A stretch of 64,000 nt of DNA from Streptantibioticus silvisoli (GTDB lineage: Bacteria > Actinomycetota > Actinomycetes > Streptomycetales > Streptomycetaceae): NCBI RefSeq assembly GCF_027947535.2, contig NZ_JAAGKO020000002.1, positions 124,001 to 188,000 on the forward strand, written 5' to 3'. The first letter of the stretch is position 1; the number at the start of each line of letters is the position of its first letter. Made by a program: the position numbers and the translations under genes. Of the stretch, positions 1 through 64,000 are shown one piece after another. The notes below the pieces were generated by a model. That model did not search any database. It was not told where the DNA came from and saw only the letters and a list, made by a program, of their open reading frames with translations.

Positions 1-16
1 GCGCCGTCGGCGGGGG

Positions 17-1261
17 TCAGCGCTGGGTGGCGCGTTCCTCGCGGATGTTGAGCACCACGCGCTCGGCGGTCTGGCGGATGGCCGCGGTCTCGGTGAGGAA
101 CGCCCAGTAGTCCGGGTGCCGCCCGGTGAGCGCGGCGACGGCCGCGTCCAGCCGGGTGACGCCCTCGTCGAGCGGGCGGGCGTGCTTCGGCTCCGGGGTG
201 GCCCGGCCCTGCATGGCCAGCCGCTGGGCGTCCCGCAGGGCGAACCGCGTCTTGTCGATCTCCGCCTGCTGGTCCTTGCTGACCTCGTTGAGCCGGCGCA
301 GCCGGTCGCCGGCCGCGGCCACCGCCGCGTCGGTGCCGCTGAGCAGGTCGCGGACCGCGGCGATCGCGTCGCCCGCCTCCTGCCAGCGCTGCCCGTCGCG
401 GGCGGCCGCCGCCTCGTCCAGCTTGCGGTGCGCCTGGGCGGCGGCGGTACGGGCCTGGTCCGGCACCTGCTGGAGGTCCTGCCAGCACGCGGCGCTGAAC
501 CGGCGCCGCAGCTCGCTCAGCGTGGGGCCGACCTGTTCGGCGCGGGTGGTCAGCGCCTCGACCCGGGTACGCAGGCTGACCAGCCGCTTGTCGATCTCCG
601 CGGCCCGCTCCGGCAGCCGTTCGGCCTCGGTGCGGATCTCCTCCGCCCGGCGCCGCACGTCGTCGGCGCGGCGGATGGTCTCCTGGACGCCGTGCGCGCT
701 CGCGCCCTGGTTCAGCTTGGTCAGCTCCGGCGCCAGCGCCGCCAGCCGCGCGGCCAGGTCGTCCGCCTTCAGCCGGCCGGCCCGCACGGTGTCCAGCGCC
801 CGGGTGGCCGCCAGCAGCGACTGCTTGGCGCGTTCCACCGACGGTGCCAGCCGGGCGAGTTCGGTCTCCGCGCGGGTGAGCAGCGGTCCGAGGCTGTCGG
901 CGAACCGTCCCAGGTCCGCGCGCACCTTGCCGATCTCGTCCTTCGCCAGGGTGAAGGCGTTGCGCGCCCGGGTCGCGGTGGCCAGGTCCAGCTCGACCGC
1001 GTCGAGGTCGTGCGCGTCGACGGTGTCGATGTAGGCGGCGCTGACCTGGTCGATCCGCCGGCCCAGCGTCTCGAAGTCGGCGGCGGCCTTGCGGCCGGCG
1101 GGGGAGCTGTCGACGGCCGTGATCGCCTCGATCGAGATCGTCAGGTCCCGCTGGGCGGTGTCCAGCTCGTAGAACGCCTCCGCCGCGGCGTCCTTCGCGG
1201 CCTGCGCGCCCGCACGGTGGTCGTCCCCCCGCCCGCGCCACCACGATCGTGCCGTCGTCAC
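17..1261 (-). CDS. Coiled-coil protein of unknown function
   Basis: Encodes about 414 residues, almost entirely Ala/Arg/Glu/Leu-rich helix with heptad-like spacing and no signal peptide or membrane segment, so a long cytoplasmic coiled coil is likely. I do not recognise a catalytic motif. A GTG start at 1261 is chosen because GGGAGAGGG lies just upstream on the minus strand; an in-frame GTG at 1282 is the alternative and would add seven residues. The stop lies close to the window edge, so operon partners to the left cannot be seen. Function is unknown; a structural or scaffold role is only a guess. Confidence 0.7.
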   Translation of the reverse strand: MTTARSWWRGRGDDHRAGAQAAKDAAAEAFYELDTAQRDLTISIEAITAVDSSPAGRKAAADFETLGRRIDQVSAAYIDTVDAHDLDAVELDLATATRARNAFTLAKDEIGKVRADLGRFADSLGPLLTRAETELARLAPSVERAKQSLLAATRALDTVRAGRLKADDLAARLAALAPELTKLNQGASAHGVQETIRRADDVRRRAEEIRTEAERLPERAAEIDKRLVSLRTRVEALTTRAEQVGPTLSELRRRFSAACWQDLQQVPDQARTAAAQAHRKLDEAAAARDGQRWQEAGDAIAAVRDLLSGTDAAVAAAGDRLRRLNEVSKDQQAEIDKTRFALRDAQRLAMQGRATPEPKHARPLDEGVTRLDAAVAALTGRHPDYWAFLTETAAIRQTAERVVLNIREERATQR

Positions 1262-1426
1262 ATCCCTCTCCCGCTGCTCCACCCGTCCGCGTCACTCCCC
1301 GTCCATCCTCGCACCCCCGCACCCCCCGACGCGCCCCCCGTCCTCCCGCACCCCTCCCAGGATTTGTCCCCGCCGCCCTCCAGCACGGTAGGGTGACCTC
1401 TCCCGTGCGTGCCCCCGCACGCACCC

Positions 1427-1498
1427 GGGCGCATAGCTCAGCGGTAGAGCGCCGCTCTTACAAAGCGGATGTCGCTGGTTCGAACCCAGCTGTGCCCA
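1427..1498 (+). tRNA. tRNA-Val (anticodon TAC)
   Basis: A complete 72-nt cloverleaf can be folded by eye. The 7-bp acceptor stem pairs GGGCGCA with TGTGCCC (one G-T pair), the D arm is GCTC/GAGC, the anticodon stem is CCGCT/AGCGG around loop CTTACAA, and the T arm is GCTGG/CCAGC with loop TTCGAAC. The anticodon TAC reads GTA valine codons, rare in this genome type. CCA is not encoded. Confidence 0.95.
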
Positions 1499-1526
1499 CC
1501 GGAAACGCCCTGGTGAACAGGGCGAA

Positions 1527-1558
1527 GGCCCAGGTCGAACGCTGTTTTGACCTGGGCC
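1527..1558 (+). terminator. Hairpin terminator after tRNA-Val
   Basis: Perfect 10-bp inverted repeat GGCCCAGGTC / GACCTGGGCC with a T-rich loop, 29 nt after the tRNA. It is placed as expected for the tRNA transcript terminator. Confidence 0.75.
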
Positions 1559-1863
1559 GTTCCTCTGCCCGGCGAGCCGGGCGGTGGGCGCCGCGAGAGC
1601 CCGTGCGCATGCCGCAGTGAACGACGGCGTTGCCCGGCCGGTCGCCGGTCTCGATCGTGGACGGCAGGCTCCACGGCACGTCCGCCCGGAGGGCCAACCC
1701 GGCCTGTGTGCGACCGCGTTGCGCGCGGAGCGCGGCGATGCGGGCGCCGATGTGTCCCGCGGCAGGCTGGGCTCCCGTTCTGCCTCGACACCAGAGCGGT
1801 ACCGCCGCAAAACGGCGAACGGCCCTCCGTCGCGGGGCCGTTGCCGTTGCGGGGAACGACGAA
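1559..1863. other. Intergenic stretch without a recognisable gene
   Basis: Frames here are open on several strands but show no family resemblance and no good ribosome-binding site. A smaller inverted repeat (AACGGCCC / GGGGCCGTT) sits near 1814-1839 and may be a second terminator. Confidence 0.4.
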
Positions 1864-1897
1864 CGCCCCCGCCCGGCCCGAAGGCCGGCCGGGGGCG
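1864..1897 (-). terminator. Strong GC hairpin downstream of the 59-aa secreted peptide gene
   Basis: Perfect 15-bp stem CGCCCCCGCCCGGCC / GGCCGGCCGGGGGCG with a CGAA tetraloop, about 90 nt past the stop of the minus-strand gene that ends at 1989. A diverged version of the same hairpin recurs at 2305-2334. Confidence 0.7.
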
Positions 1898-1988
1898 CGA
1901 GTGGTTCGGCGGCGGCGCGTCCCGGTCGGCTCGTTCTCCACGGCTCCGTCCGGGAGGCCGTAGGAAGGGGCCCGGGAGCCGGCGACGA

Positions 1989-2168
1989 TCAGTCGTCGTT
2001 GCTGCTCCAGCCACCGTCCTTGTCCTGCGTGTACTCGATTCCCGTACTGCCCACGTCGAGCTGTGAACTGAAGTGCTGGAAGTCCGACTCGTCGTCCGCA
2101 TGGGCCGACGTGACGGCGATTCCACTGAGCAGGAGGGATCCGAGGAGTACAGCGGCGATACGGCGCAT
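1989..2168 (-). CDS. Small secreted peptide, 59 aa
   Basis: Reading the minus strand from ATG at 2168 gives a 59-residue protein with a textbook Sec signal: MRRIAAVLLGSLLL, a hydrophobic core, then AHA before an acidic mature part of about 35 residues that ends GGWSSNDD. GGAGGAC lies 5-6 nt before the start. The mature part is rich in Asp, Ser and Gln, has no Cys and matches no family I know. It stands alone, with an AT-rich upstream region (2185-2225) that probably holds its promoter and a strong hairpin after it. The signal peptide and ribosome-binding site argue that it is real despite its length. Confidence 0.75.
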   Translation of the reverse strand: MRRIAAVLLGSLLLSGIAVTSAHADDESDFQHFSSQLDVGSTGIEYTQDKDGGWSSNDD

Positions 2169-2304
2169 TGAGCGTCCTCCACGTGGTTCGATTACTGCCT
2201 GTATGAACCTATATTTACCGAATAATGTGTGAGGAAGCGCCCGACGCGCCCGAGTGGGCCCGAGGCGAGTGCCGGCCGGGACCGGGTGCGGCAGCTGGCG
2301 AAAC

Positions 2305-2334
2305 GCCCCGCCCGGCCCGAAGGTCGGACGGGGA
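2305..2334 (-). terminator. Imperfect hairpin after collagen-like tail copy A
   Basis: About 12 bp pair with one mismatch around a CGAA loop. It lies just beyond the stop codon complement at 2343-2345, so it terminates the decayed minus-strand reading frame. Its sequence resembles the hairpin at 1864-1897. Confidence 0.5.
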
Positions 2335-2340
2335 CAGGCG

Positions 2341-2393
2341 GTTCAGTGATGGCTCCGCGGGTCGAGCGCGGCGGCCGAAGCCGTCGGAGACGG
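2341..2393. repeat. Degenerate direct repeat, copy A (copy B at 3141-3193)
   Basis: The 53-nt block starting GTTCAGTG recurs at 3141-3193 with 9 mismatches counted by eye (about 83% identity). On the minus strand both copies encode the same tail, SPSPT-x-SAAALD, a few residues before a TGA stop. The two copies flank the I36-like gene at 2734-3075. Confidence 0.75.
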
Positions 2394-2490
2394 GGATGCG
2401 GGCGCGAACGGGGTGGATCGGGGACGCATGTGTGGGCGACCCCTGTGGCGCCCTTGCGTCCTGTTCGGAGGACGCCGGGCCGGTGCCGCA
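2343..2490 (-). pseudogene. Fragment of a collagen-like protein tail (copy A)
   Basis: The minus strand ends in a Pro/Ser/Ala tail (SPSPTASAAALDPRSHH, stop) closely matching the end of the frame at 3143. Upstream, a short collagen-type triplet stretch (GRKGATG) lies in another frame, so at least one frameshift separates them. No start or complete gene remains. It is read as a decayed duplicate of the collagen-like gene at 3143-3750. Confidence 0.5.
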
Positions 2491-2539
2491 CGGCGCATCG
2501 GCAGGGCGGCGGCCTGATATGGCAGTTGTTATCCAGATA

Positions 2540-2561
2540 GGATTAATTATGTAATTAATCC
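2540..2561. promoter_or_regulatory. 22-nt AT-rich palindrome, possible operator
   Basis: GGATTAATTA-TG-TAATTAATCC is a perfect 10-bp inverted repeat with a 2-nt centre, overlapping a second palindrome CATGCGCATG (2561-2570). Such an AT-rich perfect dyad is exceptional in this sequence. It lies about 170 bp upstream of the secreted protein gene at 2734, so an operator for a dimeric regulator is the likeliest role. Confidence 0.5.
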
Positions 2562-2733
2562 ATGCGCATGAGATTGCGATAGGTGGGAGAAAATGCTTCC
2601 GGAGGGAATCTATTCGCCAATGACTCGTTCGAGTGGAACGCGATCTGCTCTGTTCCGTTGGGCGGATTTGGCAATTTACGATGGCCGGACAGGACTCGAT
2701 CCGACGGTCCCGTGAATAGTGGAGGTATCAACG

Positions 2734-3075
2734 ATGGCTCTTCGTCGCCTCATGGCTGTGTCGGTAATCGCTGCGGCATTCCTCGCGCCGATGATGTCGG
2801 CTCAGGCTGACGAACCCAGCGGTCGAAACGATCTCTGCCCGCAGGGCTATGTGTGCTTCTGGAAGACCTCGGACCCCTCCGGCCCCCCCGACAACATGTA
2901 TTACAACCCCACGGAGCACACGTGTGACAACGTTCCGGGAGGCTACGCCCGGGTTGTCGCGAACAACTCGTCAAAGGCGTGGGACTTCTACAACGAGCCG
3001 AACTGCGGGGGAACTTACACGACCCTCAATCCTGGGCACCGGGAAAACCTTGGCACTGTGAACTCCTGGAGGTAA
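2734..3075 (+). CDS. Secreted peptidase inhibitor I36-like (beta/gamma-crystallin-like) protein
   Basis: A 113-residue protein with an N-terminal Sec signal (MALRRLMAVSVIAAAF, ending near SAQA) and a small mature domain containing CPQGYVCFW, paired Cys residues and a YNEPNCGG segment. This pattern is typical of the peptidase inhibitor I36 family, whose Streptomyces founder SMI inhibits metalloproteases; related proteins have unknown targets. The start is ATG 2734, with GGAGG 8 nt upstream; a start at 2719 would put the signal out of place. Upstream sequence is AT-rich and contains a 22-nt palindrome. The gene sits between two copies of a collagen-like tail. A second, diverged member lies at 11079-11441. 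Confidence 0.8.
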   Translation: MALRRLMAVSVIAAAFLAPMMSAQADEPSGRNDLCPQGYVCFWKTSDPSGPPDNMYYNPTEHTCDNVPGGYARVVANNSSKAWDFYNEPNCGGTYTTLNPGHRENLGTVNSWR

Positions 3076-3100
3076 GGGAAGGCGGCGCCGGACACGCCCA

Positions 3101-3137
3101 TCGTCCTTGCCCGGTCCCGGGGGCCGGGCAAGGACGA
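3101..3137. terminator. Bidirectional terminator hairpin
   Basis: A 14-bp perfect stem TCGTCCTTGCCCGG / CCGGGCAAGGACGA with a short GC loop lies between convergent reading frames: the I36-like gene ending at 3075 and the collagen-like pseudogene ending at 3143. Confidence 0.8.
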
Positions 3138-3142
3138 GGTGT

Positions 3143-3750
3143 TCAGTGGCGACGCCGCAGATCGAGCGCGGCGGCCGAAGTTGTCGGGGACGGTGAGGTC
3201 GGCTCGGTCGGGCTGGTGTCGGGAGCGCGTGTGTAGTGGGTGCTGCCGTCCGCGTCCGCACTGCGCGTACAGGTGGTCCCCGTAGGTTCGCAAATGTCCG
3301 TCCGGCTGGCGTCCGCCCCGGTTCGCCGCGGTCTCCCTTGTCGCCGTGTCGCCCCCCGCTCCGTGCTCACCTTGGGGGCCTGTCGGGTAGGCCGGCCCTG
3401 GGCGCCGTCCGTGCCGGGGGAACCTGTGGCGCCCGCAGCGCCCGCTGCGCCGGACGGCCCGACCGCGCCGGCGGGGTCGCTGGGGCCCGATTTCCCGACC
3501 ACCGGTCCCGTGGCGCCGCCTCGTCCCGGCGAGCCGGACGCTCCGGGCAGCCGGGGAGGCATCGGCTGCCGGGCGGCCCGGCGACGGGGGTGTGGCCCAG
3601 TCCCTCGACTTGCCGGGCGAGAGCGTCGCGTGCCGCGTTGGCGGTGTGTACCCGGGTGGACGGGCTCTGCGGGGTGATGGCGATCCACGCGAACGCGGCG
3701 AGGCCGAGCAGGACGGCGACCGCGAACAGCACGTCTTTGCGTCGGTTCAC
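3143..3750 (-). pseudogene. Frameshifted collagen-like protein, phage-type
   Basis: The N-terminal part starts at 3750 (MNRRKDVLFAVAVLLG, a membrane anchor, then STRVHTANAARDALARQVEG). A second frame continues with Gly-X-Y triplets (GSPGRGGATGPVVG, GAVGPSGAAGAAGATGSPG) and ends in SPSPTTSAAALD before a stop at 3143. The two halves are in different frames, so a functional product is unlikely. Collagen-like proteins with one N-terminal membrane helix are common in Streptomyces phages and integrated elements. Neighbouring genes on the same strand are also frameshifted, supporting a dying phage-derived block. Confidence 0.6.
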
Positions 3751-4060
3751 GAGTGCACCCCCGGGACGCGAGGTGGATCGTCAGCACGAGGGCGAGGGCG
3801 AGCACGAGGGCGAGGACCGGTGCGATCAGCGCGGTGAAGATCGACCGCCGATCGGCCGCCTGCTGCTCGGCCGCTTTCTCCCGCTCGCGCTCGGCGCCCT
3901 CGAACTCCTTGCGCATCGTAGCCATGTCGCGGTCGCCCGGCGGCCCCGCGGGCGTCATAGACGTCCCGGCGGACGAGCTGGTCGAGGCGGACGGTCAGGT
4001 TGCCGCGAGCGTGTCCGTGATGAGCCGCCACAGCTCGGAGTTGGACGGCTCATCAGCCAC
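3747..4060 (-). pseudogene. Frameshifted small membrane protein, phage/holin-like
   Basis: From GTG 4060 the frame reads (V)ADEPSNSELWRLITDTL, then stops. The next frame gives NLTVRLDQLVRRDVYDAR, and a third gives a charged helix (KEFEGAEREREKAAEQQAA) followed by one transmembrane helix (TALIAPVLALVLALALV). The three pieces in order make one sensible protein: an N-terminal helix, a coiled coil and a C-terminal membrane segment. At least two frameshifts break it. The architecture recalls small phage membrane proteins near collagen-like genes; a holin role is not shown. Confidence 0.5.
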
Positions 4061-4506
4061 GGGTCACTTCCGGATGAGGCGGTTTGCGGAACGATCTGCC
4101 CGCCGTGGACGACGAACACGGCGCCCTCGACGGCCCGGCCGACGCGGTGACGGGCTCCGGCGCGGGCACGGCGGCCGGGGTCGGCCCGGTGTCGGCTGCG
4201 GTGTTGGTGCTGGGCTCGGCCATCGGCGCGGCCGGGGCGCCGAGTTGTGCCACCACGCCGTCGGGGAACGCCTTGGCGTCGTCGCTCAGCTCGGCCTCGA
4301 CCTTGCGGACGACCGGGCTGACGCCGGTCGCCGCGCCGGTCGCCGGCGCCTTCCGTGCGGCGGGTTCGATCGCTGGCAGCCGGCCGAGCCCCTTGTTGAT
4401 CTGCACCGTGTGGCTGATGGGCCGTCCGATGATGGCGATCCCGGCGGTGAGGAAGCCGGTGGCAGTGTCGGGCGTGATGCGTGTCCGGATACTGAACTTG
4501 AACGCG
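4053..4506 (-). pseudogene. Remnant open frame of unknown family in the phage-like block
   Basis: One minus-strand frame is continuous from about 4506 to the stop at 4053, reading FKFSIRTRITPDTATGFLTA, then GRPISHTVQINKGLGRLPAI, then a Pro/Ala-rich tail ending HPEVTRG. It looks like real coding sequence, but no start codon with a ribosome-binding site is evident, and the genes on both sides are frameshifted. No family is recognised. It may be a truncated structural gene of the same element. Confidence 0.4.
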
Positions 4507-4599
4507 CGATGTCGATCGGCTCGTGGTGGCGGTGTCGGGGGCTGAGACCGCCGGATGCTGCCGGCCCGGGTTCAGGACGGTGTCTGCACCCGGCGCCAG

Positions 4600-4933
4600 G
4601 CCGCAGCGAGATTCACCTCGACGTTCATCGCTCCGGGAGCAGACCTCCAGCCATGAGAGGCAGCCGCCCTGCGCGAAGACCAGGACCTCGCCTGGGCACT
4701 CACCGGTTTCGGTGAGTGGCTGTACGTCGGCAGCCACGACAGTGCCGGGGCCTGTTGGCGCCGGCTCCACCGCGTCGGTGTCGAGTTCGAAGTAGGCAGT
4801 ACCGCAACCGCATTTGCGACGGGATCGCACCCTGAGGGGACACCTGCCGTCGGAGGGCGAGGTGAGCGGGCTCGTCCGGGTTCAGGACGAGGCCAAGCAC
4901 GTCGGTTACGTCCTCGGGCAGACTGTCAGTCAT
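4600..4933 (-). pseudogene. Frameshifted conserved small protein with a CxC motif
   Basis: The frame begins at ATG 4933 with MTDSLPEDVTDVLGLVLNPD and EPAHLALRRQVS, then jumps frame into RSRRKCGCGTAYFELDTDAV and GECPGEVLVFAQGGCLSWLE before losing similarity. The joined order makes a plausible ~110-residue protein of a kind I believe occurs as a hypothetical protein in Streptomyces. The frameshift lies near 4815. It is therefore inactive or a sequencing error; decay on both sides favours real inactivation. Confidence 0.5.
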
Positions 4934-4996
4934 GCCGTCACCGTAGCTGACCAGCGGCTTTTGGCCGCGACCACGTCGGGTCCACTGACCCGGCGC

Positions 4997-6049
4997 TCAC
5001 AGGTTCAGGGGAAGGTCGGTGCTGGCGAGGCAGCCGTTGATGACCTCCGGTCGGTACTGCAAGCATCTTCAGTTTGCGCTTCACAGCGCGGGTGATTTTG
5101 CCGAGGTCGGCCGCAGCCAGATTGCCGATGTCTCGCTCGACCAGTGACCGGACGCCCTCGGTCGGATTGAGGTCCGGAGCATAAGTGGGCAGCAGCCACT
5201 CGGCGTTCGCGTCGATGAATTCGCGCATGCCAACCGTCGGGTGGAGGCGGACGTTGTCCCAGATCAGCACGATCGGCCCGCCGAGCCGGATGCGGGCGCG
5301 GACGATCAGGTTGTGGAAGTCGCGCCGGCCGAAGCCCTTCGGCTCGTCCTTCCGACCCCGGTACTCCTGGATCGCGTAGATCAGTCGGAAGCGCTCGCCG
5401 GGCCTTCAGCAGGTCATGCCTGCCATCGACACTCGTCCGGAGCCCCGGCCTCTGATTTTCACGACCGGGGTCCGGCCGATCCGGCCCCAGGTCCTGGCTC
5501 GCGGCGGAGTCATCTACTGCGCGGCCTCGTCCTCGGAGACGATCCGGGCCCCACGCTCCGCCACCGTGGTCCTACCCGCGGCCAGGTCTCCTTCTTCCAG
5601 ACCTCGACCGCGTCGTCATCGCGCTCGATCGCGCGTCTGGTGGGCTGCTGCCGGCTCGAGCCGTGTCGCTTCGGCAGCCGCCAAGTGCCTCGACCGTGCA
5701 GGAGACAGGGAAGAGTCGGCCGATCAGCCTTTTGATCCGCGCCAGCGTCCACCGCTGGTCCGCCCACCCGTGAGTCAACGGGCCGCACTCCAACTCCCGC
5801 TCCAGCCTGGCGATCTGGGCTTCGCTGAGCCGAGGTCTTCCCGGCGGCCCTTTCGACAGGACTCCAGCCTCTCCGCTCTCGGGCCGGGCCCGGCGCCACC
5901 GCTCGACCGACCGCACGCTGATCCGCAGGACAGAGGCGATCTCCGCGTTCTTCTGCCCAACCTCGACCCGCTCCACAGCCTGAAGCCGGTAACCGCTCCC
6001 GCGTGGCTCTCTCGGCGTCGGTCAACCCGCCGCCCTGTGCGTACCTCAC
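4997..6049 (-). mobile_element. Degenerate IS630-family transposase
   Basis: The minus strand carries an IS630-type transposase in pieces. First is an N-terminal helix-turn-helix part (VGQKNAEIASVLRISVRSVE, then GRPRLSEAQIARLERELE). Next come short central fragments in other frames. Last is the C-terminal DDE end with LIWDNVRLHPTV and YAPDLNPTEGV. The final residues (VINGCLASTDLPLNL, stop at 4997) are again in another frame. At least four frame changes make it non-functional. IS630 elements insert at TA; I could not identify terminal inverted repeats or a target duplication. It marks the right side of the decayed phage-like block. Confidence 0.8.
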
Positions 6050-6222
6050 GCTTCAGGGCTACCGGTGCCGACACACAACTGGGCGCCGCGGACAGTTGTG
6101 GAGACCCGGGCGCCGACCCGCCGATGCGGTATCGCGGCAGGCGCTTCACCCATATGGGTGACTGCGCCATATCAACTGACGGGTCATCATGTTGCAAAAG
6201 CGCGTGGCGCCGAGGGAGAAGT

Positions 6223-7149
6223 ATGAAGAATTTGCAGTCATTGAGGGGCGTGGGTGCGGTCATTACCGCAGCCCTGTTGGTCGCCGGATTGGGTTCCGAT
6301 CCGGCGCAGGCTGCCGAATCCCACAGCAGGGTTTTTGACGAGCCGGGCTACTTCGAGTTCAAGCTGCCTGATGGCGTGGAGACGTTCAAGGTCGCGCTGA
6401 TCGGCGGTGGCGGCGGCGGAGGTGGCGGCGGCCATGAAGGTCACGATGTCGGTGGTGGCGGCGGTGGTGGTGGAGCCGGCGGAGTCGCCACGTGCACCGT
6501 GTCGCTCCTGGACGACGGGTTCGCCATGATCGGAGTGCGTGTCGGGGGCGGCGGAGGCGGCGGGCAGAAGGGGGAACTGCGCGGCGGTGGCAAGGGCGGC
6601 CAGGGCGCGGGCGGCGGTGGTGACGGCATTCCGGGTAACCGGAACGACGGTGGCGGAGGCGGTGGTGGCGGAGGCGGCGGCGATTCGAAGATGTTCCTCG
6701 TCAATTTCCGTGGCCCGAACAGAGACGTCACCGATGCGGCCGTCGCGAGTGGGGGCGGTGGCGGTGGCGGTGGCACCGGCTTCGCCGCGCAGCAGGGCAT
6801 GGTGCCTGGTGGCAGGGGCGGCTCCGGCGGAGGTTCGTCCGGTGGTCACGCCGGCGCCCGGGGAAGCGATCTCAGGAAGGGCCCGCACAACGGCGGCGGG
6901 GGCGGGGGCGCCAGGTACCTGTGCGGGGGCGGTATCTGGAAGGTGCAATCGCGTGGGCACGGGGCGCAGGGTGGGACGGGAGGCGAGGCCAAGGCCGGAG
7001 GCACGGCCGGCCACCGCGGCACCCTCGACGGCCTGCCCGCCGGCATTCCGGCAACGGCGGGCCAGGGCGCGGCAGGCGGCTCCAGCAGCAGCGACAACAG
7101 CACCGGCGGCGCGACCGGGCACACCGGATACGTGGTCGTGAGCTGGTAA
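6223..7149 (+). CDS. Secreted glycine-rich protein A
   Basis: A 308-residue protein with a Sec signal (MKNLQSLRGVGAVITAALLV, cleavage near AQAAE) followed by VFDEPGYFEFKLPDGVETFK and long Gly tracts (up to 11 consecutive Gly), ending TGYVVVSW. The short non-Gly segments look like beta strands, so an extracellular Gly-loop beta scaffold is plausible. ATG 6223 is chosen because GGGAGAA precedes it and the signal begins there; a longer upstream frame runs antisense over the transposase remnant. A hairpin follows at 7290. A shorter relative with the same plan lies at 7810-8544. Function is unknown; surface coat or adhesin is possible. Confidence 0.8.
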   Translation: MKNLQSLRGVGAVITAALLVAGLGSDPAQAAESHSRVFDEPGYFEFKLPDGVETFKVALIGGGGGGGGGGHEGHDVGGGGGGGGAGGVATCTVSLLDDGFAMIGVRVGGGGGGGQKGELRGGGKGGQGAGGGGDGIPGNRNDGGGGGGGGGGGDSKMFLVNFRGPNRDVTDAAVASGGGGGGGGTGFAAQQGMVPGGRGGSGGGSSGGHAGARGSDLRKGPHNGGGGGGARYLCGGGIWKVQSRGHGAQGGTGGEAKAGGTAGHRGTLDGLPAGIPATAGQGAAGGSSSSDNSTGGATGHTGYVVVSW

Positions 7150-7289
7150 CCGGCTCCACTGCGGAGAGGGAAATCCGCTCAGGTGCGTGAATTCATCGAT
7201 CCGATTGGCGAACCATCATTTTCCTCATGAGGAAAATGCGCACCGCGACGGCCACAGCTGTTGCTTCCAGCCGACCCCTCCTGGCCGTG

Positions 7290-7323
7290 ACCTGTGCCTT
7301 GTCCGGCCGGGCAAGGCACAGGT
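7290..7323 (+). terminator. Hairpin after glycine-rich gene A
   Basis: Perfect 12-bp inverted repeat ACCTGTGCCTTG / CAAGGCACAGGT with a 10-nt loop, 141 nt past the stop at 7149 and with no intervening gene. Confidence 0.7.
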
Positions 7324-7439
7324 TCAGCCGTGGCCGGTTCGTCCCGGGCACGAAAGCCCCGAGCAGGTGATCCCGGATTCGCTGCCGCCCTCGGAATGCG
7401 GTGCCGCTGGCGGACTGCGGTGGACGGTGCCGTGATGCC

Positions 7440-7600
7440 GACGGGGCGCAAAGCCCGCGCGCGAGTGGCGGGTTCGGCGCGAGCGACGTCGGCGAGGGTG
7501 AACAACTGCCCCCGGCGATCGGTGAGGCCGGTGGCCTTCAGGCGTCCGCGCTCTCCCCACCTGCGGATCGTGAGCGGTCGTACGCCGGCGAGCCCGGTGC
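7440..7600 (-). pseudogene. Possible remnant of a MerR-like helix-turn-helix gene
   Basis: The minus strand reads GLAGVRPLTIRRWGERGRLK, then a short loop and GQLFTLADVARAEPATRARA. This has the order of phage-type MerR-like DNA-binding domains: a helix-turn-helix, an RGRL-type turn, then a LYxLADV-like strand-helix. The start is missing and downstream sequence is not coherent, so it looks like a fragment. Resemblance is by eye only. Confidence 0.3.
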
Positions 7601-7809
7601 TGATGGCACGGCGCCGCGACTGTCGGCGCGCTGGGCGGCCTCGGCAGCGGATGAACGGCGTCAGCCCCGCTGCGGACGGGGGTGGGTGAGTGGGCACATC
7701 AACGGCCGATGGGGGGAATGTGGCGGGAGGCCGCCCGGCATCGTCGTCACTCTACGTAAGAAATAGGTATTTTCTGCGCAAAGAGACGGGACTCGGGAAG
7801 GTGGCGTCG

Positions 7810-8544
7810 ATGAAGGTGATCACGGGTGCGCGGGTGTCGCGTGCGGTGGGTGTGCTGGTGATGGCGGGTGGTGCGGTGGTTCCGATGGGGCTGGCGGCGT
7901 CTGCCCAGGCGGCGTTGCCGACGTGCGCGAAGGTCATCACCGTGACGACCGCGAAGCGGATCGAGTGCTCGCCGCCGGCCGGTACCGGGCGGGTGCGCGT
8001 CCGCCTCGTCGGAGCCGGCGGTGGCGGTGGCGGGACCAGCTCGTTTCTCAGCGAGATCTCGCCCGGCGGAGGTGGTGGCGGAGGGGGCGCCCTGATCGAG
8101 TGCACCTACACCCCAACGTCCGAAGACCTGGTCTTCACCCTGTCCGTCGGCGCCGGCGGCAAGCCCGGCACGGACCGCACGGCGGGCGGGAAGGGCAGCA
8201 CGACCTTCTCGTCCCTGGGCGGCAGGGTCGAGGCCGACGGCGGCAGTGGCGGCAAACCGGGCGTCATCCTCGCCAAGAAGCCCGCGGCCGGCAAGGGCGG
8301 CGCAGGCGGCAGCGGCACCTATCCCCGGACCTTCTGCTACGACCGCACCACCGGAACCAGGACCGCCGGAAGCCCCGGCACCTCCAACAGCAACGGCGGA
8401 ACCGGCGGAGCCGCCGCCCGCCCGCTGCCCGCCGGATGCCCCACCGACGCCGGCCGCGGCGGCAAGGGCTCCGTGGGCTACACCCCCGCCAAACCAGGCC
8501 GCCCCGGCTGCGCCCGCGTCGAATTCCTCACCGGAAGCGCCTGA
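7810..8544 (+). CDS. Secreted glycine-rich protein B
   Basis: A 244-residue protein with a Sec signal (MKVITGARVSRAVGVLVMAG, cleavage near AQAAL). The mature part contains CAKVITVTTAKRIECSPPAG and RVRVRLVGAGGGGGG, further Gly clusters, and four more Cys, ending near CARVEFLTGSA. It shares the beta-strand/Gly-tract plan of the protein at 6223 but is shorter and Cys-bearing, which suggests a divergent tandem pair. ATG 7810 follows GGAAGGTGG and starts the signal; the frame is open upstream but lacks a ribosome-binding site. Function unknown. Confidence 0.8.
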   Translation: MKVITGARVSRAVGVLVMAGGAVVPMGLAASAQAALPTCAKVITVTTAKRIECSPPAGTGRVRVRLVGAGGGGGGTSSFLSEISPGGGGGGGGALIECTYTPTSEDLVFTLSVGAGGKPGTDRTAGGKGSTTFSSLGGRVEADGGSGGKPGVILAKKPAAGKGGAGGSGTYPRTFCYDRTTGTRTAGSPGTSNSNGGTGGAAARPLPAGCPTDAGRGGKGSVGYTPAKPGRPGCARVEFLTGSA

Positions 8545-8551
8545 CCCTCGC

Positions 8552-8583
8552 CCCCACCGTGGCCTCCGATGGCCACGGTGGGG
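8552..8583 (+). terminator. Terminator of glycine-rich gene B
   Basis: Perfect 13-bp stem CCCCACCGTGGCC / GGCCACGGTGGGG with a 6-nt loop, 8 nt after the stop codon. Confidence 0.85.
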
Positions 8584-8589
8584 CCGTAC

Positions 8590-9168
8590 GGTGCGCGCCT
8601 GGGCGTGAGGCTCGCCCCTGACAGGAGTGGCTCGGGTGAGCGGGTGGCCGCAGAGCTGCCGGATGATGTACCACTCGCCGTCGGTCTCGGTCGGGCCGAA
8701 CGCGGTGCGGCGGTGCGGCTGGCGCCGGTGCGGATGCCACCGGTGCGGTGGTGCGCCTCGGCGGCCGCGTCGGCGTCGTCATCGTGTGCCCCCGTGGACG
8801 ACGCGGCCGTTGCGCGCGACCGTGAGGCGGTACGGGCCGGCCTCCGTCCAGGCGGTGATCCGCGAGTTGTCGCCCGGTCCGGCGAACGCGCCGACCATCC
8901 GAACCGCCCGGGCAACGGGCCCGCGAAACCCGCCCCGCGCGACACCGCCCGGCACCAGGTCCGTCCGGACCTCGTCCCGACCGCACTCGATCCGTCGCCC
9001 TGGAAGCCCACGCCCACCCTGTCCGGCCGGACACGGCTTTCGGGCCAGACGCGCCTGTCGGGCCGACCCGTCCGCCCCCGCCGGAGAACGGCCCAATGGG
9101 TGCGGTGGAACCCGGCGTTCACCCGCGACGGCACCCGGGCCCGGGCTCCGAACCTGCCCGACCACCAC
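8590..9168 (-). pseudogene. Decayed minus-strand coding remnant, family unknown
   Basis: Between the glycine-rich gene and the chitinase promoter, coherent minus-strand protein pieces occur in different frames: RITAWTEAGPYRLTVARNGR in one, and GPTETDGEWYIIRQLCGHPL with TRATPVRGEP in another. They look like consecutive beta-rich parts of one former protein broken by frameshifts. No family can be named. Apart from this and the promoter at 9300, I see nothing in the 8584-9299 gap. Confidence 0.3.
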
Positions 9169-9299
9169 CACTCACCACCGATGGAGCCACCGCATCCCAT
9201 CGACGTCCGCCGCGAAATATTGTGACGTTTGTGGCTGATCTGTGGCTGAAAGGTCACCCACTCATCCGGCCAAACTAAATACGCAACTTTATTGAAGGG

Positions 9300-9328
9300 T
9301 TGACCGGCCTGTTCGCCGCCCGTACAAA
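9300..9328 (+). promoter_or_regulatory. Promoter of the chitinase gene
   Basis: TTGACC, 17 nt, TACAAA gives a standard-spaced -35/-10 pair, 131 bp before the start codon. A DasR-type operator overlaps the 3' end of the -10 box. Confidence 0.6.
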
Positions 9329-9366
9329 GTGGTCTTGACCAATCGGTTCGAGTGGTCAAGACCACT
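9328..9366 (+). promoter_or_regulatory. Two DasR-type (dre) operators
   Basis: AGTGGTCTTGACCAAT (9328-9343) and AGTGGTCAAGACCACT (9351-9366) each match the known DasR element ACTGGTCTAGACCACT, spaced 23 bp centre to centre. A further half-site AGTGGTCAC lies near 9385. DasR is the GntR regulator of N-acetylglucosamine and chitin use in Streptomyces; paired direct repeats of this kind are known in chitinase promoters. Position over and just after the -10 box fits repression. Confidence 0.85.
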
Positions 9367-9458
9367 CCGTTCGCCCACGTGCAAAGTGGTCACCCTGCCG
9401 GTCCACCGGCCCGGTGCGGTGCCGCGATCGCAACACTCCTCTCACCCTTGGAGGGTCC

Positions 9459-10745
9459 ATGCGAGTTGGAAGACGGATTCTGCGCAAAGCTCTCATCGCC
9501 GGCTCGGTGCTCGGGCTGACGGTCGGCGGCTCGGCCTTCGCGGCGGCCGCGACGCCAGCCGCGCAGCCGGCCACCACCTGCGCCGCGGCCTGGAGTTCCA
9601 CCACCGCCTACACCGCCAGCCAGCAGGCGAGTGAGAACGGGACCAACTACACCGCCAACTACTGGACCCAGGGCAACAACCCGGCGACCAGCAGCGGCGG
9701 AAGCGGTTCCGGGCAGCCGTGGACGTCCAACGGCGCGTGTACCGGCGGATCATCGGGGGGAGGGGGCGGGACCGGCACCGGGACCGGAACGGGTTCCGTG
9801 AGCGGCCTGCTCTTCAGCCCGTACAAAGACGTCACGATCAACATGAACTGGAACACCTACCAGATGCAGTCGGCCGCGAGCGGGGCCGTCCTGCCGGTGG
9901 TGGGCTCCGGCAGCCTGGTGTCGCAGGACCTGCCGAAGCTGCCCGCGCTCACGGTCGCGTTCGCCACCGGGGCCTGCGGCAGTGAGAACTGGGGTGGTGT
10001 CTCGGGCGCCAACTGGGCCGCCGAGAACGTGCCGCAGCTCCAGGCCGCCAACCTGAACTACGTCATATCGACCGGCGGTGCGGCCGGCACCTTCACCTGC
10101 GGCTCGACGGCCGGCATGGAATCGTTCATCGCCCGCTACGCCAGCCCGCACCTGGTCGGCATCGACTTCGACATCGAGGGCGGCCAGTCCCAGTCGGACA
10201 TCCAGAACCTGGTCGCCGCGGCGGCGGGAGCGCAGGCGCAGTACCCGAACCTGCAGTTCTCGTTCACCCTCGCCACGCTGGGAGCGTCCGACGGCAGCTA
10301 CGGCGGCGTGAACTCGCTCGGCGCCGGGGTCGTCCAGGCGGTGCTCGGCTCCAGCCTGAAGAACTACGTCATCAACCTGATGACCATGGACTACGGCAAC
10401 GCGTCCAGCAGCGTGTGCGTCGTCGCCTCCGGCAGCTGCGAGATGGCGCAGTCGGCGATCCAGGCGGTGACGAACCTCGAGCACACCTACAAGGTCCCGG
10501 CGAGCAAGATCGCCGTCACGCCGATGATCGGCATGAACGACGCCACCACCGAGACCTTCACCGCCGGTGACGTGGACACGCTGGCGTCGTACGCGAAGAG
10601 CAACGGCCTGGCCGGGCTGCACTACTGGTCGCTGGACCGGGACACCCCCTGCTCCGACGACTACGCGTCCCCCACCTGCAACTCGATCTCCAGCACGACA
10701 CCGCTGGAGTACACCAAGAAGTTCATGAGCGACCTCGGGGACTGA
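9459..10745 (+). CDS. Secreted GH18 chitinase with N-terminal CBM5/12-type chitin-binding domain
   Basis: A 428-residue protein: a signal peptide (~1-30); a small aromatic chitin-binding module (~40-92, with AAWSSTTAYTASQQASENGT and NYWTQGNNP); a Gly/Thr linker (~94-113); and a family-18 catalytic barrel. The catalytic DxDxE motif is GIDFDIEG (D236, D238, E240). MTMDYG and HYWSLDRDTPC fit the bacterial subgroup of small GH18 chitinases. ATG 9459 is preceded by GGAGGG. It hydrolyses chitin outside the cell to oligosaccharides. Regulation is clear from the promoter: two DasR-type sites. A strong terminator follows, so the gene is monocistronic. Confidence 0.95.
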   Translation: MRVGRRILRKALIAGSVLGLTVGGSAFAAAATPAAQPATTCAAAWSSTTAYTASQQASENGTNYTANYWTQGNNPATSSGGSGSGQPWTSNGACTGGSSGGGGGTGTGTGTGSVSGLLFSPYKDVTINMNWNTYQMQSAASGAVLPVVGSGSLVSQDLPKLPALTVAFATGACGSENWGGVSGANWAAENVPQLQAANLNYVISTGGAAGTFTCGSTAGMESFIARYASPHLVGIDFDIEGGQSQSDIQNLVAAAAGAQAQYPNLQFSFTLATLGASDGSYGGVNSLGAGVVQAVLGSSLKNYVINLMTMDYGNASSSVCVVASGSCEMAQSAIQAVTNLEHTYKVPASKIAVTPMIGMNDATTETFTAGDVDTLASYAKSNGLAGLHYWSLDRDTPCSDDYASPTCNSISSTTPLEYTKKFMSDLGD

Positions 10746-10756
10746 CACAGCACCCG

Positions 10757-10799
10757 GGGCGGGCCGCGCACGGACCACCGTGCGCGGCCCGCCCATTTT
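10757..10799 (+). terminator. Rho-independent terminator of the chitinase gene
   Basis: A 15-bp stem GGGCGGGCCGCGCAC / GTGCGCGGCCCGCCC followed directly by ATTTTT, 12 nt after the stop. Confidence 0.9.
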
Positions 10800-11078
10800 T
10801 CGGCCCGCCCATTGTGCGCGGACGCTCAATGAAGTCATGCATTCGAGCGTCAGCGCCTATTTCCCTGTTCCGGAAGGCCCGCGGCTTCCAGGCCGGTATC
10901 CGCTCGCCGTCCCGTACGAGCTGGCGTCCTTTCCGGAGACGGTCGAAAACCCGGCTTGCCGTTCAGCGCGATCGCCGTGGGGCGGTGATGCGGCCGGCCG
11001 GGACGTGTACGCCATGGCGCCGGTGGGCCGGATCGGGTCACCGGCCGGGCTGGCGGCGGACTTCGGGAGAGGGCTGCC
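10800..11078. other. Intergenic region between chitinase and I36-like gene
   Basis: No frame here has both a ribosome-binding site and a recognisable protein, and no clear hairpin or operator was seen. Confidence 0.4.
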
Positions 11079-11441
11079 TCAATCGTTGACGCACTGCCCC
11101 CGCTTGGCGGACAGAGCGCTGAAGCCGAAGTCGTACACGGTCTCGCCCCGGTTGACCTCGCGCGTCCGCCCCCGGTTGTCGAAGAACGGCCGGTCGTAGA
11201 AGCACCACGTCTGGAAGTCCTGGTTCACCGCGCTCCGCACGGGCGGTTGGAGCGCGGCCTCCTCGTCGAAGAGGAGACGCGAGTCACCCTCGAAGTTCGG
11301 CTCCGTCCAGGTGCAGACCGCGATGACCTGCGGACAGATCGGCTGGGCGGCCTGCGCTGGGGCGGCGGGGAGGACGGCCGTGCCGAGGCTCACCGTGGCC
11401 GTCGCGGAAAGCAGTCCCATTTTCTTCAGCAAAGTCTTCAT
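11079..11441 (-). CDS. Secreted I36-like (beta/gamma-crystallin-like) small protein 2
   Basis: From ATG 11441 the minus strand encodes 120 residues: a Lys-rich Sec signal (MKTLLKKMGLLSATATVSLG, cleavage near AQAA), then ICPQVIAVCTWTEPNFEGDS, WCFYDRPFFDNRGR and a final C-V-N-D. The CP-x-C-x-W-x-E-x-N-F-x-G opening and four Cys are typical of the peptidase-inhibitor I36/crystallin-like group, also seen at 2734-3075. GAAGGGGTGCGC precedes the start. Upstream (11460-11580) is AT-rich, again like the first copy. The target protease is unknown; a secreted inhibitor or wall-binding role is inferred. Confidence 0.75.
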   Translation of the reverse strand: MKTLLKKMGLLSATATVSLGTAVLPAAPAQAAQPICPQVIAVCTWTEPNFEGDSRLLFDEEAALQPPVRSAVNQDFQTWCFYDRPFFDNRGRTREVNRGETVYDFGFSALSAKRGQCVND

Positions 11442-11699
11442 GCGCACCCCTTCGATTCCGTGAATTCTGCGTGCTCTTCGACTGATGGATATCACGTGAG
11501 CAACGCGACGAAACCAGGGCTCGATAAGAGGCGTTATCTGCAAATAGCAATTTATTTTTCGGCTGTCGCTTCTCGGTAGCGCTTTGGTGAGCCGTTTGTC
11601 GATCTCGTGCGTCGGCTGCGGAGTGAAGCCCCGGGGCGCGGTGCCACCGGTGGACTCCGTTGGACGTTGCCGTGCGTTCACCTCCGGTGAGGTCCGTTG

Positions 11700-11822
11700 C
11701 CGGTACGTCCGTTGCCGGGGAGGTCCACCTCCCGCCGCCTCCAGCAGGTCGAGCAGCTCACCGGCGATGCCGCTCTTGCCGGAGCTGGACGTGCCGTTGC
11801 GCGGGATGACCGGCCGGGCGGG
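11700..11822 (-). pseudogene. Remnant of a chloramphenicol-phosphotransferase-like P-loop protein
   Basis: The minus strand reads VIPRNGTSSSGKSGIAGELL then DLLEAAGG. NGTSSSGKS is the characteristic P-loop of the chloramphenicol phosphotransferase-like family, and the following helix fits. An ATG at 11839 begins an adjacent frame (MRDTEHPPGR), so a frameshift separates start and P-loop, and coding ends soon after. Only the N-terminus is left, so no enzyme is expected. Confidence 0.4.
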
Positions 11823-11899
11823 TGCTCGGTGTCGCGCATGCCGTCAGCGTGCCGGATACGGCCCCGGACGCGCCCGGCGTTCCGCGGTCGGCGGACGCC

Positions 11900-11966
11900 G
11901 TTCAGTCGGGCACGGTTGAGCCGGGCACCGTTGAGCCGGACGCCGTTCAGCCTGGCACCGTTCAGC
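11900..11966. repeat. 15-bp tandem repeats encoding pentapeptide-like units
   Basis: Four and a partial fifth 15-nt units (GTTGAGCCGGGCACC type) run head to tail. On the minus strand, in a frame other than the adjacent L,D-transpeptidase, they read RLNGA RLNGV RLNGA RLNRA RLNGV, i.e. pentapeptide-repeat-like. The array overlaps the transpeptidase stop at 11962 and ends at an unrelated remnant. Confidence 0.7.
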
Positions 11967-12717
11967 CGATGGCAATCACCGGGTGGTCGGACGGGTCGAT
12001 CCACCGCAGGACGCGCGTCAGCACCGGCGCGGGTACCGCGACGCAGCCGGCGGTGGGGCCGCCCCGGGGGCCGAGGTCGTGCAGGAAGATCCCGGCGCCG
12101 CGGCCCCTGACGGCGGGGGCGGTGTTGAAGTCGACGACCAGGGCGTTGTGGTACTGGACGGGGTACTCCGCCAGGTGCTCGCTGCCGTTGTCGCCGGTCT
12201 CGGTGAGGTGGAAGCCGCCGAGGACCGAACTGCGCATCGTGTTGTAGTAGGCGGACGTGGGGTCCTCCACCCACCAGTCGGTGCCGGTCACCCGGTGGTA
12301 CGGCATCCGCGTGCCGGGGTCGGCGCCCACCCCGAAGGCGCGGCTGAGGGAGTACGTGCCGGCGGGCGTGGTGCCGGTGCCCTGCCGCCGGGTGGCGCCG
12401 GGGGTGAGGCCGTGGGCGCCGACGCGGGCGCCGTCGGTGCTGACGACCGGCTCCCAGCCGCCGCCGGTGCGCTGCCAGGCGGTGACGGTGGCGTGCGTGC
12501 CGCGGGCCACGACCGTGATGACCTGCGTGGTGGCCGGCCCGGCGGCGACCGCTACCGGGAGGACGGGGCTCGGGAGAACGGGCCCCGGCACGCCGGCCGC
12601 ACCGGCCGCGTCGGCGCCGCCGCCGAGCAGCAGGGCGGCGGCGAGCACCGGGACGGCGCTGCGGCGCAGGACGCCGGTGCGGCGGGGGGAGTTGGAGGAG
12701 CCGAAAGAGGGGGGCAT
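11962..12717 (-). CDS. Secreted L,D-transpeptidase (YkuD-type) family protein
   Basis: A 251-residue protein with an N-terminal export signal (~16-45), a Pro-rich stretch and a C-terminal catalytic domain. Near the C-terminus GAGIFLHD followed by GGPTAGCVAV gives the His and Cys of the H-x(n)-(S/T)xGC signature of L,D-transpeptidases, which form 3-3 cross-links or attach proteins in peptidoglycan. Within the family it belongs to the shorter group without a recognisable added domain. ATG 12717 is chosen because the signal begins there; GGAAG lies upstream. It stands alone. The frame is open far upstream through low-complexity repeats, which I exclude. Confidence 0.85.
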   Translation of the reverse strand: MPPSFGSSNSPRRTGVLRRSAVPVLAAALLLGGGADAAGAAGVPGPVLPSPVLPVAVAAGPATTQVITVVARGTHATVTAWQRTGGGWEPVVSTDGARVGAHGLTPGATRRQGTGTTPAGTYSLSRAFGVGADPGTRMPYHRVTGTDWWVEDPTSAYYNTMRSSVLGGFHLTETGDNGSEHLAEYPVQYHNALVVDFNTAPAVRGRGAGIFLHDLGPRGGPTAGCVAVPAPVLTRVLRWIDPSDHPVIAIG

Positions 12718-12991
12718 GCGGTGCGCTTCCGGTGGGGTGACGGTGGCGGTTCGACGCTGCCCGGTCCATCGGGGCCGACGGAAATCGGACGTTACGTCAG
12801 CGATTGTCCCGCGCGCACCGCCACGGACGCTCCTTGACGGTCGTACGGCGTGCCGTGTGCCGTGCCCGCGCAGGGGCCGGCTGACGTACACGTGCTGCGT
12901 GCCGTGCGCCCGCGCGGACGCCGGCTGACGTGTACGTACCGCATGCCGCGCCGCGGCGGACACCTTCCCCTGCGGCGCACCGCCACCGCCT
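12718..12991. other. Intergenic, low-complexity, no gene
   Basis: GC-rich sequence with GTGCCGTG/CGCCGGCTGACGT-type duplications (around 12885 and 12915). One early diverged copy of the 34-bp repeat (from about 12834) lies here. No convincing gene. Confidence 0.4.
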
Positions 12992-13160
12992 TTTCGACGA
13001 TCGTGCGGTGTACTGCGTCCTGCCTTGTCGACGGTCGTGCCGTGTACTGCGTGTTCTTCGGCAATCGTGCGGTGTACCGCGTGCTGCCTCGTCCACGGTC
13101 GTGCGGTGTGCCGCGTGCTGCCTCGTCCACGGTCGTGCCGTATACCGCGTGCCGTCTCTT
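12992..13160. repeat. Five degenerate ~34-bp tandem repeats, each with an inner dyad
   Basis: The landmark TCGTGC recurs at 13001, 13035, 13065, 13099 and 13133, i.e. spacings of 34, 30, 34 and 34. Each unit has the form CGACGGTCGTGC-GGTGTACCGC-GTGCTGCCTCGTC, and most contain the imperfect dyad GCGGTGTACCGC. The unit is not a multiple of three, so it is not protein-coding in origin. Diverged units continue to about 13220. The array ends ~250 bp before the small peptide gene at 13471. Confidence 0.7.
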
Positions 13161-13470
13161 CACCAGCCGAGCCGCGTACCGCCTCCCCAGCAGCCGCGCC
13201 GCGCACCGCATACCGCCCCCACACCCGCACCGCCCCCCAACCCCCGCCCCCAACCGCCGCGCAGCGTACCCGTACCGCCCGGACGGTCGGGTCTGCCGGG
13301 TGGGACGACGGGGGCGCGGGGGCTGTGAGCTGGCGGGGCGGCGGGATGGGAGCGGGGCGACATCGTGGTGACAGGCGGGCGTTGGGGGCGCGTTAGGACG
13401 CCGGTGGACTCTTCGTCCGGGCAGTCCGCCGGCGGTCGTCGCCGAGGGAGGCCCCTTAACGAAGGGACCG

Positions 13471-13593
13471 ATGATGAAGAAGATCGAGGTTCGCAAGACC
13501 GGCGACGTCCGCCTGACCAGCCACGCCAACCCGCTGTACGGCGCGGTGAACGCGGGCGTGCACGCCAACCTGACGATCATCACCTGCGGCTGA
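13471..13593 (+). CDS. 40-aa putative RiPP precursor or signalling peptide
   Basis: ATG ATG opens a 40-residue peptide: MMKKIEVRKTGDVRLTSHAN followed by PLYGAVNAGVHANLTIITCG and TGA. GAAGGG lies 4 nt before the first ATG and 7 nt before the second, so 13474 is equally possible. The N-terminal half is basic and charged, leader-like. The C-terminal half is hydrophobic with Thr, His, Asn and one Cys one residue from the end, core-like. There is no Sec signal. It lies upstream of a membrane M50 protease and a TPR protein on the same strand, with a strong hairpin between. This layout is typical of precursor-peptide genes. I do not recognise the peptide family; modification and export are inferred only from context. 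Confidence 0.65.
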   Translation: MMKKIEVRKTGDVRLTSHANPLYGAVNAGVHANLTIITCG

Positions 13594-13605
13594 GCCGTTG
13601 ACGCC

Positions 13606-13648
13606 GGCTGCCCGCGGGACCGCGCCCGGCGCGGCCCCGCGGGCAGCC
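13606..13648 (+). terminator. Long near-perfect hairpin between peptide and protease genes (attenuator)
   Basis: GGCTGCCCGCGGG pairs with CCCGCGGGCAGCC (13 bp). After one A/C mismatch, CCGCGCC pairs with GGCGCGG around a minimal loop, so about 20 bp pair within 43 nt. There is no T tract. Located 13 nt after the peptide stop and 40 nt before the next gene, it would act as a partial terminator or mRNA stabiliser, raising peptide transcript over downstream genes. Confidence 0.8.
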
Positions 13649-13687
13649 GCCACACCCCGCTGACCCGATCAGGACGAAGGTGGAGCG

Positions 13688-14944
13688 TTGGCAACCGTGG
13701 CCGACGAAGGACAACAGGCCGGACCGGCCGTCTTCGACCCCTCGCGGCCGGTTCCCGTGCACCCGCTGACCTACCTCGACGAGGGGGACGAGGTCACGGT
13801 GGGCCGCCGGGAGGCCGGCACGTACGTGGTGCTGCCCGCGGACGGCGCCGCGCTGCTGCGCAGACTGGAGGCAGGGGCCACGCCGGCCGAGGCGGCCGCC
13901 TGGTACCGGGAGACCTACGGCGAGCCGGTCGACATGGCCGACTTCTGCGACACCCTCGGCGAGCTGGGCTTCCTGCGGGCGGCTGGCGAGGACGCGGTCG
14001 CGGACGAGGGTCCGGTGCGCTGGCAGCGGCTGGGCCGGGCGCTGTTCTCGCTGCCCGGGGCGCTGCTCGCCGTCGCCCTGCTGGCGTTCGCGGTCGTGGA
14101 GATGCTCCGGGTGCCGGGCCTGGCACCGCGCTACACCTACGTCTTCTTCAGCCGCTCGATGGTGCTCAACGGCGTGGTGCTGGCGTTCGGCCAGATCCCG
14201 CTGGTGCTGCTGCACGAGGCCGCGCACGCGCTGGCCGGCCGGCGGCTGGGTCTGCGCTCGCACCTGTCGATCGGCCGGCGGCTGTACTACCTGGTGTTCC
14301 TCACTGAGCTGAACGGCCTCGTCACCGTCGAGCGGCGCAAACGCTACCTGCCGATGCTCGCCGGGATGATCACCGACGTGCTGGTGGCCGCGGCGCTCGT
14401 GCTGGCCGCCGACGCCATCCGGCAGGACGGCCACCTGACGATGGCCGGCCGGATGCTGCTGGCCGTCGCCTACTTCACCCTCGTCCGCATCCTGTGGCAG
14501 TTCCTGTTCTATCTGGAGACGGACCTGTACTACGTGGCCGTCACCGTGCTGGGCTGCGTGGACCTCCAGACGACGGCCCGGCGGGTCGCGTACAACAACC
14601 TGGCGCGGCTGGCCGGGCGGCGCACCCCCAGGTACGACGAGTCGGTCTTCCATCCGCGCGACCGCGAGGTGGCCCGCTGGTACTCCTGGCTGGTCGTCGT
14701 GGGGTACGCGGTGTCCATCGGCATGCTGCTGATGACGACCGTGCCCATGATCACCATGATCCGCCTGGTCTTCGGCCGCTTCCTGCACCCGGCGCAGGCC
14801 AGTACCGGCGGGCTGGTCGACAGCGGCACGTTCGTCCTGATCATCCTGGCCCAGGTCTTCCTGCTGCTGCGGCCCACCCTCCAGGCCCGCCGCGCCGCCC
14901 GGGCGGCCACCGCCGACCGCGTCCTGCTGAACGGAGAGTCATGA
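13688..14944 (+). CDS. Membrane M50-family zinc metalloprotease with possible PqqD-like N-terminus
   Basis: A 418-residue integral membrane protein. Residues ~20-98 form a soluble alpha/beta domain (HPLTYLDEGDEVTVGRREAG, with ALLRRLEAGATPAEAA) that resembles PqqD/RiPP-recognition domains by eye. Hydrophobic helices follow at ~118-140, 155-185, 222-242, 258-275, 335-360 and 380-395. LLHEAAHALAG (H176-E177-x-x-H180) is the HExxH zinc site inside a membrane helix, as in M50 proteases; FYLETDLYYV (~274-283) may supply the third ligand. The start is uncertain: TTG 13688 has GAAGG 7 nt upstream and GTG 13697 has GGAG further away. ATGA overlap couples it to the TPR gene. The expected job is cleavage of the adjacent peptide's leader, or its export. 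Confidence 0.8.
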   Translation: MATVADEGQQAGPAVFDPSRPVPVHPLTYLDEGDEVTVGRREAGTYVVLPADGAALLRRLEAGATPAEAAAWYRETYGEPVDMADFCDTLGELGFLRAAGEDAVADEGPVRWQRLGRALFSLPGALLAVALLAFAVVEMLRVPGLAPRYTYVFFSRSMVLNGVVLAFGQIPLVLLHEAAHALAGRRLGLRSHLSIGRRLYYLVFLTELNGLVTVERRKRYLPMLAGMITDVLVAAALVLAADAIRQDGHLTMAGRMLLAVAYFTLVRILWQFLFYLETDLYYVAVTVLGCVDLQTTARRVAYNNLARLAGRRTPRYDESVFHPRDREVARWYSWLVVVGYAVSIGMLLMTTVPMITMIRLVFGRFLHPAQASTGGLVDSGTFVLIILAQVFLLLRPTLQARRAARAATADRVLLNGES

Positions 14945-17241
14945 CCACCGCCCCCGCACACCGCTGGCTCGTCACCGCGGACGGCACCCGGGCCGCCGCC
15001 GCCCCCGGCCCGGACGCGCCGGCGCTGCTGCCGACGGTCAGCGCCCACCGGCGGCTGCGCGGTCCGTACACCGCGGCCGGCACGATCCTGCGGGCCGTGG
15101 TGCCGCAGGCGCTGGAGCGCTTCCCCGACCTGGTCGAGGCCCACCTCATCGAACTGCTGTCCGCCGCACCGGAGTTGCGCAACTCGGTACCCGCTCCGGA
15201 GGGCACGCTGACCTCGCTGGCCATCCCGAAGGAACGCACCCGGTTCTACTCCCGGCTGCGCACCCAGCGCATCGCGCACGGCATCACCGACTTCCTCCGT
15301 GATCTGATGCTCCGTCAACCAAGCGGTCCCGCAACGCTGGTGATTGAACGCGCCGAGGAAGCCGACGCCACCGACGCCGAGTTCACCGCGATCCTGCTGC
15401 GCCGGATGCCCGCCGAACTGCTGGCCGTCACGGTGGTGACCGCCGCCGGCGCCACGCCGCAGCCCGGACTGGTGACCGCGCTGGAGCGGTACGCGACCCG
15501 CACCGACCTGCCCCCGGCCCCGCCGGCCCCCGCCGAGGAGACCGCCAACCCGTTTGACGCCGCCCGCCGTTGGGTCGACAGCGAGTGCCTGGCCACCGAT
15601 CCGGCCGGCCGGGCCGCCTACCGGGCGCTGGATGCGGCCGACCGCGCCGCGCTGCACGACGCCCGCGCCGAGGCGCTGGAGAACGGCGGCCAGGGTTCGC
15701 GGCGCCTCGGCGCGATCCCGTTCCACCGCGAACACGGCGCGGACCCGTCCGGCGCCGGCGTCGAGGCGCTCTACCTCGCCTCCGACTGGTGCATCGCGCT
15801 CGGCTTCTACGACATCACCATCGAACTGGCCCGGCGCGGGATCGCGTTGACCCCCGAGGGCGAGGAACAGGACTTCGGCAGCGGGCCGGTGCCGCGCTGG
15901 TGGCCGCTGACCACCAAGGTCACCATGTCGCTGTCCGCGCTCGACCGGGCCGAGGAGGCGCTCGCCGTCTACGACGCCACCCGGGCCCGCACCACCTCGC
16001 CGCGCGTCCACATGCACGCCGCCTACGCCACCGCCATGCTCTACACCCGCCACCTGCCGCCCGAACGCCGCGACCACCGCATGGCCCTGGGCTGGGCCAA
16101 CATCGCCATCGCGTTCGCCGCCGGCATCGACGAGAGCGAGGACCGGGCGTTCTCCACCGTCTTCCAGCAGAACGGCCGCGCCCTGGTCGAGGGCCACCTG
16201 GGCAACGCCGAGGAGGCGCTCGCCCTGGTCACTGACGGGATCGCCCGGCTGGACGCCGAACTGGGCGAGAACGACCACGCGCTGCACCGCTCGGTACTGC
16301 GCCACAACCGCGCCCTGGTCCTGAAGGGCCTCGGCCGGCTCCAGGAGGCACGCGAGGACTACGAGACGGTCATCGCCCTCGACCCGAACTACGCCGAGTA
16401 CCACTTCGAGTACGCCGGCCTGCTGCGGGGCCTCGGCGAGGAGGAACGGGCGCTCGCCGAGTACGACGTCGCCGCCCGGCTGACCCCGCCGTTCGTCGAG
16501 CTGTTCTACAACCGCGGGGACCTGCGGGCCGTGCGCGGCGACGTGGCCGGCGCGCTCGCCGACTTCGACTACGTGCTCGAACTCGACCCGGAGTACGTCG
16601 ACGCCTACGTCAACCGGGCGGCGCTGCTGCTGCGCGAGGGCGACCTCGACGGCGCCGCACGCGACGTCGAGGCCGGCCTGCGGCTGCGCCCCGGCGACCC
16701 GCACCTGCGCAGCCAGCGGGCCCGCGTGGCCTGGGAACGCGGCGCGCTGCGGGAGGCGATCGAGGTACTCGACGGTGTGCTGCGCGACGCGCCCGACATG
16801 GCCGAGGCGTGGGCGCTGCGGGCCGCCGTGCGGTTCGACGACGCGGACCCGGCCGGCGCGCTCGCCGACCTGACCGCGTCGCTGGACCGCGAGGAGTCGG
16901 CCGCCGTCCGGTTCAACCGGGGTGCGGTGCACGAGGAGTTGGGCCGGTTCGCCGAGGCCGCCGAGGACTTCGGCCTCGCGATCGGCCAGGACCCCGGCGA
17001 CCCCGACGGCTGGCTGCGGCACGCCGTCTGCGCCGCCCGCCTCGGCGACCACGCCACCGCCCGCGCCGACCTCGCCCACTGCGCCGCCCTCGCGCCGGAC
17101 CGCGCGGCGCAGGCGACGGCGGAGGTGGAGGAGGCGCTGGCGGGGGATGCGGTGAGGGGCGGTGCGGTGGCTGGGGGTGCCGCGGTTGACGGTGCGGTGG
17201 TCGACGGTGCCGTGGCCGGTGGGGCGGTGGCCGCCCGGTGA
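14941..17241 (+). CDS. Large TPR-repeat protein with degenerate ATPase-like N-terminal region
   Basis: A 766-residue soluble protein. Around residues 110-165, RIAHGITDFLRDLML, GPATLVIERAEEADATDAEF and LLAVTVVTAAG resemble the Walker-B part of STAND/LuxR-type ATPases, but no Walker A is present. From ~250 the protein is helical and becomes canonical TPRs at ~480-740 (DYETVIALDPNYAEYHFEYA; DFDYVLELDPEYVDAYVNRA). The final ~30 residues are a Gly/Ala/Val repeat (GGAVAGGAAVDGAVVDG). Its ATG overlaps the protease stop (ATGA), so the two are made together. It may bind the peptide or a partner enzyme, as TPR proteins do in RRNPP-type peptide sensing, but no DNA-binding domain is seen. Confidence 0.8.
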   Translation: MTTAPAHRWLVTADGTRAAAAPGPDAPALLPTVSAHRRLRGPYTAAGTILRAVVPQALERFPDLVEAHLIELLSAAPELRNSVPAPEGTLTSLAIPKERTRFYSRLRTQRIAHGITDFLRDLMLRQPSGPATLVIERAEEADATDAEFTAILLRRMPAELLAVTVVTAAGATPQPGLVTALERYATRTDLPPAPPAPAEETANPFDAARRWVDSECLATDPAGRAAYRALDAADRAALHDARAEALENGGQGSRRLGAIPFHREHGADPSGAGVEALYLASDWCIALGFYDITIELARRGIALTPEGEEQDFGSGPVPRWWPLTTKVTMSLSALDRAEEALAVYDATRARTTSPRVHMHAAYATAMLYTRHLPPERRDHRMALGWANIAIAFAAGIDESEDRAFSTVFQQNGRALVEGHLGNAEEALALVTDGIARLDAELGENDHALHRSVLRHNRALVLKGLGRLQEAREDYETVIALDPNYAEYHFEYAGLLRGLGEEERALAEYDVAARLTPPFVELFYNRGDLRAVRGDVAGALADFDYVLELDPEYVDAYVNRAALLLREGDLDGAARDVEAGLRLRPGDPHLRSQRARVAWERGALREAIEVLDGVLRDAPDMAEAWALRAAVRFDDADPAGALADLTASLDREESAAVRFNRGAVHEELGRFAEAAEDFGLAIGQDPGDPDGWLRHAVCAARLGDHATARADLAHCAALAPDRAAQATAEVEEALAGDAVRGGAVAGGAAVDGAVVDGAVAGGAVAAR

Positions 17242-17273
17242 GCGACGGGGCCGCGGCGGGTCGTCCCCGTCGC
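17242..17273 (+). terminator. Hairpin after the TPR gene
   Basis: GCGACGGGG / CCCCGTCGC pair (9 bp) directly after the stop; an alternative pairing GGGGCCGCG / CGCGGCCCC overlaps it. Confidence 0.6.
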
Positions 17274-17336
17274 GGCCCCGGACGTCGCGGCCCCGGATGT
17301 CGTTGGCCCCGGATGTCGCCGGCCCCGGACATCGCG
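17271..17336. repeat. 15-16-bp tandem repeats between convergent genes
   Basis: Units of the form GCGGCCCCGGATGTC repeat about four times with small changes in the gap between the TPR gene and the SARP gene. No reading frame is associated. Confidence 0.6.
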
Positions 17337-17443
17337 GCTTGGAGATCGTGGCTCCGGCTCCGGCACCGGAGGTCCGGGGCGCGGGGCCCCGGACATCGCA
17401 GCCCCCGGCCCCGGCACCGGCGTGCCTCCCGCGCGGCCCGCCG

Positions 17444-18202
17444 TCAGGCGTACGTACCGGGGGCGAACGACTCGCCGGACAGGACGCGTTGGTGCGCCTG
17501 GCGCAGTTCGAAGCCGGGTTCGATGCCCAACTCGCTGTTGAGCAGCCGGCGGGCGTCCTGGTAGACGGCCAGCGCCTCGGCCTGCCGGCCGGTCCGGCAC
17601 AGCACGGTCATCAACTGGCAGTGGAAGCGCTCACGCAGCGGGTGGGCGCCGACCAGCTGGCGTAATTCGCCGACCAGCAGCGGGTCGTGGCCGGACCGCA
17701 GGTCCGACTCGATGCGCCACTCGACCAGTTGGAGCCACCGTTCGGTCAGCGCCGGCACCCACGCGCCGCGCAGCGGTTCGCACGGCACGTCGCCCAGCGG
17801 GGTGCCGCGCCACAGGTTCAGCGCGGCGCGCAACGGCGCCCCGGTCCGTTCCCAGGCGCCGGCCACGACGGCGGCCTGCGCGGCGCGGGAGAGCGTCTCG
17901 AAGGCCATCAGGTCCGACTCCGCGTCGTGGACCTCCAGTTGGTAGCCCGGGAAGCTCGTCACGAGTCGCGCGCCGGCCGGGCCGATCGTCCGTCTGAGCC
18001 GGTTGACGTGGTTGTGCAGCGCCGCGCGCCACGACGGGGGCGGCGTGCCGTCCCAGACCAGGTCGGCCAGGTGGTCGACGGAGACGGGGTGGTTGGCGCT
18101 CAGGATCAGGGTGGCGAGCAGGACCCGCTGTTTGGGGGCGGGGACCAGACGGCGGACGGTCCCGTCGTGGACCAGGAGTTGTCCCAGAACGCCGAATTTC
18201 AT
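17444..18202 (-). CDS. SARP-family (AfsR/BTAD) transcriptional regulator with a TTA codon
   Basis: A 252-residue protein: an OmpR-type winged-helix DNA-binding domain (~1-95, MKFGVLGQLLV, LLATLILSANHPVSVDHLAD, LRRTIGPAGARLVT) and a bacterial transcriptional activation domain (~100-245, with ERFHCQLMTVLCRTGRQAEA and ARRLLNSELGIEPG). This is the minimal SARP form that activates antibiotic and RiPP clusters. ATG 18202 follows GGGGGA at a good distance; an upstream ATG at 18223 is less likely. A TTA leucine codon (complement 17663-17665, in GELRQLV) makes translation dependent on the bldA tRNA, linking it to development. It is convergent with the peptide-protease-TPR genes and is their probable activator. 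Confidence 0.9.
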   Translation of the reverse strand: MKFGVLGQLLVHDGTVRRLVPAPKQRVLLATLILSANHPVSVDHLADLVWDGTPPPSWRAALHNHVNRLRRTIGPAGARLVTSFPGYQLEVHDAESDLMAFETLSRAAQAAVVAGAWERTGAPLRAALNLWRGTPLGDVPCEPLRGAWVPALTERWLQLVEWRIESDLRSGHDPLLVGELRQLVGAHPLRERFHCQLMTVLCRTGRQAEALAVYQDARRLLNSELGIEPGFELRQAHQRVLSGESFAPGTYA

Positions 18203-18672
18203 ACTTATCCCCCTGATGAGCATTCATCTCAGCTAATGGGATCCTCAATGTAGGACCCGTCGAGAGAAAACAACAGAGCTCGCGCACACGGATGATCGGG
18301 GCGGGCATGAGGCCCGGGGGACGTCGGCACGGCATCCGCGAGGGACGTGCGTGACCTCGGCCGCAGGAGGCGCGTTCCCTGCTGTTGTACGGCCGGACGC
18401 CCCCGAACGGCGAAGTCATTGCCCAGCTTTTGCGCGACGTTGGCCGCCGGTCCGGCCACCGCGTCCGGCGGTGCGCCCAGAGGGGCCGGCGGTGCGGCCG
18501 GGAGGCGTGGGGCGCGGCCTCCGTCGGGCGGCAGGGTGGGGCCGGACCCGCCACAGGCCCGGCCCCGATGTCCGCGGCGAGCGCCAGCAGCCTGGACGCG
18601 GTCCACGCTAGACGGTGCCACTGACAACGCGGCCGGCGTCAGGGGTTGGACGGCGCGGCCCGGTGTCCGACG
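18203..18672. other. Intergenic region upstream of the SARP gene
   Basis: About 470 bp without a recognisable gene. The part next to 18202-18260 is AT-richer and probably holds the SARP promoter. The part near 18600-18672 may contain the lost 3' end of the hydrolase gene that stops at 18673. Confidence 0.4.
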
Positions 18673-19386
18673 TCACCGGAGGCGGAGCCGGCGCCTTCGC
18701 CCACCGTGACCGGAGCCGACCGCCAGAGCCTTCGCGGCCGGGAGCGAGGGCCACATCAGGTCGTCGCCGCCGGCGACCAGCAGCAGGTCCGCGGCGGCGT
18801 CCTCCACCCGTAGTCGCGCGGCGACCGCGCGGTCGGCGTAGGCGAGCAGGCTGCGTTCGTACCAGCCGAGGATCGACACCGGTCCGTCCTGCGGCTCGTC
18901 CGGTGTCCAGCCGTCGACCGGCGGCACGAACGGCAGGGGTACGCCCCGCCAGGTCCAGCACGAGCGGTACGGCCGGGACGCGCCGTCGGTGCCGGGGCCG
19001 ACGTTGCCCCACACCGTGCCGGTGGGCGACAGCGCCACCACCGCGTCCACCGAGGGGTCGCGGACCGCCAGGGCGAGCGCGGCCTCGGCGCCCTTGGAGA
19101 CGCCGAGCACGCCGACCCGGCCGGCGCCGTGCGCGCGCAGCGTCGCCAGGCCGGCGGCGAACGTCTCCAGCGGGATCTCGCAGATCCCCGGTGACTGCCC
19201 CGGGCCGCCGAACCAGCGGATCGCCAGCGCGACGAGGCCGGCCCGGGCCAGCAGCCGGGCCCGCTCGCGTTCCAGCCGGCCGCTGGACCCGGACAGCACC
19301 AGCACCCCGGCCGCGGCGCCGCCCGCCGGTCGCACGAGCAGTCCGGGCCAGGGGGCGGTCGTCTCGCGCTCGACGGGGTCCGGCAC
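18673..19386 (-). CDS. BAAT-type acyl-CoA thioester hydrolase/alpha-beta hydrolase, probably 3'-truncated
   Basis: About 237 residues. GVLVLSGSSGRLERERARLL, IRWFGGPGQSPGICEIPLET and GVSKGAEAALALA (nucleophile elbow G-x-S-x-G) match the BAAT C-terminal domain group of alpha/beta hydrolases. DLLLVAGGDDLMWPS near the end supplies the acidic-residue region, but coding then turns to low-complexity Arg/Gly (GGRRRRLRLR) and stops. The final strand-helix with the catalytic His found in intact members is missing, so a frameshift or deletion near 18720 is likely. The start is set at GTG 19386, 17 nt after the small lipoprotein gene; the longer frame overlaps that gene. Confidence 0.6.
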   Translation of the reverse strand: MPDPVERETTAPWPGLLVRPAGGAAAGVLVLSGSSGRLERERARLLARAGLVALAIRWFGGPGQSPGICEIPLETFAAGLATLRAHGAGRVGVLGVSKGAEAALALAVRDPSVDAVVALSPTGTVWGNVGPGTDGASRPYRSCWTWRGVPLPFVPPVDGWTPDEPQDGPVSILGWYERSLLAYADRAVAARLRVEDAAADLLLVAGGDDLMWPSLPAAKALAVGSGHGGRRRRLRLR

Positions 19387-19403
19387 AGCCGCCGGGCCGC
19401 CGA

Positions 19404-19559
19404 TCAGTGGTGGTGGTAGTGGTGGACGATGACGTGGTGGTGCACCACCGTGTGGTGGACCACGGTGTGGTGCGTGACGGTGTGGTGGGTGCACGCGCTG
19501 GAGAACAGGGCGACGGCGAGAAGTCCGGTGGTGGCGGCGAGCGTCCGCATCTTCGACAT
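19404..19559 (-). CDS. His-rich mini-lipoprotein, putative metal (nickel) binder
   Basis: From ATG 19559 the minus strand encodes 51 residues: MSKMRTLAATTGLLAVALF-SSAC, a lipoprotein signal with a lipobox-like SSAC, then a mature chain of 28 residues almost wholly His, Val and Thr (THHTVTHHTVVHHT, then VVHHHVIVHHYHHH). Half of the mature residues are His. Such a surface-anchored chain would bind Ni2+, Co2+ or Zn2+. ATG 19565 would add two residues; no strong ribosome-binding site was seen for either, so the start is uncertain. It lies divergent from a NiCoT permease with a Nur-type box between them. Other frames here are just reflections of the CACCAC repeats. Confidence 0.65.
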   Translation of the reverse strand: MSKMRTLAATTGLLAVALFSSACTHHTVTHHTVVHHTVVHHHVIVHHYHHH

Positions 19560-19711
19560 GATCATGTACACGCGACTACCCGCACAGTGGTTGCACAGAC
19601 TTCAGTGAGATCTACCTCTCACACCCCTCCCGTTGCGCCCAAGTCCCGTTTGTTCAATAGGAGTTGGTCTCACTCGTGGTAAACCCCCACCCGGATGCCG
19701 ATCCGACGCTA

Positions 19712-19728
19712 TTGCGAACCACTTGCAA
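19712..19728 (+). promoter_or_regulatory. Nur-box-like nickel operator
   Basis: TTGCGA-ACCAC-TTGCAA matches the published Streptomyces Nur box tTGCaa-N5-ttGCAA with one deviation. It lies 75 bp upstream of the NiCoT gene and between it and the divergent His-rich lipoprotein. TTGCAA could also act as a -35 element, with TACTAC or TACGCT downstream, so binding would block transcription. Confidence 0.7.
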
Positions 19729-19802
19729 GTAGGAAGAAACGGCTACTACGCTCATTGTGCTGCGCCGACGAGGCGTGCGCCGACGAGTAGGGAGAGGCCC
19801 GC

Positions 19803-20945
19803 ATGGCCGTCACAACGACCGCCGCCGCGCCCGAGGCGCCGGCGTCCGGCTGGAGCCGGTTCCGTAACTCGATGACCCGGCGTGAGTGGGCGCGGATGAG
19901 CGGGATGGCCGGCTTCGTCGTGCTGCTGCACGTGGTCGGCTGGGTGACGCTGCTGGTGATCGTCGCGCCGCAGCACCTGAGTGTGGGCGCCAAGTCGTTC
20001 GGCATGGGCATCGGCGTGACCGCCTACACCCTCGGTATGCGGCACGCGTTCGACGCCGACCACATCGCGGCCATCGACAACACCACGCGGAAACTGATGC
20101 ATCAGGGCCAGCGGCCGCTGTCGGTCGGCTTCTGGTTCTCCCTCGGCCACTCCAGCATCGTCTTCGGGCTGGCGTTCCTGCTGTCGATGGGCGTCAAGGC
20201 GCTGGCCGGCCCGGTGGAGGACGACGGCTCCCAGCTGCACAACGTCACCGGGCTGGTCGGCACCACGGTCTCCGGCGCGTTCCTCTACGTCATCGCGATC
20301 ATCAACATCGTGATCCTGCTGGGGATCTGGAAGGTCTTCCGCTCGATGCGCTCCGGCGAGTTCGACGAGGCGGCGCTGGAGGAGCACCTCAACAACCGCG
20401 GCCTGATGAACCGGTTGCTGGGCCGGGTGATGAAGTCCATCAGCAAGCCCTGGCAGATGTATCCGGTCGGCCTGCTGTTCGGCCTCGGCTTCGACACCGC
20501 CACCGAGATCGCCCTGCTGGTGCTGGCCGGTTCCGGCGCCGCCTCCGGCCTGCCCTGGTACGCGATCCTGTGCCTGCCGGTGCTGTTCGCGGCCGGCATG
20601 TCGCTGCTGGACACCATCGACGGCTCGTTCATGAACTTCGCCTACGACTGGGCGTTCTCCAAGCCGGTCCGCAAGGTCTACTACAACCTCACCATCACCG
20701 GCCTGTCGGTCGCGGTCGCCCTGATCATCGGCACCGTGGAACTGCTCGGCCTGCTCGTCCAGCAGCTGCACCTGCGCGGCGCGTTCTGGAACTGGGTCGG
20801 CGGCATCGACCTCAACGCCATCGGCTTCGTGATCGTCGGACTGTTCTTCGTCACCTGGCTGGCGGCGCTCGCGGTGTGGAAGTTCGGCCGCATCGAGGAG
20901 AAGTGGTCGGCCGGACTGCGCCCCGCCCCCGAACCCGCCGACTGA
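19803..20945 (+). CDS. NiCoT-family high-affinity nickel/cobalt permease
   Basis: A 380-residue inner-membrane protein with about eight transmembrane helices. The family signature RHAFDADHIAAIDN (HX4DH, metal recognition) is in the second helix. FSLGHSSIVFGLAFLLSMG and LLFGLGFDTATEIALLVLAG are the other two conserved NiCoT motifs. It imports Ni2+ and/or Co2+ at trace concentration, typically for Ni-SOD, urease or hydrogenase. ATG 19803 has AGGGAGAGG upstream. The Nur-type box in the promoter suggests repression when nickel is sufficient. The length agrees with the family. Confidence 0.95.
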   Translation: MAVTTTAAAPEAPASGWSRFRNSMTRREWARMSGMAGFVVLLHVVGWVTLLVIVAPQHLSVGAKSFGMGIGVTAYTLGMRHAFDADHIAAIDNTTRKLMHQGQRPLSVGFWFSLGHSSIVFGLAFLLSMGVKALAGPVEDDGSQLHNVTGLVGTTVSGAFLYVIAIINIVILLGIWKVFRSMRSGEFDEAALEEHLNNRGLMNRLLGRVMKSISKPWQMYPVGLLFGLGFDTATEIALLVLAGSGAASGLPWYAILCLPVLFAAGMSLLDTIDGSFMNFAYDWAFSKPVRKVYYNLTITGLSVAVALIIGTVELLGLLVQQLHLRGAFWNWVGGIDLNAIGFVIVGLFFVTWLAALAVWKFGRIEEKWSAGLRPAPEPAD

Positions 20946-21424
20946 ACACCCTTCGGCGGCCCGCCCGTTGGCCCACCGCCGCGCCGCCCGGGCCTTCTCC
21001 GGGCCGCGGATCGCCTCGCGCCCAAGTCTGCTCCCGGCCGCGGATCGCCTCCGCCACGGCCTCCGTTGGCCTCTCGCCCCGGCTACCGCCCGGCCGCCGT
21101 TGGCCTCCCGCCCCGGCTTCGGTGGGCCCCCGCCCCGGCTTCCTCCCGGCCGCCGTTCGCCTCCCGCCGTGTCAACGCGGGGGCTCGCGGCGGTCGTTGA
21201 CGTTCCGCGTCGAGCTGGTGACCGATCGGAATGGGACATCCTTTGGTGCGAAATCTCACAGGTTCCACTCAACTCCGAACGCACCGTCACACCCACCACC
21301 GGCTCATATGACGCTGTCATCAGGCAAGTTGACCGTTCCTGTGGCGTAAAACCGACTGGCCGAGGCGGATTGCCGACGGTCACCTGATGACGAAACGATC
21401 ACAGAATCCGCCTACCATCCCTCC
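20946..21424. other. Intergenic region with degenerate low-complexity repeats
   Basis: Imperfect units such as CCGCCGTTGGCCTCCCGCCCCGGCTTC recur from about 20990 to 21170. The last ~200 bp are more balanced in composition and may hold the promoter for the small gene at 21425. No gene is seen. Confidence 0.5.
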
Positions 21425-21694
21425 ATGCGTGACGCGTTGGAGATAACCGACGAACTCATCCGGTTGCAGCGGGCCGTCGACGCGGCGTTCGCCGCCTTGG
21501 GGGAGTGGGACGTTCCCCCGGCGCAGTGGTCGGCGGAACGGCGGCAGGAGTGGGAGGAGCGCTGGGAGACCTACCGCGTCTCGGTCCGGACCCTGGCCGC
21601 CCACCCCGTGATGCGCCGCGCCGCCGAGGAACGCTCCTACGGCCGCATCCAGACCGCCCTGCGCCGCGCCGCCCGCGCGGTGACGGAGGCCTGA
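21425..21694 (+). CDS. Small conserved-looking hypothetical protein, 89 aa
   Basis: An 89-residue all-helical, charged protein (MRDALEITDELIRLQRAVDA, WSAERRQEWEERWETYRVSV) with no signal or membrane segment. Codon use and the coherent amphipathic helices make it a real gene. It begins at ATG 21425 after CATCCCTCC, a weak ribosome-binding site. It lies 129 bp ahead of the pabAB gene on the same strand. I cannot name a family or function. Confidence 0.65.
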   Translation: MRDALEITDELIRLQRAVDAAFAALGEWDVPPAQWSAERRQEWEERWETYRVSVRTLAAHPVMRRAAEERSYGRIQTALRRAARAVTEA

Positions 21695-21823
21695 GCCGGC
21701 GGCGACGCCCGTGAACCGTCCCCGCGGCGGGCCGCCCCCGGCGCCGTCCGGCGCTCCACCGCTCCCCGCCATCGGGCCGTTTACGCAGGTCATGGGAGAA
21801 TCCGCCGGGAGGTGACCCGGCCG

Positions 21824-24508
21824 ATGCGCACCCTGCTGATCGACAACTACGACTCGTTCACCCACAACCTGGCCCACCAGATCACCGCCGTGACCGGCCG
21901 TGAGCCGGTCGTGGTGCGCAACGACGACCCCGGCTGGCGACTGGGCCGGCTGGCCGGCTTCGACGCGGTGGTGCTCTCGCCCGGCCCCGGCACCCCCGAG
22001 CGGGCCGCCGACTTCGGCGTCTGCCGCGAGGTGATCGACCGCTGCGGACTGCCGCTGCTCGGCGTCTGCCTGGGCCACCAGGGCATCGCCGCCCGGTACG
22101 GCGCCACGGTCGCCCCCGCCCCGGAGCCCGTGCACGGCAGGACCTCGCCGGTGCTGCACGACGGCACCGGACTGTTCGCCGGCCTCCCCTCCCCGTTCGA
22201 CGCCGTCCGCTACCACTCGCTGACCGTCACCGGCCTCCCCGCCGAACTGGCCGCCCTCGCCCGCACCCCGGACGGCGTCCTGATGGCGCTGCGCCACCGC
22301 ACCCGGCCGCAGTGGGGCGTCCAGTTCCACCCCGAGTCCATAGCCACCCGCCACGGCGACCGCCTGCTGGCGAACTTCGTTGCCCTGGCGGCGGCGGAAC
22401 GCGTCCCGCGCGAACGGATCGGGACGGCGGGGGAGTGGAGGACAGCGGGGGAATCCGGGTGGGCGGGCGCGTCGGAAGCGGACCTGGAGCCGGGGTTGGG
22501 CCTGATGCCGGGGGCGGGCCTTGGACCGGAGCCGGCACCGGAACCAGGACCGCAATCAGGACCGCCACCGGGACCGGACGTGTGGCCGCGGTCGCCGGGG
22601 GACGTCGTGCCGCCGCGGGTGACGCGGTCGTACGAGCTGATGGTCGAACGGGTCGGCGGGCCGGTGGACGCCGAAGCCGCCTTCGACGCGCTGTTCCGCC
22701 GCGGACCGTACGCGTACTGGCTCGACAGCTCCCGAGCGGGCGGCGGGCCGCAGCGCGGGCGGTTCTCGGTGCTGGGCGACGCGAGCGGCCCGCTGGCCCG
22801 GGTGGCGACCGCGGACGTCGCTGCCCGCACGGTGACCGTACGGTCCGCGGCGGGCGAGGAGACGGTCGCCGGCGCCTTCCTGGACTGGCTCGACCGCGAC
22901 CTGCGCGCGACCCGCCTCACCACTCCGGCGCCGCCCGTGCCGCCGTGCGACTTCGCGCTCGGCTGGGTGGGCTACCTCGGCTACGAGCTGAAGGCGCAGT
23001 GCGGCGGCCGGAACGCGCACCGGTCGCCCGACCCGGACGCGGTGATGGTGTTCGCCGACCGCGCGCTCGTCATCGACCACCTCGCTGGGGAAACGTATCT
23101 GTTGGCGCTGGCCCGGACCCCGCCGGCCGATGATCCGGCGGCCGACGATCCGGTGACGGTGGCCGATGACCCGGCGGCCGACGATCCGGCGACGGTGGCC
23201 GAGGGCCCGTCGGCCGACGGTGCCGCGGCCGAGGGTCCCGCCGCTGACGGCCCGGCGGCCGACATCCACCCCGCCCCCGCAGACCGCCCCGTAGACCGCC
23301 CCGCAGACCGCCTCGCCGCCGCGTGCTGGCTGCGGGAGACGGCCGACCGGCTGCGGTCCCTGGCCGCGCTCGCGCCGCCCGCCGCCGGGCCCGCGCTGGA
23401 ACTCGCCGGACCGCTCGCCCTGCGGCACGACCGGGCGCGTTACCTGGAGCTGATAGCCGACGCGCAGCGCCAGATCGCGGCCGGCGAGACGTACGAGGTC
23501 TGCGTGACCAACGAGATCGTGGCGCCGCTCGCCGGGTACCGGCCGGACACCGCCTGGCGGGCGTACCGCGCCATGCGGCGTGCCGCGCCCGCGCCGTTCG
23601 GGGCGCTGCTGTGCTTCGGCGGTCTCGCGGTGCTCAGCACCTCGCCGGAACGTTTCCTGCGGGTCGCCGCCGACGGCCGCGCCGAGTCCCGCCCGATCAA
23701 GGGCACCCGGCCGCGCGGCGCCACCCCGCAGCAGGACGCCGCGCTGCGCGACGAGCTGGCCACCTCGGAGAAGGACCGGTCGGAGAATCTGATGATCGTC
23801 GACCTGGTCCGCAACGACCTCGGGCGCAGCGCGGTCCCCGGATCGGTCGAGGTGCCGGGGTTGTTCGAGGTCGAGACGTACGACACCGTGCACCAGCTCG
23901 TCAGCACGGTGCGCGCCACCCTGCGGCCGCGGGCGTCGGCGGTGGACTGCGTGCGGGCCGCCTTCCCGCCCGGTTCGATGACCGGCGCCCCCAAGATCCG
24001 CACCCTGAGCGTGCTGGACCGCCTGGAGGCCGGACCGCGCGGTGTCTACTCCGGCGCCGTCGGCTACTTCTCGCTCACCGGCGCCGCCGATCTCAGCGTC
24101 GTCATCCGCACCGCCGTCCTCAGCCCCGGAACGCCGGGTGAGTCCGGCGCCCCCGGAATCCCCGCCACCCCCGGAACGCCCGGCGCCCAGGCAATCCCCG
24201 GTGAGCCCGGCACCCCCGGCACCCACGCAATCCCCGGCACCCCCGGCCCCCCGGCAACGCCCCCCACCCCCGCGCGGGTGCGCTACGGCACCGGCGGCGC
24301 CGTCGTCGCGCTGTCCGACCCCGGGGCCGAGTTCACCGAGACCGTCGTCAAGGCAGCCCCGCTGCTCGCCCTGACCGGAGGCGTCTTCCCCGGCGCCGGG
24401 CGGGCCGGTGCCGGTCACGGTCCCGGCGCCGGAGCCCGGGTGATCCCGCGCGACACCGGGGGCGGGCGCGGTGCGAACGCGGCGATATCCGGTACAACCG
24501 GACGGTGA
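21824..24508 (+). CDS. pabAB: Fused aminodeoxychorismate synthase (PabA-PabB) with collagen-like insertions
   Basis: An 894-residue fusion. Residues ~1-190 are the glutamine amidotransferase: LLIDNYDSFTHNL, LLGVCLGHQG (catalytic Cys) and FHPES (His/Glu). Residues ~260-890 are the chorismate-binding synthase: SRPIKGTRPRGATPQQDA, EKDRSENLMIVDLVRNDLGR and PPGSMTGAPKIRT. The product is 4-amino-4-deoxychorismate for folate or, in clusters, for p-aminobenzoate-derived antibiotics. ATG 21824 is preferred because GTG 21812 overlaps the GGGAGG site. There are three odd low-complexity insertions: a Pro/Gly linker (~225-250), an Ala/Asp/Pro run (~435-500), and a collagen-like Gly/Pro segment of ~45 residues inside the C-terminal catalytic region (GTPGESGAPGIPATPGTPG) just before RVRYGTGGAV. 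Confidence 0.93.
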   Translation: MRTLLIDNYDSFTHNLAHQITAVTGREPVVVRNDDPGWRLGRLAGFDAVVLSPGPGTPERAADFGVCREVIDRCGLPLLGVCLGHQGIAARYGATVAPAPEPVHGRTSPVLHDGTGLFAGLPSPFDAVRYHSLTVTGLPAELAALARTPDGVLMALRHRTRPQWGVQFHPESIATRHGDRLLANFVALAAAERVPRERIGTAGEWRTAGESGWAGASEADLEPGLGLMPGAGLGPEPAPEPGPQSGPPPGPDVWPRSPGDVVPPRVTRSYELMVERVGGPVDAEAAFDALFRRGPYAYWLDSSRAGGGPQRGRFSVLGDASGPLARVATADVAARTVTVRSAAGEETVAGAFLDWLDRDLRATRLTTPAPPVPPCDFALGWVGYLGYELKAQCGGRNAHRSPDPDAVMVFADRALVIDHLAGETYLLALARTPPADDPAADDPVTVADDPAADDPATVAEGPSADGAAAEGPAADGPAADIHPAPADRPVDRPADRLAAACWLRETADRLRSLAALAPPAAGPALELAGPLALRHDRARYLELIADAQRQIAAGETYEVCVTNEIVAPLAGYRPDTAWRAYRAMRRAAPAPFGALLCFGGLAVLSTSPERFLRVAADGRAESRPIKGTRPRGATPQQDAALRDELATSEKDRSENLMIVDLVRNDLGRSAVPGSVEVPGLFEVETYDTVHQLVSTVRATLRPRASAVDCVRAAFPPGSMTGAPKIRTLSVLDRLEAGPRGVYSGAVGYFSLTGAADLSVVIRTAVLSPGTPGESGAPGIPATPGTPGAQAIPGEPGTPGTHAIPGTPGPPATPPTPARVRYGTGGAVVALSDPGAEFTETVVKAAPLLALTGGVFPGAGRAGAGHGPGAGARVIPRDTGGGRGANAAISGTTGR

Positions 24509-24567
24509 CCGTCCTGCGGACGGCACCCGCCGCCCGCAGGACGCCCCCGACCGCGAGGAGCCCCCCG

Positions 24568-26307
24568 GTGCCCACCCCCAGCGTCGCCGACCAGTTCGTG
24601 CAGGTCCTCGTGCAGACCGGCGTCCAGCGTGTCTACGGTGTCGTCGGCGACAGCCTGAACCCGCTGGTCGACGCCATCCGCCGCACGCCGGGCATCGACT
24701 GGGCGCACGTGCGCAACGAGGAGGCCGGCGCGTTCGCCGCCGCGGCCGAGGCCCAGATCACCGGGCGGCTCGCGGTGTGCGCCGGATCGTGCGGACCGGG
24801 CAACACCCACCTCGTCCAGGGCCTGTACGACGCCCAGCGCTCCGCCGCCCCGGTGCTGGCGATCGCCTCGCACATCCCCTCGACGCAGATCGGCACCGGG
24901 TTCTTCCAGGAGACCCACCCGGAGCAGCTGTTCGCGGAGGCCGCCGGCTACTGCGAACTCGTCTCGCAGCCCGAGCAGATGCCGCGCATCCTGCGCATCG
25001 CCGTCCAGCACGCCGTCGGCGCCCCCGGCGTCTCGGTGCTGGTGCTGCCCGGCGACATCGCGGCCCGCCCGGCCGCCCACCCCACCGGCGCCCCCTCGGC
25101 GGTCGCCGCGCCGGGCGCCGTCCACCCCGACCCGGACGCGGTGCGCGCGCTGGCCGCCGCGCTGAACGCCGCCCGCCGCGTCACGCTCTTCTGCGGCGCC
25201 GGGGCGCGGCAGGCGCACGCCGAGGTCATGCGGCTGGCCGGCACGCTGCACGCCCCGGTCGGGCACACGCTGCGCGGCAAGGAGTGGATCCAGTTCGACA
25301 ACCCCTACGACGTCGGGATGATCGGCCTGCTCGGCTACGGCGCGTGCTACGAGGCGCTGCACGAGGCCGACCTCGCGGTGCTGCTGGGCGCCGACTTCCC
25401 GTACGACGACTTCCTGCCCGGCGAGCACACGGTCCAGGTCGACCACGACGCCACCCGGCTCGGCCGCCGCACCCCGCTGGAGGTGGCCGTGCACGGCGAC
25501 GTCGGTGCCACCCTGCGCGCGGTGCAGCCGCTGCTGACCGCTCGCGAGGACCGCCGGTTCCTCGACGACATGCTGCGCAAGCACGAACGCGCCCTGACCA
25601 AGGTCGTCGGCGCCTACACCCGCGACGTCGAGAGCCACCTGCCGATCCACCCCGAGTACGCCGCCAGCCTGCTGGACCGACTGGCCGCCGACGACGCGGT
25701 GTTCACCGTCGACACCGGCATGAACAACGTGTGGGCCGCCCGCTACCTCACCCCCAACGGCCGCCGCCGGGTGATCGGTTCGTTCACCCACGGCACGATG
25801 GCCAACGCGCTGCCGCACGCCGTGGGCGCCGCGTTCGCCGAGCCGGGACGCCAGGTCGTCGCGCTGTGCGGCGACGGCGGACTGAGCATGCTGATGGGCG
25901 AGTTGATCACCGTCGTCCAGCACGGGCTCGACGTGAAGGTCATCGTCTTCAACAACTCCTCGCTCGGCATGGTCAAGCTGGAGATGATGGTCGACGGGCT
26001 GCCCGCCTTCGAGACCGACCACCCGGCCGTCAACTACACCGCTGTCGCTGAGGGGTTGGGCATCCCGGCGGTCCGGGTCGAGAAGCCCGGCGCGATCCGC
26101 GAGGCGTTCCAGCACGCGCTGGAACGGCCCGGGCCCGCGCTGGTCGAACTGGTCACCGACCCCAACGCGTTGTCCATCCCGTCGCACATCACCGCCGGCC
26201 AGGTGCGCGGCTTCGCCCTCGCCGCCGGCCGCACGGTCCTCGACGGCGGCGTCGGCTCGATGCTCGACCTGGCCCGCTCCAACCTCCGCAACCTGCCCCG
26301 CCCTTGA
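24568..26307 (+). CDS. poxB: Thiamine-diphosphate-dependent pyruvate oxidase/dehydrogenase (PoxB-like)
   Basis: A 579-residue protein, normal for the family. N-terminal ThDP (Pyr) domain: GVQRVYGVVGDSLNPLVDAI, HVRNEEAGAFAAAAEAQITG (catalytic Glu). Central FAD-binding domain: RRVTLFCGAGARQAHAEVM. C-terminal ThDP (PP) domain: ALCGDGGLSMLMGEL (GDG...N motif, with VIVFNNSSLGMVK). It oxidatively decarboxylates pyruvate to acetate and CO2 using FAD with quinone or O2 as acceptor. The start GTG 24568 has GAGGAG 7 nt upstream; in-frame codons further up run into pabAB. It is 59 bp after pabAB and may be co-transcribed, though no functional link is obvious. Acetolactate synthase is the main alternative, less likely given the sequence after the Glu motif. 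Confidence 0.88.
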   Translation: MPTPSVADQFVQVLVQTGVQRVYGVVGDSLNPLVDAIRRTPGIDWAHVRNEEAGAFAAAAEAQITGRLAVCAGSCGPGNTHLVQGLYDAQRSAAPVLAIASHIPSTQIGTGFFQETHPEQLFAEAAGYCELVSQPEQMPRILRIAVQHAVGAPGVSVLVLPGDIAARPAAHPTGAPSAVAAPGAVHPDPDAVRALAAALNAARRVTLFCGAGARQAHAEVMRLAGTLHAPVGHTLRGKEWIQFDNPYDVGMIGLLGYGACYEALHEADLAVLLGADFPYDDFLPGEHTVQVDHDATRLGRRTPLEVAVHGDVGATLRAVQPLLTAREDRRFLDDMLRKHERALTKVVGAYTRDVESHLPIHPEYAASLLDRLAADDAVFTVDTGMNNVWAARYLTPNGRRRVIGSFTHGTMANALPHAVGAAFAEPGRQVVALCGDGGLSMLMGELITVVQHGLDVKVIVFNNSSLGMVKLEMMVDGLPAFETDHPAVNYTAVAEGLGIPAVRVEKPGAIREAFQHALERPGPALVELVTDPNALSIPSHITAGQVRGFALAAGRTVLDGGVGSMLDLARSNLRNLPRP

Positions 26308-26468
26308 GCCCCCGCGCGGGAGGTGTGAGCGTCGCGGCCGGGGGCACGCGTCGCGGCGTCAGTAGTGCGAAAGGCGGAGAAACTCTCCGTAAGTCTTCGC
26401 AAGTGCGGACACGCACGGCACCGGCACCGCTACCTTGAGTGGGCGAAACGCGGTCGTGGGAGGGCAGG

Positions 26469-27446
26469 ATGGACAGCCACAACGACAACAGGCCCACGGG
26501 CGGCGACCCCTCGCCCGTCGGGGACGAGGACAGCGGACGGTTCCTGGAGCGGCTGCTGGACCGCGACGAGGCGGCCGGCGACGGCGTGGCCCACGCGCTG
26601 CCCCGGCTGCGCACCGCGCTCATGCACTGCACCGAACTGCACGCCATGCGCCGCCGCAAGGGCACCGACGGGCCGGTCGGCCACCGGGTGGTCAAGCACG
26701 TCTTCCTGCTCGCCGACGGCACCGGCGAGGTGCTGTGGGAGGTCGAGCACAACACCCACCCCGACGGCCGCACCCGGCACCGCCTGCTGCCCGACCGGGG
26801 CAGCGCCGAGGCGTACGCGCGCGAACGGTTCGGCGAACCCCCGCTGCTCGACCTGTGGCCCCGGCTCGCCGCCGAGGACGGCCTCCCCGTCGACCCGGTC
26901 CCCGGCCACGGACTCGCCGGGCCCGCGCTGGACGGGGTCTTCGGCTTCACCGCCGGCTCCGGCCCGCGCCCCGACCCCGACTTCGTGGCCGGTACCGCCG
27001 GCGCGCTCGACCCGCCGGCCGACCCCGCCTCCGAACTCGGCCGGATGATCGCGGAGATCTTCTTCACCGCCCGCCGCGCCGAACACCGCACCCGCCGCTC
27101 GCGCGCCGACCGGACCACCGAACGCGGCCAGTCCGCCGACCACGCCTGGCGGGTGCTGCGCCGCGCGGAGAACGCCGACCGGCCCGGCGAGGCGGTGCGC
27201 CGCCGGCTGCGGGCCGCCGTCGGCCACGAGACCGTCCTGATCACCCGCCGCCACGACGCCACGCCCGGCCACGTCCTGGAATGGGCCCTGTACCAGCACG
27301 CGTTCCTGCTCGCCGACGGCGCGGAGATCAGCCTGTGGGAACTGGAGCACACCCGGTCGCCCGGCGCGCTCGCCCCGGTGTGCGAGGTCTACCTCGACGA
27401 GTCCACCGCCCGCGACCGCGCCGACCACTACCGCGCGGGGGAGTGA
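26469..27446 (+). CDS. DUF6227-family protein
   Basis: A 325-residue soluble protein with two related halves. Each contains the line H-x-FLLADG-x-E-x-x-LWE-x-EH: KHVFLLADGTGEVLWEVEHN near residue 75, and QHAFLLADGAEISLWELEHT near residue 285. HAWRVLRRAENADRPGEAVR lies between. This is the pattern of the actinobacterial DUF6227 family, whose function is unknown. ATG 26469 has GGGAGGG upstream. The internal duplication suggests the protein arose by fusion of two copies of one small alpha/beta domain. Confidence 0.8.
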   Translation: MDSHNDNRPTGGDPSPVGDEDSGRFLERLLDRDEAAGDGVAHALPRLRTALMHCTELHAMRRRKGTDGPVGHRVVKHVFLLADGTGEVLWEVEHNTHPDGRTRHRLLPDRGSAEAYARERFGEPPLLDLWPRLAAEDGLPVDPVPGHGLAGPALDGVFGFTAGSGPRPDPDFVAGTAGALDPPADPASELGRMIAEIFFTARRAEHRTRRSRADRTTERGQSADHAWRVLRRAENADRPGEAVRRRLRAAVGHETVLITRRHDATPGHVLEWALYQHAFLLADGAEISLWELEHTRSPGALAPVCEVYLDESTARDRADHYRAGE

Positions 27447-27480
27447 CCCCGGGCCGCGGCCGGCAGGTGCCCGACCGGTG

Positions 27481-28152
27481 TCAGCCGGCCTCGGCCGGGG
27501 TGACCGTCACGCCCGCCGCGCCGGCCAGCGAGGCGGCCGCGGCGGCGGCCTCCTCCAGGCGGCGTTCCCGCTTGAAGACCCAACTGGCCACCGCGCCGGC
27601 GCCGACCAGCGAGACCAGCGACATCGCGGTGCCCAGCCAGCCGGCGCCCAGCCACTTGCCGCCCAGCCAGCCCACCACCACGCCGTACGTCGCCCACGCC
27701 ACCCCGGCCACCGCGGACCACGGCAGGAACTCCGCCGGCCTGCGGTGCGCGGCGCCCGCGCCCAGGCTCATCACCGACCGGCCGGCCGGCGCGAACCGGG
27801 CCAGCACCACCAGACCGCCGCCGCCGTGCGACAGCACCGCGCCCAACCGTTCCTGCGCCGTCGCCAGCCGCCGCGAACCGGCCAGCCGCCGGTCCAGCCA
27901 CGCGCCGCCGTGGTATGCCAGCCGGTACGCCGCCAGGTCGCCCAGGCACGAGGCCGCCGCCGCGCACACCAGCAGCGCGACGACGTCCCGTATGTCCTGG
28001 GCGCCGTTGCCCCCGGCGGCCACCGCGGTCACCGCGGAGATCAGCAGGATGCCGGAGGGCAGCACCGGTACGAAGACGTCCAGCAAAACGGACAGCCCGA
28101 CGAGGACGAACACCCAAGGGGTGCCGACTAGCGAATTCACGTCTGCGGACAC
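27481..28152 (-). CDS. DedA/SNARE-associated family membrane protein
   Basis: A 223-residue membrane protein with about five hydrophobic helices (FVLVGLSVLLDVFVPVLPSG, with ILLISAVTAVA). GDLAAYRLAY and VVLARFAPAGRSVMSLGAGA correspond to the DedA signature (G-D-x-x-x-Y; F-x-P-x-x-R). DedA proteins are polyprenyl-phosphate or phospholipid flippases needed for envelope homeostasis. The start at 28152 follows GAGAGCG. It is convergent with the DUF6227 gene, 34 bp apart. The Ala-rich C-terminal tail is cytoplasmic. Confidence 0.88.
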   Translation of the reverse strand: MSADVNSLVGTPWVFVLVGLSVLLDVFVPVLPSGILLISAVTAVAAGGNGAQDIRDVVALLVCAAAASCLGDLAAYRLAYHGGAWLDRRLAGSRRLATAQERLGAVLSHGGGGLVVLARFAPAGRSVMSLGAGAAHRRPAEFLPWSAVAGVAWATYGVVVGWLGGKWLGAGWLGTAMSLVSLVGAGAVASWVFKRERRLEEAAAAAASLAGAAGVTVTPAEAG

Positions 28153-28336
28153 GGTCGCGCTCTCCTGGTCCCCGTCTATGCGTCACTGCTCAGCGAGGCG
28201 GAAGTAACGCTCCACCCAGCCGTACAGCGTACGCGTGCACCTGTTTTCTTCCCGTGCAGGGGCACGATGTGAACTCTTTCTCACCAACTTCTCAACAGCC
28301 TGTGGATATCTCGCCGTCCGACCTGCGGCTCGTCCG

Positions 28337-29233
28337 TCAGAACAGTCCGTCGGGCGGCGGTTCGGGCGCCGCGGGAAGCGGACGCGACGGGGCCGTCACG
28401 GCGCTGTCCGGGGCCGCCGCGGTCAGGGGCCAGCCGGCCAGCAGGCGCAGGTCGACCAGCAGCGGGCCACCGGGGCGGTCGAGGTGCGCGTACGGTCCGA
28501 CGACGGCGGTCAGCGTGCCGGCGACCACCGCGCCGGGCGCCAGCGCGGTGACGTGCGCGCGGGGGCGTGGCGGGCCGGCGGGGTCCACCCGGTAGGCGGG
28601 GGCGTGGTCGGCGACGGACAGCGCGCGCGGCGTGACGGTGTCGGGCCAGGACGGTGAGGCGGTGGCGCGGGCGTGCGCGGCGGACAGGTCGGCCGCCGCC
28701 CGCGCCTGGTCCCAGCCGGCCGCCAGCGCGGCGTGCTTCACCCGGGCGCTGATCCGGTCCGGGACGTCGAGCGCGGCGCCGAGCGCGGACTCCGCCCGGC
28801 GGACCGCGGCCAGCGGGCCCTCGCCGAGCCAGCTGTGCGCCAGCGCGCCCTGCTCCAGCAGCCGGGCCGGCCCCCGCACGTGGGCGGTGATGCCGAGCTT
28901 GACCAGCCGGGGGCCGAACCAGGCGAGGTAGAGCGCGAACAGCCGCGGGTCGTCGAGGGCGGTGTCGGCCGCGACGGAGGAGGAACGGTCCAGCGCGGCG
29001 CACGACGGGCAGCGTGCCATGGTCCGGCCGGCCGGGATCTCGGCGTCGTGCGGGCACCAGGTGCGCCGCCCTGCCCGCCGCACCCCGGCGCACCGCCGCT
29101 CACCGGTCGCGCGGAACGCCAGCGGTCCGCCGAAGGCCAGCGGCCGCACGCGGTCGCCGCCGGTGCGGGACGCCCACGCCAGCGCGGGGCGGCCGTCGCG
29201 CCAGGCGGGCCCTTCGCAACGCCAGGGGTTCAC
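28337..29233 (-). CDS. DUF2797-family protein
   Basis: A 298-residue protein. It begins (V)NPWRCEGPAWRDGRPALAW and contains CAGVRRAGRRTWCPHDAEIP and ARCPSCAAL (paired Cys, probably zinc-binding), LYLAWFGPRLVKLGITAHVR and RLLEQGALAHSWLGEGPL. These are the hallmarks of DUF2797, unknown in function, with a GIY-YIG-like feel in the KLGIT region. GTG 29233 overlaps the upstream FAD-gene stop (GTGA), so the two genes are translationally coupled. The C-terminal part is beta-rich with a Pro-rich tail. Confidence 0.85.
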   Translation of the reverse strand: MNPWRCEGPAWRDGRPALAWASRTGGDRVRPLAFGGPLAFRATGERRCAGVRRAGRRTWCPHDAEIPAGRTMARCPSCAALDRSSSVAADTALDDPRLFALYLAWFGPRLVKLGITAHVRGPARLLEQGALAHSWLGEGPLAAVRRAESALGAALDVPDRISARVKHAALAAGWDQARAAADLSAAHARATASPSWPDTVTPRALSVADHAPAYRVDPAGPPRPRAHVTALAPGAVVAGTLTAVVGPYAHLDRPGGPLLVDLRLLAGWPLTAAAPDSAVTAPSRPLPAAPEPPPDGLF

Positions 29234-31185
29234 ACCCCGATTCTGCCCGCGGGCGCCGACAGCACCGCGTTCTCCCGGGAGGCACGCGCCGACGGGATCG
29301 CCGCGGCGGCGCCGGCCGGCCGGCCGAGGGTGCCCAGGATCGCGCGGGCCACCGCGTCGGTGTCGGACAGCGTGACGGAGTCGACGCCGGGGCGGGCGCC
29401 GGCCGCGGTGACCCAGTGGACCCCTTCGGTGGGCACCCCGAGGGCGAACCGCCGTGCGTGCGGGCGCCCCTGACGGTCGATCAGGTGGTAGGGGCGGCCG
29501 GTGACGTCGAGGCCACCGGTCTCGTAGGCGCCGTTGCGGTGCGGGCGACAGCCGCCGTCGGCCAGCAGTGCGGCCAGCAGCGGGTCGGCGGTGCGGCGCA
29601 GGTCGGGCTCCGGCAGCCGGGCCTCGACCAGGGTGCGGACCGCCACCGGCGCGCCGGGAACCACCGGGGAGTCGGCGAGGAAGGCGGGCCCGTCCGGTGC
29701 GGCGCCGGTGCGCACCCGCAGGCCGGGGCCCAGCAGTTCGACGACGCCGGCCCGCATCAGCGCCGCCAGCTCCTCGATGCGGCGGCGCGGCGGCCCGATG
29801 GACAAGAAGGCGTTGAGCGGGGTGTACCAGCGGTCGAGGTGGTCGCGGCGCGAGACGCCGTCCAGTCCGCCGTGGTCGACGATCTGCCGCAGTTCGTTGC
29901 GCAGGTCGCGCAGCACGTCCAGGGCCGCCTTGACCGGTCCGGCGACGTTGCCCAGCCGGGCCTGCGCGACGTCCTCGCCCAGCACGCCGAGCAGCCAGTC
30001 GCGAAAGTCGGCCCGGCCGGTGAAGGCGCGCTCGCCGTACGGGCGGGCGACGCGTTCCCAGTCCCAGCGCCGGCCCGGGCCGAAGCCGGCCGCGGTCAGC
30101 AGCGCGTCCTCCGCGGGGCCGCCGTGCGCGGTGCGGGTGAAGGCGTCGCGGAACGCGCCGACCACCGCGCGCCGCGCGCCGCCGGCCGCGAGGGCGGCGG
30201 TGTAGTGCACCGCCTCGACCTCCTTGGCGACCAGCGGCCACACCTCGGCGCGGAAGTCCGGCGGGTCGCCGGCCGCCGCCCGGGCCCGGAAGGCCGCGAT
30301 GACGGGCGGGGTCAGCAGCAGCGGGAGGTGGCGGCCGTGCGCGCCCTTGGCGTTGTCGCCGCGCGCCTGGTAGGGCACACCGCGGCGCGATCCGGCGTAC
30401 AGCCGCGGTTCGCGGCCGCTGGGCAGGTAGACCAGGCCGGTGCCGTCGGCGTCCGGGGCGAAGCGGCCGCCGCGGCCGGACGTCAGCAGGGCGAGGTGGT
30501 CGAAGAAGTTCAGGCCCAGGCCGCGCAGTAGCACCGGTTCGTCCGGCGCGATGCGGTCCAACTGCTCCTGCACGTCGGCCGGGTTGGCGGGCGGCAGGTA
30601 GCGCAGCCCGCCGACCGCCGCGAACGCCGCCGTCGACTCCTGGTCGGGGCGCGGGCGTTCGGGCAGATGGCCCTGGACCAGCGCGACCGCGTCCAGCGGC
30701 GCCACCGTAGTGCCGTCCTCCAGCTCCAACGCCTGTGCTCCGCCCGGCAGTTCGCGCAGCCGCACCGCGCGGCAGGCGTGCGTGACGAAGGTGGCCCGGC
30801 CCGGGGCGCCGGCCACGACCCGGGCGTAGACCCACTCCAGGTACCGCCCGTACAGCGCCCGGCGCGGATACTCGTCCGGCCCCAGCGGGATCGACCGCGC
30901 GGCGGCCCACTCGTACAGGCTGGGGCCGGGCAGCACCGGGCCCTCGCAGCTGACGCTGGCGTCGGTGAACAAGGTGACCTGTGAGGCGACGGTGTTCATC
31001 AGCAGCTCGGCGGACTGCGCGGTGCGCCACACCTGGCCGGCGCCCGGCGGGTAGGGGTCGACCACGTGCACCGTCAGCCGGGCGTCCGCGGCGAGTTCCG
31101 GGAGGTTCGCGCACAGCCGTTCCAGCAGGCTGGTGCCCCGGGGACCGGCGCCGACGACGGCTATGTTGTGGTGCTGACCGGTCAA
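29230..31185 (-). CDS. FAD/NAD(P)-binding protein (FAD-NAD(P)-binding/NAD_binding_9 type)
   Basis: A 651-residue soluble protein. NIAVVGAGPRGTSLLERLCA is the dinucleotide-binding motif near the start, with WRTAQSAELLMNTVASQVTL, YGRYLEWVY and TVAPLDAVALVQGHLPE following. This is the large HI0933/FAD-NAD(P)-binding class found in many actinobacteria, whose substrate is mostly unknown. The ATG at 31185 is the first codon before the motif. It heads a two-gene unit with the DUF2797 gene (4-nt overlap). Related proteins occur near siderophore or D-amino-acid pathways, but nothing here says which reaction it performs. Confidence 0.85.
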   Translation of the reverse strand: MTGQHHNIAVVGAGPRGTSLLERLCANLPELAADARLTVHVVDPYPPGAGQVWRTAQSAELLMNTVASQVTLFTDASVSCEGPVLPGPSLYEWAAARSIPLGPDEYPRRALYGRYLEWVYARVVAGAPGRATFVTHACRAVRLRELPGGAQALELEDGTTVAPLDAVALVQGHLPERPRPDQESTAAFAAVGGLRYLPPANPADVQEQLDRIAPDEPVLLRGLGLNFFDHLALLTSGRGGRFAPDADGTGLVYLPSGREPRLYAGSRRGVPYQARGDNAKGAHGRHLPLLLTPPVIAAFRARAAAGDPPDFRAEVWPLVAKEVEAVHYTAALAAGGARRAVVGAFRDAFTRTAHGGPAEDALLTAAGFGPGRRWDWERVARPYGERAFTGRADFRDWLLGVLGEDVAQARLGNVAGPVKAALDVLRDLRNELRQIVDHGGLDGVSRRDHLDRWYTPLNAFLSIGPPRRRIEELAALMRAGVVELLGPGLRVRTGAAPDGPAFLADSPVVPGAPVAVRTLVEARLPEPDLRRTADPLLAALLADGGCRPHRNGAYETGGLDVTGRPYHLIDRQGRPHARRFALGVPTEGVHWVTAAGARPGVDSVTLSDTDAVARAILGTLGRPAGAAAAIPSARASRENAVLSAPAGRIGV

Positions 31186-31349
31186 GGTGCGTACTCCCGG
31201 GGACGGATGTGATGACCGCTGCGTGGTTTACGCACAATCATGCCGGGCCACCGGAACGCTTAACGTGATACATCCGTTATGCGAACCGCTGGTGTGGCGC
31301 ACATCACTCCCGTCGGGGGGCGCCGGTCACCGCGTCGACTATCCTTGGC

Positions 31350-31478
31350 CCCGCAGAAGGGGAGTAGCTCTTCGCCGGACCGTCGACATACTGCCGGGGA
31401 CCCGCTCGCGGGGGCCTGGCCGGCGCCCGGAGGCCGTGCGGCGGGACGCCGCGCGTGCCAGCGAGACCTTCGGCCGCA
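31350..31478 (+). promoter_or_regulatory. yybP-ykoY manganese riboswitch
   Basis: The two conserved metal-binding loops are present: GAAGGGGAGTAGC (31356-31368) and CGTCGACATACTG (31381-31393), followed by GC-rich arms and the closing GCGAGACCTTCGG. This order and these strings match the yybP-ykoY (Mn2+-sensing) class. It precedes a GDT1/MneA-type exporter, the standard partner. The region 31490-31525 contains a short CCCCTGAG/CTCAGG-type dyad that may form the expression platform. Confidence 0.88.
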
Positions 31479-31572
31479 GTGTTGATGACCGACGCTGCCG
31501 TGCCGAGGCGACCCCTGAGCCCCCTCAGGTCCGACCGGTGCGGCGAGCCCGACCCGACAGGAACCACCCGAC

Positions 31573-32157
31573 GTGTTCAGCATCACCGTCGCCGCCATCG
31601 TCTTCGGCGTCGTCTTCCTCGCGGAACTGCCCGACAAGACCGCGCTGGCCAGCCTCATGCTCGGCGCCCGCTACCGCTCCTCCTACGTCTTCTGCGGCAT
31701 CGCCGCCGCCTTCCTGGTGCACGTCTGCGTCGCCATCGCGGCGGGCAGCCTGCTCGGTCTGCTGCCGCACCGCTGGGTGCAGGGCGTGGTCGGCCTGCTC
31801 TTCCTCGCGGGGGCGGCGATGCTGCTGCTGCACAAGGAGGACGAGGAGGAGGACGGCCCGAAGGAGCCGAAGAACGAGAGCTTCTGGAAGGTGGCCGGCG
31901 CCGGCTTCACGCTCATCCTGGTCGCCGAGTTCGGCGACCTGACGCAGATCATGACCGCCAACCTGGCCGCCCGCTACGACTCCCCGTTCTCCGTCGGCGT
32001 CGGCGCGGTCCTGGCCCTGTGGGCGGTCGCCGCCCTCGGCATCCTCGGCGGCAAGGCGCTGATGAAGCGCGTCCCGCTGTCGCTGATCACCAAGGTCGCG
32101 GCGGCCGTCATGGTCGTCATGGCCGGCATCAGCCTCTACGAGGCCGTCGCGGGCTGA
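31573..32157 (+). CDS. GDT1/TMEM165 (UPF0016) family cation exporter, probably Mn2+
   Basis: A 194-residue membrane protein of two homologous three-helix halves. The first motif is AELPDKTALASL and the second AEFGDLTQIM, corresponding to the paired E-x-G-D-[KR]-[ST] motifs that bind the cation. A charged cytoplasmic loop (HKEDEEEDGPKEPKNE) joins the halves. Bacterial members export manganese. The start is GTG 31573 after AGGAA. It is controlled by the yybP-ykoY riboswitch just upstream, so expression should rise with intracellular Mn2+. It is monocistronic and convergent with the XRE regulator gene. Confidence 0.92.
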   Translation: MFSITVAAIVFGVVFLAELPDKTALASLMLGARYRSSYVFCGIAAAFLVHVCVAIAAGSLLGLLPHRWVQGVVGLLFLAGAAMLLLHKEDEEEDGPKEPKNESFWKVAGAGFTLILVAEFGDLTQIMTANLAARYDSPFSVGVGAVLALWAVAALGILGGKALMKRVPLSLITKVAAAVMVVMAGISLYEAVAG

Positions 32158-32187
32158 GCCGGCCGGCGCGCGCCGCCGCCCGGCGGG

Positions 32188-33078
32188 TCACGCCCCGCCG
32201 GGCCGCTCGTACGCCGGGGCCGGATGGGGCGCGGTCCCGCCGGTCCAGCTGGCCAGCAGGTCGAGCGCCGCCTCCGACGCGGAGGCGGGCTCGGCGGTGT
32301 AGACCGTCAGCGTCTGGTCCTGGTCGCCCATGACGGCCAGCGTCTCGTACGACAGCGTCATCCGGCCGACCACCGGGTGGTGGAACTGCTTGGTGCCGTG
32401 CGTGTGCTGGTGCACGTTGTGGTCCGCCCACCAGGTGCGGAACTCCGGGCTGCGCAGCGACAGTTCGCCGATCAGCTCGGCCAGTTGCGGATCGCAGGCG
32501 TGACGGCCGCTGTAGAGGTGCAGGACCGCCACCACGTCCGCCGCGTTGCGCCGCCAGTCGGTGAACAGGCTGCGCGCGTTCTCGTCGAGGAAGACGAAGC
32601 GGGCGAAGTTGCGCTCGCGGTGCGGCAGCGCGTCGAAGTCGGTGTACATCGCCCGGGCGGTGCGGTTCGCGGCCAGCACGTCCATCCGGCGGCCGGTGAT
32701 CATGGCCGGTTTGGGTTCCAGCGCCTCCAGCACCCGGTACATCGCCGGCCGTACCCGTTGCGGCGGCAGCGGGCGCGGCCGGCCGCTGCCGCGGAACGGT
32801 TTGGGGCGGGCCAGGGTGAACAGGTGGGCGCGTTCGGTCGCGTCGAGCCGCAGCGCGCGGGCCACCGCGTCGAGCACCGCCTCGGAGGCGTTCAGGTTCC
32901 GGCCGCGTTCCAGCCGGACGTAGTAGTCGACGTTGATGCCGGCCAGCCGCGCGACTTCCTCACGGCGCAGCCCCGGCACCCGGCGCACTCCGGGGCCGGC
33001 GCCGACCCCGGCCTCCTCGGGAGTGATCCGGGCCCGCCGCGAGCGCAGGAACTCGCTCAGTTCCTCGGTACGGTCCAT
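32188..33078 (-). CDS. XRE-type regulator with MmyB-like ligand-binding domain
   Basis: A 296-residue protein: an N-terminal helix-turn-helix (~10-75; LSEFLRSRRARITPEEAG, GLRREEVARLAGINVDYYVR, LERGRNLNASEAVLDAVARA) and a C-terminal MmyB-like (PAS-type) domain with PAMITGRRMDVLAANRTARA and ARFVFLDENARSLFTDW. This is a very common Streptomyces regulator class that usually controls a neighbouring oxidoreductase; fatty-acid binding is known for one member. No divergent enzyme gene is present, since the neighbours are convergent GDT1 and co-directional HAD genes. The start at 33078 begins MDRTEELSEF. Confidence 0.93.
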   Translation of the reverse strand: MDRTEELSEFLRSRRARITPEEAGVGAGPGVRRVPGLRREEVARLAGINVDYYVRLERGRNLNASEAVLDAVARALRLDATERAHLFTLARPKPFRGSGRPRPLPPQRVRPAMYRVLEALEPKPAMITGRRMDVLAANRTARAMYTDFDALPHRERNFARFVFLDENARSLFTDWRRNAADVVAVLHLYSGRHACDPQLAELIGELSLRSPEFRTWWADHNVHQHTHGTKQFHHPVVGRMTLSYETLAVMGDQDQTLTVYTAEPASASEAALDLLASWTGGTAPHPAPAYERPGGA

Positions 33079-33164
33079 GCCTCCACGGTATGCGGCGGCC
33101 GGCCCGCGCGGCCCGGCCCAAAGGGGGCCTGCCGCACCCCCGGGACCGGCCGCCGCGCGGTCCG

Positions 33165-33827
33165 TCAGCCGAAGCGCAGCGTCAGCGCGCCGCCGTCGGT
33201 CGGCTCCACGCGCAGCCCCTCCAGGGTGGGGACGTGCACCGTCGGGTGGTGGGCGAGCGCCCGCGGGCCGACGCCGACGACGCGCATGCCGGCCGCCAGG
33301 CCCGCGGCGATGCCCGCCTCGGAGTCCTCGAAGACCACGCAGTCGCGGGGGGCGAAGCCCAGTTCGGCGGCGGCCTTCAAGAAGCCCTCGGGGTCGGGCT
33401 TGCTGGCGCTGACGCTCTCGGCGGTCACCCGCACCGCGGGCAGCGGCAGTCCGGCGGCGGCCATCCGCGCGGCGGACAGCGCGGCGTCGGCCGACGTCAC
33501 CAGCGCGTGCGGCCGGCCGGTCAGCGAGGCGAGGAACCCGGCGGCGCCGCCCACCTGCGTCACCCCGTCCATGTCGGCGGTCTCCTCGGCGAGCATCAGC
33601 ACGTTCTCCGCCAGGTTGTCCGCCGCCGGGCGGTCCGGCAGCAGCGCCGCCATCGTGGCGTGGCCCTGGCGGCCGTGCACGACCTTCAGCACCGCGTCAC
33701 CGTCCAGCCCGTGGCGGTCCGCCCAGCGCCGCCAGACCCGCGAGACCACGGCGTCCGAGTCGACGAGCGTGCCGTCCATGTCCAGCAGGACGGCCTGGAA
33801 GGTACCGAGGGGCTGGGGGGTGGTCAT
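33165..33827 (-). CDS. HAD-superfamily phosphatase
   Basis: A 220-residue protein. The nucleophile motif is VLLDMDGTLVDSD (DxDGT), motif II is ALVTSAD, the Lys motif is SASKPDPEGFLKAA and the acidic motif is CVVFEDSEAGIAAG. The helical cap between residues 20 and 85 is of subclass IA, as in sugar-phosphate (DL-glycerol-3-phosphatase or 2-deoxyglucose-6-phosphatase) enzymes. The start at 33827 gives the usual short N-terminus before the nucleophile; the longer open frame is Arg/Pro low complexity. The natural substrate cannot be told from sequence. Confidence 0.92.
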   Translation of the reverse strand: MTTPQPLGTFQAVLLDMDGTLVDSDAVVSRVWRRWADRHGLDGDAVLKVVHGRQGHATMAALLPDRPAADNLAENVLMLAEETADMDGVTQVGGAAGFLASLTGRPHALVTSADAALSAARMAAAGLPLPAVRVTAESVSASKPDPEGFLKAAAELGFAPRDCVVFEDSEAGIAAGLAAGMRVVGVGPRALAHHPTVHVPTLEGLRVEPTDGGALTLRFG

Positions 33828-33882
33828 CAGGCGGGCCGTCCTTCGGGTGGCGAGAGGGTGCGCCTCTCGGCGAGCGGTCGGG

Positions 33883-33930
33883 GGTCGTGCGGTTCTGCGG
33901 TCGTGCGGTTCTGTGGTCGTGCGGTGGTGC
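33883..33930. repeat. Three 16-bp tandem repeats upstream of the HAD gene
   Basis: GGTCGTGCGGTTCTGC is repeated three times with one or a few changes, followed by further GGT/CGG-rich sequence to about 34070. It lies in the 340-bp gap between the HAD phosphatase and the divergent PGPGW gene. No gene is seen in that gap. Confidence 0.7.
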
Positions 33931-34170
33931 GGTTCAACGGCCCTTCGGTCCTGAGCCGGCCCGCGGTGGTGCTGCGGGTGGTCCGGGTGGTCCGGGGCCG
34001 GTCGGGGCGTACGGTTCCGCGGTTCCGCGGGGTCCGGGGAGCTAGGTCCGGGCGGCCGGGCGGGCGCGCGGTCCGGCAGATGGTCCAACGATCAATCTCT
34101 TGAGTCACCCAGGCTACAAAGGCCGCCCGGTGCCGGGCCACGGATTCGGCGGTGACATGGCGCATATCGT

Positions 34171-34584
34171 ATGAATATGGACCCCCTCCAGCGCATCGTC
34201 CGCACCGTCGCCGGCTCGCTGCTGCTGGCGCTGGGGGTCGTGCTCCTGGTGCTGCCCGGTCCCGGTCTGCTGCTGGTGCTCGCCGGTCTGGTGGTCCTGT
34301 CCCCCGTCTTCCCCCGGCTGGAGCGCCATCTCGCGCCGGTGCGGCGCCGGGCGCTGCGGGCCGCGCGGGAGAGCGTCTCCTCGCCGTCGCGCATCGCCGG
34401 CTCGGTCGCCGTCGGTGCCGCGCTCGTCGCGGGCGGTGTGGTCTGGACGGTCGATCCCGGTCTCCCGCTCGGCGGCTGGCCGACCGGCTCCGGGCTGATC
34501 CTGTCCGGCGTCGTGCTGTTGGGCCTGCTGGTCCACAGCCGCCGCCAGGTCCGGGCGGCGGACGGCCGTACCGGAGAAGACTGA
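34171..34584 (+). CDS. PGPGW-domain transmembrane protein
   Basis: A 137-residue membrane protein with the motif VVLLVLPGPGLLLVLAGLVV in the first helix hairpin (PGPG turn), a basic cytoplasmic segment (FPRLERHLAPVRRRALRAAR) and two further helices. This is the putative transmembrane PGPGW family, of unknown function. The start at ATG 34171 or 34177 lacks an obvious ribosome-binding site, so a near-leaderless transcript is possible. Confidence 0.85.
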   Translation: MNMDPLQRIVRTVAGSLLLALGVVLLVLPGPGLLLVLAGLVVLSPVFPRLERHLAPVRRRALRAARESVSSPSRIAGSVAVGAALVAGGVVWTVDPGLPLGGWPTGSGLILSGVVLLGLLVHSRRQVRAADGRTGED

Positions 34585-34763
34585 CGCAGCGGCCCCCGCC
34601 CGCCGGTCAGGGTAAACGGGCGGGAGCCACTTTGTTCCTCCACGATACAAAGAGAAGTGCCCTCCGCGCCAGTGACTGTCCGGTAGCAAAGCGCGGACCC
34701 CCGCCGCGGCCACCGCTCCCGCCCGCCCCGAACCCGCCCGCGCACGGTCCGCGGCCGGCCGTC

Positions 34764-35285
34764 TCAGGCGCCGACCGAGCCGTCGACCGCCTCGCGCAGC
34801 AGGTCGGCGTGGCCGTTGTGGCGGGCGTAGTCGTGGATGAGGTGCAGCATGACCAGCCGCAGCGAGACGTCCTCACCCCACCGTTCGGCGTGCCGGACGA
34901 TGTCCAGCGACTCCGCGTCGCGTTCGATGCGCCGGGCGTGCTCGACCTCCGCCCGCCAGGCGGCGAACGCTTGCGAGCGGGTCGCGCCGGCCGCGTCGTA
35001 GGCGGCCTGGAAGTCGTGCTCGTCGGACCACACGTGCGGCAGCGTCTCGCCGTTGACCACCCGGCGGAACCACTGCCGCTCGACCTCGGCCATGTGCCGC
35101 ACCAGCCCCAGCAGGGTCAGCGTCGACGGCGGCACCGACCGGGTCCGCAACTGCTCGTCGCTGAGCCCGTCGCACTTCATCGCCAGCGTCGCCCGGTGGA
35201 AGTCCAGGAACGCCCGCAGCATCTCGCGTTCCCCGCCCACCAGCGGCGGGTCGATCCGTTCGGTGGCCACGGCCGCCTCCCTCAC
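34764..35285 (-). CDS. DinB-superfamily protein (DUF664-type)
   Basis: A 173-residue four-helix-bundle protein. LRAFLDFHRATLAMKCDGLS, LTLLGLVRHMAEVERQWFRR and LHLIHDYARHNGHADLLREA place three conserved His residues (H in VRHMAEVE; HxxxH in HDYARHNGH) as in DinB/mycothiol-dependent-type metal sites. Such proteins are often thiol S-transferases. The start may be GTG at MREAAVATERI or a later Val. It is not in an obvious operon. Confidence 0.88.
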   Translation of the reverse strand: MREAAVATERIDPPLVGGEREMLRAFLDFHRATLAMKCDGLSDEQLRTRSVPPSTLTLLGLVRHMAEVERQWFRRVVNGETLPHVWSDEHDFQAAYDAAGATRSQAFAAWRAEVEHARRIERDAESLDIVRHAERWGEDVSLRLVMLHLIHDYARHNGHADLLREAVDGSVGA

Positions 35286-35401
35286 CCCGGCGCGCTCGCC
35301 GCCCCGGACCGGGTCACCCTGCCACGCGTCCCGGGCGGCGGCCCAGCGGGTTCGGTCCGCCGACGGCTCGACGGGGTGGGCGGGTCCGTGGTTCGGCGGG
35401 G

Positions 35402-35980
35402 TCAGCCGGCCGGCGGCTCGACGGGCGGGCCGGCCGGGGGCTCGACGTACTGGAGCAGGCCGTAGGTGAAGTGGCCGGTCTCGCCGCCGGGGAAGACCAG
35501 CCGCCAGCGGGTCGGCGCGTCACCCTCGCGCGGGCGGGCCGGGGGGAAGGCGCGGGCGGCCTCCTCGACGGTGTGCGACCAGGGGGCGAGGGCGGCCGGG
35601 GTGGCGGGGGCCGGGGGAGCGGCGGCGCCGGGGGCGCGTACCAGCCACTCGTTCCACACCCGGCCGTCCGGTCCGACCAGGGCCTCGAACCGCAGGCCGG
35701 GCCACAGCGGCACCGGCCACCGCAGCGCCCGGCAGGTCACGTCGCCCAGCCGCTGGTCCGCCTGCTGCGACGGCGCTCCCAGCAGCATCCACAGCCGCCG
35801 CTCGCCCTGCGGGAAGCCGCGGGCCCGCAAGGTGGCCTGCCAGTGCCGGTTGGCCCGGCGCATCGCGTCCCGGTCGGTGCCCAGCTCGCGCAGCGCGTCC
35901 CGCACCAGGTCGGCCTGGTGGTCGGCCATCCTGCGCAGCAGGACCAGTTGCAGACCCGCCGGGCCGAAGTCGCCGCTCAT
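35402..35980 (-). CDS. Hypothetical protein, 192 aa
   Basis: A 192-residue soluble protein: MSGDFGPAGLQLVLLRRMAD, ADLVRDALRELGTDRDAMRR, RGFPQGERRLWMLLGAPSQQ, then a beta-rich half (LRFEALVGPDGRVWNEWLVR, WRLVFPGGETGHFTYGLLQY) and a Pro-rich end. It has coherent codon use and no signal peptide. I do not recognise a family. ATG 35980 is chosen because residues upstream are Arg/Pro low complexity. Downstream is the DinB gene on the same strand. Confidence 0.65.
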   Translation of the reverse strand: MSGDFGPAGLQLVLLRRMADHQADLVRDALRELGTDRDAMRRANRHWQATLRARGFPQGERRLWMLLGAPSQQADQRLGDVTCRALRWPVPLWPGLRFEALVGPDGRVWNEWLVRAPGAAAPPAPATPAALAPWSHTVEEAARAFPPARPREGDAPTRWRLVFPGGETGHFTYGLLQYVEPPAGPPVEPPAG

Positions 35981-36074
35981 CACACCGATGCTACTGAGCC
36001 GCCGATGCCGCGGAGCCGCTGACGTGGCGGGGAGGCCGTGCCGCGCAGGCGCTGACGTCACCGGGCCGACGGCG

Positions 36075-37244
36075 CTACTGGGCGCGGCGCTCCGGGGCGT
36101 CCCAGCCGGTCGCGCGGACCTTGGTCAGGCCCCGCTTGAGGAAGCCGGCCAGCGGACGTTCGACGAACCGGTGCACCAGCCAGGCCGCGTACAGGAAGAA
36201 CGTGATGGTCGCGACCAGCAGGACCCAGGACGGGACGAAGCCGTGCAGGTGGTCGATGACGATCCAGCCGAGGTGCTCGTGCAGCAGGTACAGCGGGTAC
36301 GTCATCGCGCCCGCCGTGGTCAGCCAGCGCCACTGGATGAAGTCCAGCTTGTGGTTGGCGGCCAGCAGCAGCACCGCGAAGCACGCGGTGACGACGGCCG
36401 CGGCGCACCACCACTGGAGCGGGTGGCCGACGTCGGTGCTCTCCCCGGGCAGCTGGCGCGAGACCTGGTGCAGCGCCAGCAGCCAGCACAGGCCGGTCAT
36501 CCCGACGGTGATCATGTCCGGGCCGAACCGGTACATCAGGTACATCATCAGACCGGCGGAGAAGTACATGGCCTCGCCGGGCATGGTGATGGTGCCCAGC
36601 AGCGAGATACCGGCGTTCTCCGCGACCACCGAGGCGATCAGCCAGATCCCGGCGAAGGCGACGACCCGCTTGTAGGACAGGCCGCGGTGCACCAGGAAGA
36701 GGAAGAGCAGGTAGAAGACCATCTCGCACCACAGCGTCCAGTACACGCCGTCGGTCTCGGCGACGTGCAGCGGGCTTTGGAGCATCGTCAGGTTGGTGAC
36801 CGTCTGCTGCGCGGTGATGTTGTCGCCGAGCCAGCCGTCGCCGAACGCCAGCGTCAGCAAGGTGGTGGCCAGCACCGCGAACCAGTACGCCGGGAACAGC
36901 CGGGTCACCCGGGAGACCAGGAACTGCTTCGGCGAACGGCCCCACGCGGTGAGGCAGATGACGAATCCGCTGATGAGGAAGAACAGCGGCACGCCCAGGT
37001 AGCCGTAGGCGGTGAACTTCCCCACGAACGGGAAGACCTGCTGGACCGGCCGGCCCCAGGGGTGGCTGCCGTGGATCGTCAGTGCCGTGTAGTGGAAGGC
37101 GACCACGAACAGGGCCGCGCACAAGCGGAGTCCGTCCAGCACGTACAACCGGGGGCGGCGTCCGCCGGGTCTCGGCGCCTGCGCGGCGCCGGCCTGCGGA
37201 TTCGGCCGGTCCTGGGGTTGGGTGGCGGATATGACGGCTGCCAT
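36075..37244 (-). CDS. Acyltransferase family 3 (OafA/YrhL-type) membrane protein
   Basis: A 389-residue protein with about ten transmembrane helices. GRRPRLYVLDGLRLCAALFV is the start of the acyltransferase-3 domain, ALFVVAFHYTALTIHG holds the conserved His, and YGYLGVPLFFLISGFVICLT is the family's FFxxSGF motif. MTYPLYLLHEHLG is the conserved Y-x-LH motif near the C-terminus. Members acylate sugars, cell-surface glycans or antibiotics. The start at ATG 37244 opens a Pro/Arg-rich cytoplasmic tail. The gene is single, with no glycan genes adjacent. Confidence 0.93.
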   Translation of the reverse strand: MAAVISATQPQDRPNPQAGAAQAPRPGGRRPRLYVLDGLRLCAALFVVAFHYTALTIHGSHPWGRPVQQVFPFVGKFTAYGYLGVPLFFLISGFVICLTAWGRSPKQFLVSRVTRLFPAYWFAVLATTLLTLAFGDGWLGDNITAQQTVTNLTMLQSPLHVAETDGVYWTLWCEMVFYLLFLFLVHRGLSYKRVVAFAGIWLIASVVAENAGISLLGTITMPGEAMYFSAGLMMYLMYRFGPDMITVGMTGLCWLLALHQVSRQLPGESTDVGHPLQWWCAAAVVTACFAVLLLAANHKLDFIQWRWLTTAGAMTYPLYLLHEHLGWIVIDHLHGFVPSWVLLVATITFFLYAAWLVHRFVERPLAGFLKRGLTKVRATGWDAPERRAQ

Positions 37245-37655
37245 GCGGAACTCCGTATCGGCTGTGCGGACGAGGCTTTTACGGGTCCTTGGACGTTAGC
37301 AGACCAACCTGTTGGCATTTCTCCGGTGAATGCCCCCAAGTCGGACAGCCGGTGACGAATGTCTCCCGTCGGTCCTGGACCGGCGTTGCGTTGTCATGGC
37401 ACTCCTGCCCCGGAACGCGGCGGCCAGACGCAACCGGCCGGGCCCCGGCGTCGCACGCGGTGACGGGTCCGCGCCGTCGGCCCCGGTGGCGCGAGGGCGG
37501 CCGCGGGGTGCGGTCACCCGGGGTGACGCCGAGTCAACTGCCGGTAAAAATCCTGGGATTGGCGATGCCGGGTGAGGTGCCTGAGCCCGGACCGGCCCGC
37601 TTTGTCGCCGACGCGACACGGGCCGCTCCGCCCGGGAACCGCCGCCGGGCCGCCC
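37245..37655. other. Intergenic region upstream of the acyltransferase gene
   Basis: Lies between the divergent end of the acyltransferase gene and the 14-bp repeats. It probably contains that gene's promoter near 37260-37330, where composition is less GC-rich. No coding frame or riboswitch motif was recognised. Confidence 0.4.
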
Positions 37656-37725
37656 ACCTCACCGGTGCGACCTCGCTGGTGCGACCTCGCTGGTGCGACC
37701 TCGCCGGTGCGACCTCACCGGTGCC
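37656..37725. repeat. Five 14-bp tandem repeats
   Basis: ACCTCACCGGTGCG and variants ACCTCGCTGGTGCG/ACCTCGCCGGTGCG follow each other exactly, five copies; further CACCGGTGC elements recur to about 37780. The CACCGGTG core is a palindrome in some copies. The array lies just past the end of the ECF operon (37862). Confidence 0.75.
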
Positions 37726-37861
37726 GCCGCGATGGGGCTGCCGGCCGCCCCGGTTGCTCGCCGGTGCCACCTCACCGGTGCCGCCCCTGCGTGGCGCACC
37801 GCTCCCGTCCGTGCGGCGCCGGTCCCGCCCACGCACCGGCCCCCGGCCGGGGCTCGTCCCC

Positions 37862-38680
37862 TTACCCCGGCGGTGCGAACTCGCCCTCCGCGCCGAACGC
37901 CGCCCGGCGGGTCGCCCGGCGCAGCGCCTTCAGGATCGGGGTGCCCAGGGCGAACGTCAGCACCGCGGTCACCGCCGCGCGCGGCAGGTCGAAGCCCAGC
38001 GACGTGGTCAGGCAGTACGCGGCGAACCGCGCCAGGTTGGCCGGCACCGCCGCGCCCGGCACGTAGGACACCCCGGAGGTCGGGCCCGCGAGGTACGGCC
38101 ACCCCTGGAGGTTCATCACCGTGCCGTACAGCACCGACGACACCACGCCGTACCCCGCCAGCAGCGCCAGTTCCCGCCGTCCGCGCAGCGCCCGTGCCCC
38201 CGGCAGCAGTCCGGCGCCGAAGGAGACCCAGCCCATCGCCAGCATCTGGAACGGCATCCACGGCCCCACCCCGCCGGTCAGCAGCGCCGAGGCGAACATC
38301 GACACTGCGCCCAGCGTGAAGCCGAACCCGGGCCCGAGCACCCGGCCGGCCAGCACCATCAGGAAGAACATCGGCTCGATCCCGGCCGTGCCGGCCCCCA
38401 GTGGCCGCAACGCGGCGCCGGCCGCCGCCAGCACCCCCAGCATCGCGACCGCCTTGGCGTCCAGCCCGGTGTCGGCGATGGTGGCGACCACCACCGCCAG
38501 CAGCATCGGCAGCAGCGCGGCGAACAGCCACGGCGCGTCCGAGCTGTGCGCCAGCCCCGAACCGGGGTCCGCCAGCAGCGGCCAGCCGAACGCCACCACC
38601 CCGACCGCCGAGACCAGCGCCAGCGCCACCAGCGACCGCACGCCCAGCCGCACCGGCGCCCCGGCGGTCCGCCGGCTCAC
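37862..38680 (-). CDS. ECF transporter S component (substrate-binding membrane subunit)
   Basis: A 272-residue membrane protein with about six helices (LVALALVSAVGVVAFGWPLL, EPMFFLMVLAGRVLGPGFGF, GGVGPWMPFQMLAMGWVSFG). It is of the CbrT-like ECF S-component type. GTG 38680 overlaps the stop of the ATPase gene (GTGA), as do the upstream junctions, so the operon is tightly coupled. The cobalamin riboswitch at the operon head indicates cobalamin or a cobalt-corrinoid as ligand. It is the last gene of the operon. Confidence 0.85.
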   Translation of the reverse strand: MSRRTAGAPVRLGVRSLVALALVSAVGVVAFGWPLLADPGSGLAHSSDAPWLFAALLPMLLAVVVATIADTGLDAKAVAMLGVLAAAGAALRPLGAGTAGIEPMFFLMVLAGRVLGPGFGFTLGAVSMFASALLTGGVGPWMPFQMLAMGWVSFGAGLLPGARALRGRRELALLAGYGVVSSVLYGTVMNLQGWPYLAGPTSGVSYVPGAAVPANLARFAAYCLTTSLGFDLPRAAVTAVLTFALGTPILKALRRATRRAAFGAEGEFAPPG

Positions 38681-40290
38681 CGTCCGCCGTCCAGCGCCGC
38701 CGCGACCTGACCGACCGTCAGCCACTCCTGCGGTTGCAGGACCTTGGCGACCTGCGGGGCGAACGCCGGTGAGGAGACGACGACTTCAGCGGTCGGACCG
38801 TCGGCCACCACCTCGCCGTCGGCCAGGATCACCACCCGGTCGGCCAGTTCGGCGGCCAGCTCCACGTCATGGGTGGCCAGCACGATGGCGTGGCCGGCGT
38901 CGGCCAGTGACCGCAGGTGCGCGGTCAGCCGGGCCTTCGCCGCGTAGTCCAGCCCCCGGGTCGGCTCGTCCAGCAGCAGCAGTGGCGGCCGCGCGGTCAG
39001 CACCACCGCCAGCGCCAGCGTCAGGCGCTGCCCCTCCGACAGGTCGCGCGGGTGCGTCGCGTCCGGCACCCCGGACAGCAGTTCGCCGACCAGCGCCCGG
39101 CAACTGCCCGGCGCCGCGCCCGCGTCCGTGTCGGCCGCCGCGCACTCCCCGGCCACCGTGTCCGCGTACAGCAGGTCGCGCGGCTCCTGCGGAACGAGCC
39201 CGACCCGGCGCACCAGCTCGCGCGGCGCCGTGCGGTGCGGCACCGCGCCGCCCACCTGCACGCTGCCCCCGGTCGGCGCGTGCAGCCCGGTCAGGCAGCC
39301 CAGCAGCGTCGACTTGCCGGCGCCGTTGCGGCCCATCAGCGCGATCGCCTCGCCGGGCCGCACCGTCAGGTCGACACCGCGCAGCGCCTCGACCCGGCCG
39401 CGCCGCACCGCGAGCCGCCGGACGACGGCGACCGGCTCGGCGTCGGCCACCTGCCGCGGCGGCGCGGGGGAGCACCCCGCCAGCCGTTCGCGCAGCGGTC
39501 CGGCCCGGCGGCGCGCGTCGCGCACCGACAGCGGCGGCGGACTCCAGCCGGCCAGCCGGGCCAGGTCCACCACCGGCGGCCGGACCGGCGAGACCGCCAT
39601 CACCTCGGCCGGTCCGCCGACCACCGCGGCGGCGCCGGGGGCGGGCAGCAGCACCACCAGGTCGGCGTACTGCACGACGCGTTCCAGCCGGTGCTCGGCC
39701 AGCAGCACGGTGGTGCCCAGGTCGTGCACCAGGCGTTGCAGCACCGCCAGCACCTCCTCGGCGGCGCCGGGGTCGAGCGCGGAGGTCGGCTCGTCGAGCA
39801 CCAGCACCCGGGGGTGGGCGGTCAGCACCGAACCGATCGCGACCCGCTGCCGCTGCCCGCCGGACAGCGTGGCGATCGGCCGCTCCCGCAGTTCCGCCAG
39901 CCCCAGCAGGTCGAGCGTCTCCTCCACCCGGCGCCGCATGACGTCCGGCGCGATGCCCAACGACTCCATGCCGTAGGCGAGTTCGTCCTCCACGACATCG
40001 GTGACGAAGTGCGCCGCCGGGTCCTGGCCCACCGTGCCGACCACGTCGGCAAGCTCCCGCGGCCGGTGTGTGCGGGTGTCGCGCCCGGCCACGGTGACCC
40101 GGCCGGTCAGCCGGCCCCCGGTGAAGTGCGGCACCAGACCGCTCACCGCGTTCAGCAGGGTCGACTTGCCGACCCCGGACGGACCCGCCAGCAGGCACAA
40201 CTCGCCCTCCGGAACGGTCAGTTCGATACCGGCCAGCGCCGGCGCCGCGGTGTCGGCGTACCGCACGCCCACGTTCTCGAACCGGATCAC
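38677..40290 (-). CDS. Duplicated ECF ATPase (two ABC domains)
   Basis: A 537-residue protein with two complete ABC ATPase domains. Domain 1: Walker A GPSGVGKST, signature LSGGQRQRVA, Walker B VLVLDEPTSAL. Domain 2: Walker A GRNGAGKST, signature LSEGQRLTLA, Walker B LLLLDEPTRGL. It is the fused form of the EcfA/EcfA' pair that powers vitamin import. GTG 40290 overlaps the upstream T-component stop; AAGGGG lies just before it. Confidence 0.93.
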   Translation of the reverse strand: MIRFENVGVRYADTAAPALAGIELTVPEGELCLLAGPSGVGKSTLLNAVSGLVPHFTGGRLTGRVTVAGRDTRTHRPRELADVVGTVGQDPAAHFVTDVVEDELAYGMESLGIAPDVMRRRVEETLDLLGLAELRERPIATLSGGQRQRVAIGSVLTAHPRVLVLDEPTSALDPGAAEEVLAVLQRLVHDLGTTVLLAEHRLERVVQYADLVVLLPAPGAAAVVGGPAEVMAVSPVRPPVVDLARLAGWSPPPLSVRDARRRAGPLRERLAGCSPAPPRQVADAEPVAVVRRLAVRRGRVEALRGVDLTVRPGEAIALMGRNGAGKSTLLGCLTGLHAPTGGSVQVGGAVPHRTAPRELVRRVGLVPQEPRDLLYADTVAGECAAADTDAGAAPGSCRALVGELLSGVPDATHPRDLSEGQRLTLALAVVLTARPPLLLLDEPTRGLDYAAKARLTAHLRSLADAGHAIVLATHDVELAAELADRVVILADGEVVADGPTAEVVVSSPAFAPQVAKVLQPQEWLTVGQVAAALDGGR

Positions 40291-41516
40291 CCGCTCGTCC
40301 CCTTCTTCTCCCACTCCGCCACGACGGCCGCCGCCGCGCCGCGCCCGTCCAGCCCGTTCCGTGCGTCCGGGCCGGGCCGCCCATCCGGCCCGTCCAGCCA
40401 GGCCGGCTCACTCCGCCCGTCCGGCTCACCCCGTCCGGTGCGCGGCCGGGCGGCCGGTGCCGGGGCGGCCGCCGCCGGGACCAGTCCGACCAGCACCGCA
40501 AGCGCCGGCCACACCGGCAGCACCGGCGCGGCCAGCGGTACCGCCGGCGGCGTCAGGGCGCCCGGGTCCGAGGTGGCGGCCCGGATCATCAGGACGGCCA
40601 CCGCGATCCCGGCGCCGCTCACCAGCCAGGCCCGCGTCCCCCAGCGGTCCGGCCGGTACCGGGTGCGCACCGTGCGCCGCCCGCCCAGCCACAGCCCGGC
40701 CAGCGCCACCAGCAGCCCCAGCACCAGCACCCCGGTGCCCAGTCCGCCGCCGGCCTCCGCCAGCAGTCCGTAGGACCCGGCGCACACCCCGATCAGCCCG
40801 CCCAGCGTCAGCGCGGCCGTCAACCGCCGCACCCGGCGCGGGACGTCGGCGGTGCGGCCGTAGCCGCGCGCGTCCATCGCCGCCGCCAGCGCCACCGACC
40901 GTTCCAGCGCGCCCTCCAGCACCGGCAGCCCCACCTGGGCCAGCGCCCGCCACCCCCGGTCGGCCCGGCCCCGCATCCGGCGGGCCGCGCGCAGCCGGGA
41001 GACGTCGGCGACCAGGTTCGGCGCGAACGTCATCGCCACCACCACCGCCACCCCGGCCTCGTACAGCGCGCCGGGCAGCGACTTCAGCAGCCGCGCCGGG
41101 TTGGCCAGCGCGTTGGCGGCGCCGACGCAGACCAGCAGGGTGGCCAGCCGCAGCCCGTCGCAGCCGGCGAACGCCAGCCCCTCCGCGGTGACCCGGCCGC
41201 CCAGCCGCACCCCCTGCGCCCAGTGCGGCAACGGCACCTGCGGCAGGGTGAACAGCACGTGGGTGCCCGGCACCGGTGAGCCCAGCACGATCGCGAAGAC
41301 CAGCCGGATCACCAGCACCACGAGCCCGAGCTTGAGGAACGCCCCGTAGGAGCGGGCCCACGGCGCGTCGGTGCGGCGTACCGCCACCACGTATCCGGCG
41401 ACCGCCACCACCAGGGACAGCAGCAGCGGGTTCGTGGTGCGGGAGGCGGCGGTGGCCAGTCCCAGCGCCCACAGCCACCAGGCGCCGGCGTGCAGCGCGT
41501 GCGACCGGCCGCTCAC
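40287..41516 (-). CDS. ECF transporter T component (CbiQ-like)
   Basis: A 409-residue membrane protein. WLWALGLATAASRTTNPLLL is the first helix; LLKSLPGALYEAGVAVVVAM and RLRAARRMRGRADRGWRAL with AMDARGYGR carry the Ala-Arg-Gly coupling motifs of CbiQ/EcfT. About 100 extra C-terminal residues form more helices and a charged Pro/Gly/Asp-rich tail, longer than usual T components. GTG 41516 overlaps the previous stop (GTGA). Confidence 0.88.
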   Translation of the reverse strand: MSGRSHALHAGAWWLWALGLATAASRTTNPLLLSLVVAVAGYVVAVRRTDAPWARSYGAFLKLGLVVLVIRLVFAIVLGSPVPGTHVLFTLPQVPLPHWAQGVRLGGRVTAEGLAFAGCDGLRLATLLVCVGAANALANPARLLKSLPGALYEAGVAVVVAMTFAPNLVADVSRLRAARRMRGRADRGWRALAQVGLPVLEGALERSVALAAAMDARGYGRTADVPRRVRRLTAALTLGGLIGVCAGSYGLLAEAGGGLGTGVLVLGLLVALAGLWLGGRRTVRTRYRPDRWGTRAWLVSGAGIAVAVLMIRAATSDPGALTPPAVPLAAPVLPVWPALAVLVGLVPAAAAPAPAARPRTGRGEPDGRSEPAWLDGPDGRPGPDARNGLDGRGAAAAVVAEWEKKGTSG

Positions 41517-42181
41517 CGCTCGCGCCGCCTGCGCACCTGCCACCCGGCAGCCGCGCCCAGCACCACCACGACGCCGATCCCCGCGTACAGCCCCACCGAC
41601 GGTGAACCGCCGTGCCGGCCGGCCGCGGCGGCGGCCGTCGTGCCGTGGCCGGAGACCTGCTCGCCGCAACCGGCCGCCGGGTAGCCGGAGATGGCGCACA
41701 CCAGGCCGCTGCTGTCGTACCGCAGCGGTTTCGCGACCGCCGCGAGCGCGTCGGCGGCGGACGCGTCCGGCGCCAGCGAGGCACAGCCGGTGCGCTCGCG
41801 CGGCGGTGCGGTCCCGCCGTCCGCGTCGGCCGCGGTGCCGTAGTCGACCACCAGCGCGACCCGCTTGCGTCCCCGGGCCGCCGGGGTGCCGGCGCAGATC
41901 GCGGCGAACGCCGCGGTGCCGCGCGGGGTGACCGCGGCCGAGGAGTCGGCGCTGACCGCGAACCGCCAGCCCTCCACCGCGCCGTCGGCCGGGGTGGCGG
42001 AGGCCGGGCCGGTCTGCGCGAACGTCCAGCCGGTGCCGCCGTGTTCCCAGAACGACCAGTAGCGGTAGCCGGTCGCCTGCGCGGGACACGCCACCGCGAC
42101 GACGGCGGCCACCGACGCCAGCAGCGCGCCGGCCGCCGCTGCCGCCCGGCGCCGGACCGCGGCGCGCGCGTCCCGCCGCAC
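41513..42181 (-). CDS. SCO2322-family secreted, membrane-anchored protein
   Basis: A 222-residue protein with an N-terminal export signal (AAAAAGALLASVAAVVAVAC, cleavage near AQAT), an extracellular domain beginning GYRYWSFWEHGGTGWTFAQT, three or more Cys, and a C-terminal transmembrane helix (VGLYAGIGVVVVLGAAAGWQ) followed by a basic end. This is the SCO2322-type family that accompanies the ECF genes in Streptomyces. It is probably part of the capture apparatus outside the membrane. GTG 42181 starts 2 nt after the preceding stop. Confidence 0.85.
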   Translation of the reverse strand: MRRDARAAVRRRAAAAAGALLASVAAVVAVACPAQATGYRYWSFWEHGGTGWTFAQTGPASATPADGAVEGWRFAVSADSSAAVTPRGTAAFAAICAGTPAARGRKRVALVVDYGTAADADGGTAPPRERTGCASLAPDASAADALAAVAKPLRYDSSGLVCAISGYPAAGCGEQVSGHGTTAAAAAGRHGGSPSVGLYAGIGVVVVLGAAAGWQVRRRRER

Positions 42182-42183
42182 GG

Positions 42184-43458
42184 TCAGGCCCGCTTCTTGT
42201 TGCGGGTGCTCATCGCGATGCCCACCCCGATGCCGGCCAGCAGGCAGACCCCGATGATCCACCAGACGGTGAGCGACGAACTGCTCCTGTGGTCCGGCAC
42301 GTTGACCGTGGCCTTCGTGGTGCCGGAGCTATTGGCCGGGCCGAGCCGGCTGAGCAGGGAGACCAGGTCGGCGCTGCCGAACAGGTGCGGGTTCGCGCCG
42401 ACCGCGTGCGCGGCCAGCACGAGCGCGCCGAGCGCGGCCGGGCTGGAGGCGGCCCAGGCGGTGCCGTCGGACTCCAGCCACCGGTACGCGGCGCGGGCGT
42501 CGGTCAGCTGACCGTCGCCGGCCAGCGCGATGACCGCGTAGGCCGTGGTGCCCGGGTCGGCGGCCGGCTTGGCGGCGCCGGGGCGGGCGGCGACCAGGTG
42601 GTCGCCGTTGCCCGCGAGGTCGGCCGCCAGGTACGCGGCGGCGGCCGAGGCGGCGGAGTTCGCGTCACCGGGCCGGCCGGCCGCCGCGGACGGGCAGTTC
42701 ATCGCCTTCGGACGGCTGTCGGCGGCGGGCTTGCGCACCAGGTAGCCCTCGTCGTGCAGGGCCAGGATGCCGTCGGTGGTGGCCTTGTCGTTGGCGGCCA
42801 GCTTGCCGTTCTTGTCCGGCTGGTAGGCGAACGCGCCGCGCTGGGCGGCCTTGGCACCGCAGCCCAGCTGGAGCTTGAGCAGCGACTGGAGCGGGCCCTG
42901 GCCGGCCTTGACCAGGCTGTCGGGGTTCACCCCGGCGGCCTGGAGCGCGCCGGCCACCACGGCGGTGGAGTCCGGGTCGCTGCCGGCGCCGGCCTGGTAG
43001 CCCCAGCCGCCGTCCTTGTTCTGCGCCGACTTCAGCCAGCCGACCGCCTTGGTGACGGTCCTGGGGTCGCCGCCGAAGCTGGACAGCGCCTGCACGGCCA
43101 TGGCGGTGGAGTTGGTGTCCTCACCGCCGCGGGCGCACGGCTTGGCCGTCGAGGCGCGGAACGCCCCGAAGCCGCCGTCGGCGCACTGCTGGCCGGTCAG
43201 CCAGTTCACCGCCGCGGTGGCCGGGGTCACGCCGGCCGCCGAGAGCGCCAGCAGTGCGGTGGACTGCCGGAAGACCCCGTCGTACGTCGGGTCGGCGGTG
43301 CCGAACAGGCCGGCCGGCAGCTTGGTCGCCGGGGCGGTGCTGGTCGCGCCGCCGGCGGCGGTGGCGGCCGGCGCGGCTATCACGGTCAGCAGGACGGCGG
43401 CGGCCAGCGCGCCGAGCGGGCGCACGGCGGCCCGCCGGGTGGGCAGGGAGGGTGGCAT
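42184..43458 (-). CDS. Secreted alpha-barrel (prenyltransferase/transcobalamin-like) membrane-anchored protein
   Basis: A 424-residue protein: signal peptide (LGALAAAVLLTVIAAPAATA), alpha-hairpin repeats (AVNWLTGQQCADGGFGAFRA; AVGWLKSAQNKDGGWGYQAG) of the prenyltransferase/squalene-oxidase repeat fold, and a C-terminal anchor (VWWIIGVCLLAGIGVGIAMS then RNKKRA). The repeats form an alpha/alpha barrel, also the fold of the alpha domain of intrinsic factor and transcobalamin. As first gene after a cobalamin riboswitch and beside an ECF importer, it most likely captures corrinoid outside the cell. ATG 43458 is preferred; an upstream GTG 43509 lies in leader sequence. Confidence 0.85.
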   Translation of the reverse strand: MPPSLPTRRAAVRPLGALAAAVLLTVIAAPAATAAGGATSTAPATKLPAGLFGTADPTYDGVFRQSTALLALSAAGVTPATAAVNWLTGQQCADGGFGAFRASTAKPCARGGEDTNSTAMAVQALSSFGGDPRTVTKAVGWLKSAQNKDGGWGYQAGAGSDPDSTAVVAGALQAAGVNPDSLVKAGQGPLQSLLKLQLGCGAKAAQRGAFAYQPDKNGKLAANDKATTDGILALHDEGYLVRKPAADSRPKAMNCPSAAAGRPGDANSAASAAAAYLAADLAGNGDHLVAARPGAAKPAADPGTTAYAVIALAGDGQLTDARAAYRWLESDGTAWAASSPAALGALVLAAHAVGANPHLFGSADLVSLLSRLGPANSSGTTKATVNVPDHRSSSSLTVWWIIGVCLLAGIGVGIAMSTRNKKRA

Positions 43459-43549
43459 GGCGGTGGGGGTGCCTTTCGGTGAGCGGGGCGCAGCCGGGCG
43501 CTCCGTCACCGGGGCCGCGGGCTGTCCGGGCTCGGCACCGGGCTCCGGC

Positions 43550-43730
43550 TCCGTATACCTCGACGGTGTCCGGTGCGCGGCGCTGACGCGTCGTCCACCG
43601 GGAGCCGCTCGCGCGTCGCGGGCACTCCGGCTTCCCGGCCGCCGGGCGGCCGCCGGGTCACGGTTGCGGGTCAGCGCCGGATTCGCACCGGCTTCCCCCG
43701 CGCTACGCGGATGAAATTGTCCCGCACACC
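43550..43730 (-). promoter_or_regulatory. Cobalamin (B12) riboswitch
   Basis: The minus strand contains AAGCCGGTGCGAATCCGGCG then CTGACCCGCAACCGTGAC, the canonical B12-box core with adjoining J6/3 region. A second GGGAAGCCGGAGTGCCCG-type hairpin and GC-rich arms lie further 3'. It ends ~90 nt before the start of the alpha-barrel gene and should shut the operon down when adenosylcobalamin is bound. Outer limits are approximate. Confidence 0.93.
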
Positions 43731-43770
43731 TTACGTCCCGGTGCGCTCCGGCGGCGCCGGACGATTCCGG

Positions 43771-44409
43771 TCAACCGGCGGGCGGCGGTGCGGCGGGTGC
43801 GGCGATGAGCCGGCTGGCGGTGGTGATGTCCAGCGTGACCTGGGCGATCGAGGCCCGGCCCGACAGCCGGTCCACCAGCGCCGACAGCCAGGTGTGTTCG
43901 ATGACACGGATCGCCGACAGCTGCTGCGCGGTCGGCGGTTCCGGGCACCGCATGGCGTCCAGGATGATCGCGGTGGTCAGCCGGGAGACGGTGGCGACCT
44001 CGGCGCTGGCGGAGCGGTCGGCGAAGGTCAGCGCCCGCACCATGGCGTCGGCCAGCAGCGGTTCGCGGCGCATGGCGCGAAAGGCGCGCAGCAGGGTCTC
44101 CGCGACGCGTTCGTCGGGTGCCGCGGCGGTCGGCGGGCGTTTGCCCAAGGTGGCGTGCAGCTGCCGCAGCTGGTCGTTGAGGGTGGCGACCAGCAGGTGG
44201 ATCTTGGACGGGAAGTAGCGGTACAGGGTGCCGAGCGCGACCTGCGAGCCCTCGGCGACCTCCCGCATCTGCACCGCCTCGAAGCCGCCGCGCGCGGCCA
44301 GCAGCGCGGTCGCGCGCAGGATGCGCTGACGCCGTTCTTCCTGACGGGCCGTCAGCAAAGGGGCCGGCGGGCGGGCCGCCGGGCGCGGTCGAGTGGGCAT
44401 CGTCCCCAT
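43771..44409 (-). CDS. TetR-family regulator, KstR-like
   Basis: A 212-residue protein: an N-terminal TetR helix-turn-helix (~22-70; RQEERRQRILRATALLAARG, GFEAVQMREVAEGSQVALGT, LYRYFPSKIHLLVATLNDQL) and a ligand domain. The helix-turn-helix sequence, especially AVQMREVA and LYRYFPSKIHLL, is close to KstR, the regulator of sterol catabolism in mycobacteria. The start is ATG 44409 or 44400. It is divergent from the glycosyltransferase gene, and a KstR-type site lies between them. Ligand is unknown; no steroid genes are here except a MaoC hydratase 10 kb away. Confidence 0.88.
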   Translation of the reverse strand: MGTMPTRPRPAARPPAPLLTARQEERRQRILRATALLAARGGFEAVQMREVAEGSQVALGTLYRYFPSKIHLLVATLNDQLRQLHATLGKRPPTAAAPDERVAETLLRAFRAMRREPLLADAMVRALTFADRSASAEVATVSRLTTAIILDAMRCPEPPTAQQLSAIRVIEHTWLSALVDRLSGRASIAQVTLDITTASRLIAAPAAPPPAG

Positions 44410-44561
44410 CCGTGATCCGTGGGGGCCGCCCGGCGCGAAACGGGCGGCGAAGGAGGTGGCGCGGGGTGCCGACCGGTCCGGCCGGTGGCGCGAATCACCC
44501 GCCGGGGCCCCGCCGAGCGGAGTTACTGCCGGTAGATTCGAACCACGGCACCGGTCGTCCT

Positions 44562-44575
44562 TGAAACTTGTTCCA
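44562..44575. promoter_or_regulatory. KstR-type operator
   Basis: TGAAACTTGTTCCA fits the published KstR consensus TnnAACnnGTTnnA exactly. It lies in the 220-bp divergent region between the KstR-like gene and the glycosyltransferase operon, 55 bp before the latter's start. Confidence 0.7.
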
Positions 44576-44629
44576 GATTAGCGCCGACGGTTACGCTCCG
44601 GCGCATTACAGCAGAAAGGGGCCGGGCAC

Positions 44630-46003
44630 GTGACAGCTGACGCCGCCGCGGCGGTCGGACGGCCCGTGACCTCACCCGGCGCCGGGCCCGCGGCCGACGG
44701 CGAACGCCCGCTGCGCATCGCGCTGCTGAGCTACAAGGGCAACCCGTTCTGCGGCGGCCAGGGCGTCTACGTCCGCCACCTGTCGCGCGAGCTGGCCGCC
44801 CTCGGCCACCGCGTCGAGGTCATCGGCGCCCAGCCCTACCCGGTGCTCGACGACGGCGTCACCCTCACCGAGCTGCCCAGCCTCGACCTGTACCGCCAGC
44901 CCGACCCGTTCCGCACCCCCCGCCGCGCGGAGTACCGCGACTGGGTCGACGCCCTCGAAGTGGCCACCATGTGGACCGGCGGCTTCCCCGAACCGCTGAC
45001 CTTCTCGCTGCGCGCCCGCCGCCACCTGGCCGCCCGCCGCGGCGAGTTCGACGTCATCCACGACAACCAGACCCTCGGCTACGGGCTGCTGGGCGGCGGC
45101 GACCGGCTCGGCGCCCCGCTGGTCACCACCATCCACCACCCCATCACCGTCGACCGCCGCCTGGAGCTGGCCGCCGCCGCCACCTGGCAGCGCCGCCTGT
45201 CGGTGCGCCGCTGGTACGGCTTCATCGCCATGCAGCGCCGGGTCGCCCGCCTGCTGCCGACGGTGCTCACCGTCTCCGGCTCCTCGCGCCGCGAGATCGT
45301 CGAGGACCTCGGGGTACGGCCCGAACGGCTGCACGTGGTGCCCATCGGCGCCGACACCCGGGTCTTCCACCCCGACCCCTCGGTGCCCGTCGTCCCCGGC
45401 CGGATCGTCACCACCTCCAGCGCCGACGTGCCGCTCAAGGGCCTGGTCCACCTGGTCGACGCCCTCGCCAAGATCCGCGCCGACCACCCCGGCGCCCACC
45501 TCGTCGTGGTCGGCAAACGCCCCGACAAGGGCCCGGTCGCCGACGCGGTGGAACGCCACGGGCTGGCCGGCGCCGTCGAGTTCGTCAAGGGCATCAGCGA
45601 CGCCGAACTCGGCGACCTGGTACGCGGCGCCCAGGTGGCCTGCGTCCCCTCCCTCTACGAGGGCTTCTCGCTGCCCGCCGCCGAGGCCATGGCCACCGGC
45701 ACCCCGCTGGTGGCCACCACCGGCGGTGCCATACCGGAGGTCGCCGGACCCGACGGCGAGACCTGCCTGGCGGTGCCGCCCGGCGACGCCGACGCGCTGG
45801 CCTGCGCCATCGGCAGGCTGCTGGCCGACGACGCGCTGCGCGCCCGGATCGGCGCGGCCGGCCGCCGCCGGGTGCTGGAACGCTTCACCTGGGAGCAGGC
45901 CGCCCGGCAGACCGTGGAACGCTACCGCGCGGCCATCGGCGACCGCACCGGCCGCACCCCGGCCGGCCCCCGTCATCCCGCGAAGGCAGGAGCCCCGTGC
46001 TGA
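44630..46003 (+). CDS. GT4-type glycosyltransferase
   Basis: A 457-residue GT-B enzyme. The N-terminal domain starts LRIALLSYKGNPFCGGQGVY (donor-side Gly-rich loop). The C-terminal domain has VTTSSADVPLKGLVHLVDAL, VVVGKRPDKGPVADAVERHG and the nucleotide-sugar motif PSLYEGFSLPAAEAMATGTP (E-x7-E) with LVATTGGAIPEVAG. It transfers a sugar from an NDP donor, acceptor unknown. GTG 44630 follows AAAGGGG. The next gene overlaps its end, and the three genes form one operon controlled from the KstR-type site. Confidence 0.93.
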   Translation: MTADAAAAVGRPVTSPGAGPAADGERPLRIALLSYKGNPFCGGQGVYVRHLSRELAALGHRVEVIGAQPYPVLDDGVTLTELPSLDLYRQPDPFRTPRRAEYRDWVDALEVATMWTGGFPEPLTFSLRARRHLAARRGEFDVIHDNQTLGYGLLGGGDRLGAPLVTTIHHPITVDRRLELAAAATWQRRLSVRRWYGFIAMQRRVARLLPTVLTVSGSSRREIVEDLGVRPERLHVVPIGADTRVFHPDPSVPVVPGRIVTTSSADVPLKGLVHLVDALAKIRADHPGAHLVVVGKRPDKGPVADAVERHGLAGAVEFVKGISDAELGDLVRGAQVACVPSLYEGFSLPAAEAMATGTPLVATTGGAIPEVAGPDGETCLAVPPGDADALACAIGRLLADDALRARIGAAGRRRVLERFTWEQAARQTVERYRAAIGDRTGRTPAGPRHPAKAGAPC

Positions 46004-46731
46004 CCGTCGACTTCTCCCGCTTCCCGCTCGCCCCCGGCGACCGGGTGCTCGACCTCGGCTGCGGCGCCGGACGGCACGCCTTCGAGTGCTACCGGCGCGG
46101 CGCCCGGGTCGTCGCCCTGGACCGCAACGGCGAGGAGATCCGCGAGGTCGCCAGGTGGTTCGCCGCCATGAAGGAGGCCGGCGAGGCCCCGGCCGGCGCC
46201 ACCGCCACCGCCATGCAGGGCGACGCGCTGGCTCTGCCGTTCCCCGACGACAGCTTCGACGTCGTCATCATCTCCGAGGTCATGGAGCACATCCCCGACG
46301 ACAAGGGGGTGCTCGCCGAGATGGTCCGGGTGCTGCGCCCCGGCGGCCGGATCGCGGTCACCGTGCCGCGCTGGCTGCCGGAGAAGATCTGCTGGGCGCT
46401 GTCCGACGCCTACCACGAGGTCGAGGGCGGCCACATCCGCATCTACCGCGGCGACGAACTGCTCGGCAGGATGCGCGAGGCCGGCCTGGAGCCGTACGGC
46501 ACCCACCACGCGCACGGGCTGCACGCGCCGTACTGGTGGATCAAGTGCGCGGTCGGCGTCGACAACGACCAGGCGCTGCCGGTGAAGGCGTACCACCAGC
46601 TGCTGGTGTGGGACATCATGAAGAAACCGCTGGTCACCCGGCTCGCCGAGCAGGCGCTCAACCCGGTGATCGGCAAGAGCTTCGTCGCCTACGCCACCAA
46701 GCCCCGGCACGACGAGCGGGTGCGGGCGTGA
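45997..46731 (+). CDS. Class I SAM-dependent methyltransferase
   Basis: A 244-residue enzyme with the SAM motifs RVLDLGCGAGRHAFECYRRG (motif I), VVALDRNGEEI (motif II) and DDSFDVVIISEVMEHIPDDK (motif for the acceptor strand), then VLRPGGRIAVTVPRWL. GTG 45997 overlaps the glycosyltransferase stop, with AGGAG 4 nt upstream. Between a glycosyltransferase and an alpha-barrel protein it probably methylates a glycosylated lipid or natural product. The Trp/Tyr-rich C-terminal part (HAPYWWIKCAVGVDNDQ) may bind it. Confidence 0.92.
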   Translation: MLTVDFSRFPLAPGDRVLDLGCGAGRHAFECYRRGARVVALDRNGEEIREVARWFAAMKEAGEAPAGATATAMQGDALALPFPDDSFDVVIISEVMEHIPDDKGVLAEMVRVLRPGGRIAVTVPRWLPEKICWALSDAYHEVEGGHIRIYRGDELLGRMREAGLEPYGTHHAHGLHAPYWWIKCAVGVDNDQALPVKAYHQLLVWDIMKKPLVTRLAEQALNPVIGKSFVAYATKPRHDERVRA

Positions 46732-47807
46732 ACGTCCCCCGCGGCCCCGGACGCACCGAACACCTCGTGCTGCCGGGCGTGCTCACCGCCGAGCAGGCCG
46801 CCCGCACGGTGGCCGGCATCACCGGCATCCAGCGGCCCGACGGCTCCATACCCTGGTTCACCGGCGGCCACCTCGACCCGTGGGACCACGTCGAGGCCGC
46901 CATGGCGCTCGACGCGGCCGGCGAGCACCGGCGCGCCGCGGCGGCCTACCACTGGCTGGCCCGCGAGCAGAATCCGGACGGCTCGTGGTACGCCGCCTAC
47001 ACCGACGGGGTGCCCACCGACCGGGACCGTGAGACCAACTTCGTCGCCTACGTGGCGGCCGGCGTGTGGCACCACTACCTGTCGACCGGGGACGAGACGT
47101 TCCTGGAGACGCTGTGGCCGACGGTGTACGCCGCGGTGGAGTTCGTCCTGGAACTCCAACTGCCCGGCGGGGAGATCGGCTGGAAGCGCGCGCAGGACGG
47201 CAGCTGGCCGCGGGAGGCGCTGCTGACCGGCAGCAGTTCGGTGCACCACGCGCTGCGCTGCGCGCTGGCCATCGCCGAGGAACGCGAGGACCCGCAGCCC
47301 GACTGGGAGCTGGCCACCGGCCGGCTGCGGCACGCGATCACCGGCCACCCCGAGCGGTTCCTCGACAAGTCCCGCTACTCCATGGACTGGTACTACCCGA
47401 TACTGGGCACCGCGCTGCGCGGCGAGGCCGCCCGGCAGCGCATCGACGAGGGCTGGGACCGTTTCGTGGTGCCGGACCTGGGCGTGCGGTGCGTCCTGCC
47501 CAACCCGTGGGTGACCGGCGGGGAGAGCGCCGAACTCGCCCTGGCCCTGTGGGCGATGGGCGAGTCCGACCGCGCGGTGGAGATCCTGCGGTCCATCCAG
47601 CACCTGCGCGCCGACGACGGGCTGTACTGGACCGGGTACGTCTTCGCCGACCAGGCCGTCTGGCCGCAGGAACGTACCGCCTGGACCGCCGGCGCCCTGC
47701 TGCTGGCCGTCTCCGCGCTCGGCGGCGACGAGGCGACCACCGCCGTCTTCGGCGGCGAGCGCCTGCCCACCGGCCTGCTGGAACCGGCCGGCGACCCCTG
47801 CTGCTGA
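46728..47807 (+). CDS. Alpha/alpha-barrel protein (prenyltransferase/squalene-cyclase-like or glycosidase-like)
   Basis: A 359-residue soluble protein of repeated alpha hairpins: AARTVAGITGIQRPDGSIPW, AAAAYHWLAREQNPDGSWYA, AVEFVLELQLPGGEIGWKRA and YWTGYVFADQAVWPQERTAW. The NPDGSW/RPDGSI turns are the QW-like motifs of prenyltransferase/cyclase repeats, but (alpha/alpha)6 glycosidases look similar. No DxDD cyclase motif is seen. GTG 46728 overlaps the methyltransferase stop (GTGA). It ends with Cys-Cys. It probably acts with the two upstream enzymes on one lipid or glycan, unidentified. Confidence 0.8.
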   Translation: MNVPRGPGRTEHLVLPGVLTAEQAARTVAGITGIQRPDGSIPWFTGGHLDPWDHVEAAMALDAAGEHRRAAAAYHWLAREQNPDGSWYAAYTDGVPTDRDRETNFVAYVAAGVWHHYLSTGDETFLETLWPTVYAAVEFVLELQLPGGEIGWKRAQDGSWPREALLTGSSSVHHALRCALAIAEEREDPQPDWELATGRLRHAITGHPERFLDKSRYSMDWYYPILGTALRGEAARQRIDEGWDRFVVPDLGVRCVLPNPWVTGGESAELALALWAMGESDRAVEILRSIQHLRADDGLYWTGYVFADQAVWPQERTAWTAGALLLAVSALGGDEATTAVFGGERLPTGLLEPAGDPCC

Positions 47808-47823
47808 CCCCGCACCCGGCGGC

Positions 47824-47847
47824 GCCGCCGGCCCGCGGGCCGGCGGC
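47824..47847 (+). terminator. GC palindrome terminating the glycosyltransferase operon
   Basis: GCCGCCGGCCC-GC-GGGCCGGCGGC is a perfect 11-bp stem, 17 nt past the stop. Confidence 0.75.
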
Positions 47848-47886
47848 GGCCACCGCCAGGAGTGCTGACGCGGCGTCAGGAACCGG

Positions 47887-48171
47887 TCAGGCGCGGCGTA
47901 TCCGGCCTGCCAGCAGGTTGCCGATGAACAGGTACACCGCCGCTGCGATGCCGTAGTTCAGCAGCACCCTCAGCCACTTGGAGTTCGGGGTGAAGATGTC
48001 GTGGGACCAGCCGGACAACCAGTCGGCCGTGCTGTGCACCCAGCCGACCACCTCGTTGCCCGTGTTGGCCTTGAGTATGTACAGGACGATCCATCCGATG
48101 AGGATCAGGGCCGCTACATCCGCGATGACGGCGATGATTCGCGCCACGCCATCGCCACCGTATCTAGACAT
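47887..48171 (-). CDS. Small membrane protein of unknown function, 94 aa
   Basis: A 94-residue protein with two hydrophobic helices (IAVIADVAALILIGWIVLYI and LNYGIAAAVYLFIGNLLA) separated by a Trp/Ser/Asp loop (VVGWVHSTADWLSGWSHDIF), ending RIRRA. It fits a YGGT-like or small integral membrane protein. ATG 48171 is chosen over the upstream GGGGK start because GGGCAAGG precedes it. It is convergent with the glycosyltransferase operon and its function is unknown. Confidence 0.75.
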   Translation of the reverse strand: MSRYGGDGVARIIAVIADVAALILIGWIVLYILKANTGNEVVGWVHSTADWLSGWSHDIFTPNSKWLRVLLNYGIAAAVYLFIGNLLAGRIRRA

Positions 48172-48289
48172 GCTCAACGCCTTGCCCCCACCGCCGGATT
48201 GAAACAACTCCGGCGCGACGCGTTCGAAAGTGTGCGCGAACGATCTTCGCCACCCCGGAGCCGCCCCGGAGCCACTCCGAGCCCGGCCG

Positions 48290-49300
48290 TCAGCCGTTGA
48301 GCTCCGCCAGCACCCGCAGCGCCGCCGGGTCGGTGGTCAGCGCCAGCAGGTCGGTCACCGCACTGGAACGCCACAACTCCAACCGTTCCGCGATGCGTTC
48401 GCGCGGTCCGACCAGCGAGACCTCGTCGGCGAACGCGTCCGGCACCGCCGCCACCGCCTCGTCGCGCCGGCCGGCCTGGAACAGCTCGCGCACCCGCCCG
48501 GCCGCCTCCTCGTACCCCATGCGGGCCATCAGGTCGGCATGGAAATTGCGCGACGCCGCCCCCATGCCACCGATGTACAGCGCCACCGCCGCCTTCACCG
48601 GTGCCAGGCCCCGCGCCAGGTCGTCGCACAGCTGGACGTGCACGATCGGCGCCACCATGAACCCCGGCGGCGCGGCGGCCAGCGCCTCGCGGTGCAGCCC
48701 GGCGGACAGCGGGGAGAAGTACAGCGGCAGCCAGCCGTCCGCGATCCGCGCGGTCTGCGCCACGTTGCGCGGCCCCTCGGCGCCCAGCAGCACCGGCAGC
48801 GCGGACCGCAGCGGATGGGTGATCGACCGCAGCGGCCGGCCCAGACCGGTGGCGTCCGGACCGCGGTAGGGCAGCGCGTGGTAGTCGCCGTCCAGCTCCA
48901 CCGGGCCCTGCCGGTGCAGTACCTGGCGCACCACGTCGACGTACTCGCGCGTCGCGGTCAGCGGGCTGCGGGGGAACGGCCGCCCGTACCAGCCCTCGAC
49001 GACCTGCGGCCCGGACAGCCCCAGGCCCAGCAGCACCCGCCCGCCCGACAGGTGGTCCAGGGTCATCGCCTGCATCGCCGTCGCGGTCGGGGTGCGCGCC
49101 GCCATCTGCGCGACCGCGGTACCCAGCCGGATGCGGGAGGTGTGCGCCGCGATCCAGGTCAGCGGGGTGAAGACGTCCGACCCCCACGCCTCCGCGGTCC
49201 ACACCGAGTCGAACCCGAGCCGCTCCGCCTCCACCGCCAGCGCCGTGTGCGCCGCCCCGGGACCGCGCCCCCAGTAGCCCAGCGCCAGCCCGAGCCGCAT
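48290..49300 (-). CDS. LLM-class (F420-dependent) oxidoreductase
   Basis: A 336-residue TIM barrel: MRLGLALGYWGRGPGAAHTA, LGFDSVWTAEAWGSDVFTPL, LGTAVAQMAARTPTATAMQA and TLDHLSGGRVLLGLGLSGPQ are the luciferase-like/F420-dependent oxidoreductase motifs. Such enzymes reduce or oxidise substrates with cofactor F420. ATG 49300 has GGAGGCAGG immediately upstream. It is transcribed alone. Substrate unknown. Confidence 0.93.
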   Translation of the reverse strand: MRLGLALGYWGRGPGAAHTALAVEAERLGFDSVWTAEAWGSDVFTPLTWIAAHTSRIRLGTAVAQMAARTPTATAMQAMTLDHLSGGRVLLGLGLSGPQVVEGWYGRPFPRSPLTATREYVDVVRQVLHRQGPVELDGDYHALPYRGPDATGLGRPLRSITHPLRSALPVLLGAEGPRNVAQTARIADGWLPLYFSPLSAGLHREALAAAPPGFMVAPIVHVQLCDDLARGLAPVKAAVALYIGGMGAASRNFHADLMARMGYEEAAGRVRELFQAGRRDEAVAAVPDAFADEVSLVGPRERIAERLELWRSSAVTDLLALTTDPAALRVLAELNG

Positions 49301-49557
49301 GCCTGCCTCCGTGGTCCGCCCGAATTCCCGGACTGTACGGGGGAGCCGAAGCCGCCCGCAATGCCGCCGCAAGCCGCAGTGCCGCACTCCACCGGTGACG
49401 CATCAGCCGCCGCACCACACCGCCTCCGCTGCCGCACCCCGCCGCCGCCGCACCCCGCCGTCGCACACCCCCGCCTCCGCCCCGCGCCCCCGCCGCCCCG
49501 CGCCGCCCGTCCGCCTCGGCCGCGTCCGTCAACCCCCGCTCCCGTGCCCCGCGACGC

Positions 49558-49591
49558 CGAAGGCCCCCTCCGTGCCGGGAGGGGGCCTTCG
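49558..49591 (-). terminator. Terminator of the Pro/Gly-rich membrane protein gene
   Basis: CGAAGGCCCCCTCC pairs perfectly with GGAGGGGGCCTTCG (14 bp), loop of 6. It lies 19 nt past the minus-strand stop at 49610. Confidence 0.88.
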
Positions 49592-49609
49592 GGGGAGGAG
49601 CGGCGGGCG

Positions 49610-50449
49610 TCAGCCGCGCTGGATACCGGTGGTGTCCTGGAGCACGCCGCGGCGGCCGTCCTGCGTCTGCGCCACCAGTGCGGGGCCGCGCTGGTCGACG
49701 GCCAGGTACCAGGTGCCGGGGGTGAGGTCGGCGACCGGGCCGGCCGAGCCGTCCTCGGGGTACAGCGGGCGGGCCACCGGGACCGCGAACCAGAACGGCG
49801 CGAACTCCGGCGCGTCGGCCGGCGCACCGTACGGCGCGGCCGGCTCCGGGGTCATGCCGCCGGTCGGCGAACCGGGCTGCTGCGGACGGCCGCCGAACGA
49901 CGGGTTCTGGTCCGCGCCCGGGTAGCCGTAGCCGCCGCCGGGCTGACCCGGTCCGTACGGCTGCGGGTAGCCCTGCCCCCGGGGCGGCTTGGGGGCGCCG
50001 AGCAGCGGGGCCTTCAGGGCCGGGTGGCGGTCGGACAGCACCGCCGCCGCCGCCAGCACCAGCGCGAACAGCAGCGACAGCCAGGCACCGGCCGCGTGGG
50101 TCTCGTACTGGCCGCCGGCGAACATCGCCCAGATCGTCGCCCAGACCGTGAAGACCGCCAGCGCCGTGCCCCACTGCCGCAGCCCCAGGCCCAGCAGCGC
50201 GGTGCCCTCACCGCGCAGCCGGGCCACGGCGAACAGCGCGGCCACGATCAGGCCGGCCAGCGTCACCGAGCCCAGTATGTCCAGGTAGCCCTCGTGCCAC
50301 AGGCTGTTCGAAACGGGCGCGATGCCGGGGCCCGACCCGACGAGGTCCGGGACCTTGATCGTTTCGAACGGCAGGAACGACGCGATCAGCAGCAGCACCG
50401 CTGCGCCGATCACCGCGCCGTCTCCTCGGGTGAAGGAACGGAAGTTCAC
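49610..50449 (-). CDS. Four-helix membrane protein with Pro/Gly-rich C-terminal tail
   Basis: A 279-residue protein. The N-terminal half has four hydrophobic helices (AVIGAAVLLLIASFLPF; ILGSVTLAGLIVAALFAVAR; WGTALAVFTVWATIWAMFAG; LSLLFALVLAAAAVL). A cytoplasmic tail rich in Pro, Gly and Tyr follows (QGYPQPYGPGQPGGGYGYPG), then a folded-looking end (FWFAVPVARPLYPEDGSAG, LTPGTWYLAVDQRGPALVAQ). GTG 50449 has AAGGAC upstream. Similar architecture is common in Streptomyces and of unknown function; the C-terminal module may be a small beta domain. Confidence 0.75.
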   Translation of the reverse strand: MNFRSFTRGDGAVIGAAVLLLIASFLPFETIKVPDLVGSGPGIAPVSNSLWHEGYLDILGSVTLAGLIVAALFAVARLRGEGTALLGLGLRQWGTALAVFTVWATIWAMFAGGQYETHAAGAWLSLLFALVLAAAAVLSDRHPALKAPLLGAPKPPRGQGYPQPYGPGQPGGGYGYPGADQNPSFGGRPQQPGSPTGGMTPEPAAPYGAPADAPEFAPFWFAVPVARPLYPEDGSAGPVADLTPGTWYLAVDQRGPALVAQTQDGRRGVLQDTTGIQRG

Positions 50450-50616
50450 GTGAGGTCCTTTTTCCATCGGTCTCGTCGTCGCACGTCGCCGGCGGTCCCG
50501 GCACGGCTGGTGAACAGTGCGGAGGGCAAGAGCACCCATCGTACGGGTGAGCGCCACCGCGGCTCGGCCCGGCCGCCGTCCGCCGGGCGCCGCCCGCGCC
50601 GCCGCCCGGCCCCGGG

Positions 50617-51528
50617 CTACCGCCCGGCGCCCTCCAGGTACGCGGAGATCCCGTCCGCCACCCCGCGCGCCGCCCGCTGCCGCCAGGCCGCGTCGGTCAG
50701 CAGTGCCGCGTCCCGCGCGTTGCGCATGTTGCCGCATTCGATGAAGACCTTGGGCACGGTCGACAGGTTCAGCCCGCCGAGATCACCGCGTACGTCCAAA
50801 CCGCTCCCGTGTCCCACGTAATCGGAGTACGAGGTTCCGGTGTCGTGCGCGAACCGGTCGCGCAGATCGGTCCCCAGCACCCGCGAGGGCCCGGTGATCC
50901 GGCGGGTGTCGGCGATGCCCTGGTGCACGGTGGCGGGCAGGATGACGCTGAAGCCGCGGTCGTCCGCCCCGGCGCCGTCGGCGTGCACCGACACCGCCGC
51001 GTCGGCGTGCGCCTCGTTGCCGATCCGGGCCCGCTCGTTGACGCACGGCCCGTACGCCGGACCGTGGTCGCGGGTCAGCTTCACCGTCGCGCCCAGCGCC
51101 CGCAGCAGCGCCGCCGCCCGCCGGGAGACGTCCAGCGTGAACGACGCCTCCGGGTAGCCGGCGTCGGTCTCGGTGCCGGTGGTGTCGCAGTCGGTGTGCC
51201 CGTTGCCGATGTCGACGCTGCGGCCGATCGCGGCGGTGTGGAACTGGTTGTCGATGTTGTGGCCGGGATCGAGTACCACGACCTTCCCGGCCAGCGGTTT
51301 CGCCGCGGAGGCCCCCGCGGACGCCGGGGCCGTCGGGGTCGCGGCGCCGGAGGCCGTCGCCGGCCGGCCGGAGGCGGCGGACATGGTGGCCGAACCGCCG
51401 TGCCGCGCGGCGGGGTCGGTCCCGGCCGGGGTGGTGGCGGGGTGCGCGGCGCACCCGGCGGCCGGCAGCGCGCACAGCAGCAGACCGGCCGCCGCACCGC
51501 GCACCCGGAGCCTGAAGGGGGCCGTCAC
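50617..51528 (-). CDS. Lipoprotein N-acetylmuramoyl-L-alanine amidase (Amidase_3)
   Basis: A 303-residue protein. A lipoprotein signal (GLLLCALPAAGC, lipobox cysteine at ~26) is followed by a Ser/Ala/Thr linker and an Amidase_3 domain: VVVLDPGHNI (first Zn His), YPEASFTLDVSRR (Zn Glu), AAVSVHADGA (second His) and VFIECGNMRN (catalytic Glu). It cleaves the amide between muramic acid and the stem peptide. GTG 51528 starts 2 nt after the methyltransferase stop, so the two are co-transcribed. Confidence 0.93.
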   Translation of the reverse strand: MTAPFRLRVRGAAAGLLLCALPAAGCAAHPATTPAGTDPAARHGGSATMSAASGRPATASGAATPTAPASAGASAAKPLAGKVVVLDPGHNIDNQFHTAAIGRSVDIGNGHTDCDTTGTETDAGYPEASFTLDVSRRAAALLRALGATVKLTRDHGPAYGPCVNERARIGNEAHADAAVSVHADGAGADDRGFSVILPATVHQGIADTRRITGPSRVLGTDLRDRFAHDTGTSYSDYVGHGSGLDVRGDLGGLNLSTVPKVFIECGNMRNARDAALLTDAAWRQRAARGVADGISAYLEGAGR

Positions 51529-51530
51529 CG

Positions 51531-52232
51531 TCAGATCCCCTCCCCGGTCCGCCGCAGCACCCGCAGCGACCGCGTCACCGACACCTCGGTGAACGCGCCG
51601 CCGCGCAGGGCCCGTTGATGAATCCGGTACGGAGCCTGCCCGCCGTCGGCCGGGTCGGGGAAGACGTCGTGGATGACCAGCAGGCCGCCCGGCGCCACGT
51701 GCGGCGCCCAGCCCTCGTAGTCACCGGCGGCGTGCTCGTCGGTGTGCCCGCCGTCGACGAAGACCAGCCCCAGCGGCCGCCCCCACAGCGCCGCCACCCG
51801 CGGCGACCGGCCGACCACCGCGACCACGTGCTCCTCGAGACCGGCCGCGTGCAGCGTGCGGCGGAACTCCGGCAGCGTCTCCATCCGCCCGCCGACCCGC
51901 GGGTCGTGGTCGGTCAGCTCCGCGTCGTGGTACTCCCACCCCGGCTGCTGCTCCTCGCTGCCCCGGTGGTGGTCCACGGTCACCGCGGTCACCCCGGCCG
52001 CCCGCCCCGCCGCCGCCAGCAGCAGCGTGGACCGCCCGCAGTAGCTGCCGACCTCCAGCAGCGGCAGCCCGAGCCGCGCGGCATCCACCGCCGCCCGGTA
52101 CAGCGCCATGCCCTCGTCCTCGGGCATGAACCCCTTCGCGGTCCGGAACGCCTCCAGCACCGCGTCGTCGGGCGTCGGCATCGCTGGGCCGCCGGTCGCC
52201 GCCGTCGCGGCCGCGGCTGTCGTGTCGTTCAT
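51531..52232 (-). CDS. Class I SAM-dependent methyltransferase (Methyltransf_24-type)
   Basis: A 233-residue enzyme. LPLLEVGSYCGRSTLLLAAA is the SAM-binding motif; LGLVFVDGGHTDEHAAGDYE and APHVAPGGLLVIHDVFPDPA are the acidic metal/acceptor motifs typical of the Methyltransf_24/cephalosporin hydroxylase-like group. The start at ATG 52232 precedes an Ala/Thr-rich N-terminus. It is immediately followed by the amidase lipoprotein gene on the same strand. Substrate unknown. Confidence 0.9.
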   Translation of the reverse strand: MNDTTAAAATAATGGPAMPTPDDAVLEAFRTAKGFMPEDEGMALYRAAVDAARLGLPLLEVGSYCGRSTLLLAAAGRAAGVTAVTVDHHRGSEEQQPGWEYHDAELTDHDPRVGGRMETLPEFRRTLHAAGLEEHVVAVVGRSPRVAALWGRPLGLVFVDGGHTDEHAAGDYEGWAPHVAPGGLLVIHDVFPDPADGGQAPYRIHQRALRGGAFTEVSVTRSLRVLRRTGEGI

Positions 52233-52523
52233 ACGGTTATCGTGCCGCACGTCGACCGACCGCCGGGCCGCCGGGGGCGGACGCGCCGGCCGAGGGGGCC
52301 GGCGGGGGCGCGGGGTCCTACGACGCCGGTGCCGGTCCGACGCCGGTACGCGCCCCGGTACGCGGCCCCCGGCACCGGCACCGGTCCCGCGCCGGTGCGC
52401 GCGAGCGCGACGCCGGTGCCTGACGCCGCCCCCGTGACGGCGTCGCACCGGTGCCGGCCCCACGACACCGGTGCCGCTGACCCCGTTGCGCAGCCCGACC
52501 CCGTTGCGCCGCCCGCGCCCCCG
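52233..52523. other. Intergenic, CCGGTG-rich simple repeats
   Basis: Repeated ACGCCGGTG, CACCGGTGCCG and GGTACGCG elements between the methyltransferase gene and the response-regulator gene end. No gene or operator could be assigned. Confidence 0.5.
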
Positions 52524-53228
52524 TCACAGCCAGCCGTTGGCGCGGGCCGTGGTGGCCGCCTCCATGCGGTTGCGGGTGCCGGTCTTGCCGATGGCGGAGG
52601 ACAGGTAGTTGCGGACGGTGGACTCCGACAGGTGCAGCCGCGCCGCGATGTCCGCGATGGTCGCGCCGTCGACCGCGGCGGCCAGCGCGTCGCGTTCCCG
52701 CCCGGTGAGCGGGCTGGGGCCGGCCGACAGCGCGGCCGCCGCCAGCACCGGGTCGATCACCCGCTCCCCGGCCAGCACCCGGCGGATCGCGACCGCCAGC
52801 TCCTCCACCGGACCGTCCTTGACCAGGAAGCCCCACGCGCCGGCCTCCATCGCCCGCCGCAGGTACCCCGGCCGCCCGAACGTCGTCAGGATGATCACCC
52901 GGCAGCCGGGCAGCGCGGTACGCAGCTGCGCCGCCGCGTCCAGCCCGCTGCACCCGGGCAGTTCGATGTCCAGCAGCGCGACGTCGGGCCGCGCCGCCCG
53001 CGCGGCCGGCACGATCGCGGTGCCCTCGCCGACCTGGGCGACCACCTCGATGTCGTCCTCCAGGTCCAGCAGCAGCGCCAGCGCGCCGCGCATCATGCCC
53101 TGGTCCTCCGCCAGCAGCACCCGCGTGGCCCGCACCGCGCCCGCGTCACCCGTCACGTCCCGCTCCCCGTCGTCGCCCGCCGCGTCCACGCCGCCCGTGT
53201 CGCCGGCACCCCGCACGTCGTCCCCCAT
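52524..53228 (-). CDS. NarL/DesR-type response regulator
   Basis: A 234-residue protein: a receiver domain (~35-150; RVLLAEDQGMMRGALALLLD, DVALLDIELPGCSG with the phospho-acceptor Asp, VIILTTFGRPGYLRRAMEAG, FLVKDG with the conserved Lys) and a LuxR-type DNA-binding domain (SPLTGRERDALAAAVDGATI; IAARLHLSESTVRNYLSSAI). About 30 Gly/Asp-rich residues precede the receiver, so a later start is possible. It is co-transcribed with the histidine kinase gene upstream (31-nt gap). Confidence 0.93.
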   Translation of the reverse strand: MGDDVRGAGDTGGVDAAGDDGERDVTGDAGAVRATRVLLAEDQGMMRGALALLLDLEDDIEVVAQVGEGTAIVPAARAARPDVALLDIELPGCSGLDAAAQLRTALPGCRVIILTTFGRPGYLRRAMEAGAWGFLVKDGPVEELAVAIRRVLAGERVIDPVLAAAALSAGPSPLTGRERDALAAAVDGATIADIAARLHLSESTVRNYLSSAIGKTGTRNRMEAATTARANGWL

Positions 53229-53259
53229 GATTCACCCACCGGCCGTGCCCGCCGTACCG

Positions 53260-54648
53260 TCACGCCACCGGTTCGTCGTCCAGGGCCGGCAGCTCCGCCG
53301 CCAGCCGGAAACCGCCGCGCGGCGACGGCCCCCGGGTCAGCTCGCCGCCGGCCATCGCGAGCCGTTCGCTCAGCCCGGTCAGCCCGGTCCCGCCGCCCCC
53401 GGAAGCTCCGCGGGAACCGGCACCGGCGCCGCCGTCCGAACCCGTGCCGCCTCCGGAAGCTCCACCGGAACCCGTACCGCCTCCGCTCCCGCTCCCCTTC
53501 CCGTCGCCGTCGTCGGTGATCTCCAGCCGGGCGCGGCCGTTCGCGCTGACCAGTTCGATGCGGCAGGTCGCGGCCCCGCTGTGCCGGACGACGTTGGTCA
53601 CCCCCTCGCGCACCACCCAGCCCAGCAGCGCCTCGGTGCGCGGCGGCAGCGGGGGACCGGTCCGGGTGACCGACAGCGTGATGCCGGAGGCGTCCAGCGC
53701 CGAGCGGGCCCGGTCGAGCTCGGCGGGCAGGCTGCCCTCCCGGTACCCGGTGACCGCCTCGCGGATCTCGGTGAGCGCCTGCCGGGCCACCGCCTCGATG
53801 TCGGCCGCCTGCCCGAGCGCCGCGTCCAGGTTCCGCGGCGCCAGCCGCCGTACCGCCTCCGCCTTCACCACCACCACCGACATGGTGTGCCCCAGCAGGT
53901 CGTGCAGGTCCCGCGAGAAGCGCAACCGTTCCTGGCTCACCGCGTTACGCGCCAACTCCTGCCGTGTGGACCGCAGTTGGCGGATCACCTCGTGCAGCGA
54001 CAGCACGGCCGCGGTCACCAGGCCGGACAGGACCGTGCCGTACGCGGTGCTGATCGACAGCCACTGGTCGTGCGTGCCGCGGCCCGCGATCGCCCCGTCG
54101 CAGGCGGCCAGCACCCCCAGCACCACCGCCAGCCGCCGGCCGCGCAGCACCGTGCCGCACGCCAGCGCCAGCAGGATGAACGTCAGCACCCAGTTGTGCC
54201 CGAACGCGATCGCCGTGCCGTACGCCAGCACGGCCATCGCGACCAGCAGCACCTTCGGCCGCGGCCCGTACCGCACCGGCTCGCGCGCCGCAGCCAGCAC
54301 GGTCGCCGCGTACAGCGCGCAGAACACCGCCAGCGCCCCGTAACCCAGCCAGGCCGGCGTCACCCGGCCGTGCGCCACGTCGGCGCCCGGCCCGACGGCT
54401 ATCAACAGCCACGGCAGCATCGGGCGGCCGTCCGGCGGCTTGATCCGCTCGACGTACGCGTCCAGTTCCGCGCCGCGCAGCCGTTCGAGGTCGTGCACCT
54501 CCAGCAGGCCGGTGCTCCGCTCGTGCGCCCGCCGCCGCGCCGCCACCAGCCCCAGCGCGGCCTGCCGCGTCCGCCGCCACACCGCGCCGGCCCACCCGTT
54601 CCCGCCGTGCGCGTCCCCGGCGTGCCCGTCCCCGCCGCTGCCTGCCAC
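53260..54648 (-). CDS. DesK-type sensor histidine kinase
   Basis: A 462-residue membrane kinase with about five or six helices in residues 75-210 and a cytoplasmic HisKA_3 domain: SRDLHDLLGHTMSVVVVKAE carries the phospho-accepting His. The ATP-binding domain has WVVREGVTNVVRHSGAATCR (N box) and ARLEITDDGDG. Between the last and GTGLTGLSERLAMAGGEL (G box) lies a Gly/Ser insertion of about 40 residues (GSGSGGGTGSGGASGG). The partner regulator follows after 31 nt. It is divergent from the MaoC gene. The signal is unknown; DesK itself senses membrane fluidity. Confidence 0.93.
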   Translation of the reverse strand: MAGSGGDGHAGDAHGGNGWAGAVWRRTRQAALGLVAARRRAHERSTGLLEVHDLERLRGAELDAYVERIKPPDGRPMLPWLLIAVGPGADVAHGRVTPAWLGYGALAVFCALYAATVLAAAREPVRYGPRPKVLLVAMAVLAYGTAIAFGHNWVLTFILLALACGTVLRGRRLAVVLGVLAACDGAIAGRGTHDQWLSISTAYGTVLSGLVTAAVLSLHEVIRQLRSTRQELARNAVSQERLRFSRDLHDLLGHTMSVVVVKAEAVRRLAPRNLDAALGQAADIEAVARQALTEIREAVTGYREGSLPAELDRARSALDASGITLSVTRTGPPLPPRTEALLGWVVREGVTNVVRHSGAATCRIELVSANGRARLEITDDGDGKGSGSGGGTGSGGASGGGTGSDGGAGAGSRGASGGGGTGLTGLSERLAMAGGELTRGPSPRGGFRLAAELPALDDEPVA

Positions 54649-54819
54649 GTCGTGTCCGTCCCGTCGTGCTCGCCCCGGCCCGGTCGCCCCCGGGCCCCGC
54701 CGTACCGGTCCATCATGCGGTGCGATGCGTTATACATGGCCCTGCCCGTACCTGGCGGCCGCCGACGTCACGCGTCCTCGGGCGCCCGGCACCGCACCCG
54801 TCCCGGGGAGGTCCTCACC

Positions 54820-55674
54820 ATGCCCATCGACGTCGCCGCCGCCGTCGGCGCTCCGCCCGCGGAGACCTCGATCAGCTGGCAGCACAAGGACGTCCAGCTC
54901 TACCACCTCGGCCTCGGCGCCGGCACCGACCCCCTCGACCCCGCCGAGCTGCGCTACACGCTGGAGGACCGGCTGACGGTCCTGCCGTCGTTCGCCACGG
55001 TGGCCGGCGGAGGGATGGCGATGATGGACGGTCTGTCGGCGCCCGGCGTCGACGTGGACCTGATGGCGGTCCTGCACGCCGGCCAGCGCGTCGAGGTGCA
55101 CCGCCCGATCCCGTCCGGCGGCACCGCCACCCAGACCTCCCGGGTCGTCGCGGTCCACGACAAGGGCAAGGCCGCCGTCCTGGTGCTGCGCGTCGAGGCC
55201 GCCGACGCCGACGGCCCGCTGTGGACCTGCGACAGCGAGCTCTACCTGCGCGGCGAGGGCGGCTTCGGCGGCGACCGCGGTCCGTCCGGCCGGCTCGAAC
55301 GGCCCGACCGCGCCCCGGACCTGACCGCCGACCGCCCGACCACCCCCGGCCAGGCGCTGCTGTACCGGCTCTCCGGCGACTGGAACCCGTTGCACTCCCC
55401 CCCGGAGTTCGCCGCCCTGGCCGGCTTCGACCGGCCCATCCTCCAGGGGCTGTGCACCTACGGCATCGCGCTGAAGACGGTCGTCGACCGCGTCCTGGAC
55501 GGCGCGACCGACCGCGTGCGCTCCTGCGCCACCCGCTTCTCCGGCGTCGTCGTCCCCGGCGAGACGCTCCGGGTGCGGATGTGGACCTCGCCCGGCCGGG
55601 TCCAGCTCACCGTGACGGCGGTGGAACGCGACGACGCGGACGTCCTCACGGACACGGTCGTGGAACACGACTGA
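54820..55674 (+). CDS. MaoC-like (R)-specific enoyl-CoA hydratase
   Basis: A 284-residue double hot-dog protein. The N-terminal half (YTLEDRLTVLPSFATVAGGG, VHRPIPSGGTATQTSRVVAV) and the C-terminal half (LLYRLSGDWNPLHSPPEFAA, GFDRPILQGLCTYGIALKTV) match eukaryotic-type hydratase 2: the active-site Asp/His pair is in SGDWNPLH, and the GLCTYG turn closes the motif. It hydrates trans-2-enoyl-CoA in fatty-acid or sterol side-chain beta-oxidation. ATG 54820 has GGGGAGG 8 nt upstream. It is divergent from the two-component genes. Confidence 0.93.
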   Translation: MPIDVAAAVGAPPAETSISWQHKDVQLYHLGLGAGTDPLDPAELRYTLEDRLTVLPSFATVAGGGMAMMDGLSAPGVDVDLMAVLHAGQRVEVHRPIPSGGTATQTSRVVAVHDKGKAAVLVLRVEAADADGPLWTCDSELYLRGEGGFGGDRGPSGRLERPDRAPDLTADRPTTPGQALLYRLSGDWNPLHSPPEFAALAGFDRPILQGLCTYGIALKTVVDRVLDGATDRVRSCATRFSGVVVPGETLRVRMWTSPGRVQLTVTAVERDDADVLTDTVVEHD

Positions 55675-55786
55675 CGGGCGATGCCGGGGTCTGTGCTGAC
55701 GGCGCGTCAGGCGGTGCGGTACGCGGACCGCCACTGACGGTTCGTCACTTCCGACACCGGTCACTGAGATGGCGTCAGGCAGCAAA

Positions 55787-55832
55787 CGTGTGAAGGCCGG
55801 TGAGGAAGCGATTCCTCACCGGCCTTCACACG
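55787..55832. terminator. 21-bp perfect hairpin between convergent genes
   Basis: CGTGTGAAGGCCGGTGAGGAA pairs completely with its reverse complement around a GCGA loop. It sits between the MaoC gene (stop 55674) and the small minus-strand gene ending at 55842, and probably terminates both. Confidence 0.9.
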
Positions 55833-55841
55833 CGCGGTTGT

Positions 55842-56000
55842 TCAGGCCTCGTTGTGCTCAGTACGGCGGTGCCTGCCGTGGGCCGGCGTCTGAGGTTCCT
55901 CAACGGGTGATGAGGTGCCTCGGTGCTTGCCGCCCTCTGCTCCCATGGCGGCCGCCAGCAGTGCGCGGTCGTCGGTGGCGTTGTTCCGGGCTTCGGACAT
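55842..56000 (-). CDS. Small hydrophilic protein, 52 aa
   Basis: From ATG 56000 the minus strand encodes MSEARNNATDDRALLAAAMG, then AEGGKHRGTSSPVEEPQTPA and a His/Arg-rich end (HGRHRRTEHNEA). GGAG lies 8 nt upstream, and the perfect 21-bp hairpin follows directly. It has no signal peptide and no Cys. The ribosome-binding site and terminator argue that it is expressed. It belongs to no family I can name; small disordered proteins of this kind occur widely in Streptomyces. Confidence 0.55.
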   Translation of the reverse strand: MSEARNNATDDRALLAAAMGAEGGKHRGTSSPVEEPQTPAHGRHRRTEHNEA

Positions 56001-56246
56001 CAGAGTTCTCCGTCGGGCTCGCTTACGGGATGACGAGTCGGGTGCGCGAGACCGCACGCGCCGTGCCGCAGCCGCCGGTCGAACGCCTCTGGTGGCCGGG
56101 CCGTCAGGCTGTACGGCTCCTGTCCCGAGTCTAGCCACGTCCAAGATCCGGATACCAGGTACCTGACGGCCGCGTCGCGCACGGAGTACCGACATCGTCC
56201 GCACGGTACGGACGCGTCCTGGGCCGCCGCGGTTGCGTCCCCGCGG

Positions 56247-57989
56247 TCACGCTCCCACCGCCAGCGGCGCCTGCTGCAACGGCACCACCCGCCCCAACCG
56301 CCCCTTGGGCACCGCCGGTTCGGCCTGTTCCGGCGCCGGCGCGGGCGCCGGTCGCGGCGTTTCCCGTGGCGCCTCCCGCGTCGCCCCGGGTCCGGCGGCC
56401 GGGGCCGGCGGCGGAACGGTTGCGGCGCGGGCCGGGGCGGGAGGAGACAACAGTGGTGTCACGTCGATGAGTTGACGTGACGTCATATCGATTTGCGCGG
56501 TCGCCGCCGTCCCCGCAGCGCTGCCCCGCGCCGGCCCGTCCGCCGCCACCGGGCGCACGTACGGCAGGAACTCCTCCGCCGCGACGTCCCGCACCCCGTA
56601 CGGTTCCGGCCCCCACGGCTCGCGTCCCCACGGCTCCCGTCCCCCGTACGGTTCCCCCGCGCGGGCGAACGGCAGGCGCAGCGTGTCGCGCCGGGACCAC
56701 CAGGCGCTGCCCGCCAGCCACCCGGGCGGGGTCGGCAGTGACGCCAGCCGCCGCGCCGCCGGCCGCCACAGCGCCGACCGGGTCCCGATCCGCAGCAGCA
56801 CCGCGCACGACTCCGGCGCCAGCGGCCGCCCCGGCTGCACTGCCACCGGCTCCACCCGCCCGCCGTCCGGCCCCGGCACGTCGCGCAGGCAGGCCGGGAA
56901 CCGCACCGGCCGGCCGCCGCCCAGCACGCCCCACCCCAGCCGCTCGGTCCCCGGCGCGTCGCTGCGTACCAGCAGCAGTCCGCTGTCCGGGTCCGCCATC
57001 AGCAGTCGGTCGTCGCTGTCCGCGGTGAGCTGGAGCAACGCGCTGACCCCACCGGTGGCCAGGTCCACCGCCACCGTCTTGACCCGGCCGTCCACCTCCC
57101 GGTCCAGCGCCAGCGTCCGCCCGCCCCGGTCCAGCCACACCCCGCCGGTGCACCGCCCCTCCACCCGGGCCAGCCGCTCCAGCCCCTGGCCGCCGTGCAC
57201 CAGCCACACCGTGCTCGTCCCGTCCGCGTAACCGACCGCGTACGCCGACCCGGTGGCCAGCGGCGGCAGCAGCCGCACCTCCTCGCCGTGCAGGAACCCC
57301 ACCGGCACCTCGCCGGTGCCCGGCCCGGTCGGGTACAGCAGCGCGATGTCGTGCCGCCCCGGCGACCCGCGGCGTATCAGCACCCGCCCGTCCGGCAGCG
57401 GCAGCACCTGCGTGTCCGCCTCCTCCGGCTGATTGCCCGGCAGCGCGACGGTGTACGGCTCCGGCCCGCCCAGCGTCCACCGCTCCGGGTACCAGGCGCC
57501 CGCCCCGGCGTCCGCCAGGCACGCGGCGTACGAGCCGTCCGCCGCCACGCTGAACCCGGTACGCCGCACGGGTTCGGCACGGAACGCCGGCGTGAGCACG
57601 GCGCCCGCCGGGCCGGGGAACGCGGTCGGCGCGGCCGGGGCGGTCGGCGTGACCGGTGCGACCGGTGCGACCGGTGCGGTCGGTGCGGCCGGGGCGATCG
57701 CACCGGGGGCCAGCAGCACCAGGCGGTCGGGGCCGTGGGTGGGGGCGGCGCGGTGGTCGGGGTCGGAGTCGGGCCCGGCGGGGGCATCGGCGAGGGTGAC
57801 GCCGGAGGCGGGCAGGGCGCCGGGGACGTGGGCGCCGGCTTCCGGGACGTGAGGGTCGGCCTCCGAGGGGAGAGGGTCGGCCTCCGGGGCCGGGGGTTCG
57901 GCTTCGAGGGCGGGGTTTTCGGCGTTGTCGACTGCGAGAGCGGTGTCGACGGTGAGAGCGGTGTCGGCTTCGAGAGTGCAGGCGGTCAT
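56247..57989 (-). CDS. Large cytoplasmic beta-propeller-like protein of unknown function
   Basis: A 580-residue protein. After an acidic Ala/Glu/Pro-rich N-terminus (with repeats such as PVAPVAPVTPTAP, residues ~110-135) the middle shows successive beta blades (SYAACLADAGAGAWYPERWT; TQVLPLPDGRVLIRRGSPGR; YAVGYADGTSTVWLVHGGQG; RTLALDREVDGRVKTVAVDL), consistent with a propeller. The C-terminus is Pro/Ala-rich low complexity. ATG 57989 has GGAGG upstream. No signal peptide or catalytic motif is seen. The gene is single, so its role is unknown. Confidence 0.75.
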   Translation of the reverse strand: MTACTLEADTALTVDTALAVDNAENPALEAEPPAPEADPLPSEADPHVPEAGAHVPGALPASGVTLADAPAGPDSDPDHRAAPTHGPDRLVLLAPGAIAPAAPTAPVAPVAPVTPTAPAAPTAFPGPAGAVLTPAFRAEPVRRTGFSVAADGSYAACLADAGAGAWYPERWTLGGPEPYTVALPGNQPEEADTQVLPLPDGRVLIRRGSPGRHDIALLYPTGPGTGEVPVGFLHGEEVRLLPPLATGSAYAVGYADGTSTVWLVHGGQGLERLARVEGRCTGGVWLDRGGRTLALDREVDGRVKTVAVDLATGGVSALLQLTADSDDRLLMADPDSGLLLVRSDAPGTERLGWGVLGGGRPVRFPACLRDVPGPDGGRVEPVAVQPGRPLAPESCAVLLRIGTRSALWRPAARRLASLPTPPGWLAGSAWWSRRDTLRLPFARAGEPYGGREPWGREPWGPEPYGVRDVAAEEFLPYVRPVAADGPARGSAAGTAATAQIDMTSRQLIDVTPLLSPPAPARAATVPPPAPAAGPGATREAPRETPRPAPAPAPEQAEPAVPKGRLGRVVPLQQAPLAVGA

Positions 57990-58226
57990 GGTCGGTGGCA
58001 CCTCCGGTCACAGAAGCTACTTTTCGTACTTGTAGACGATCAGTGCATCTGCGGGATGCTTCACCCGTAAGAGTGGTGAAGGGGCGAATCCACCCCGGAA
58101 CGCACCCCCGGCTGCGCCGCCCGTCGTATCCGGCCCACCGCACCGCCCGCCGGCCGGCCACCACCCCGGGGCCGCCGGGGGCTCACGCCCCGGCGCGGTG
58201 CCCCGGCCGGGAGGTAACCTTCCCCC

Positions 58227-59066
58227 GTGCCCACACTGTCCGACGTCATCGACGCCCTGGAAGCCCTCTGGCCCGCCGGACGGGCCGAACCGTGGGACGC
58301 CGTCGGCCTGGTCTGCGGCGACCCGCAGGCCCAGGTCAGCCGGGTGCTCCTCGCGGTCGACCCGGTCCACGAGGTGGCCGCCGAGGCCATCCGGCTCGGC
58401 GCCGACCTGCTCGTCACCCACCACCCGCTCTACCTGCGCGGCACCACCACCGTCGCCGCCACCGGCTTCAAGGGCCGCGTCGTGCACGACCTCATCAAGC
58501 ACGATGTCGCGCTGCACGTCGCCCACACCAACGCCGACCGCGCCGACCCCGGTGTCTCCGACGCCCTCGCCGCCGTCGTCGGCCTGCGCGTCACCGGCCC
58601 GCTGGTGCCCGACGCCGACGACCCGGCCGGCCGCCGGGGGCTGGGCCGCGTCGGCGAACTGCCCGCCCCGCTGCGGCTGGCCGACTTCGCCGCCCAGGCG
58701 GCCCGCGGCCTGCCCGGCACCGCCGCCGGCCTGCGCGTCGCCGGCGACCCCGACCGCGAGATCCGCACCGTCGCGGTCTGCGGCGGCTCCGGCGACAGCC
58801 TCTTCGACGCGGTCCGCGCGGCCGGCGTCGACGCCTACCTCACCGCCGACCTGCGCCACCACCCCGCGTCCGAGGCCGTCCAGCACGGTGGCCCCGCCCT
58901 GCTCGACGCCGCCCACTGGGCCACCGAATGGCCCTGGTGCGAGCAGGCCGCCGCCCAGCTCGACGAGATCTCCGACCGGCACGGCTGGCAGCTGCGCACC
59001 CACGTCTCCCGGGTGGTCACCGACCCGTGGACCCTGCACGCCGCCGCGCCGCACCCCGTCCCGTAA
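58227..59066 (+). CDS. Nif3-like dinuclear metal-centre hexameric protein
   Basis: A 279-residue protein. EPWDAVGLVCGDPQAQVSRV, GADLLVTHHPLYLRG (metal-binding His pair) and LHVAHTNADRADPGVSDAL are the N-terminal motifs of the NIF3/YbgI family; GGSGDSLFDAVRAAGVDAYL and HWATEWPWCEQAAAQLDEIS are the C-terminal ones. The protein binds two metals in a ring-shaped hexamer; function is uncertain (annotated as a GTP cyclohydrolase I type 2 homologue). GTG 58227 follows GGGAGG. It heads a conserved block with the zinc-ribbon and RNase H genes. Confidence 0.93.
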   Translation: MPTLSDVIDALEALWPAGRAEPWDAVGLVCGDPQAQVSRVLLAVDPVHEVAAEAIRLGADLLVTHHPLYLRGTTTVAATGFKGRVVHDLIKHDVALHVAHTNADRADPGVSDALAAVVGLRVTGPLVPDADDPAGRRGLGRVGELPAPLRLADFAAQAARGLPGTAAGLRVAGDPDREIRTVAVCGGSGDSLFDAVRAAGVDAYLTADLRHHPASEAVQHGGPALLDAAHWATEWPWCEQAAAQLDEISDRHGWQLRTHVSRVVTDPWTLHAAAPHPVP

Positions 59067-59108
59067 CACCCGTTCCCGCAACCCCGCCAGCAGCCCAGGA
59101 GCCCCGAA

Positions 59109-59852
59109 CTGAACGCCGAGCCCGCCGACCAGATCCGACTTCTCGAAGTCCAGGCCCTCGACTCCCGTCTGAGCCGGCTCGACCACCAGCGGGCGACCCT
59201 GCCCGAGCTGGCCGAGGTCGACCGGCTCACCGCCGACGCCACCGGCCTGCGCGACCTGCTGGTCGCCGCCCAGACCGAGGAGAGCGACACCGCCCGCGAG
59301 CAGACCAAGGCCGAGCAGGACGTCGACCAGGTCCGCCAGCGCTCCACCCGCGACCAGCAGCGGCTGGACTCCGGCGCGGTCAGCTCGCCCAGGGACCTGG
59401 AGAACCTCCAGCGCGAGATCACCTCGCTCGCCAAGCGCCAGGGTGACCTGGAGGACGTCGTCCTGGAGGTCATGGAACGCCGCGAGGCCGCCCAGGAGCG
59501 CGTCACCGAACTCACCGGCCGGCTGGAGGCCGTCCAGGCCAAGATCGCCGAGGCCGAGGCCCGCAAGTCCGCGCTGATGGAGGAGATCGACGCCGAGGGC
59601 TTCAAGGCCGCCAAGGAGCGCGAGGTGGTCGCCGGCTCCGTCCCGGCCGACCTGTTCAAGCTCTACGAGAAGCTGCGCGCCCAGTCCGGCGGCATCGGCG
59701 CCGCCAAGCTCTACCAGAAGCGCTGCGAAGGCTGCCGCCTGGAGCTGAACATCACCGAGCTGAACGACGTGCGCGCCGCACCGCGCAACGAGGTGGTCCG
59801 CTGCGAGAACTGCCGCCGCATCCTGGTCCGCGTGCCGGACTCCGGCCTGTGA
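59109..59852 (+). CDS. C4 zinc-ribbon coiled-coil protein (CdsZ/DUF164) with an apparent CTG start
   Basis: A 247-residue protein: a long antiparallel coiled coil (QIRLLEVQALDSRLSRLDHQ, SPRDLENLQREITSLAKRQG, ERVTELTGRLEAVQAKIAEA) and a C-terminal zinc ribbon with CEGC and CENC (YQKRCEGCRLELNITEL; RCENCRRILVRV). It binds nucleic acid or acts as a scaffold. The expected N-terminus, x-NAEPADQIRLLEVQALDSRL, begins at CTG 59109, with AGGAG about 7 nt upstream; there is no ATG, GTG or TTG in frame nearby before the coiled coil. It is therefore a non-canonical start. It is 42 bp after Nif3, and its stop overlaps the RNase H start. Confidence 0.88.
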   Translation: MNAEPADQIRLLEVQALDSRLSRLDHQRATLPELAEVDRLTADATGLRDLLVAAQTEESDTAREQTKAEQDVDQVRQRSTRDQQRLDSGAVSSPRDLENLQREITSLAKRQGDLEDVVLEVMERREAAQERVTELTGRLEAVQAKIAEAEARKSALMEEIDAEGFKAAKEREVVAGSVPADLFKLYEKLRAQSGGIGAAKLYQKRCEGCRLELNITELNDVRAAPRNEVVRCENCRRILVRVPDSGL

Positions 59853-61069
59853 CGGGACGCCTCCTCGTCGAGGCGGACGGCGGGTCCCGGGGCAACCCGG
59901 GGCCCGCGGGCTACGGTGCCGTCGTCAAGGACGCGGCCACCGGTGAAACCCTCCTGGAGGAGGCCGGGTTCATCGGCACCGCCACCAACAACGTCGCCGA
60001 GTACCGCGGCCTGATCGCCGGCCTGCGCGCCGCCCGCCGGCTGGACCCCGGCGCCGAGGTGCTGGTGCGGATGGACTCCAAGCTCGTCGTCGAGCAGATG
60101 TCGGACCGCTGGAAGATCAAGCACCCCGGCATGCGCCCGCTCGCCGCCGAGGCCCGGGCCGTCTTCCCGCCCGGGCAGGTCACGTACGAGTGGATGCCGC
60201 GCGAGCGCAACAAGCACGCCGACCGCCTGGCCAACGAGGCGATGGACGCGGGACAGCGCGGCGAACGCTGGCAACCGGCCGACTCCACCGCGCAGTTCGC
60301 CTCCGGCGGCGAGGCGGCTGACGGTGCCGGAGCTTTCTCCGGTGAGGCGGCTGACGTTGCCGGTGCCGTGGCTGACGGTGCGTCGGCTTCCGGTGAGGTG
60401 TCCGGCGTCGCCGGCGCGGTGGCTGACGCTCCCGGTGCCGGTGTGACGACCACGTTCGTCCTGCTGCGGCACGGCGAGACCGCGCTGACCCCGGAGCGGC
60501 GGTTCTCCGGCAGCGGGGGAGCGGAGGACCCCGAACTGTCCGACAAGGGGCGGTGGCAGGCGCGCCGTGCCGCCGAGGCGCTGGCCGCCCGCGGCACGAT
60601 CGAGGCGGTGGTCTGCTCGCCGCTGGCCCGCTGCCGTGCCACCGCCGCAATCGTCGCCGACCGGCTCGGTCTCCCCGTCGAGGTCGAACCGGAGCTGCGC
60701 GAGGCCGACTTCGGGGCGTGGGAGGGGTTGTCGTTCGCGGAGGTGAGGGAGCGTCACCCGGCCGACCTGGCGGCCTGGTTGGCCTCACCGGACGTCCGGC
60801 CCACCGGCGGTGGTGAGAGCCTGACCATGGTGGCGTCCCGGATCGCCGCGGCTCAGGAGGAATTGACGGCCCGTCAGGCCGGACGCACCGTGCTGCTGGT
60901 CACCCACCTCACCCCGGTGAAGACGCTGGTGCGCCTCGCCCTCGGTGCCCCGGCGGAGGCGTTGTTCCGGATGGACCTGTCGGCGGCCTCGCTGTCGGTC
61001 GTCGCCCGCCGCCCGGACGGCACCATGACGCTGCGGCTGTTCAACGACACGTCGTACCTTCGCGGTTGA
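59849..61069 (+). CDS. Bifunctional RNase H / acid phosphatase (histidine phosphatase fusion)
   Basis: A 406-residue fusion. Residues ~1-140 are RNase H type I: EADGGSRGNPGPAGYGAVVK (catalytic Asp), TNNVAEYRGLIAGL (Glu), RMDSKLVVEQMSDRWKI (Asp) and RNKHADRLANEAMD. Residues ~205-400 are a phosphoglycerate-mutase-like phosphatase: FVLLRHGETALT (RHG) and LVTHLTPVKTLV (second His). Mycobacterial homologues (Rv2228c) combine RNase H with alpha-ribazole phosphatase (CobC) activity. A Gly/Ala-rich linker (GAVADGASASGEVSGVAGAV) joins them. GTG 59849 overlaps the upstream stop (GTGA). Confidence 0.95.
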   Translation: MTGRLLVEADGGSRGNPGPAGYGAVVKDAATGETLLEEAGFIGTATNNVAEYRGLIAGLRAARRLDPGAEVLVRMDSKLVVEQMSDRWKIKHPGMRPLAAEARAVFPPGQVTYEWMPRERNKHADRLANEAMDAGQRGERWQPADSTAQFASGGEAADGAGAFSGEAADVAGAVADGASASGEVSGVAGAVADAPGAGVTTTFVLLRHGETALTPERRFSGSGGAEDPELSDKGRWQARRAAEALAARGTIEAVVCSPLARCRATAAIVADRLGLPVEVEPELREADFGAWEGLSFAEVRERHPADLAAWLASPDVRPTGGGESLTMVASRIAAAQEELTARQAGRTVLLVTHLTPVKTLVRLALGAPAEALFRMDLSAASLSVVARRPDGTMTLRLFNDTSYLRG

Positions 61070-61087
61070 CGCCTGCCCGGACCGGGG

Positions 61088-61870
61088 TCAGTGCACGTCG
61101 CGCACCAGGACGTCCAGCCGCCCGGCGCCGGCCTCCTCCACGGTGAAGCCCGACTCCCGCCAGTGGGCGGCCAGTTGATCCGCGTCACGGGGATCGGCTC
61201 CGGACTCCAGCAGGGCCCGGAGCAGGCGGCCCTTGGTCGCCTTGTTGAAGTGGCTGACCACGGTGCGCTTCTCGACGCCGCCGACCGTCCGGACCTGGAG
61301 CACCCGCACGCACACCGTGCGGGCCGCCACGTCGCCGGTGGGTTTCCAGGCCGCCGCGTACGCGCCCGACCGCAGGTCCAGCACGAGGCCGCCGTCCGCC
61401 ACCGCCGGCATCACCTGCGCCAGCGCGCCGCGCCAGAACGCCGCCAGCCCGCCCAGCCCCGGCAGCCGCACCCCGATCGGACAGCGGTACGACGGGATCG
61501 CGTCGTCCACCGTGACCGCGCCCCACAGCCCGGAGAACACCAGCAGGCGTTCCCCGGCCCGCCGCCGCGCCGTCGCGTCCAGCGAGGCCAGGCCCAGCGC
61601 GTCGTACAGCACCCCGGTGTAGACCTCACCGGCCGGCCCGGCGGGGGCGTCGGGCAGGGCGGCGTTCCTGCGGATCTCACCGCGCTGCGTCGGGCCCAGG
61701 CCCAGCACGTCCAGCGCCTTGTCCTCGTCGCCCCGGCACAGCTCCACCAGCTCCGCCAGCACCCGTTCGCGCGCCGGCCGCAACCCCGGCAGCGACAGCC
61801 CCGCCACGTCCACGGCGGCCCCCTTCGCCGGTGCGGCCTTGCCCTCGGACGGCGGCAACAGGACGAGCAC
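61088..61870 (-). CDS. yaaA: YaaA-family peroxide stress protein
   Basis: A 260-residue protein. MLVLLPPSEGKAAPAKGAA (PPSEGK), YTGVLYDALGL, LLVFSGLWGAV and PIGVRLPGLGGLAAFW are the YaaA (DUF328) family motifs; VVSHFNKATKGRLLRALLES is the conserved HxNK(x)KG element. E. coli YaaA limits intracellular free iron during peroxide stress. The start at ATG 61870 is at the usual place. It is convergent with the RNase H gene and divergent from rnpB. Confidence 0.93.
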   Translation of the reverse strand: MLVLLPPSEGKAAPAKGAAVDVAGLSLPGLRPARERVLAELVELCRGDEDKALDVLGLGPTQRGEIRRNAALPDAPAGPAGEVYTGVLYDALGLASLDATARRRAGERLLVFSGLWGAVTVDDAIPSYRCPIGVRLPGLGGLAAFWRGALAQVMPAVADGGLVLDLRSGAYAAAWKPTGDVAARTVCVRVLQVRTVGGVEKRTVVSHFNKATKGRLLRALLESGADPRDADQLAAHWRESGFTVEEAGAGRLDVLVRDVH

Positions 61871-61940
61871 GGCAGGTCTCCTTCGTACGGCGGTGGCGCA
61901 GGCAGCCTATGCCGCCGCGTCCACTACGATGGCGGCACGG

Positions 61941-62347
61941 CAGACGAGTCGTGCGGGCGGTCGCGTCAGGACCTTCAGGGGTCCTGCCGAGGAACGTCCG
62001 GGCTCCACAGGGCAAGGTGGTGGGTAACGCCCACCCGGGGTGACCCGCGGGAAAGTGCCACAGAAAACAGACCGCCGGGGGCTCAGGCCCCCGGTAAGGG
62101 TGAAACGGTGGTGTAAGAGACCACCAGTGCCCAGGGTGACCTGGGCAGCTAGGTAAACCCCACCTGGAGCAAGGTCAAGAAGGGTCGCCGCGAGGCGGCC
62201 CACGCGGACGTTCGAGGGCTGCCCGCCCGAGTCCGCGGGTAGACCGCACGAGGCCGGCGGCAACGCCGGCCCTAGATGGATGACCGCCTCCCGGCGAGCC
62301 GCGAGGCTCCCCGGAGACAGAACCCGGCGTACAGCACGACTCGTCTG
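61941..62347 (+). ncRNA. rnpB: RNase P RNA component
   Basis: A ~407-nt stretch with the universally conserved parts of bacterial class A RNase P RNA: GAGGAACGTCCGGGCTCCAC near the 5' end, GGGTAACGCCCACCCGGGGT, AAGTGCCACAGAAAACAGAC, TAAGGGTGAAACGGTG, and near the 3' end AGATGGATGACC and GACAGAACCCGGCGTACAG. The 5' CAGACGAGTCGTG pairs with the 3' CACGACTCGTCTG to close P1, which fixes both ends. It catalyses removal of the tRNA 5' leader. Confidence 0.97.
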
Positions 62348-62646
62348 TCGCTCCCAGCGACTTTGGCTCGCATCGCCCATCCGAGCTGCGGCGATGCACG
62401 TTTCCGTGGTGTCCGGGGCGTACTGCTTCGCACCACGAAAGTCCCTGAAAAGTCCCTCGGACGACGTGGAAAGTGCCAGAAAACCCCCACAGATCCGGCT
62501 GGTCCTCCAAGGTCACAGCCCCTGCGGGCAGCTTCGCTTCCGCGTGAGGACTCCCAGACGTGGGACATCGGAGCAGGCCCACCCTGTCGTTACGATCCGT
62601 AGCGCCACCGCGCAGACGAGGGGTGTGCTTCGCGTCGGCGGTGTGA
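62348..62646. other. Region after rnpB without a recognisable gene
   Basis: The sequence is less GC-rich near 62400-62520 and contains open frames on both strands without family resemblance or good starts. No hairpin with a T tract was found directly after rnpB. The stretch 62839-63149 likewise shows nothing convincing. Confidence 0.4.
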
Positions 62647-62838
62647 CCGCTCGTTCGAGGAGTCGGCGGGAGGGGCTGGCACGATCGGGGCAGCGGGCGA
62701 CTCCACGGTGCATCTGACGAGAACCGGGCGCGTTGCAAGGCGGTGGCCGGTACTGAGGACCCTGAAGCGTGCCCGCGACGCTGGGGCTACGAGCACATCG
62801 GCGACCAGAAGCCGTTCCCCGACTCGCCCCTGTAGGCC
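62647..62838 (+). pseudogene. 3' fragment of an unknown coding sequence
   Basis: A plus-strand frame with no usable start reads RARCKAVAGTEDPEACPRRW then GYEHIGDQKPFPDSPL and stops at 62838. The residue pattern (two Cys, PEAC, an aromatic-rich end) looks like the C-terminus of a real small protein, but the upstream part is out of frame or gone (stop at 62644). No family is recognised. Confidence 0.25.
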
Positions 62839-63149
62839 ACGACGGTGTGCGAGTTGTCGGAGCGGGAGGCCACGCAGTCGCACAAGCCGGCGTGTTCGTC
62901 CCCGGGCCGCGGAGCGCCGCGATGCCGGCAGTCGTCACCGGTCCTCACAGCCCCTGGCCGGACTGCTGCCCGGCCAACGGAGGGTTTCCCCGGCCTGCGT
63001 GGACCTCGACCGGGTCGAGGCCGATGCGAAGGGCCTGATGACCTCGAACGTGCGGCCTCGCCGGCGAAGGGGCCAGGCCGCACGTCGGGTCGCGGTGACG
63101 GGGTTCGGCCCACCGAGGGGAGCCGTCGGCCGCGAAGGTTCTGCGGGGG

Positions 63150-64000
63150 TTATCGGGTCCTGAAGCGGCGGAAGAGGTTTCGGGCCACGTATACCCCCGG
63201 GCCGCCGAAGCCGACGATGTCGACGCGGCCGTCGCCGGTGATGTCGGCCAGGAAGCGGGGGTGCCGGTCGACCCGCCAGCCGCCCGCGTTCTCGTTGTAC
63301 CCGAAGCCGCGGCACACCAGTTGGGCCTGGTCGAACCGGCCGTCGCCGCGGTTGTGCGACACCCAGACTCCCTCGTTGCCGAAGCCGACGATGTCGGGGT
63401 TGCCGTCGCCGGTGACGTCGGCGAGGAACCGGGGGTGTTTCTTGCTCGTCCACCCCTGGGCGGTCCCGAAGTCGTTCAGGACGAGCTTCGGGGGCCCGAA
63501 TGTGCCGTCGCCGCGCCCGCGTGACACGACGACGCCGAGCGGCCCGAACCCGACGAGGTCCGGCCCTTCGGCACCGGTGGTCGGGAGCAGGAAGCGGGGG
63601 TGTTCCTCGACCGAGCTCCACCCTTGCCCGGTCCCGAAGTCGTCGAGGATGTACAGGGGTTCGGCGAACCCACCTTCCTCGTCCTGGTGGGATACCCACA
63701 CGCCGTCGTCGTGGCAGCCGACCAGGTCCAGCCTGCCGTCTCCGGTGGTGTCGGCGAGGAAGCGCGGGTGCTTGTCGGCGAGCCAGCCGCCCGCCTGCTC
63801 GCCGTGTCCGAACGCCTTCAGGACCGGTTCGTCGCCGAGCGGCGCGAACTTTCCTTCCTCGTCCTGGTGGGATACCCACACGCCGTCGTCGTGGCAGCCG
63901 ACCAGGTCCAGCCTGCCGTCACCGGTGGTGTCGGCGAGGAAGCGCGGATGCTTGCCGGCGAGCCAGCCGCCCGCCTGCTCGCCGTGCCCGAACGCCTTCA
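63150..64000 (-). CDS. FG-GAP/VCBS-repeat protein (5' part outside the window)
   Basis: The minus strand is open from the right edge to a stop at 63150, giving at least 283 residues of repeats of 50-60 residues. Each holds HPRFLADTTGDGRLDLVGF or a variant: the DxxGDGxxD calcium site of FG-GAP/VCBS beta-propellers, preceded by a GGW or QGW turn. Such proteins are secreted or fused to a lectin or enzyme. The signal peptide and N-terminal domain lie beyond the window. Two consecutive repeats, 63673-63820 and 63853-64000, are almost identical in DNA with a 180-bp period, so they arose by recent duplication. Confidence 0.9.
   Translation of the reverse strand, partial: KAFGHGEQAGGWLAGKHPRFLADTTGDGRLDLVGCHDDGVWVSHQDEEGKFAPLGDEPVLKAFGHGEQAGGWLADKHPRFLADTTGDGRLDLVGCHDDGVWVSHQDEEGGFAEPLYILDDFGTGQGWSSVEEHPRFLLPTTGAEGPDLVGFGPLGVVVSRGRGDGTFGPPKLVLNDFGTAQGWTSKKHPRFLADVTGDGNPDIVGFGNEGVWVSHNRGDGRFDQAQLVCRGFGYNENAGGWRVDRHPRFLADITGDGRVDIVGFGGPGVYVARNLFRRFRTR

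Follow-up and report, generated by a model that had tools for sequence, protein, structure and literature searches.

The window analysed here is a stretch of 64,000 nucleotides from Streptantibioticus silvisoli. It contains a compact locus in which a very short peptide gene is followed, on the same strand, by genes for a membrane metalloprotease and a large TPR protein, and then by a SARP regulator gene on the opposite strand (Table 1). These are the four open reading frames named in an original prediction made from the DNA alone, and each lies where it was placed. The ATGA overlap that the prediction read as coupling the protease and TPR genes is present in the window, but it is not a general rule: the two genes overlap in 29 of 104 loci, and in most of the others they are close.

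Table 1. Features of the peptide, protease and TPR locus, in window coordinates.
Feature	Coordinates	Strand	Basis
Precursor peptide gene, 40 aa (39 aa from the second Met, 13474)	13471..13593	+	Profile search, 111 homologues
Leader MKKIEVRKTGDVRLTS, conserved putative recognition part	13474..13521	+	Invariant residues, few codon replacements
Variable tail or core HANPLYGAVNAGVHANLTIITCG	13522..13590	+	Tails diverse, Tyr and Cys kept
Tail codons for Tyr and Cys	13537-13539 (Tyr), 13585-13587 (Cys)	+	
Strong hairpin between peptide and protease genes, without T-run	13606..13648	+	RNA fold
RRE-M50 (site-2-protease-like) membrane metalloprotease, 418 aa, TTG start	13688..14944	+	
RRE/PqqD-like domain (protease residues 27-92), predicted three strands then three helices	13766..13963	+	
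HEAAH zinc-binding motif (residues 176-180) in a predicted membrane helix	14213..14227	+	
Thr278-Asp279, the Asp a probable third zinc ligand	14519..14524	+	100% in close and remote homologues
TPR protein, 766 aa: predicted NTPase-like N-terminal domain without Walker A, then TPR superhelix	14941..17241	+	
SARP regulator, optional neighbour; ORF start possibly 18223	17444..18202	-	BTAD, Trans_reg_C

Other features of the window lie around this locus. Degenerate GC-rich tandem repeats with 34- and 64-bp periods occupy 12849-13252, separating the peptide gene from an L,D-transpeptidase-like gene. On the minus strand, 19404-19571 encodes a putative 55-aa lipoprotein whose tail is almost pure His/Val/Thr; the adjoining gene (19803-20945, plus strand) encodes a NicO-type nickel transporter, and the lipoprotein is possibly nickel-binding. 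Farther on, 21812-26307 (plus strand) encodes a fused glutamine amidotransferase/chorismate-binding enzyme and, after it, a TPP enzyme; another biosynthetic region possibly starts here.

The full window peptide is MMKKIEVRKTGDVRLTSHANPLYGAVNAGVHANLTIITCG. Its relatives begin at the second methionine, and the window peptide probably starts there as well. The family shares the leader consensus MKKIxVRKxGxVRLTS, in which M1, K2, R7, G10 and T15 are invariant across 31 relatives. A search with a profile of 28 positions, built from 31 relatives, recovered 111 copies, distributed over 70 of the 249 Streptomycetaceae genomes sampled. In every case (111/111) an M50 homologue follows on the same strand within 0.9 kb, an arrangement expected by chance at about 1e-4 per copy. 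Conversely, the peptide is present at 100 of the 101 close M50 homologues in the 249-genome sample, and at 102 of 103 non-redundant close loci after manual checks; no recognisable peptide was found at the close protease locus L098. The search proposed with the original prediction has thus been carried out, and homologous M50-TPR pairs are indeed preceded by a conserved peptide. A separate scan of contigs carrying the protease covered seven loci, from Yinghuangia, Streptantibioticus, Actinacidiphila, Streptacidiphilus, one Streptomyces strain and two Streptosporangiaceae MAGs, and found a small ORF with the same leader just upstream in 7/7.

The two halves of the peptide differ in how they change. 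Compared with its two nearest relatives, the window has 0-1 replaced codons in the leader and 9-11 in the tail. At five loci the peptide gene is repeated in tandem (2-4 copies), the leaders being nearly identical and the tails varied. The locus shows the arrangement by which a RiPP is recognised, a short encoded precursor with a conserved leader and a variable core beside maturation genes. The peptides contain no hydrophobic Sec-type signal stretch.

Tails in the main sample are 9-24 residues long and extremely varied. Even so, Tyr and Cys both occur in 78/78 distinct intact tails and in 32/32 families; when residues were shuffled among families 20,000 times, a mean of 16.9 and a maximum of 25 of 32 families carried both. 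This sample excludes one degenerate 35-residue copy without Tyr/Cys (L072). Tyr falls at tail positions 5-8 in 74 of 79 tails, the position of Cys wanders, and the Tyr-Cys spacing ranges from -6 to +16. Because 43 of the 78 distinct tails have a single Cys, an intramolecular disulfide is not the common reason for its presence. An exception to the pair, found by a different route than the main sample, is a plasmid cassette situated between transposase genes (L164, NZ_CP109482.1 269821-280780), whose tail SAPFSHQPAIVPV has neither Tyr nor Cys; the rule is therefore strong, not absolute. The full peptide at this locus is MRKISVRRTEPIKVTSAPFSHQPAIVPV, and the plasmid record NZ_CP109482 annotates its protease as a hypothetical protein. 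As for the Thr/His/Asn/Cys makeup that had been remarked on in the C-terminal half of the window peptide, the Cys is a general feature, together with Tyr, but the Thr/His/Asn composition is not.

The hairpin between the peptide and protease genes, also part of the prediction, is real and is conserved across loci. The 95-nt gap has a predicted fold of -57.7 kcal/mol, and a stem of at least 8 pairs occurs in the equivalent gap at 95% of 86 loci, the median z relative to mononucleotide shuffles being -2.8. No classical terminator was found at the hairpin on the plus strand, an Rfam search with the hairpin gave no match, and sigma-70 promoter and terminator scans returned nothing relevant.

Homologues of the protease were found in 82 of the 249 Streptomycetaceae genomes. 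H176, E177, H180 and D279 are present in 100% of 102 close and 18 remote homologues. An HExxH motif in a membrane helix together with a distal Asp identifies an M50/site-2 protease, and the invariance of these residues in 120 sequences bears out the membrane protease with HEAAH in a helix that had been proposed. The window protein scores 16.5 bits against PF02163 (M50), for which the Pfam gathering score is 27.2, and is at best a divergent member of that family. It also matches NF058609 (YydH/LiaK/EpeP) weakly (E 4.8e-4, 19.9 bits against a cut-off of 225), and its family weakly matches the daptide HExxH model. The whole-protease sequence has no direct match in the PDB.

The proposal that the N-terminus of the protease resembles an RRE was followed up in several ways, and each points to that fold. 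On their own, 30 of 53 protease relatives match PqqD in Pfam (best 1.4e-6); the score of the window protein itself is below the gathering cut-off. A profile of the domain found TbiB1 and TfuB1 as its best matches in the PDB, with weak E-values of 0.03 and 0.07. AlphaFold2, in runs that used 7 and 5 sequences, predicted the order strand-strand-strand-helix-helix-helix. In Foldseek the top match is TbiB1 with leader (probability 1.00), and TigE, ThcOx, McbB and TfuB1 are also matched. In the fold search with the whole protein, the RiPP-relevant matches come from this part only, the others being low-probability membrane proteins. With three predicted strands, three predicted helices and a PqqD-like (PF05402-like) profile, residues 27-92 are, by sequence and model, an RRE.

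A full-length TPR homologue lies downstream of 103/103 non-redundant close M50 genes. Its C-terminal part is predicted to form a TPR superhelix resembling the one in O-GlcNAc transferase (OGT) (AlphaFold2, Foldseek), and its N-terminal part has a weak match to AAA_16 (E 0.03). A Walker A motif was found in 0 of 105 TPR proteins, and the protein does not qualify as a STAND/AAA NTPase; the window protein has no match to an HTH, DNA-binding or other output domain. The superhelix contains the conserved residues N411, N456-R457, N524-R525 and N659, Asn and Arg side chains that would fit binding of a peptide backbone. Further invariant polar residues are R154, R155, H239, R242, H262, Y362, R370 and D378. 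The predicted fold and these conserved residues suggest the role proposed below for the TPR protein. In a mirror-tree test that corrected for the protease, the correlation between core and TPR distances was only weak (partial rho 0.13).

Two genes alone accompany every protease, those for the peptide (except at L098) and the TPR protein (103 loci). The convergent SARP gene of the prediction is present in the window and encodes a SARP by its domains (BTAD 1.4e-42, Trans_reg_C 4.1e-7), but such a gene lies within ~18 kb in 16 of 104 loci. It is a lineage-specific neighbour, and its proposed place in the system, as a core component, was rejected. An XRE/ImmA-like/membrane trio occurs in 16-17 of 103 loci (about 16%), and a flavin-reductase-like gene (PF01613) is found near the TPR gene in about 20% of loci. 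Such neighbours occur at L007 and within L059-L162, mostly 3.4-3.8 kb after the protease start. A link between the flavin gene and Tyr-Cys spacing was considered and rejected (p = 0.33). Among conserved neighbours (~18 kb, 103 loci) there is no conserved radical SAM, YcaO, LanM, P450 or aminotransferase, and the ten window neighbours scanned include no known RiPP-modifying enzyme. Neither a dedicated exporter nor an immunity gene is conserved. A reading as a defence system was also rejected, PADLOC having given no meaningful match.

About one in three of the Streptomycetaceae genomes sampled carries the cassette, some of them in several copies. In a phylum-wide sample a protease homologue was found in 4 of 396 genomes; the system is therefore concentrated in Streptomycetaceae and relatives. 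Beside remote proteases (about 30-35% identity) the TPR gene is mostly absent, and an RRE-ThiF cluster protein is found at 15 of 19 such loci. A few remote loci have peptides with related leaders, for instance MKKLIVRRLESVKTSAATSCSVVVA and MKIQIRKLERIETTVACACGSCSDC, and MKMKKFAIRDVETVKTTAAALYIPFFCGGGGWPF is the peptide of a more distant relative elsewhere in the phylum, whose TPR protein is weakly similar. On this evidence the cassette is one member of a wider group of RRE-S2P peptide systems. The remote RRE-M50 proteases at L104-L120 and L123, most of them beside RRE-ThiF and a few with leader-like peptides (e.g. L111, L112, L116 and L123), form a putative second peptide system.

Several known systems resemble the cassette in part. 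The daptide protease MpaP is an RRE-S2P protease that removes the leader (PMC10036551), a precedent for this architecture that the original prediction does not mention. Like the window protease, MpaP/DapP (NF041824; PMC10036551) is actinobacterial, has the RRE on the N-terminus of an M50/S2P protein and lies adjacent to its precursor gene. Daptides, however, have the leader motif ELExMEAP and a core that ends in Thr, which the cassette tails do not, and they need an oxidative decarboxylase, an aminotransferase, a methyltransferase and a DUF-RRE protein, which the cassette is without (~18 kb, 103 loci; ten window neighbours). The window protease has no match to NF041824 at E<=1; a remote cousin alone matches it (1.5e-5). 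With the enzyme set absent and the tails lacking a terminal Thr, the cassette is not a daptide locus. Another likeness is to the epipeptide protease YydH/LiaK/EpeP (NF058609), an HExxH membrane protease that matures a small peptide; EpeP is thought to cleave and export the epipeptide (PMC10885120). Neither the epipeptide radical SAM epimerase nor an ABC exporter is conserved at the cassette, and with 19.9 against 225 bits an assignment to the epipeptides was rejected too. The lasso-peptide RREs TbiB1 (5V1V) and TfuB1 (6JX3) share the predicted fold and the profile of protease residues 27-92. They are stand-alone proteins that work with a cysteine protease and a macrolactam synthetase, whereas the RRE of the cassette is carried on an S2P protease.

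In RRNPP receptors such as Rap, NprR and PlcR, a TPR superhelix is paired with a short peptide gene. The cassette has both of these elements. Its TPR protein, in contrast, has no match to an HTH or output domain, a long superhelix and a degenerate NTPase-like head, and its peptide has no apparent secretion signal; with no DNA-binding or other output domain matched, the cassette falls outside RRNPP quorum sensing. RRE-ThiF enzymes such as GrcB/IndF are of a type known to form thiolactones (PMC12150305); the remote cousins of the window protease adjoin RRE-ThiF proteins and some leader-like peptides. A ThiF gene is not conserved beside the window-type cassette, which has the TPR gene instead. 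The claim that the locus fits no standard RiPP class holds. No known modifying enzyme is conserved, and neither the daptide nor the epipeptide definition applies.

Neither the peptide nor the cassette is in NCBIfam release 20 or Pfam, and the leader strings tested occur in no paper of the literature searched. The main texts of the RRE-Finder, 2025 structure-based RRE and decRiPPter papers mention neither M50 nor tetratricopeptide. From these absences, and from the annotation of the plasmid protease as hypothetical, the cassette is, as far as searched, undescribed as a trio; its kind, RRE-guided peptide maturation by an S2P protease, is already known.

The locus is best explained as a minimal RiPP-like cassette, in which the RRE-guided M50 protease would cut off the leader and release a Tyr/Cys peptide, and the TPR protein would bind the precursor or the product. 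We give this reading a probability of about 0.72. Conservation, gene order, catalytic residues, the Tyr and Cys bias and the hairpin are shown, as is the RRE fold by predicted model and profile. The reading is further favoured by the weak matches to LiaK/YydH and daptide HExxH, by the precedents MpaP and EpeP, and by the leader-like peptides beside some remote proteases. Weighing against it are the Pfam M50 and PqqD scores of the window protein, which fall under the cut-offs, the lack of a conserved exporter or immunity gene, the weak core-TPR correlation, the L164 tail and the missing peptide at L098. Since the peptide proved conserved and the N-terminus has the predicted RRE fold, RRE-guided cutting with TPR binding is well supported as a hypothesis. 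From these parts we infer the following steps. The cytosolic RRE domain would hold the leader KKIxVRKxGxVRLT as a beta strand, and the intramembrane zinc site (HEAAH...D279) would cut it close to where leader and core meet, around LTS-A/S. A short peptide, almost always with Tyr and Cys, would then be released, probably across the membrane. The TPR superhelix may bind either the precursor or the released peptide along its length, and would act as a delivery or quality scaffold for the protease or else as a receptor inside the cell. Placed behind the peptide gene, the hairpin could let the precursor exceed the enzymes in amount.

Among other explanations, Tyr and Cys may serve only the recognition or function of a linear peptide, with no covalent modification, Tyr at tail position 4-8 being a cleavage-site determinant and Cys a metal ligand or a partner in intermolecular disulfides. 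This is a tentative possibility: Tyr is nearly fixed relative to the leader (74/79 at 5-8) while Cys wanders, but no metal-related gene is conserved and the obligatory TPR protein is left unexplained. Alternatively, the locus could make a true RiPP by new chemistry, a Tyr/Cys modification being made before cleavage by the NTPase-like domain of the TPR protein, by the M50 protease or by an enzyme encoded at a distance. Such a route we regard as rather doubtful, and its envisaged products, a thioether, thioester or other macrocycle, as equally so. The retention of Tyr and Cys in 78/78 cores where all else varies (43/78 with a single Cys), the invariant polar TPR residues, the flavin-reductase-like gene at about a fifth of loci and the remote cousins with RRE-ThiF of the thiolactone-forming type (PMC12150305) all speak for it. 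Against this, no known modifying enzyme is conserved and Walker A is absent, a spacing of -6 to +16 would be unusual if a single enzyme were at work, the flavin gene shows no association with that spacing (p = 0.33), and one copy has neither residue.

Peptide signalling of the RRNPP kind would assign the protease the task of freeing a linear signal. The TPR protein would sense this signal, either after its re-import or because it had stayed in the cell, and the neighbouring SARP or XRE/ImmA-like regulators would act downstream. TPR proteins are the classical receptors for peptides, the hypervariable tails and the occurrence of several proteases in one genome recall pherotypes, and regulators do lie near subsets of loci (SARP 16/104, the XRE/ImmA-like/membrane trio 16-17/103). 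A signal, however, would not require Tyr and Cys in every tail; no HTH is matched in the TPR protein, the peptides have no hydrophobic Sec-type stretch, no single regulator is conserved, and TPR-core covariation is not clear. Signalling is judged unlikely. That the small ORF is a chance frame or a regulatory uORF, with the M50-TPR pair acting on something else, would agree with the absence of the peptide from public family databases. Amino-acid conservation across genera and families, tandem duplication and a leader nearly free of replacements all contradict it; the conservation of the peptide effectively refutes this idea, and we give it almost no credence.

For the minimal cassette preferred here, the obligatory Tyr and Cys in otherwise free cores are a sharp, testable puzzle, even with a rule that is not absolute (L164). 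Searches for known modifying enzymes would have missed such a cassette because it contains none. Dozens of natural leader-core variants before one protease family offer a test bed for how an RRE steers an intramembrane protease. It is improbable, in our estimate, that the cassette is a new RiPP class, defined by a modification of Tyr and/or Cys that is made by one of two proteins outside the known RiPP enzymes, the RRE-S2P protease itself or the TPR protein, whose NTPase-like head is degenerate; if this were true, three small genes would make a modified peptide library across Streptomyces. A near-constant leader joined to divergent Tyr/Cys tails looks like an undescribed route to small peptide products or signals.

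Follow-up and report, generated by a model that had tools for sequence, protein, structure and literature searches.

A U-poor hairpin conserved in structure behind the precursor gene of a RiPP-like protease operon of Streptomycetaceae: a probable leaky terminator

In the window, i.e., the whole stretch of 64,000 nucleotides of Streptantibioticus silvisoli DNA that was analysed, a short gene for a putative precursor peptide and the gene of a membrane protease are separated by a very stable hairpin with no T tract behind it. The question raised by this locus is whether such a structure, placed inside an operon, is a functional element and, if so, whether it stops the polymerase, protects the RNA, or serves some other purpose. 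The features concerned are as follows.

13471–13593, plus strand: precursor peptide gene, 40 codons (40 aa) from the first ATG, MMKKIEVRKTGDVRLTSHANPLYGAVNAGVHANLTIITCG
13605–13649, plus strand: hairpin, with arms 13605–13618/13636–13649 and 13620–13625/13629–13634 and loop 13626–13628; T tract absent
13650–13696, plus strand: spacer between the hairpin and the protease start, with a ribosome-site-like stretch GGTGGAG at 13680–13686 (found by eye)
13688–14944, plus strand: membrane metalloprotease gene, with HExxH at residues 176–180 and a modelled N-terminal RRE/PqqD-like domain
14941–17241, plus strand: TPR-repeat protein gene, overlapping the protease stop by 4 nt
17246–17280, plus strand: second U-poor hairpin (15 pairs, loop of 5), just past the last gene

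The second ATG of the peptide gene, at 13474, is the likelier start, since the MKKI of the homologues begins there; GAAGGG at 13461–13466, read by eye, is a possible ribosome site of this gene. The protease, encoded on the same strand as the peptide after a short spacer, may start with TTG at 13688 or with GTG at 13697, the latter being better spaced from the ribosome site; the distance from the stem to the start is 38 or 47 nt, respectively. The hairpin at 17246–17280 is the probable end of the operon; it is U-poor, unlike the hairpin at 10757–10794 after an upstream chitinase-like gene, which is T-tailed. Two features of the flanks are recorded for completeness. At 12849–13209, between an L,D-transpeptidase-like gene and the peptide gene, lie imperfect tandem repeats whose periods range from 27 to 64, and an AfsR/SARP-type regulator (17444–18223, minus strand) is convergent with the peptide operon. 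Homologues of the regulator were found beside locus L006 (63% identical) and beside L001 and its duplicate L015 (33%), and none in the short flanks examined of the remaining loci of L001–L037.

The hairpin consists of 14 outer base pairs, an A.C mismatch (13619/13635), and 6 inner base pairs. It had been described initially as about 20 pairs within 43 nt at 13606–13648, directly after the peptide stop, ahead of the protease gene, and lacking a T tract. On inspection, this description holds with minor adjustment: 20 pairs lie in 45 nt, the stem begins 11 nt past the stop codon (which ends at 13593), and none of the 8 bases 3' of the stem is T. A comparison of its folding energy with that of shuffled sequence, suggested in the same description, was also favorable, as the 76-nt stretch with the hairpin has a folding energy of −50.4 kcal/mol, whereas 200 dinucleotide shuffles average −35.45 (sd 2.87; z −5.21) and include none as stable. 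In a scan of the whole 64 kb with loops of 3–9, the hairpin ranked joint first among 16 stems scoring at least 40. It shares this rank with an inverted repeat of equal strength at 55787–55832 (21 pairs, loop of 4), located close to a gene end. Hence, the hairpin is confirmed as an observation. It was also considered as a member of a repeat family, and this option was rejected because, genome-wide, the 14-nt arm occurs only in the two arms of the hairpin and as a single lone copy on another contig. The Rfam search of 13300–13800 returned no plus-strand match at E ≤ 1 and no family at the gathering threshold; a mir-21 match on the minus strand, scoring far under that threshold, was dismissed as a chance hit.

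The preliminary description likened the place of the hairpin to that of partial terminators in lanthipeptide and other RiPP operons, and the operon does look RiPP-like, with its conserved leader, hypervariable tail, and a modelled fusion of an RRE/PqqD-like domain with a site-2-protease fold. The precursor leader, MKKIxVRKxGxVRLTSxA or a near variant of it, precedes the protease gene in 116 of 117 loci (duplicates included); it was recognized by pattern in 106 of them and by reading in 10 more, when the 11 pattern-less loci were re-read; in the last one, L095, only the end of the leader is seen. A few hits of the regular-expression search for precursors were false extras, among them the first entry for each of L091 and L103 and, in L108, a shadow ORF; the L108 precursor was assigned by hand. 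The tail following the leader is short and hypervariable, usually with a cysteine. Several loci (L034, L036, L037, L019) have 2 to 5 precursor genes in tandem, as counted by pattern, ahead of one protease, with some of the leaders degenerate. In NCBIfam and Pfam, no model matched the peptide from the window at E ≤ 1, and nothing was found that would mark it as a lanthipeptide.

The structural model of the protease (mean pLDDT 90.9) displays an N-terminal domain of three strands and three helices, and its residues 22–99 match the leader-bound RRE of the lasso-peptide B1 protein (5v1u_A) with Z 10.0 and rmsd 2.2 over 78 aligned residues. Judging by the fold only, the protease is predicted to carry a leader-binding domain of the RRE/PqqD-like type; the Foldseek E-values of the model are weak (best 0.13), and the Pfam PqqD match is under the cut-off. 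Its membrane part matches RseP (Z 8.7, 8.1, and 7.9) and SpoIVFB (7.7). For the protease and TPR models, no kinship was read from values of Z under ~8, save for these RseP-like matches; they are borderline in Z, yet in accord with a weak Pfam M50 match and with the HExxH motif, which all 30 of the 30 aligned relatives share. In NCBIfam, the models for the proteases of epipeptides and daptides give the protease weak scores, under their cut-offs; in particular, NF058609 (epipeptide protease YydH/LiaK) gives 19.9 bits versus a cut-off of 225 and is matched at E ≤ 0.01 by 2 of 30 aligned relatives. No radical SAM epimerase was detected among the eight Pfam-scanned proteins of the window (9414–20942), and no maturase among the scanned neighbours of the protease. 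The model of the TPR protein, considered as a possible peptide receptor, is a generic TPR superhelix.

The taxonomic distribution of the operon was assessed by searching for its protease, which was found at 7 loci in a first contig scan, in 65 of 200 sampled genomes of the same family, and in 3 of 396 genomes across the phylum, the window's own genome being one of the three. The scan of 200 genomes, together with the first scan, gave 117 protease loci, duplicates included, and removal of near-identical spacers left 77 non-redundant loci, which are still mutually related. A homologue of the TPR gene follows the protease in all 37 loci of L001–L037. In the Streptacidiphilus sp. 4-A2 locus L006 (~3960–7340), the protease and TPR frames seem to be broken by frameshifts, perhaps due to sequencing errors. 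A flavin reductase gene (PF01613) comes right after the TPR gene, mostly overlapping it, in L049 (6237–6752), L050 (12592–13119), L051 (12522–13037), and L056 (6488–7027), possibly as an extra enzyme of some clades; L004, L052, and L055, left out of the Pfam scan, look similar by eye. Overall, the operon comprising a hypervariable peptide, an RRE/site-2-protease fusion, and a TPR protein is widespread in the family, with the peptide apparently unnamed and lacking an NCBIfam or Pfam model. The leader strings did not occur in the literature text that was searched, although the family may still have been published.

Conservation of the hairpin in homologous loci, another check put forward in the preliminary description, also gave a positive result. 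A stem with a score of at least 35 lies within 100 nt of the last peptide stop in 60 of the 77 non-redundant loci, while the same score is reached in 12 of 105 same-strand gaps (60–250 nt), 23 of 128 convergent gene ends, and 6 of 71 divergent regions. The gaps of this background lie in the window, in 11 stretches taken along its contig, and in 20 homologous regions, with genes predicted by a simple codon-usage caller (478 genes in 657 kb, small genes being missed). Fisher's test for 60/77 versus 12/105 gives p 1.5e-20, a value that ignores shared ancestry and serves as a guide only. The stem score beats at least 99 of 100 dinucleotide shuffles in 66 of the 77 loci. In the median, a stem comprises 16 pairs and begins 16 nt past the stop. 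Among 32 distinct loci, the folding-energy z is below −2 after the stop in 27, versus 10 of 32 controls covering the 100 nt upstream of the peptide gene.

What is conserved is the presence and the structure of the hairpin, with its sequence free to vary. Clades differ in the sequence of the stem, and so do even the three nearest relatives (L006, L008, L009), each of which bears one. In a clade of 8 sequences, 95.2% of the cells are paired, 5 of 16 pairs have changed on both sides, and the covariation score is 0.281 versus 0.187 in shuffled alignments, none of which (0/500) scored as high. Where precursors are in tandem, the best stem stands behind the last of them in three loci of four (L019, L036, L037); in L034, a good stem after the last copy is absent. 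Strong stems (scores 47 and 56) were recorded in L129 and L131, which belong to another family of the same class, and none (score 24) in L130 from another class. The score stays under 35 in 17 of the 77 loci, seven of which (L023, L031, L034, L073, L085, L091, and L125) are no better than their shuffles; nonetheless, by the energy measure, L023 and L031 possess hairpins of −35.2 and −32.0 kcal/mol.

The kind of element can be further narrowed by comparison with known terminators. The window hairpin has the GC-rich stem-loop of a canonical intrinsic (Rho-independent) terminator and no U tract, and it was not listed by a consensus terminator scan because the scan requires a T-rich tail. The same is typical of the relatives: at least 5 T in the 8-base tail were counted in 1 of the 77 loci and at least 3 in 7, the tail being shortened by the 100-nt window in L019, L027, L028, L031, and L056. 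PMC8269248 assigns a transcript end of Streptomyces clavuligerus to the highly structured, U-lacking class if the folding energy of the preceding 40 nt is under −23 kcal/mol at 30 °C and the 8 nt that follow the stem contain fewer than 3 U. With the 3' end assumed to lie 4 nt beyond the stem, the window hairpin, with −30.2 kcal/mol for the same length and temperature and 0 U among the 8 nt, would fall into this class together with 53 of the 77 loci, counted in the same way, the others being U-rich (6) or less structured (18). The same paper reports, from Term-seq in S. clavuligerus, that read-through is greater where an end lacks U than where it is U-rich, and that U-lacking ends occur inside operons, too.

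Taken together, these data make it fairly probable, in our opinion, that the hairpin acts as an intrinsic-type terminator that leaks, in the U-poor version usual for high-GC relatives of Streptomyces, and so provides a surplus of the precursor transcript. Transcription would start upstream of the peptide gene; many of the transcripts would stop just past the hairpin, at ~13650–13655, carrying the peptide gene alone, and the remaining ones would continue into the protease and TPR genes. As a result, the precursor peptide would be in surplus over the RRE-protease, whose predicted role is to bind the leader of the precursor and to cut it. The partial stop of the polymerase at the hairpin and the ensuing ratio of the transcripts are what we infer here from the sequences. 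The hairpin probably raises the peptide over the enzyme, because most of the relatives keep it at this place despite changed letters, and the partial-terminator interpretation, as proposed initially, gains real support from this conservation and can be considered partly supported. Still, several facts speak against a leaky terminator: the 17 loci without a stem of score 35, the frequent structure in the upstream controls (the 10 of 32 mentioned above), the likeness of an inverted repeat at the DNA level, and the weakness of the RNA-specific sign (see below). A stem nearly without U may also terminate poorly or not at all. It is doubtful, though conceivable, that read-through at the hairpin is regulated by the products of the operon (the mature peptide, the RRE-protease, or the TPR protein) or by the state of the colony, which would make it a built-in switch of this unnamed Streptomycetaceae system of an RRE plus a site-2-protease.

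The main rival to the leaky terminator is a stability element, or RNase barrier: the polymerase would pass the hairpin freely, the polycistronic RNA would be cleaved or degraded from its 3' side, and the hairpin would block the exonucleases, so the peptide RNA would outlive the protease–TPR part with the same excess of the peptide message. This explanation agrees with the very stable stem, the near absence of a U tract, and the conserved structure. In addition, PMC8269248 suggests that U-lacking ends may be I-shaped intrinsic terminators or, alternatively, Rho-dependent or processed ends trimmed to the stem. No cleavage site or signature was identified at the locus, however, and other genes, the last one of the operon among them, are also followed by such hairpins, a position that a terminator fits at least equally well; we regard a stability element as possible, albeit unlikely. 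A hairpin this strong right behind the peptide gene could also be a full terminator, giving the peptide gene its own transcript and leaving the protease–TPR pair with its own promoter. A protease start was callable in 54 of the 60 strong-stem loci, and in 14 of these 54 the space needed for such a promoter exists, with 65–151 nt between the stem and the start. Against it, most loci offer little room for a promoter, since the gap between the stem and the start is at most 60 nt in 40 of the 54, and a Shine–Dalgarno-like motif is present in 35 of those 40. In the window, a sigma-70 consensus scan of 13650–13696, of limited worth in the host's group, showed no promoter-like match. Full termination is, therefore, improbable; most simply, the protease is translated from RNA passing the hairpin.

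The remaining explanations concern the reality of the RNA structure itself. An inverted repeat is symmetric in DNA, so the palindrome might be the binding site of a regulator or another DNA element. The sign that would distinguish the two is modest: G.U pairs outnumber A.C mismatches by 30 to 16 in 67 stems defined without favoring either (p 0.027), an excess that weakly points to an element acting at the RNA level. At the same time, the stem sequences differ wholly between the clades while the complementarity of the arms, the loop, and the distance to the stop are kept, which is unusual for an operator, and the element lies downstream of the first gene; a DNA-level role appears very improbable. 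As to chance or an artefact of the GC content, a high-GC background does fold well, and 15 of the 32 upstream control windows also contain a hairpin below −25 kcal/mol. Still, the comparison with the shuffles, the contrast with the same-strand gaps, and the covariation make this the explanation with the least to recommend it, and it is disfavoured. The leaky terminator remains our preferred reading.

If this reading is true, the locus represents a clean case of an intra-operon hairpin kept as structure, not as sequence, over dozens of diverged copies of the operon. Given such structure-only conservation, comparison and simple reporters could then test whether the U-poor hairpins of high-GC bacteria act as terminators or as RNase barriers. 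The combination of the leader, the hairpin, the RRE-protease, and the TPR gene also offers a handle for searching for this widespread peptide family, for which neither NCBIfam nor Pfam has a model.

Lantibiotic operons such as that of nisin harbor partial terminators after the precursor gene, typically low in GC and often with some U tract. The hairpin described here resembles them in its location, behind a small precursor gene and ahead of the first gene for processing, and in the expected excess of precursor over enzyme; it differs in its GC-rich, U-poor stem and in that nothing seen marks its peptide as a lanthipeptide. A literature search for partial-terminator precedents in lanthipeptide, nisin-type, and other RiPP operons returned nothing usable. 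As to the protease, enzymes of the M50 family act in the epipeptide and pearlin pathways, as reported in PMC10885120. The protease from the window is similar to those of epipeptides, pearlins, and daptides (PMC10885120; NF058609, NF041824) and to TmcP of TMcins (PMC13252029) in being a membrane metalloprotease encoded beside a small precursor and in sharing, according to the model, a site-2-protease-like core. It is unlike them in the predicted fused N-terminal RRE/PqqD-like domain, the TPR partner, and the lack of a maturase among its scanned neighbours. The closest counterparts of the hairpin itself are found in Streptomyces. In the TERMITe report (PMC12207403), hairpins of this genus are described as few-U, the most stable, and the longest, with covariation, and the long, GC-rich, U-poor stem seen here is alike. 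The likeness to the highly structured U-lacking transcript ends (HS-U-lack TEPs) of PMC8269248 extends to the stem energy, the paucity of U, and the position at a gene end. Those ends are single sites, whereas the hairpin reported here is a family-wide hallmark of one type of operon. The hairpin is a familiar kind of element, and what is less usual is its setting in an apparently unnamed RRE-protease peptide operon.
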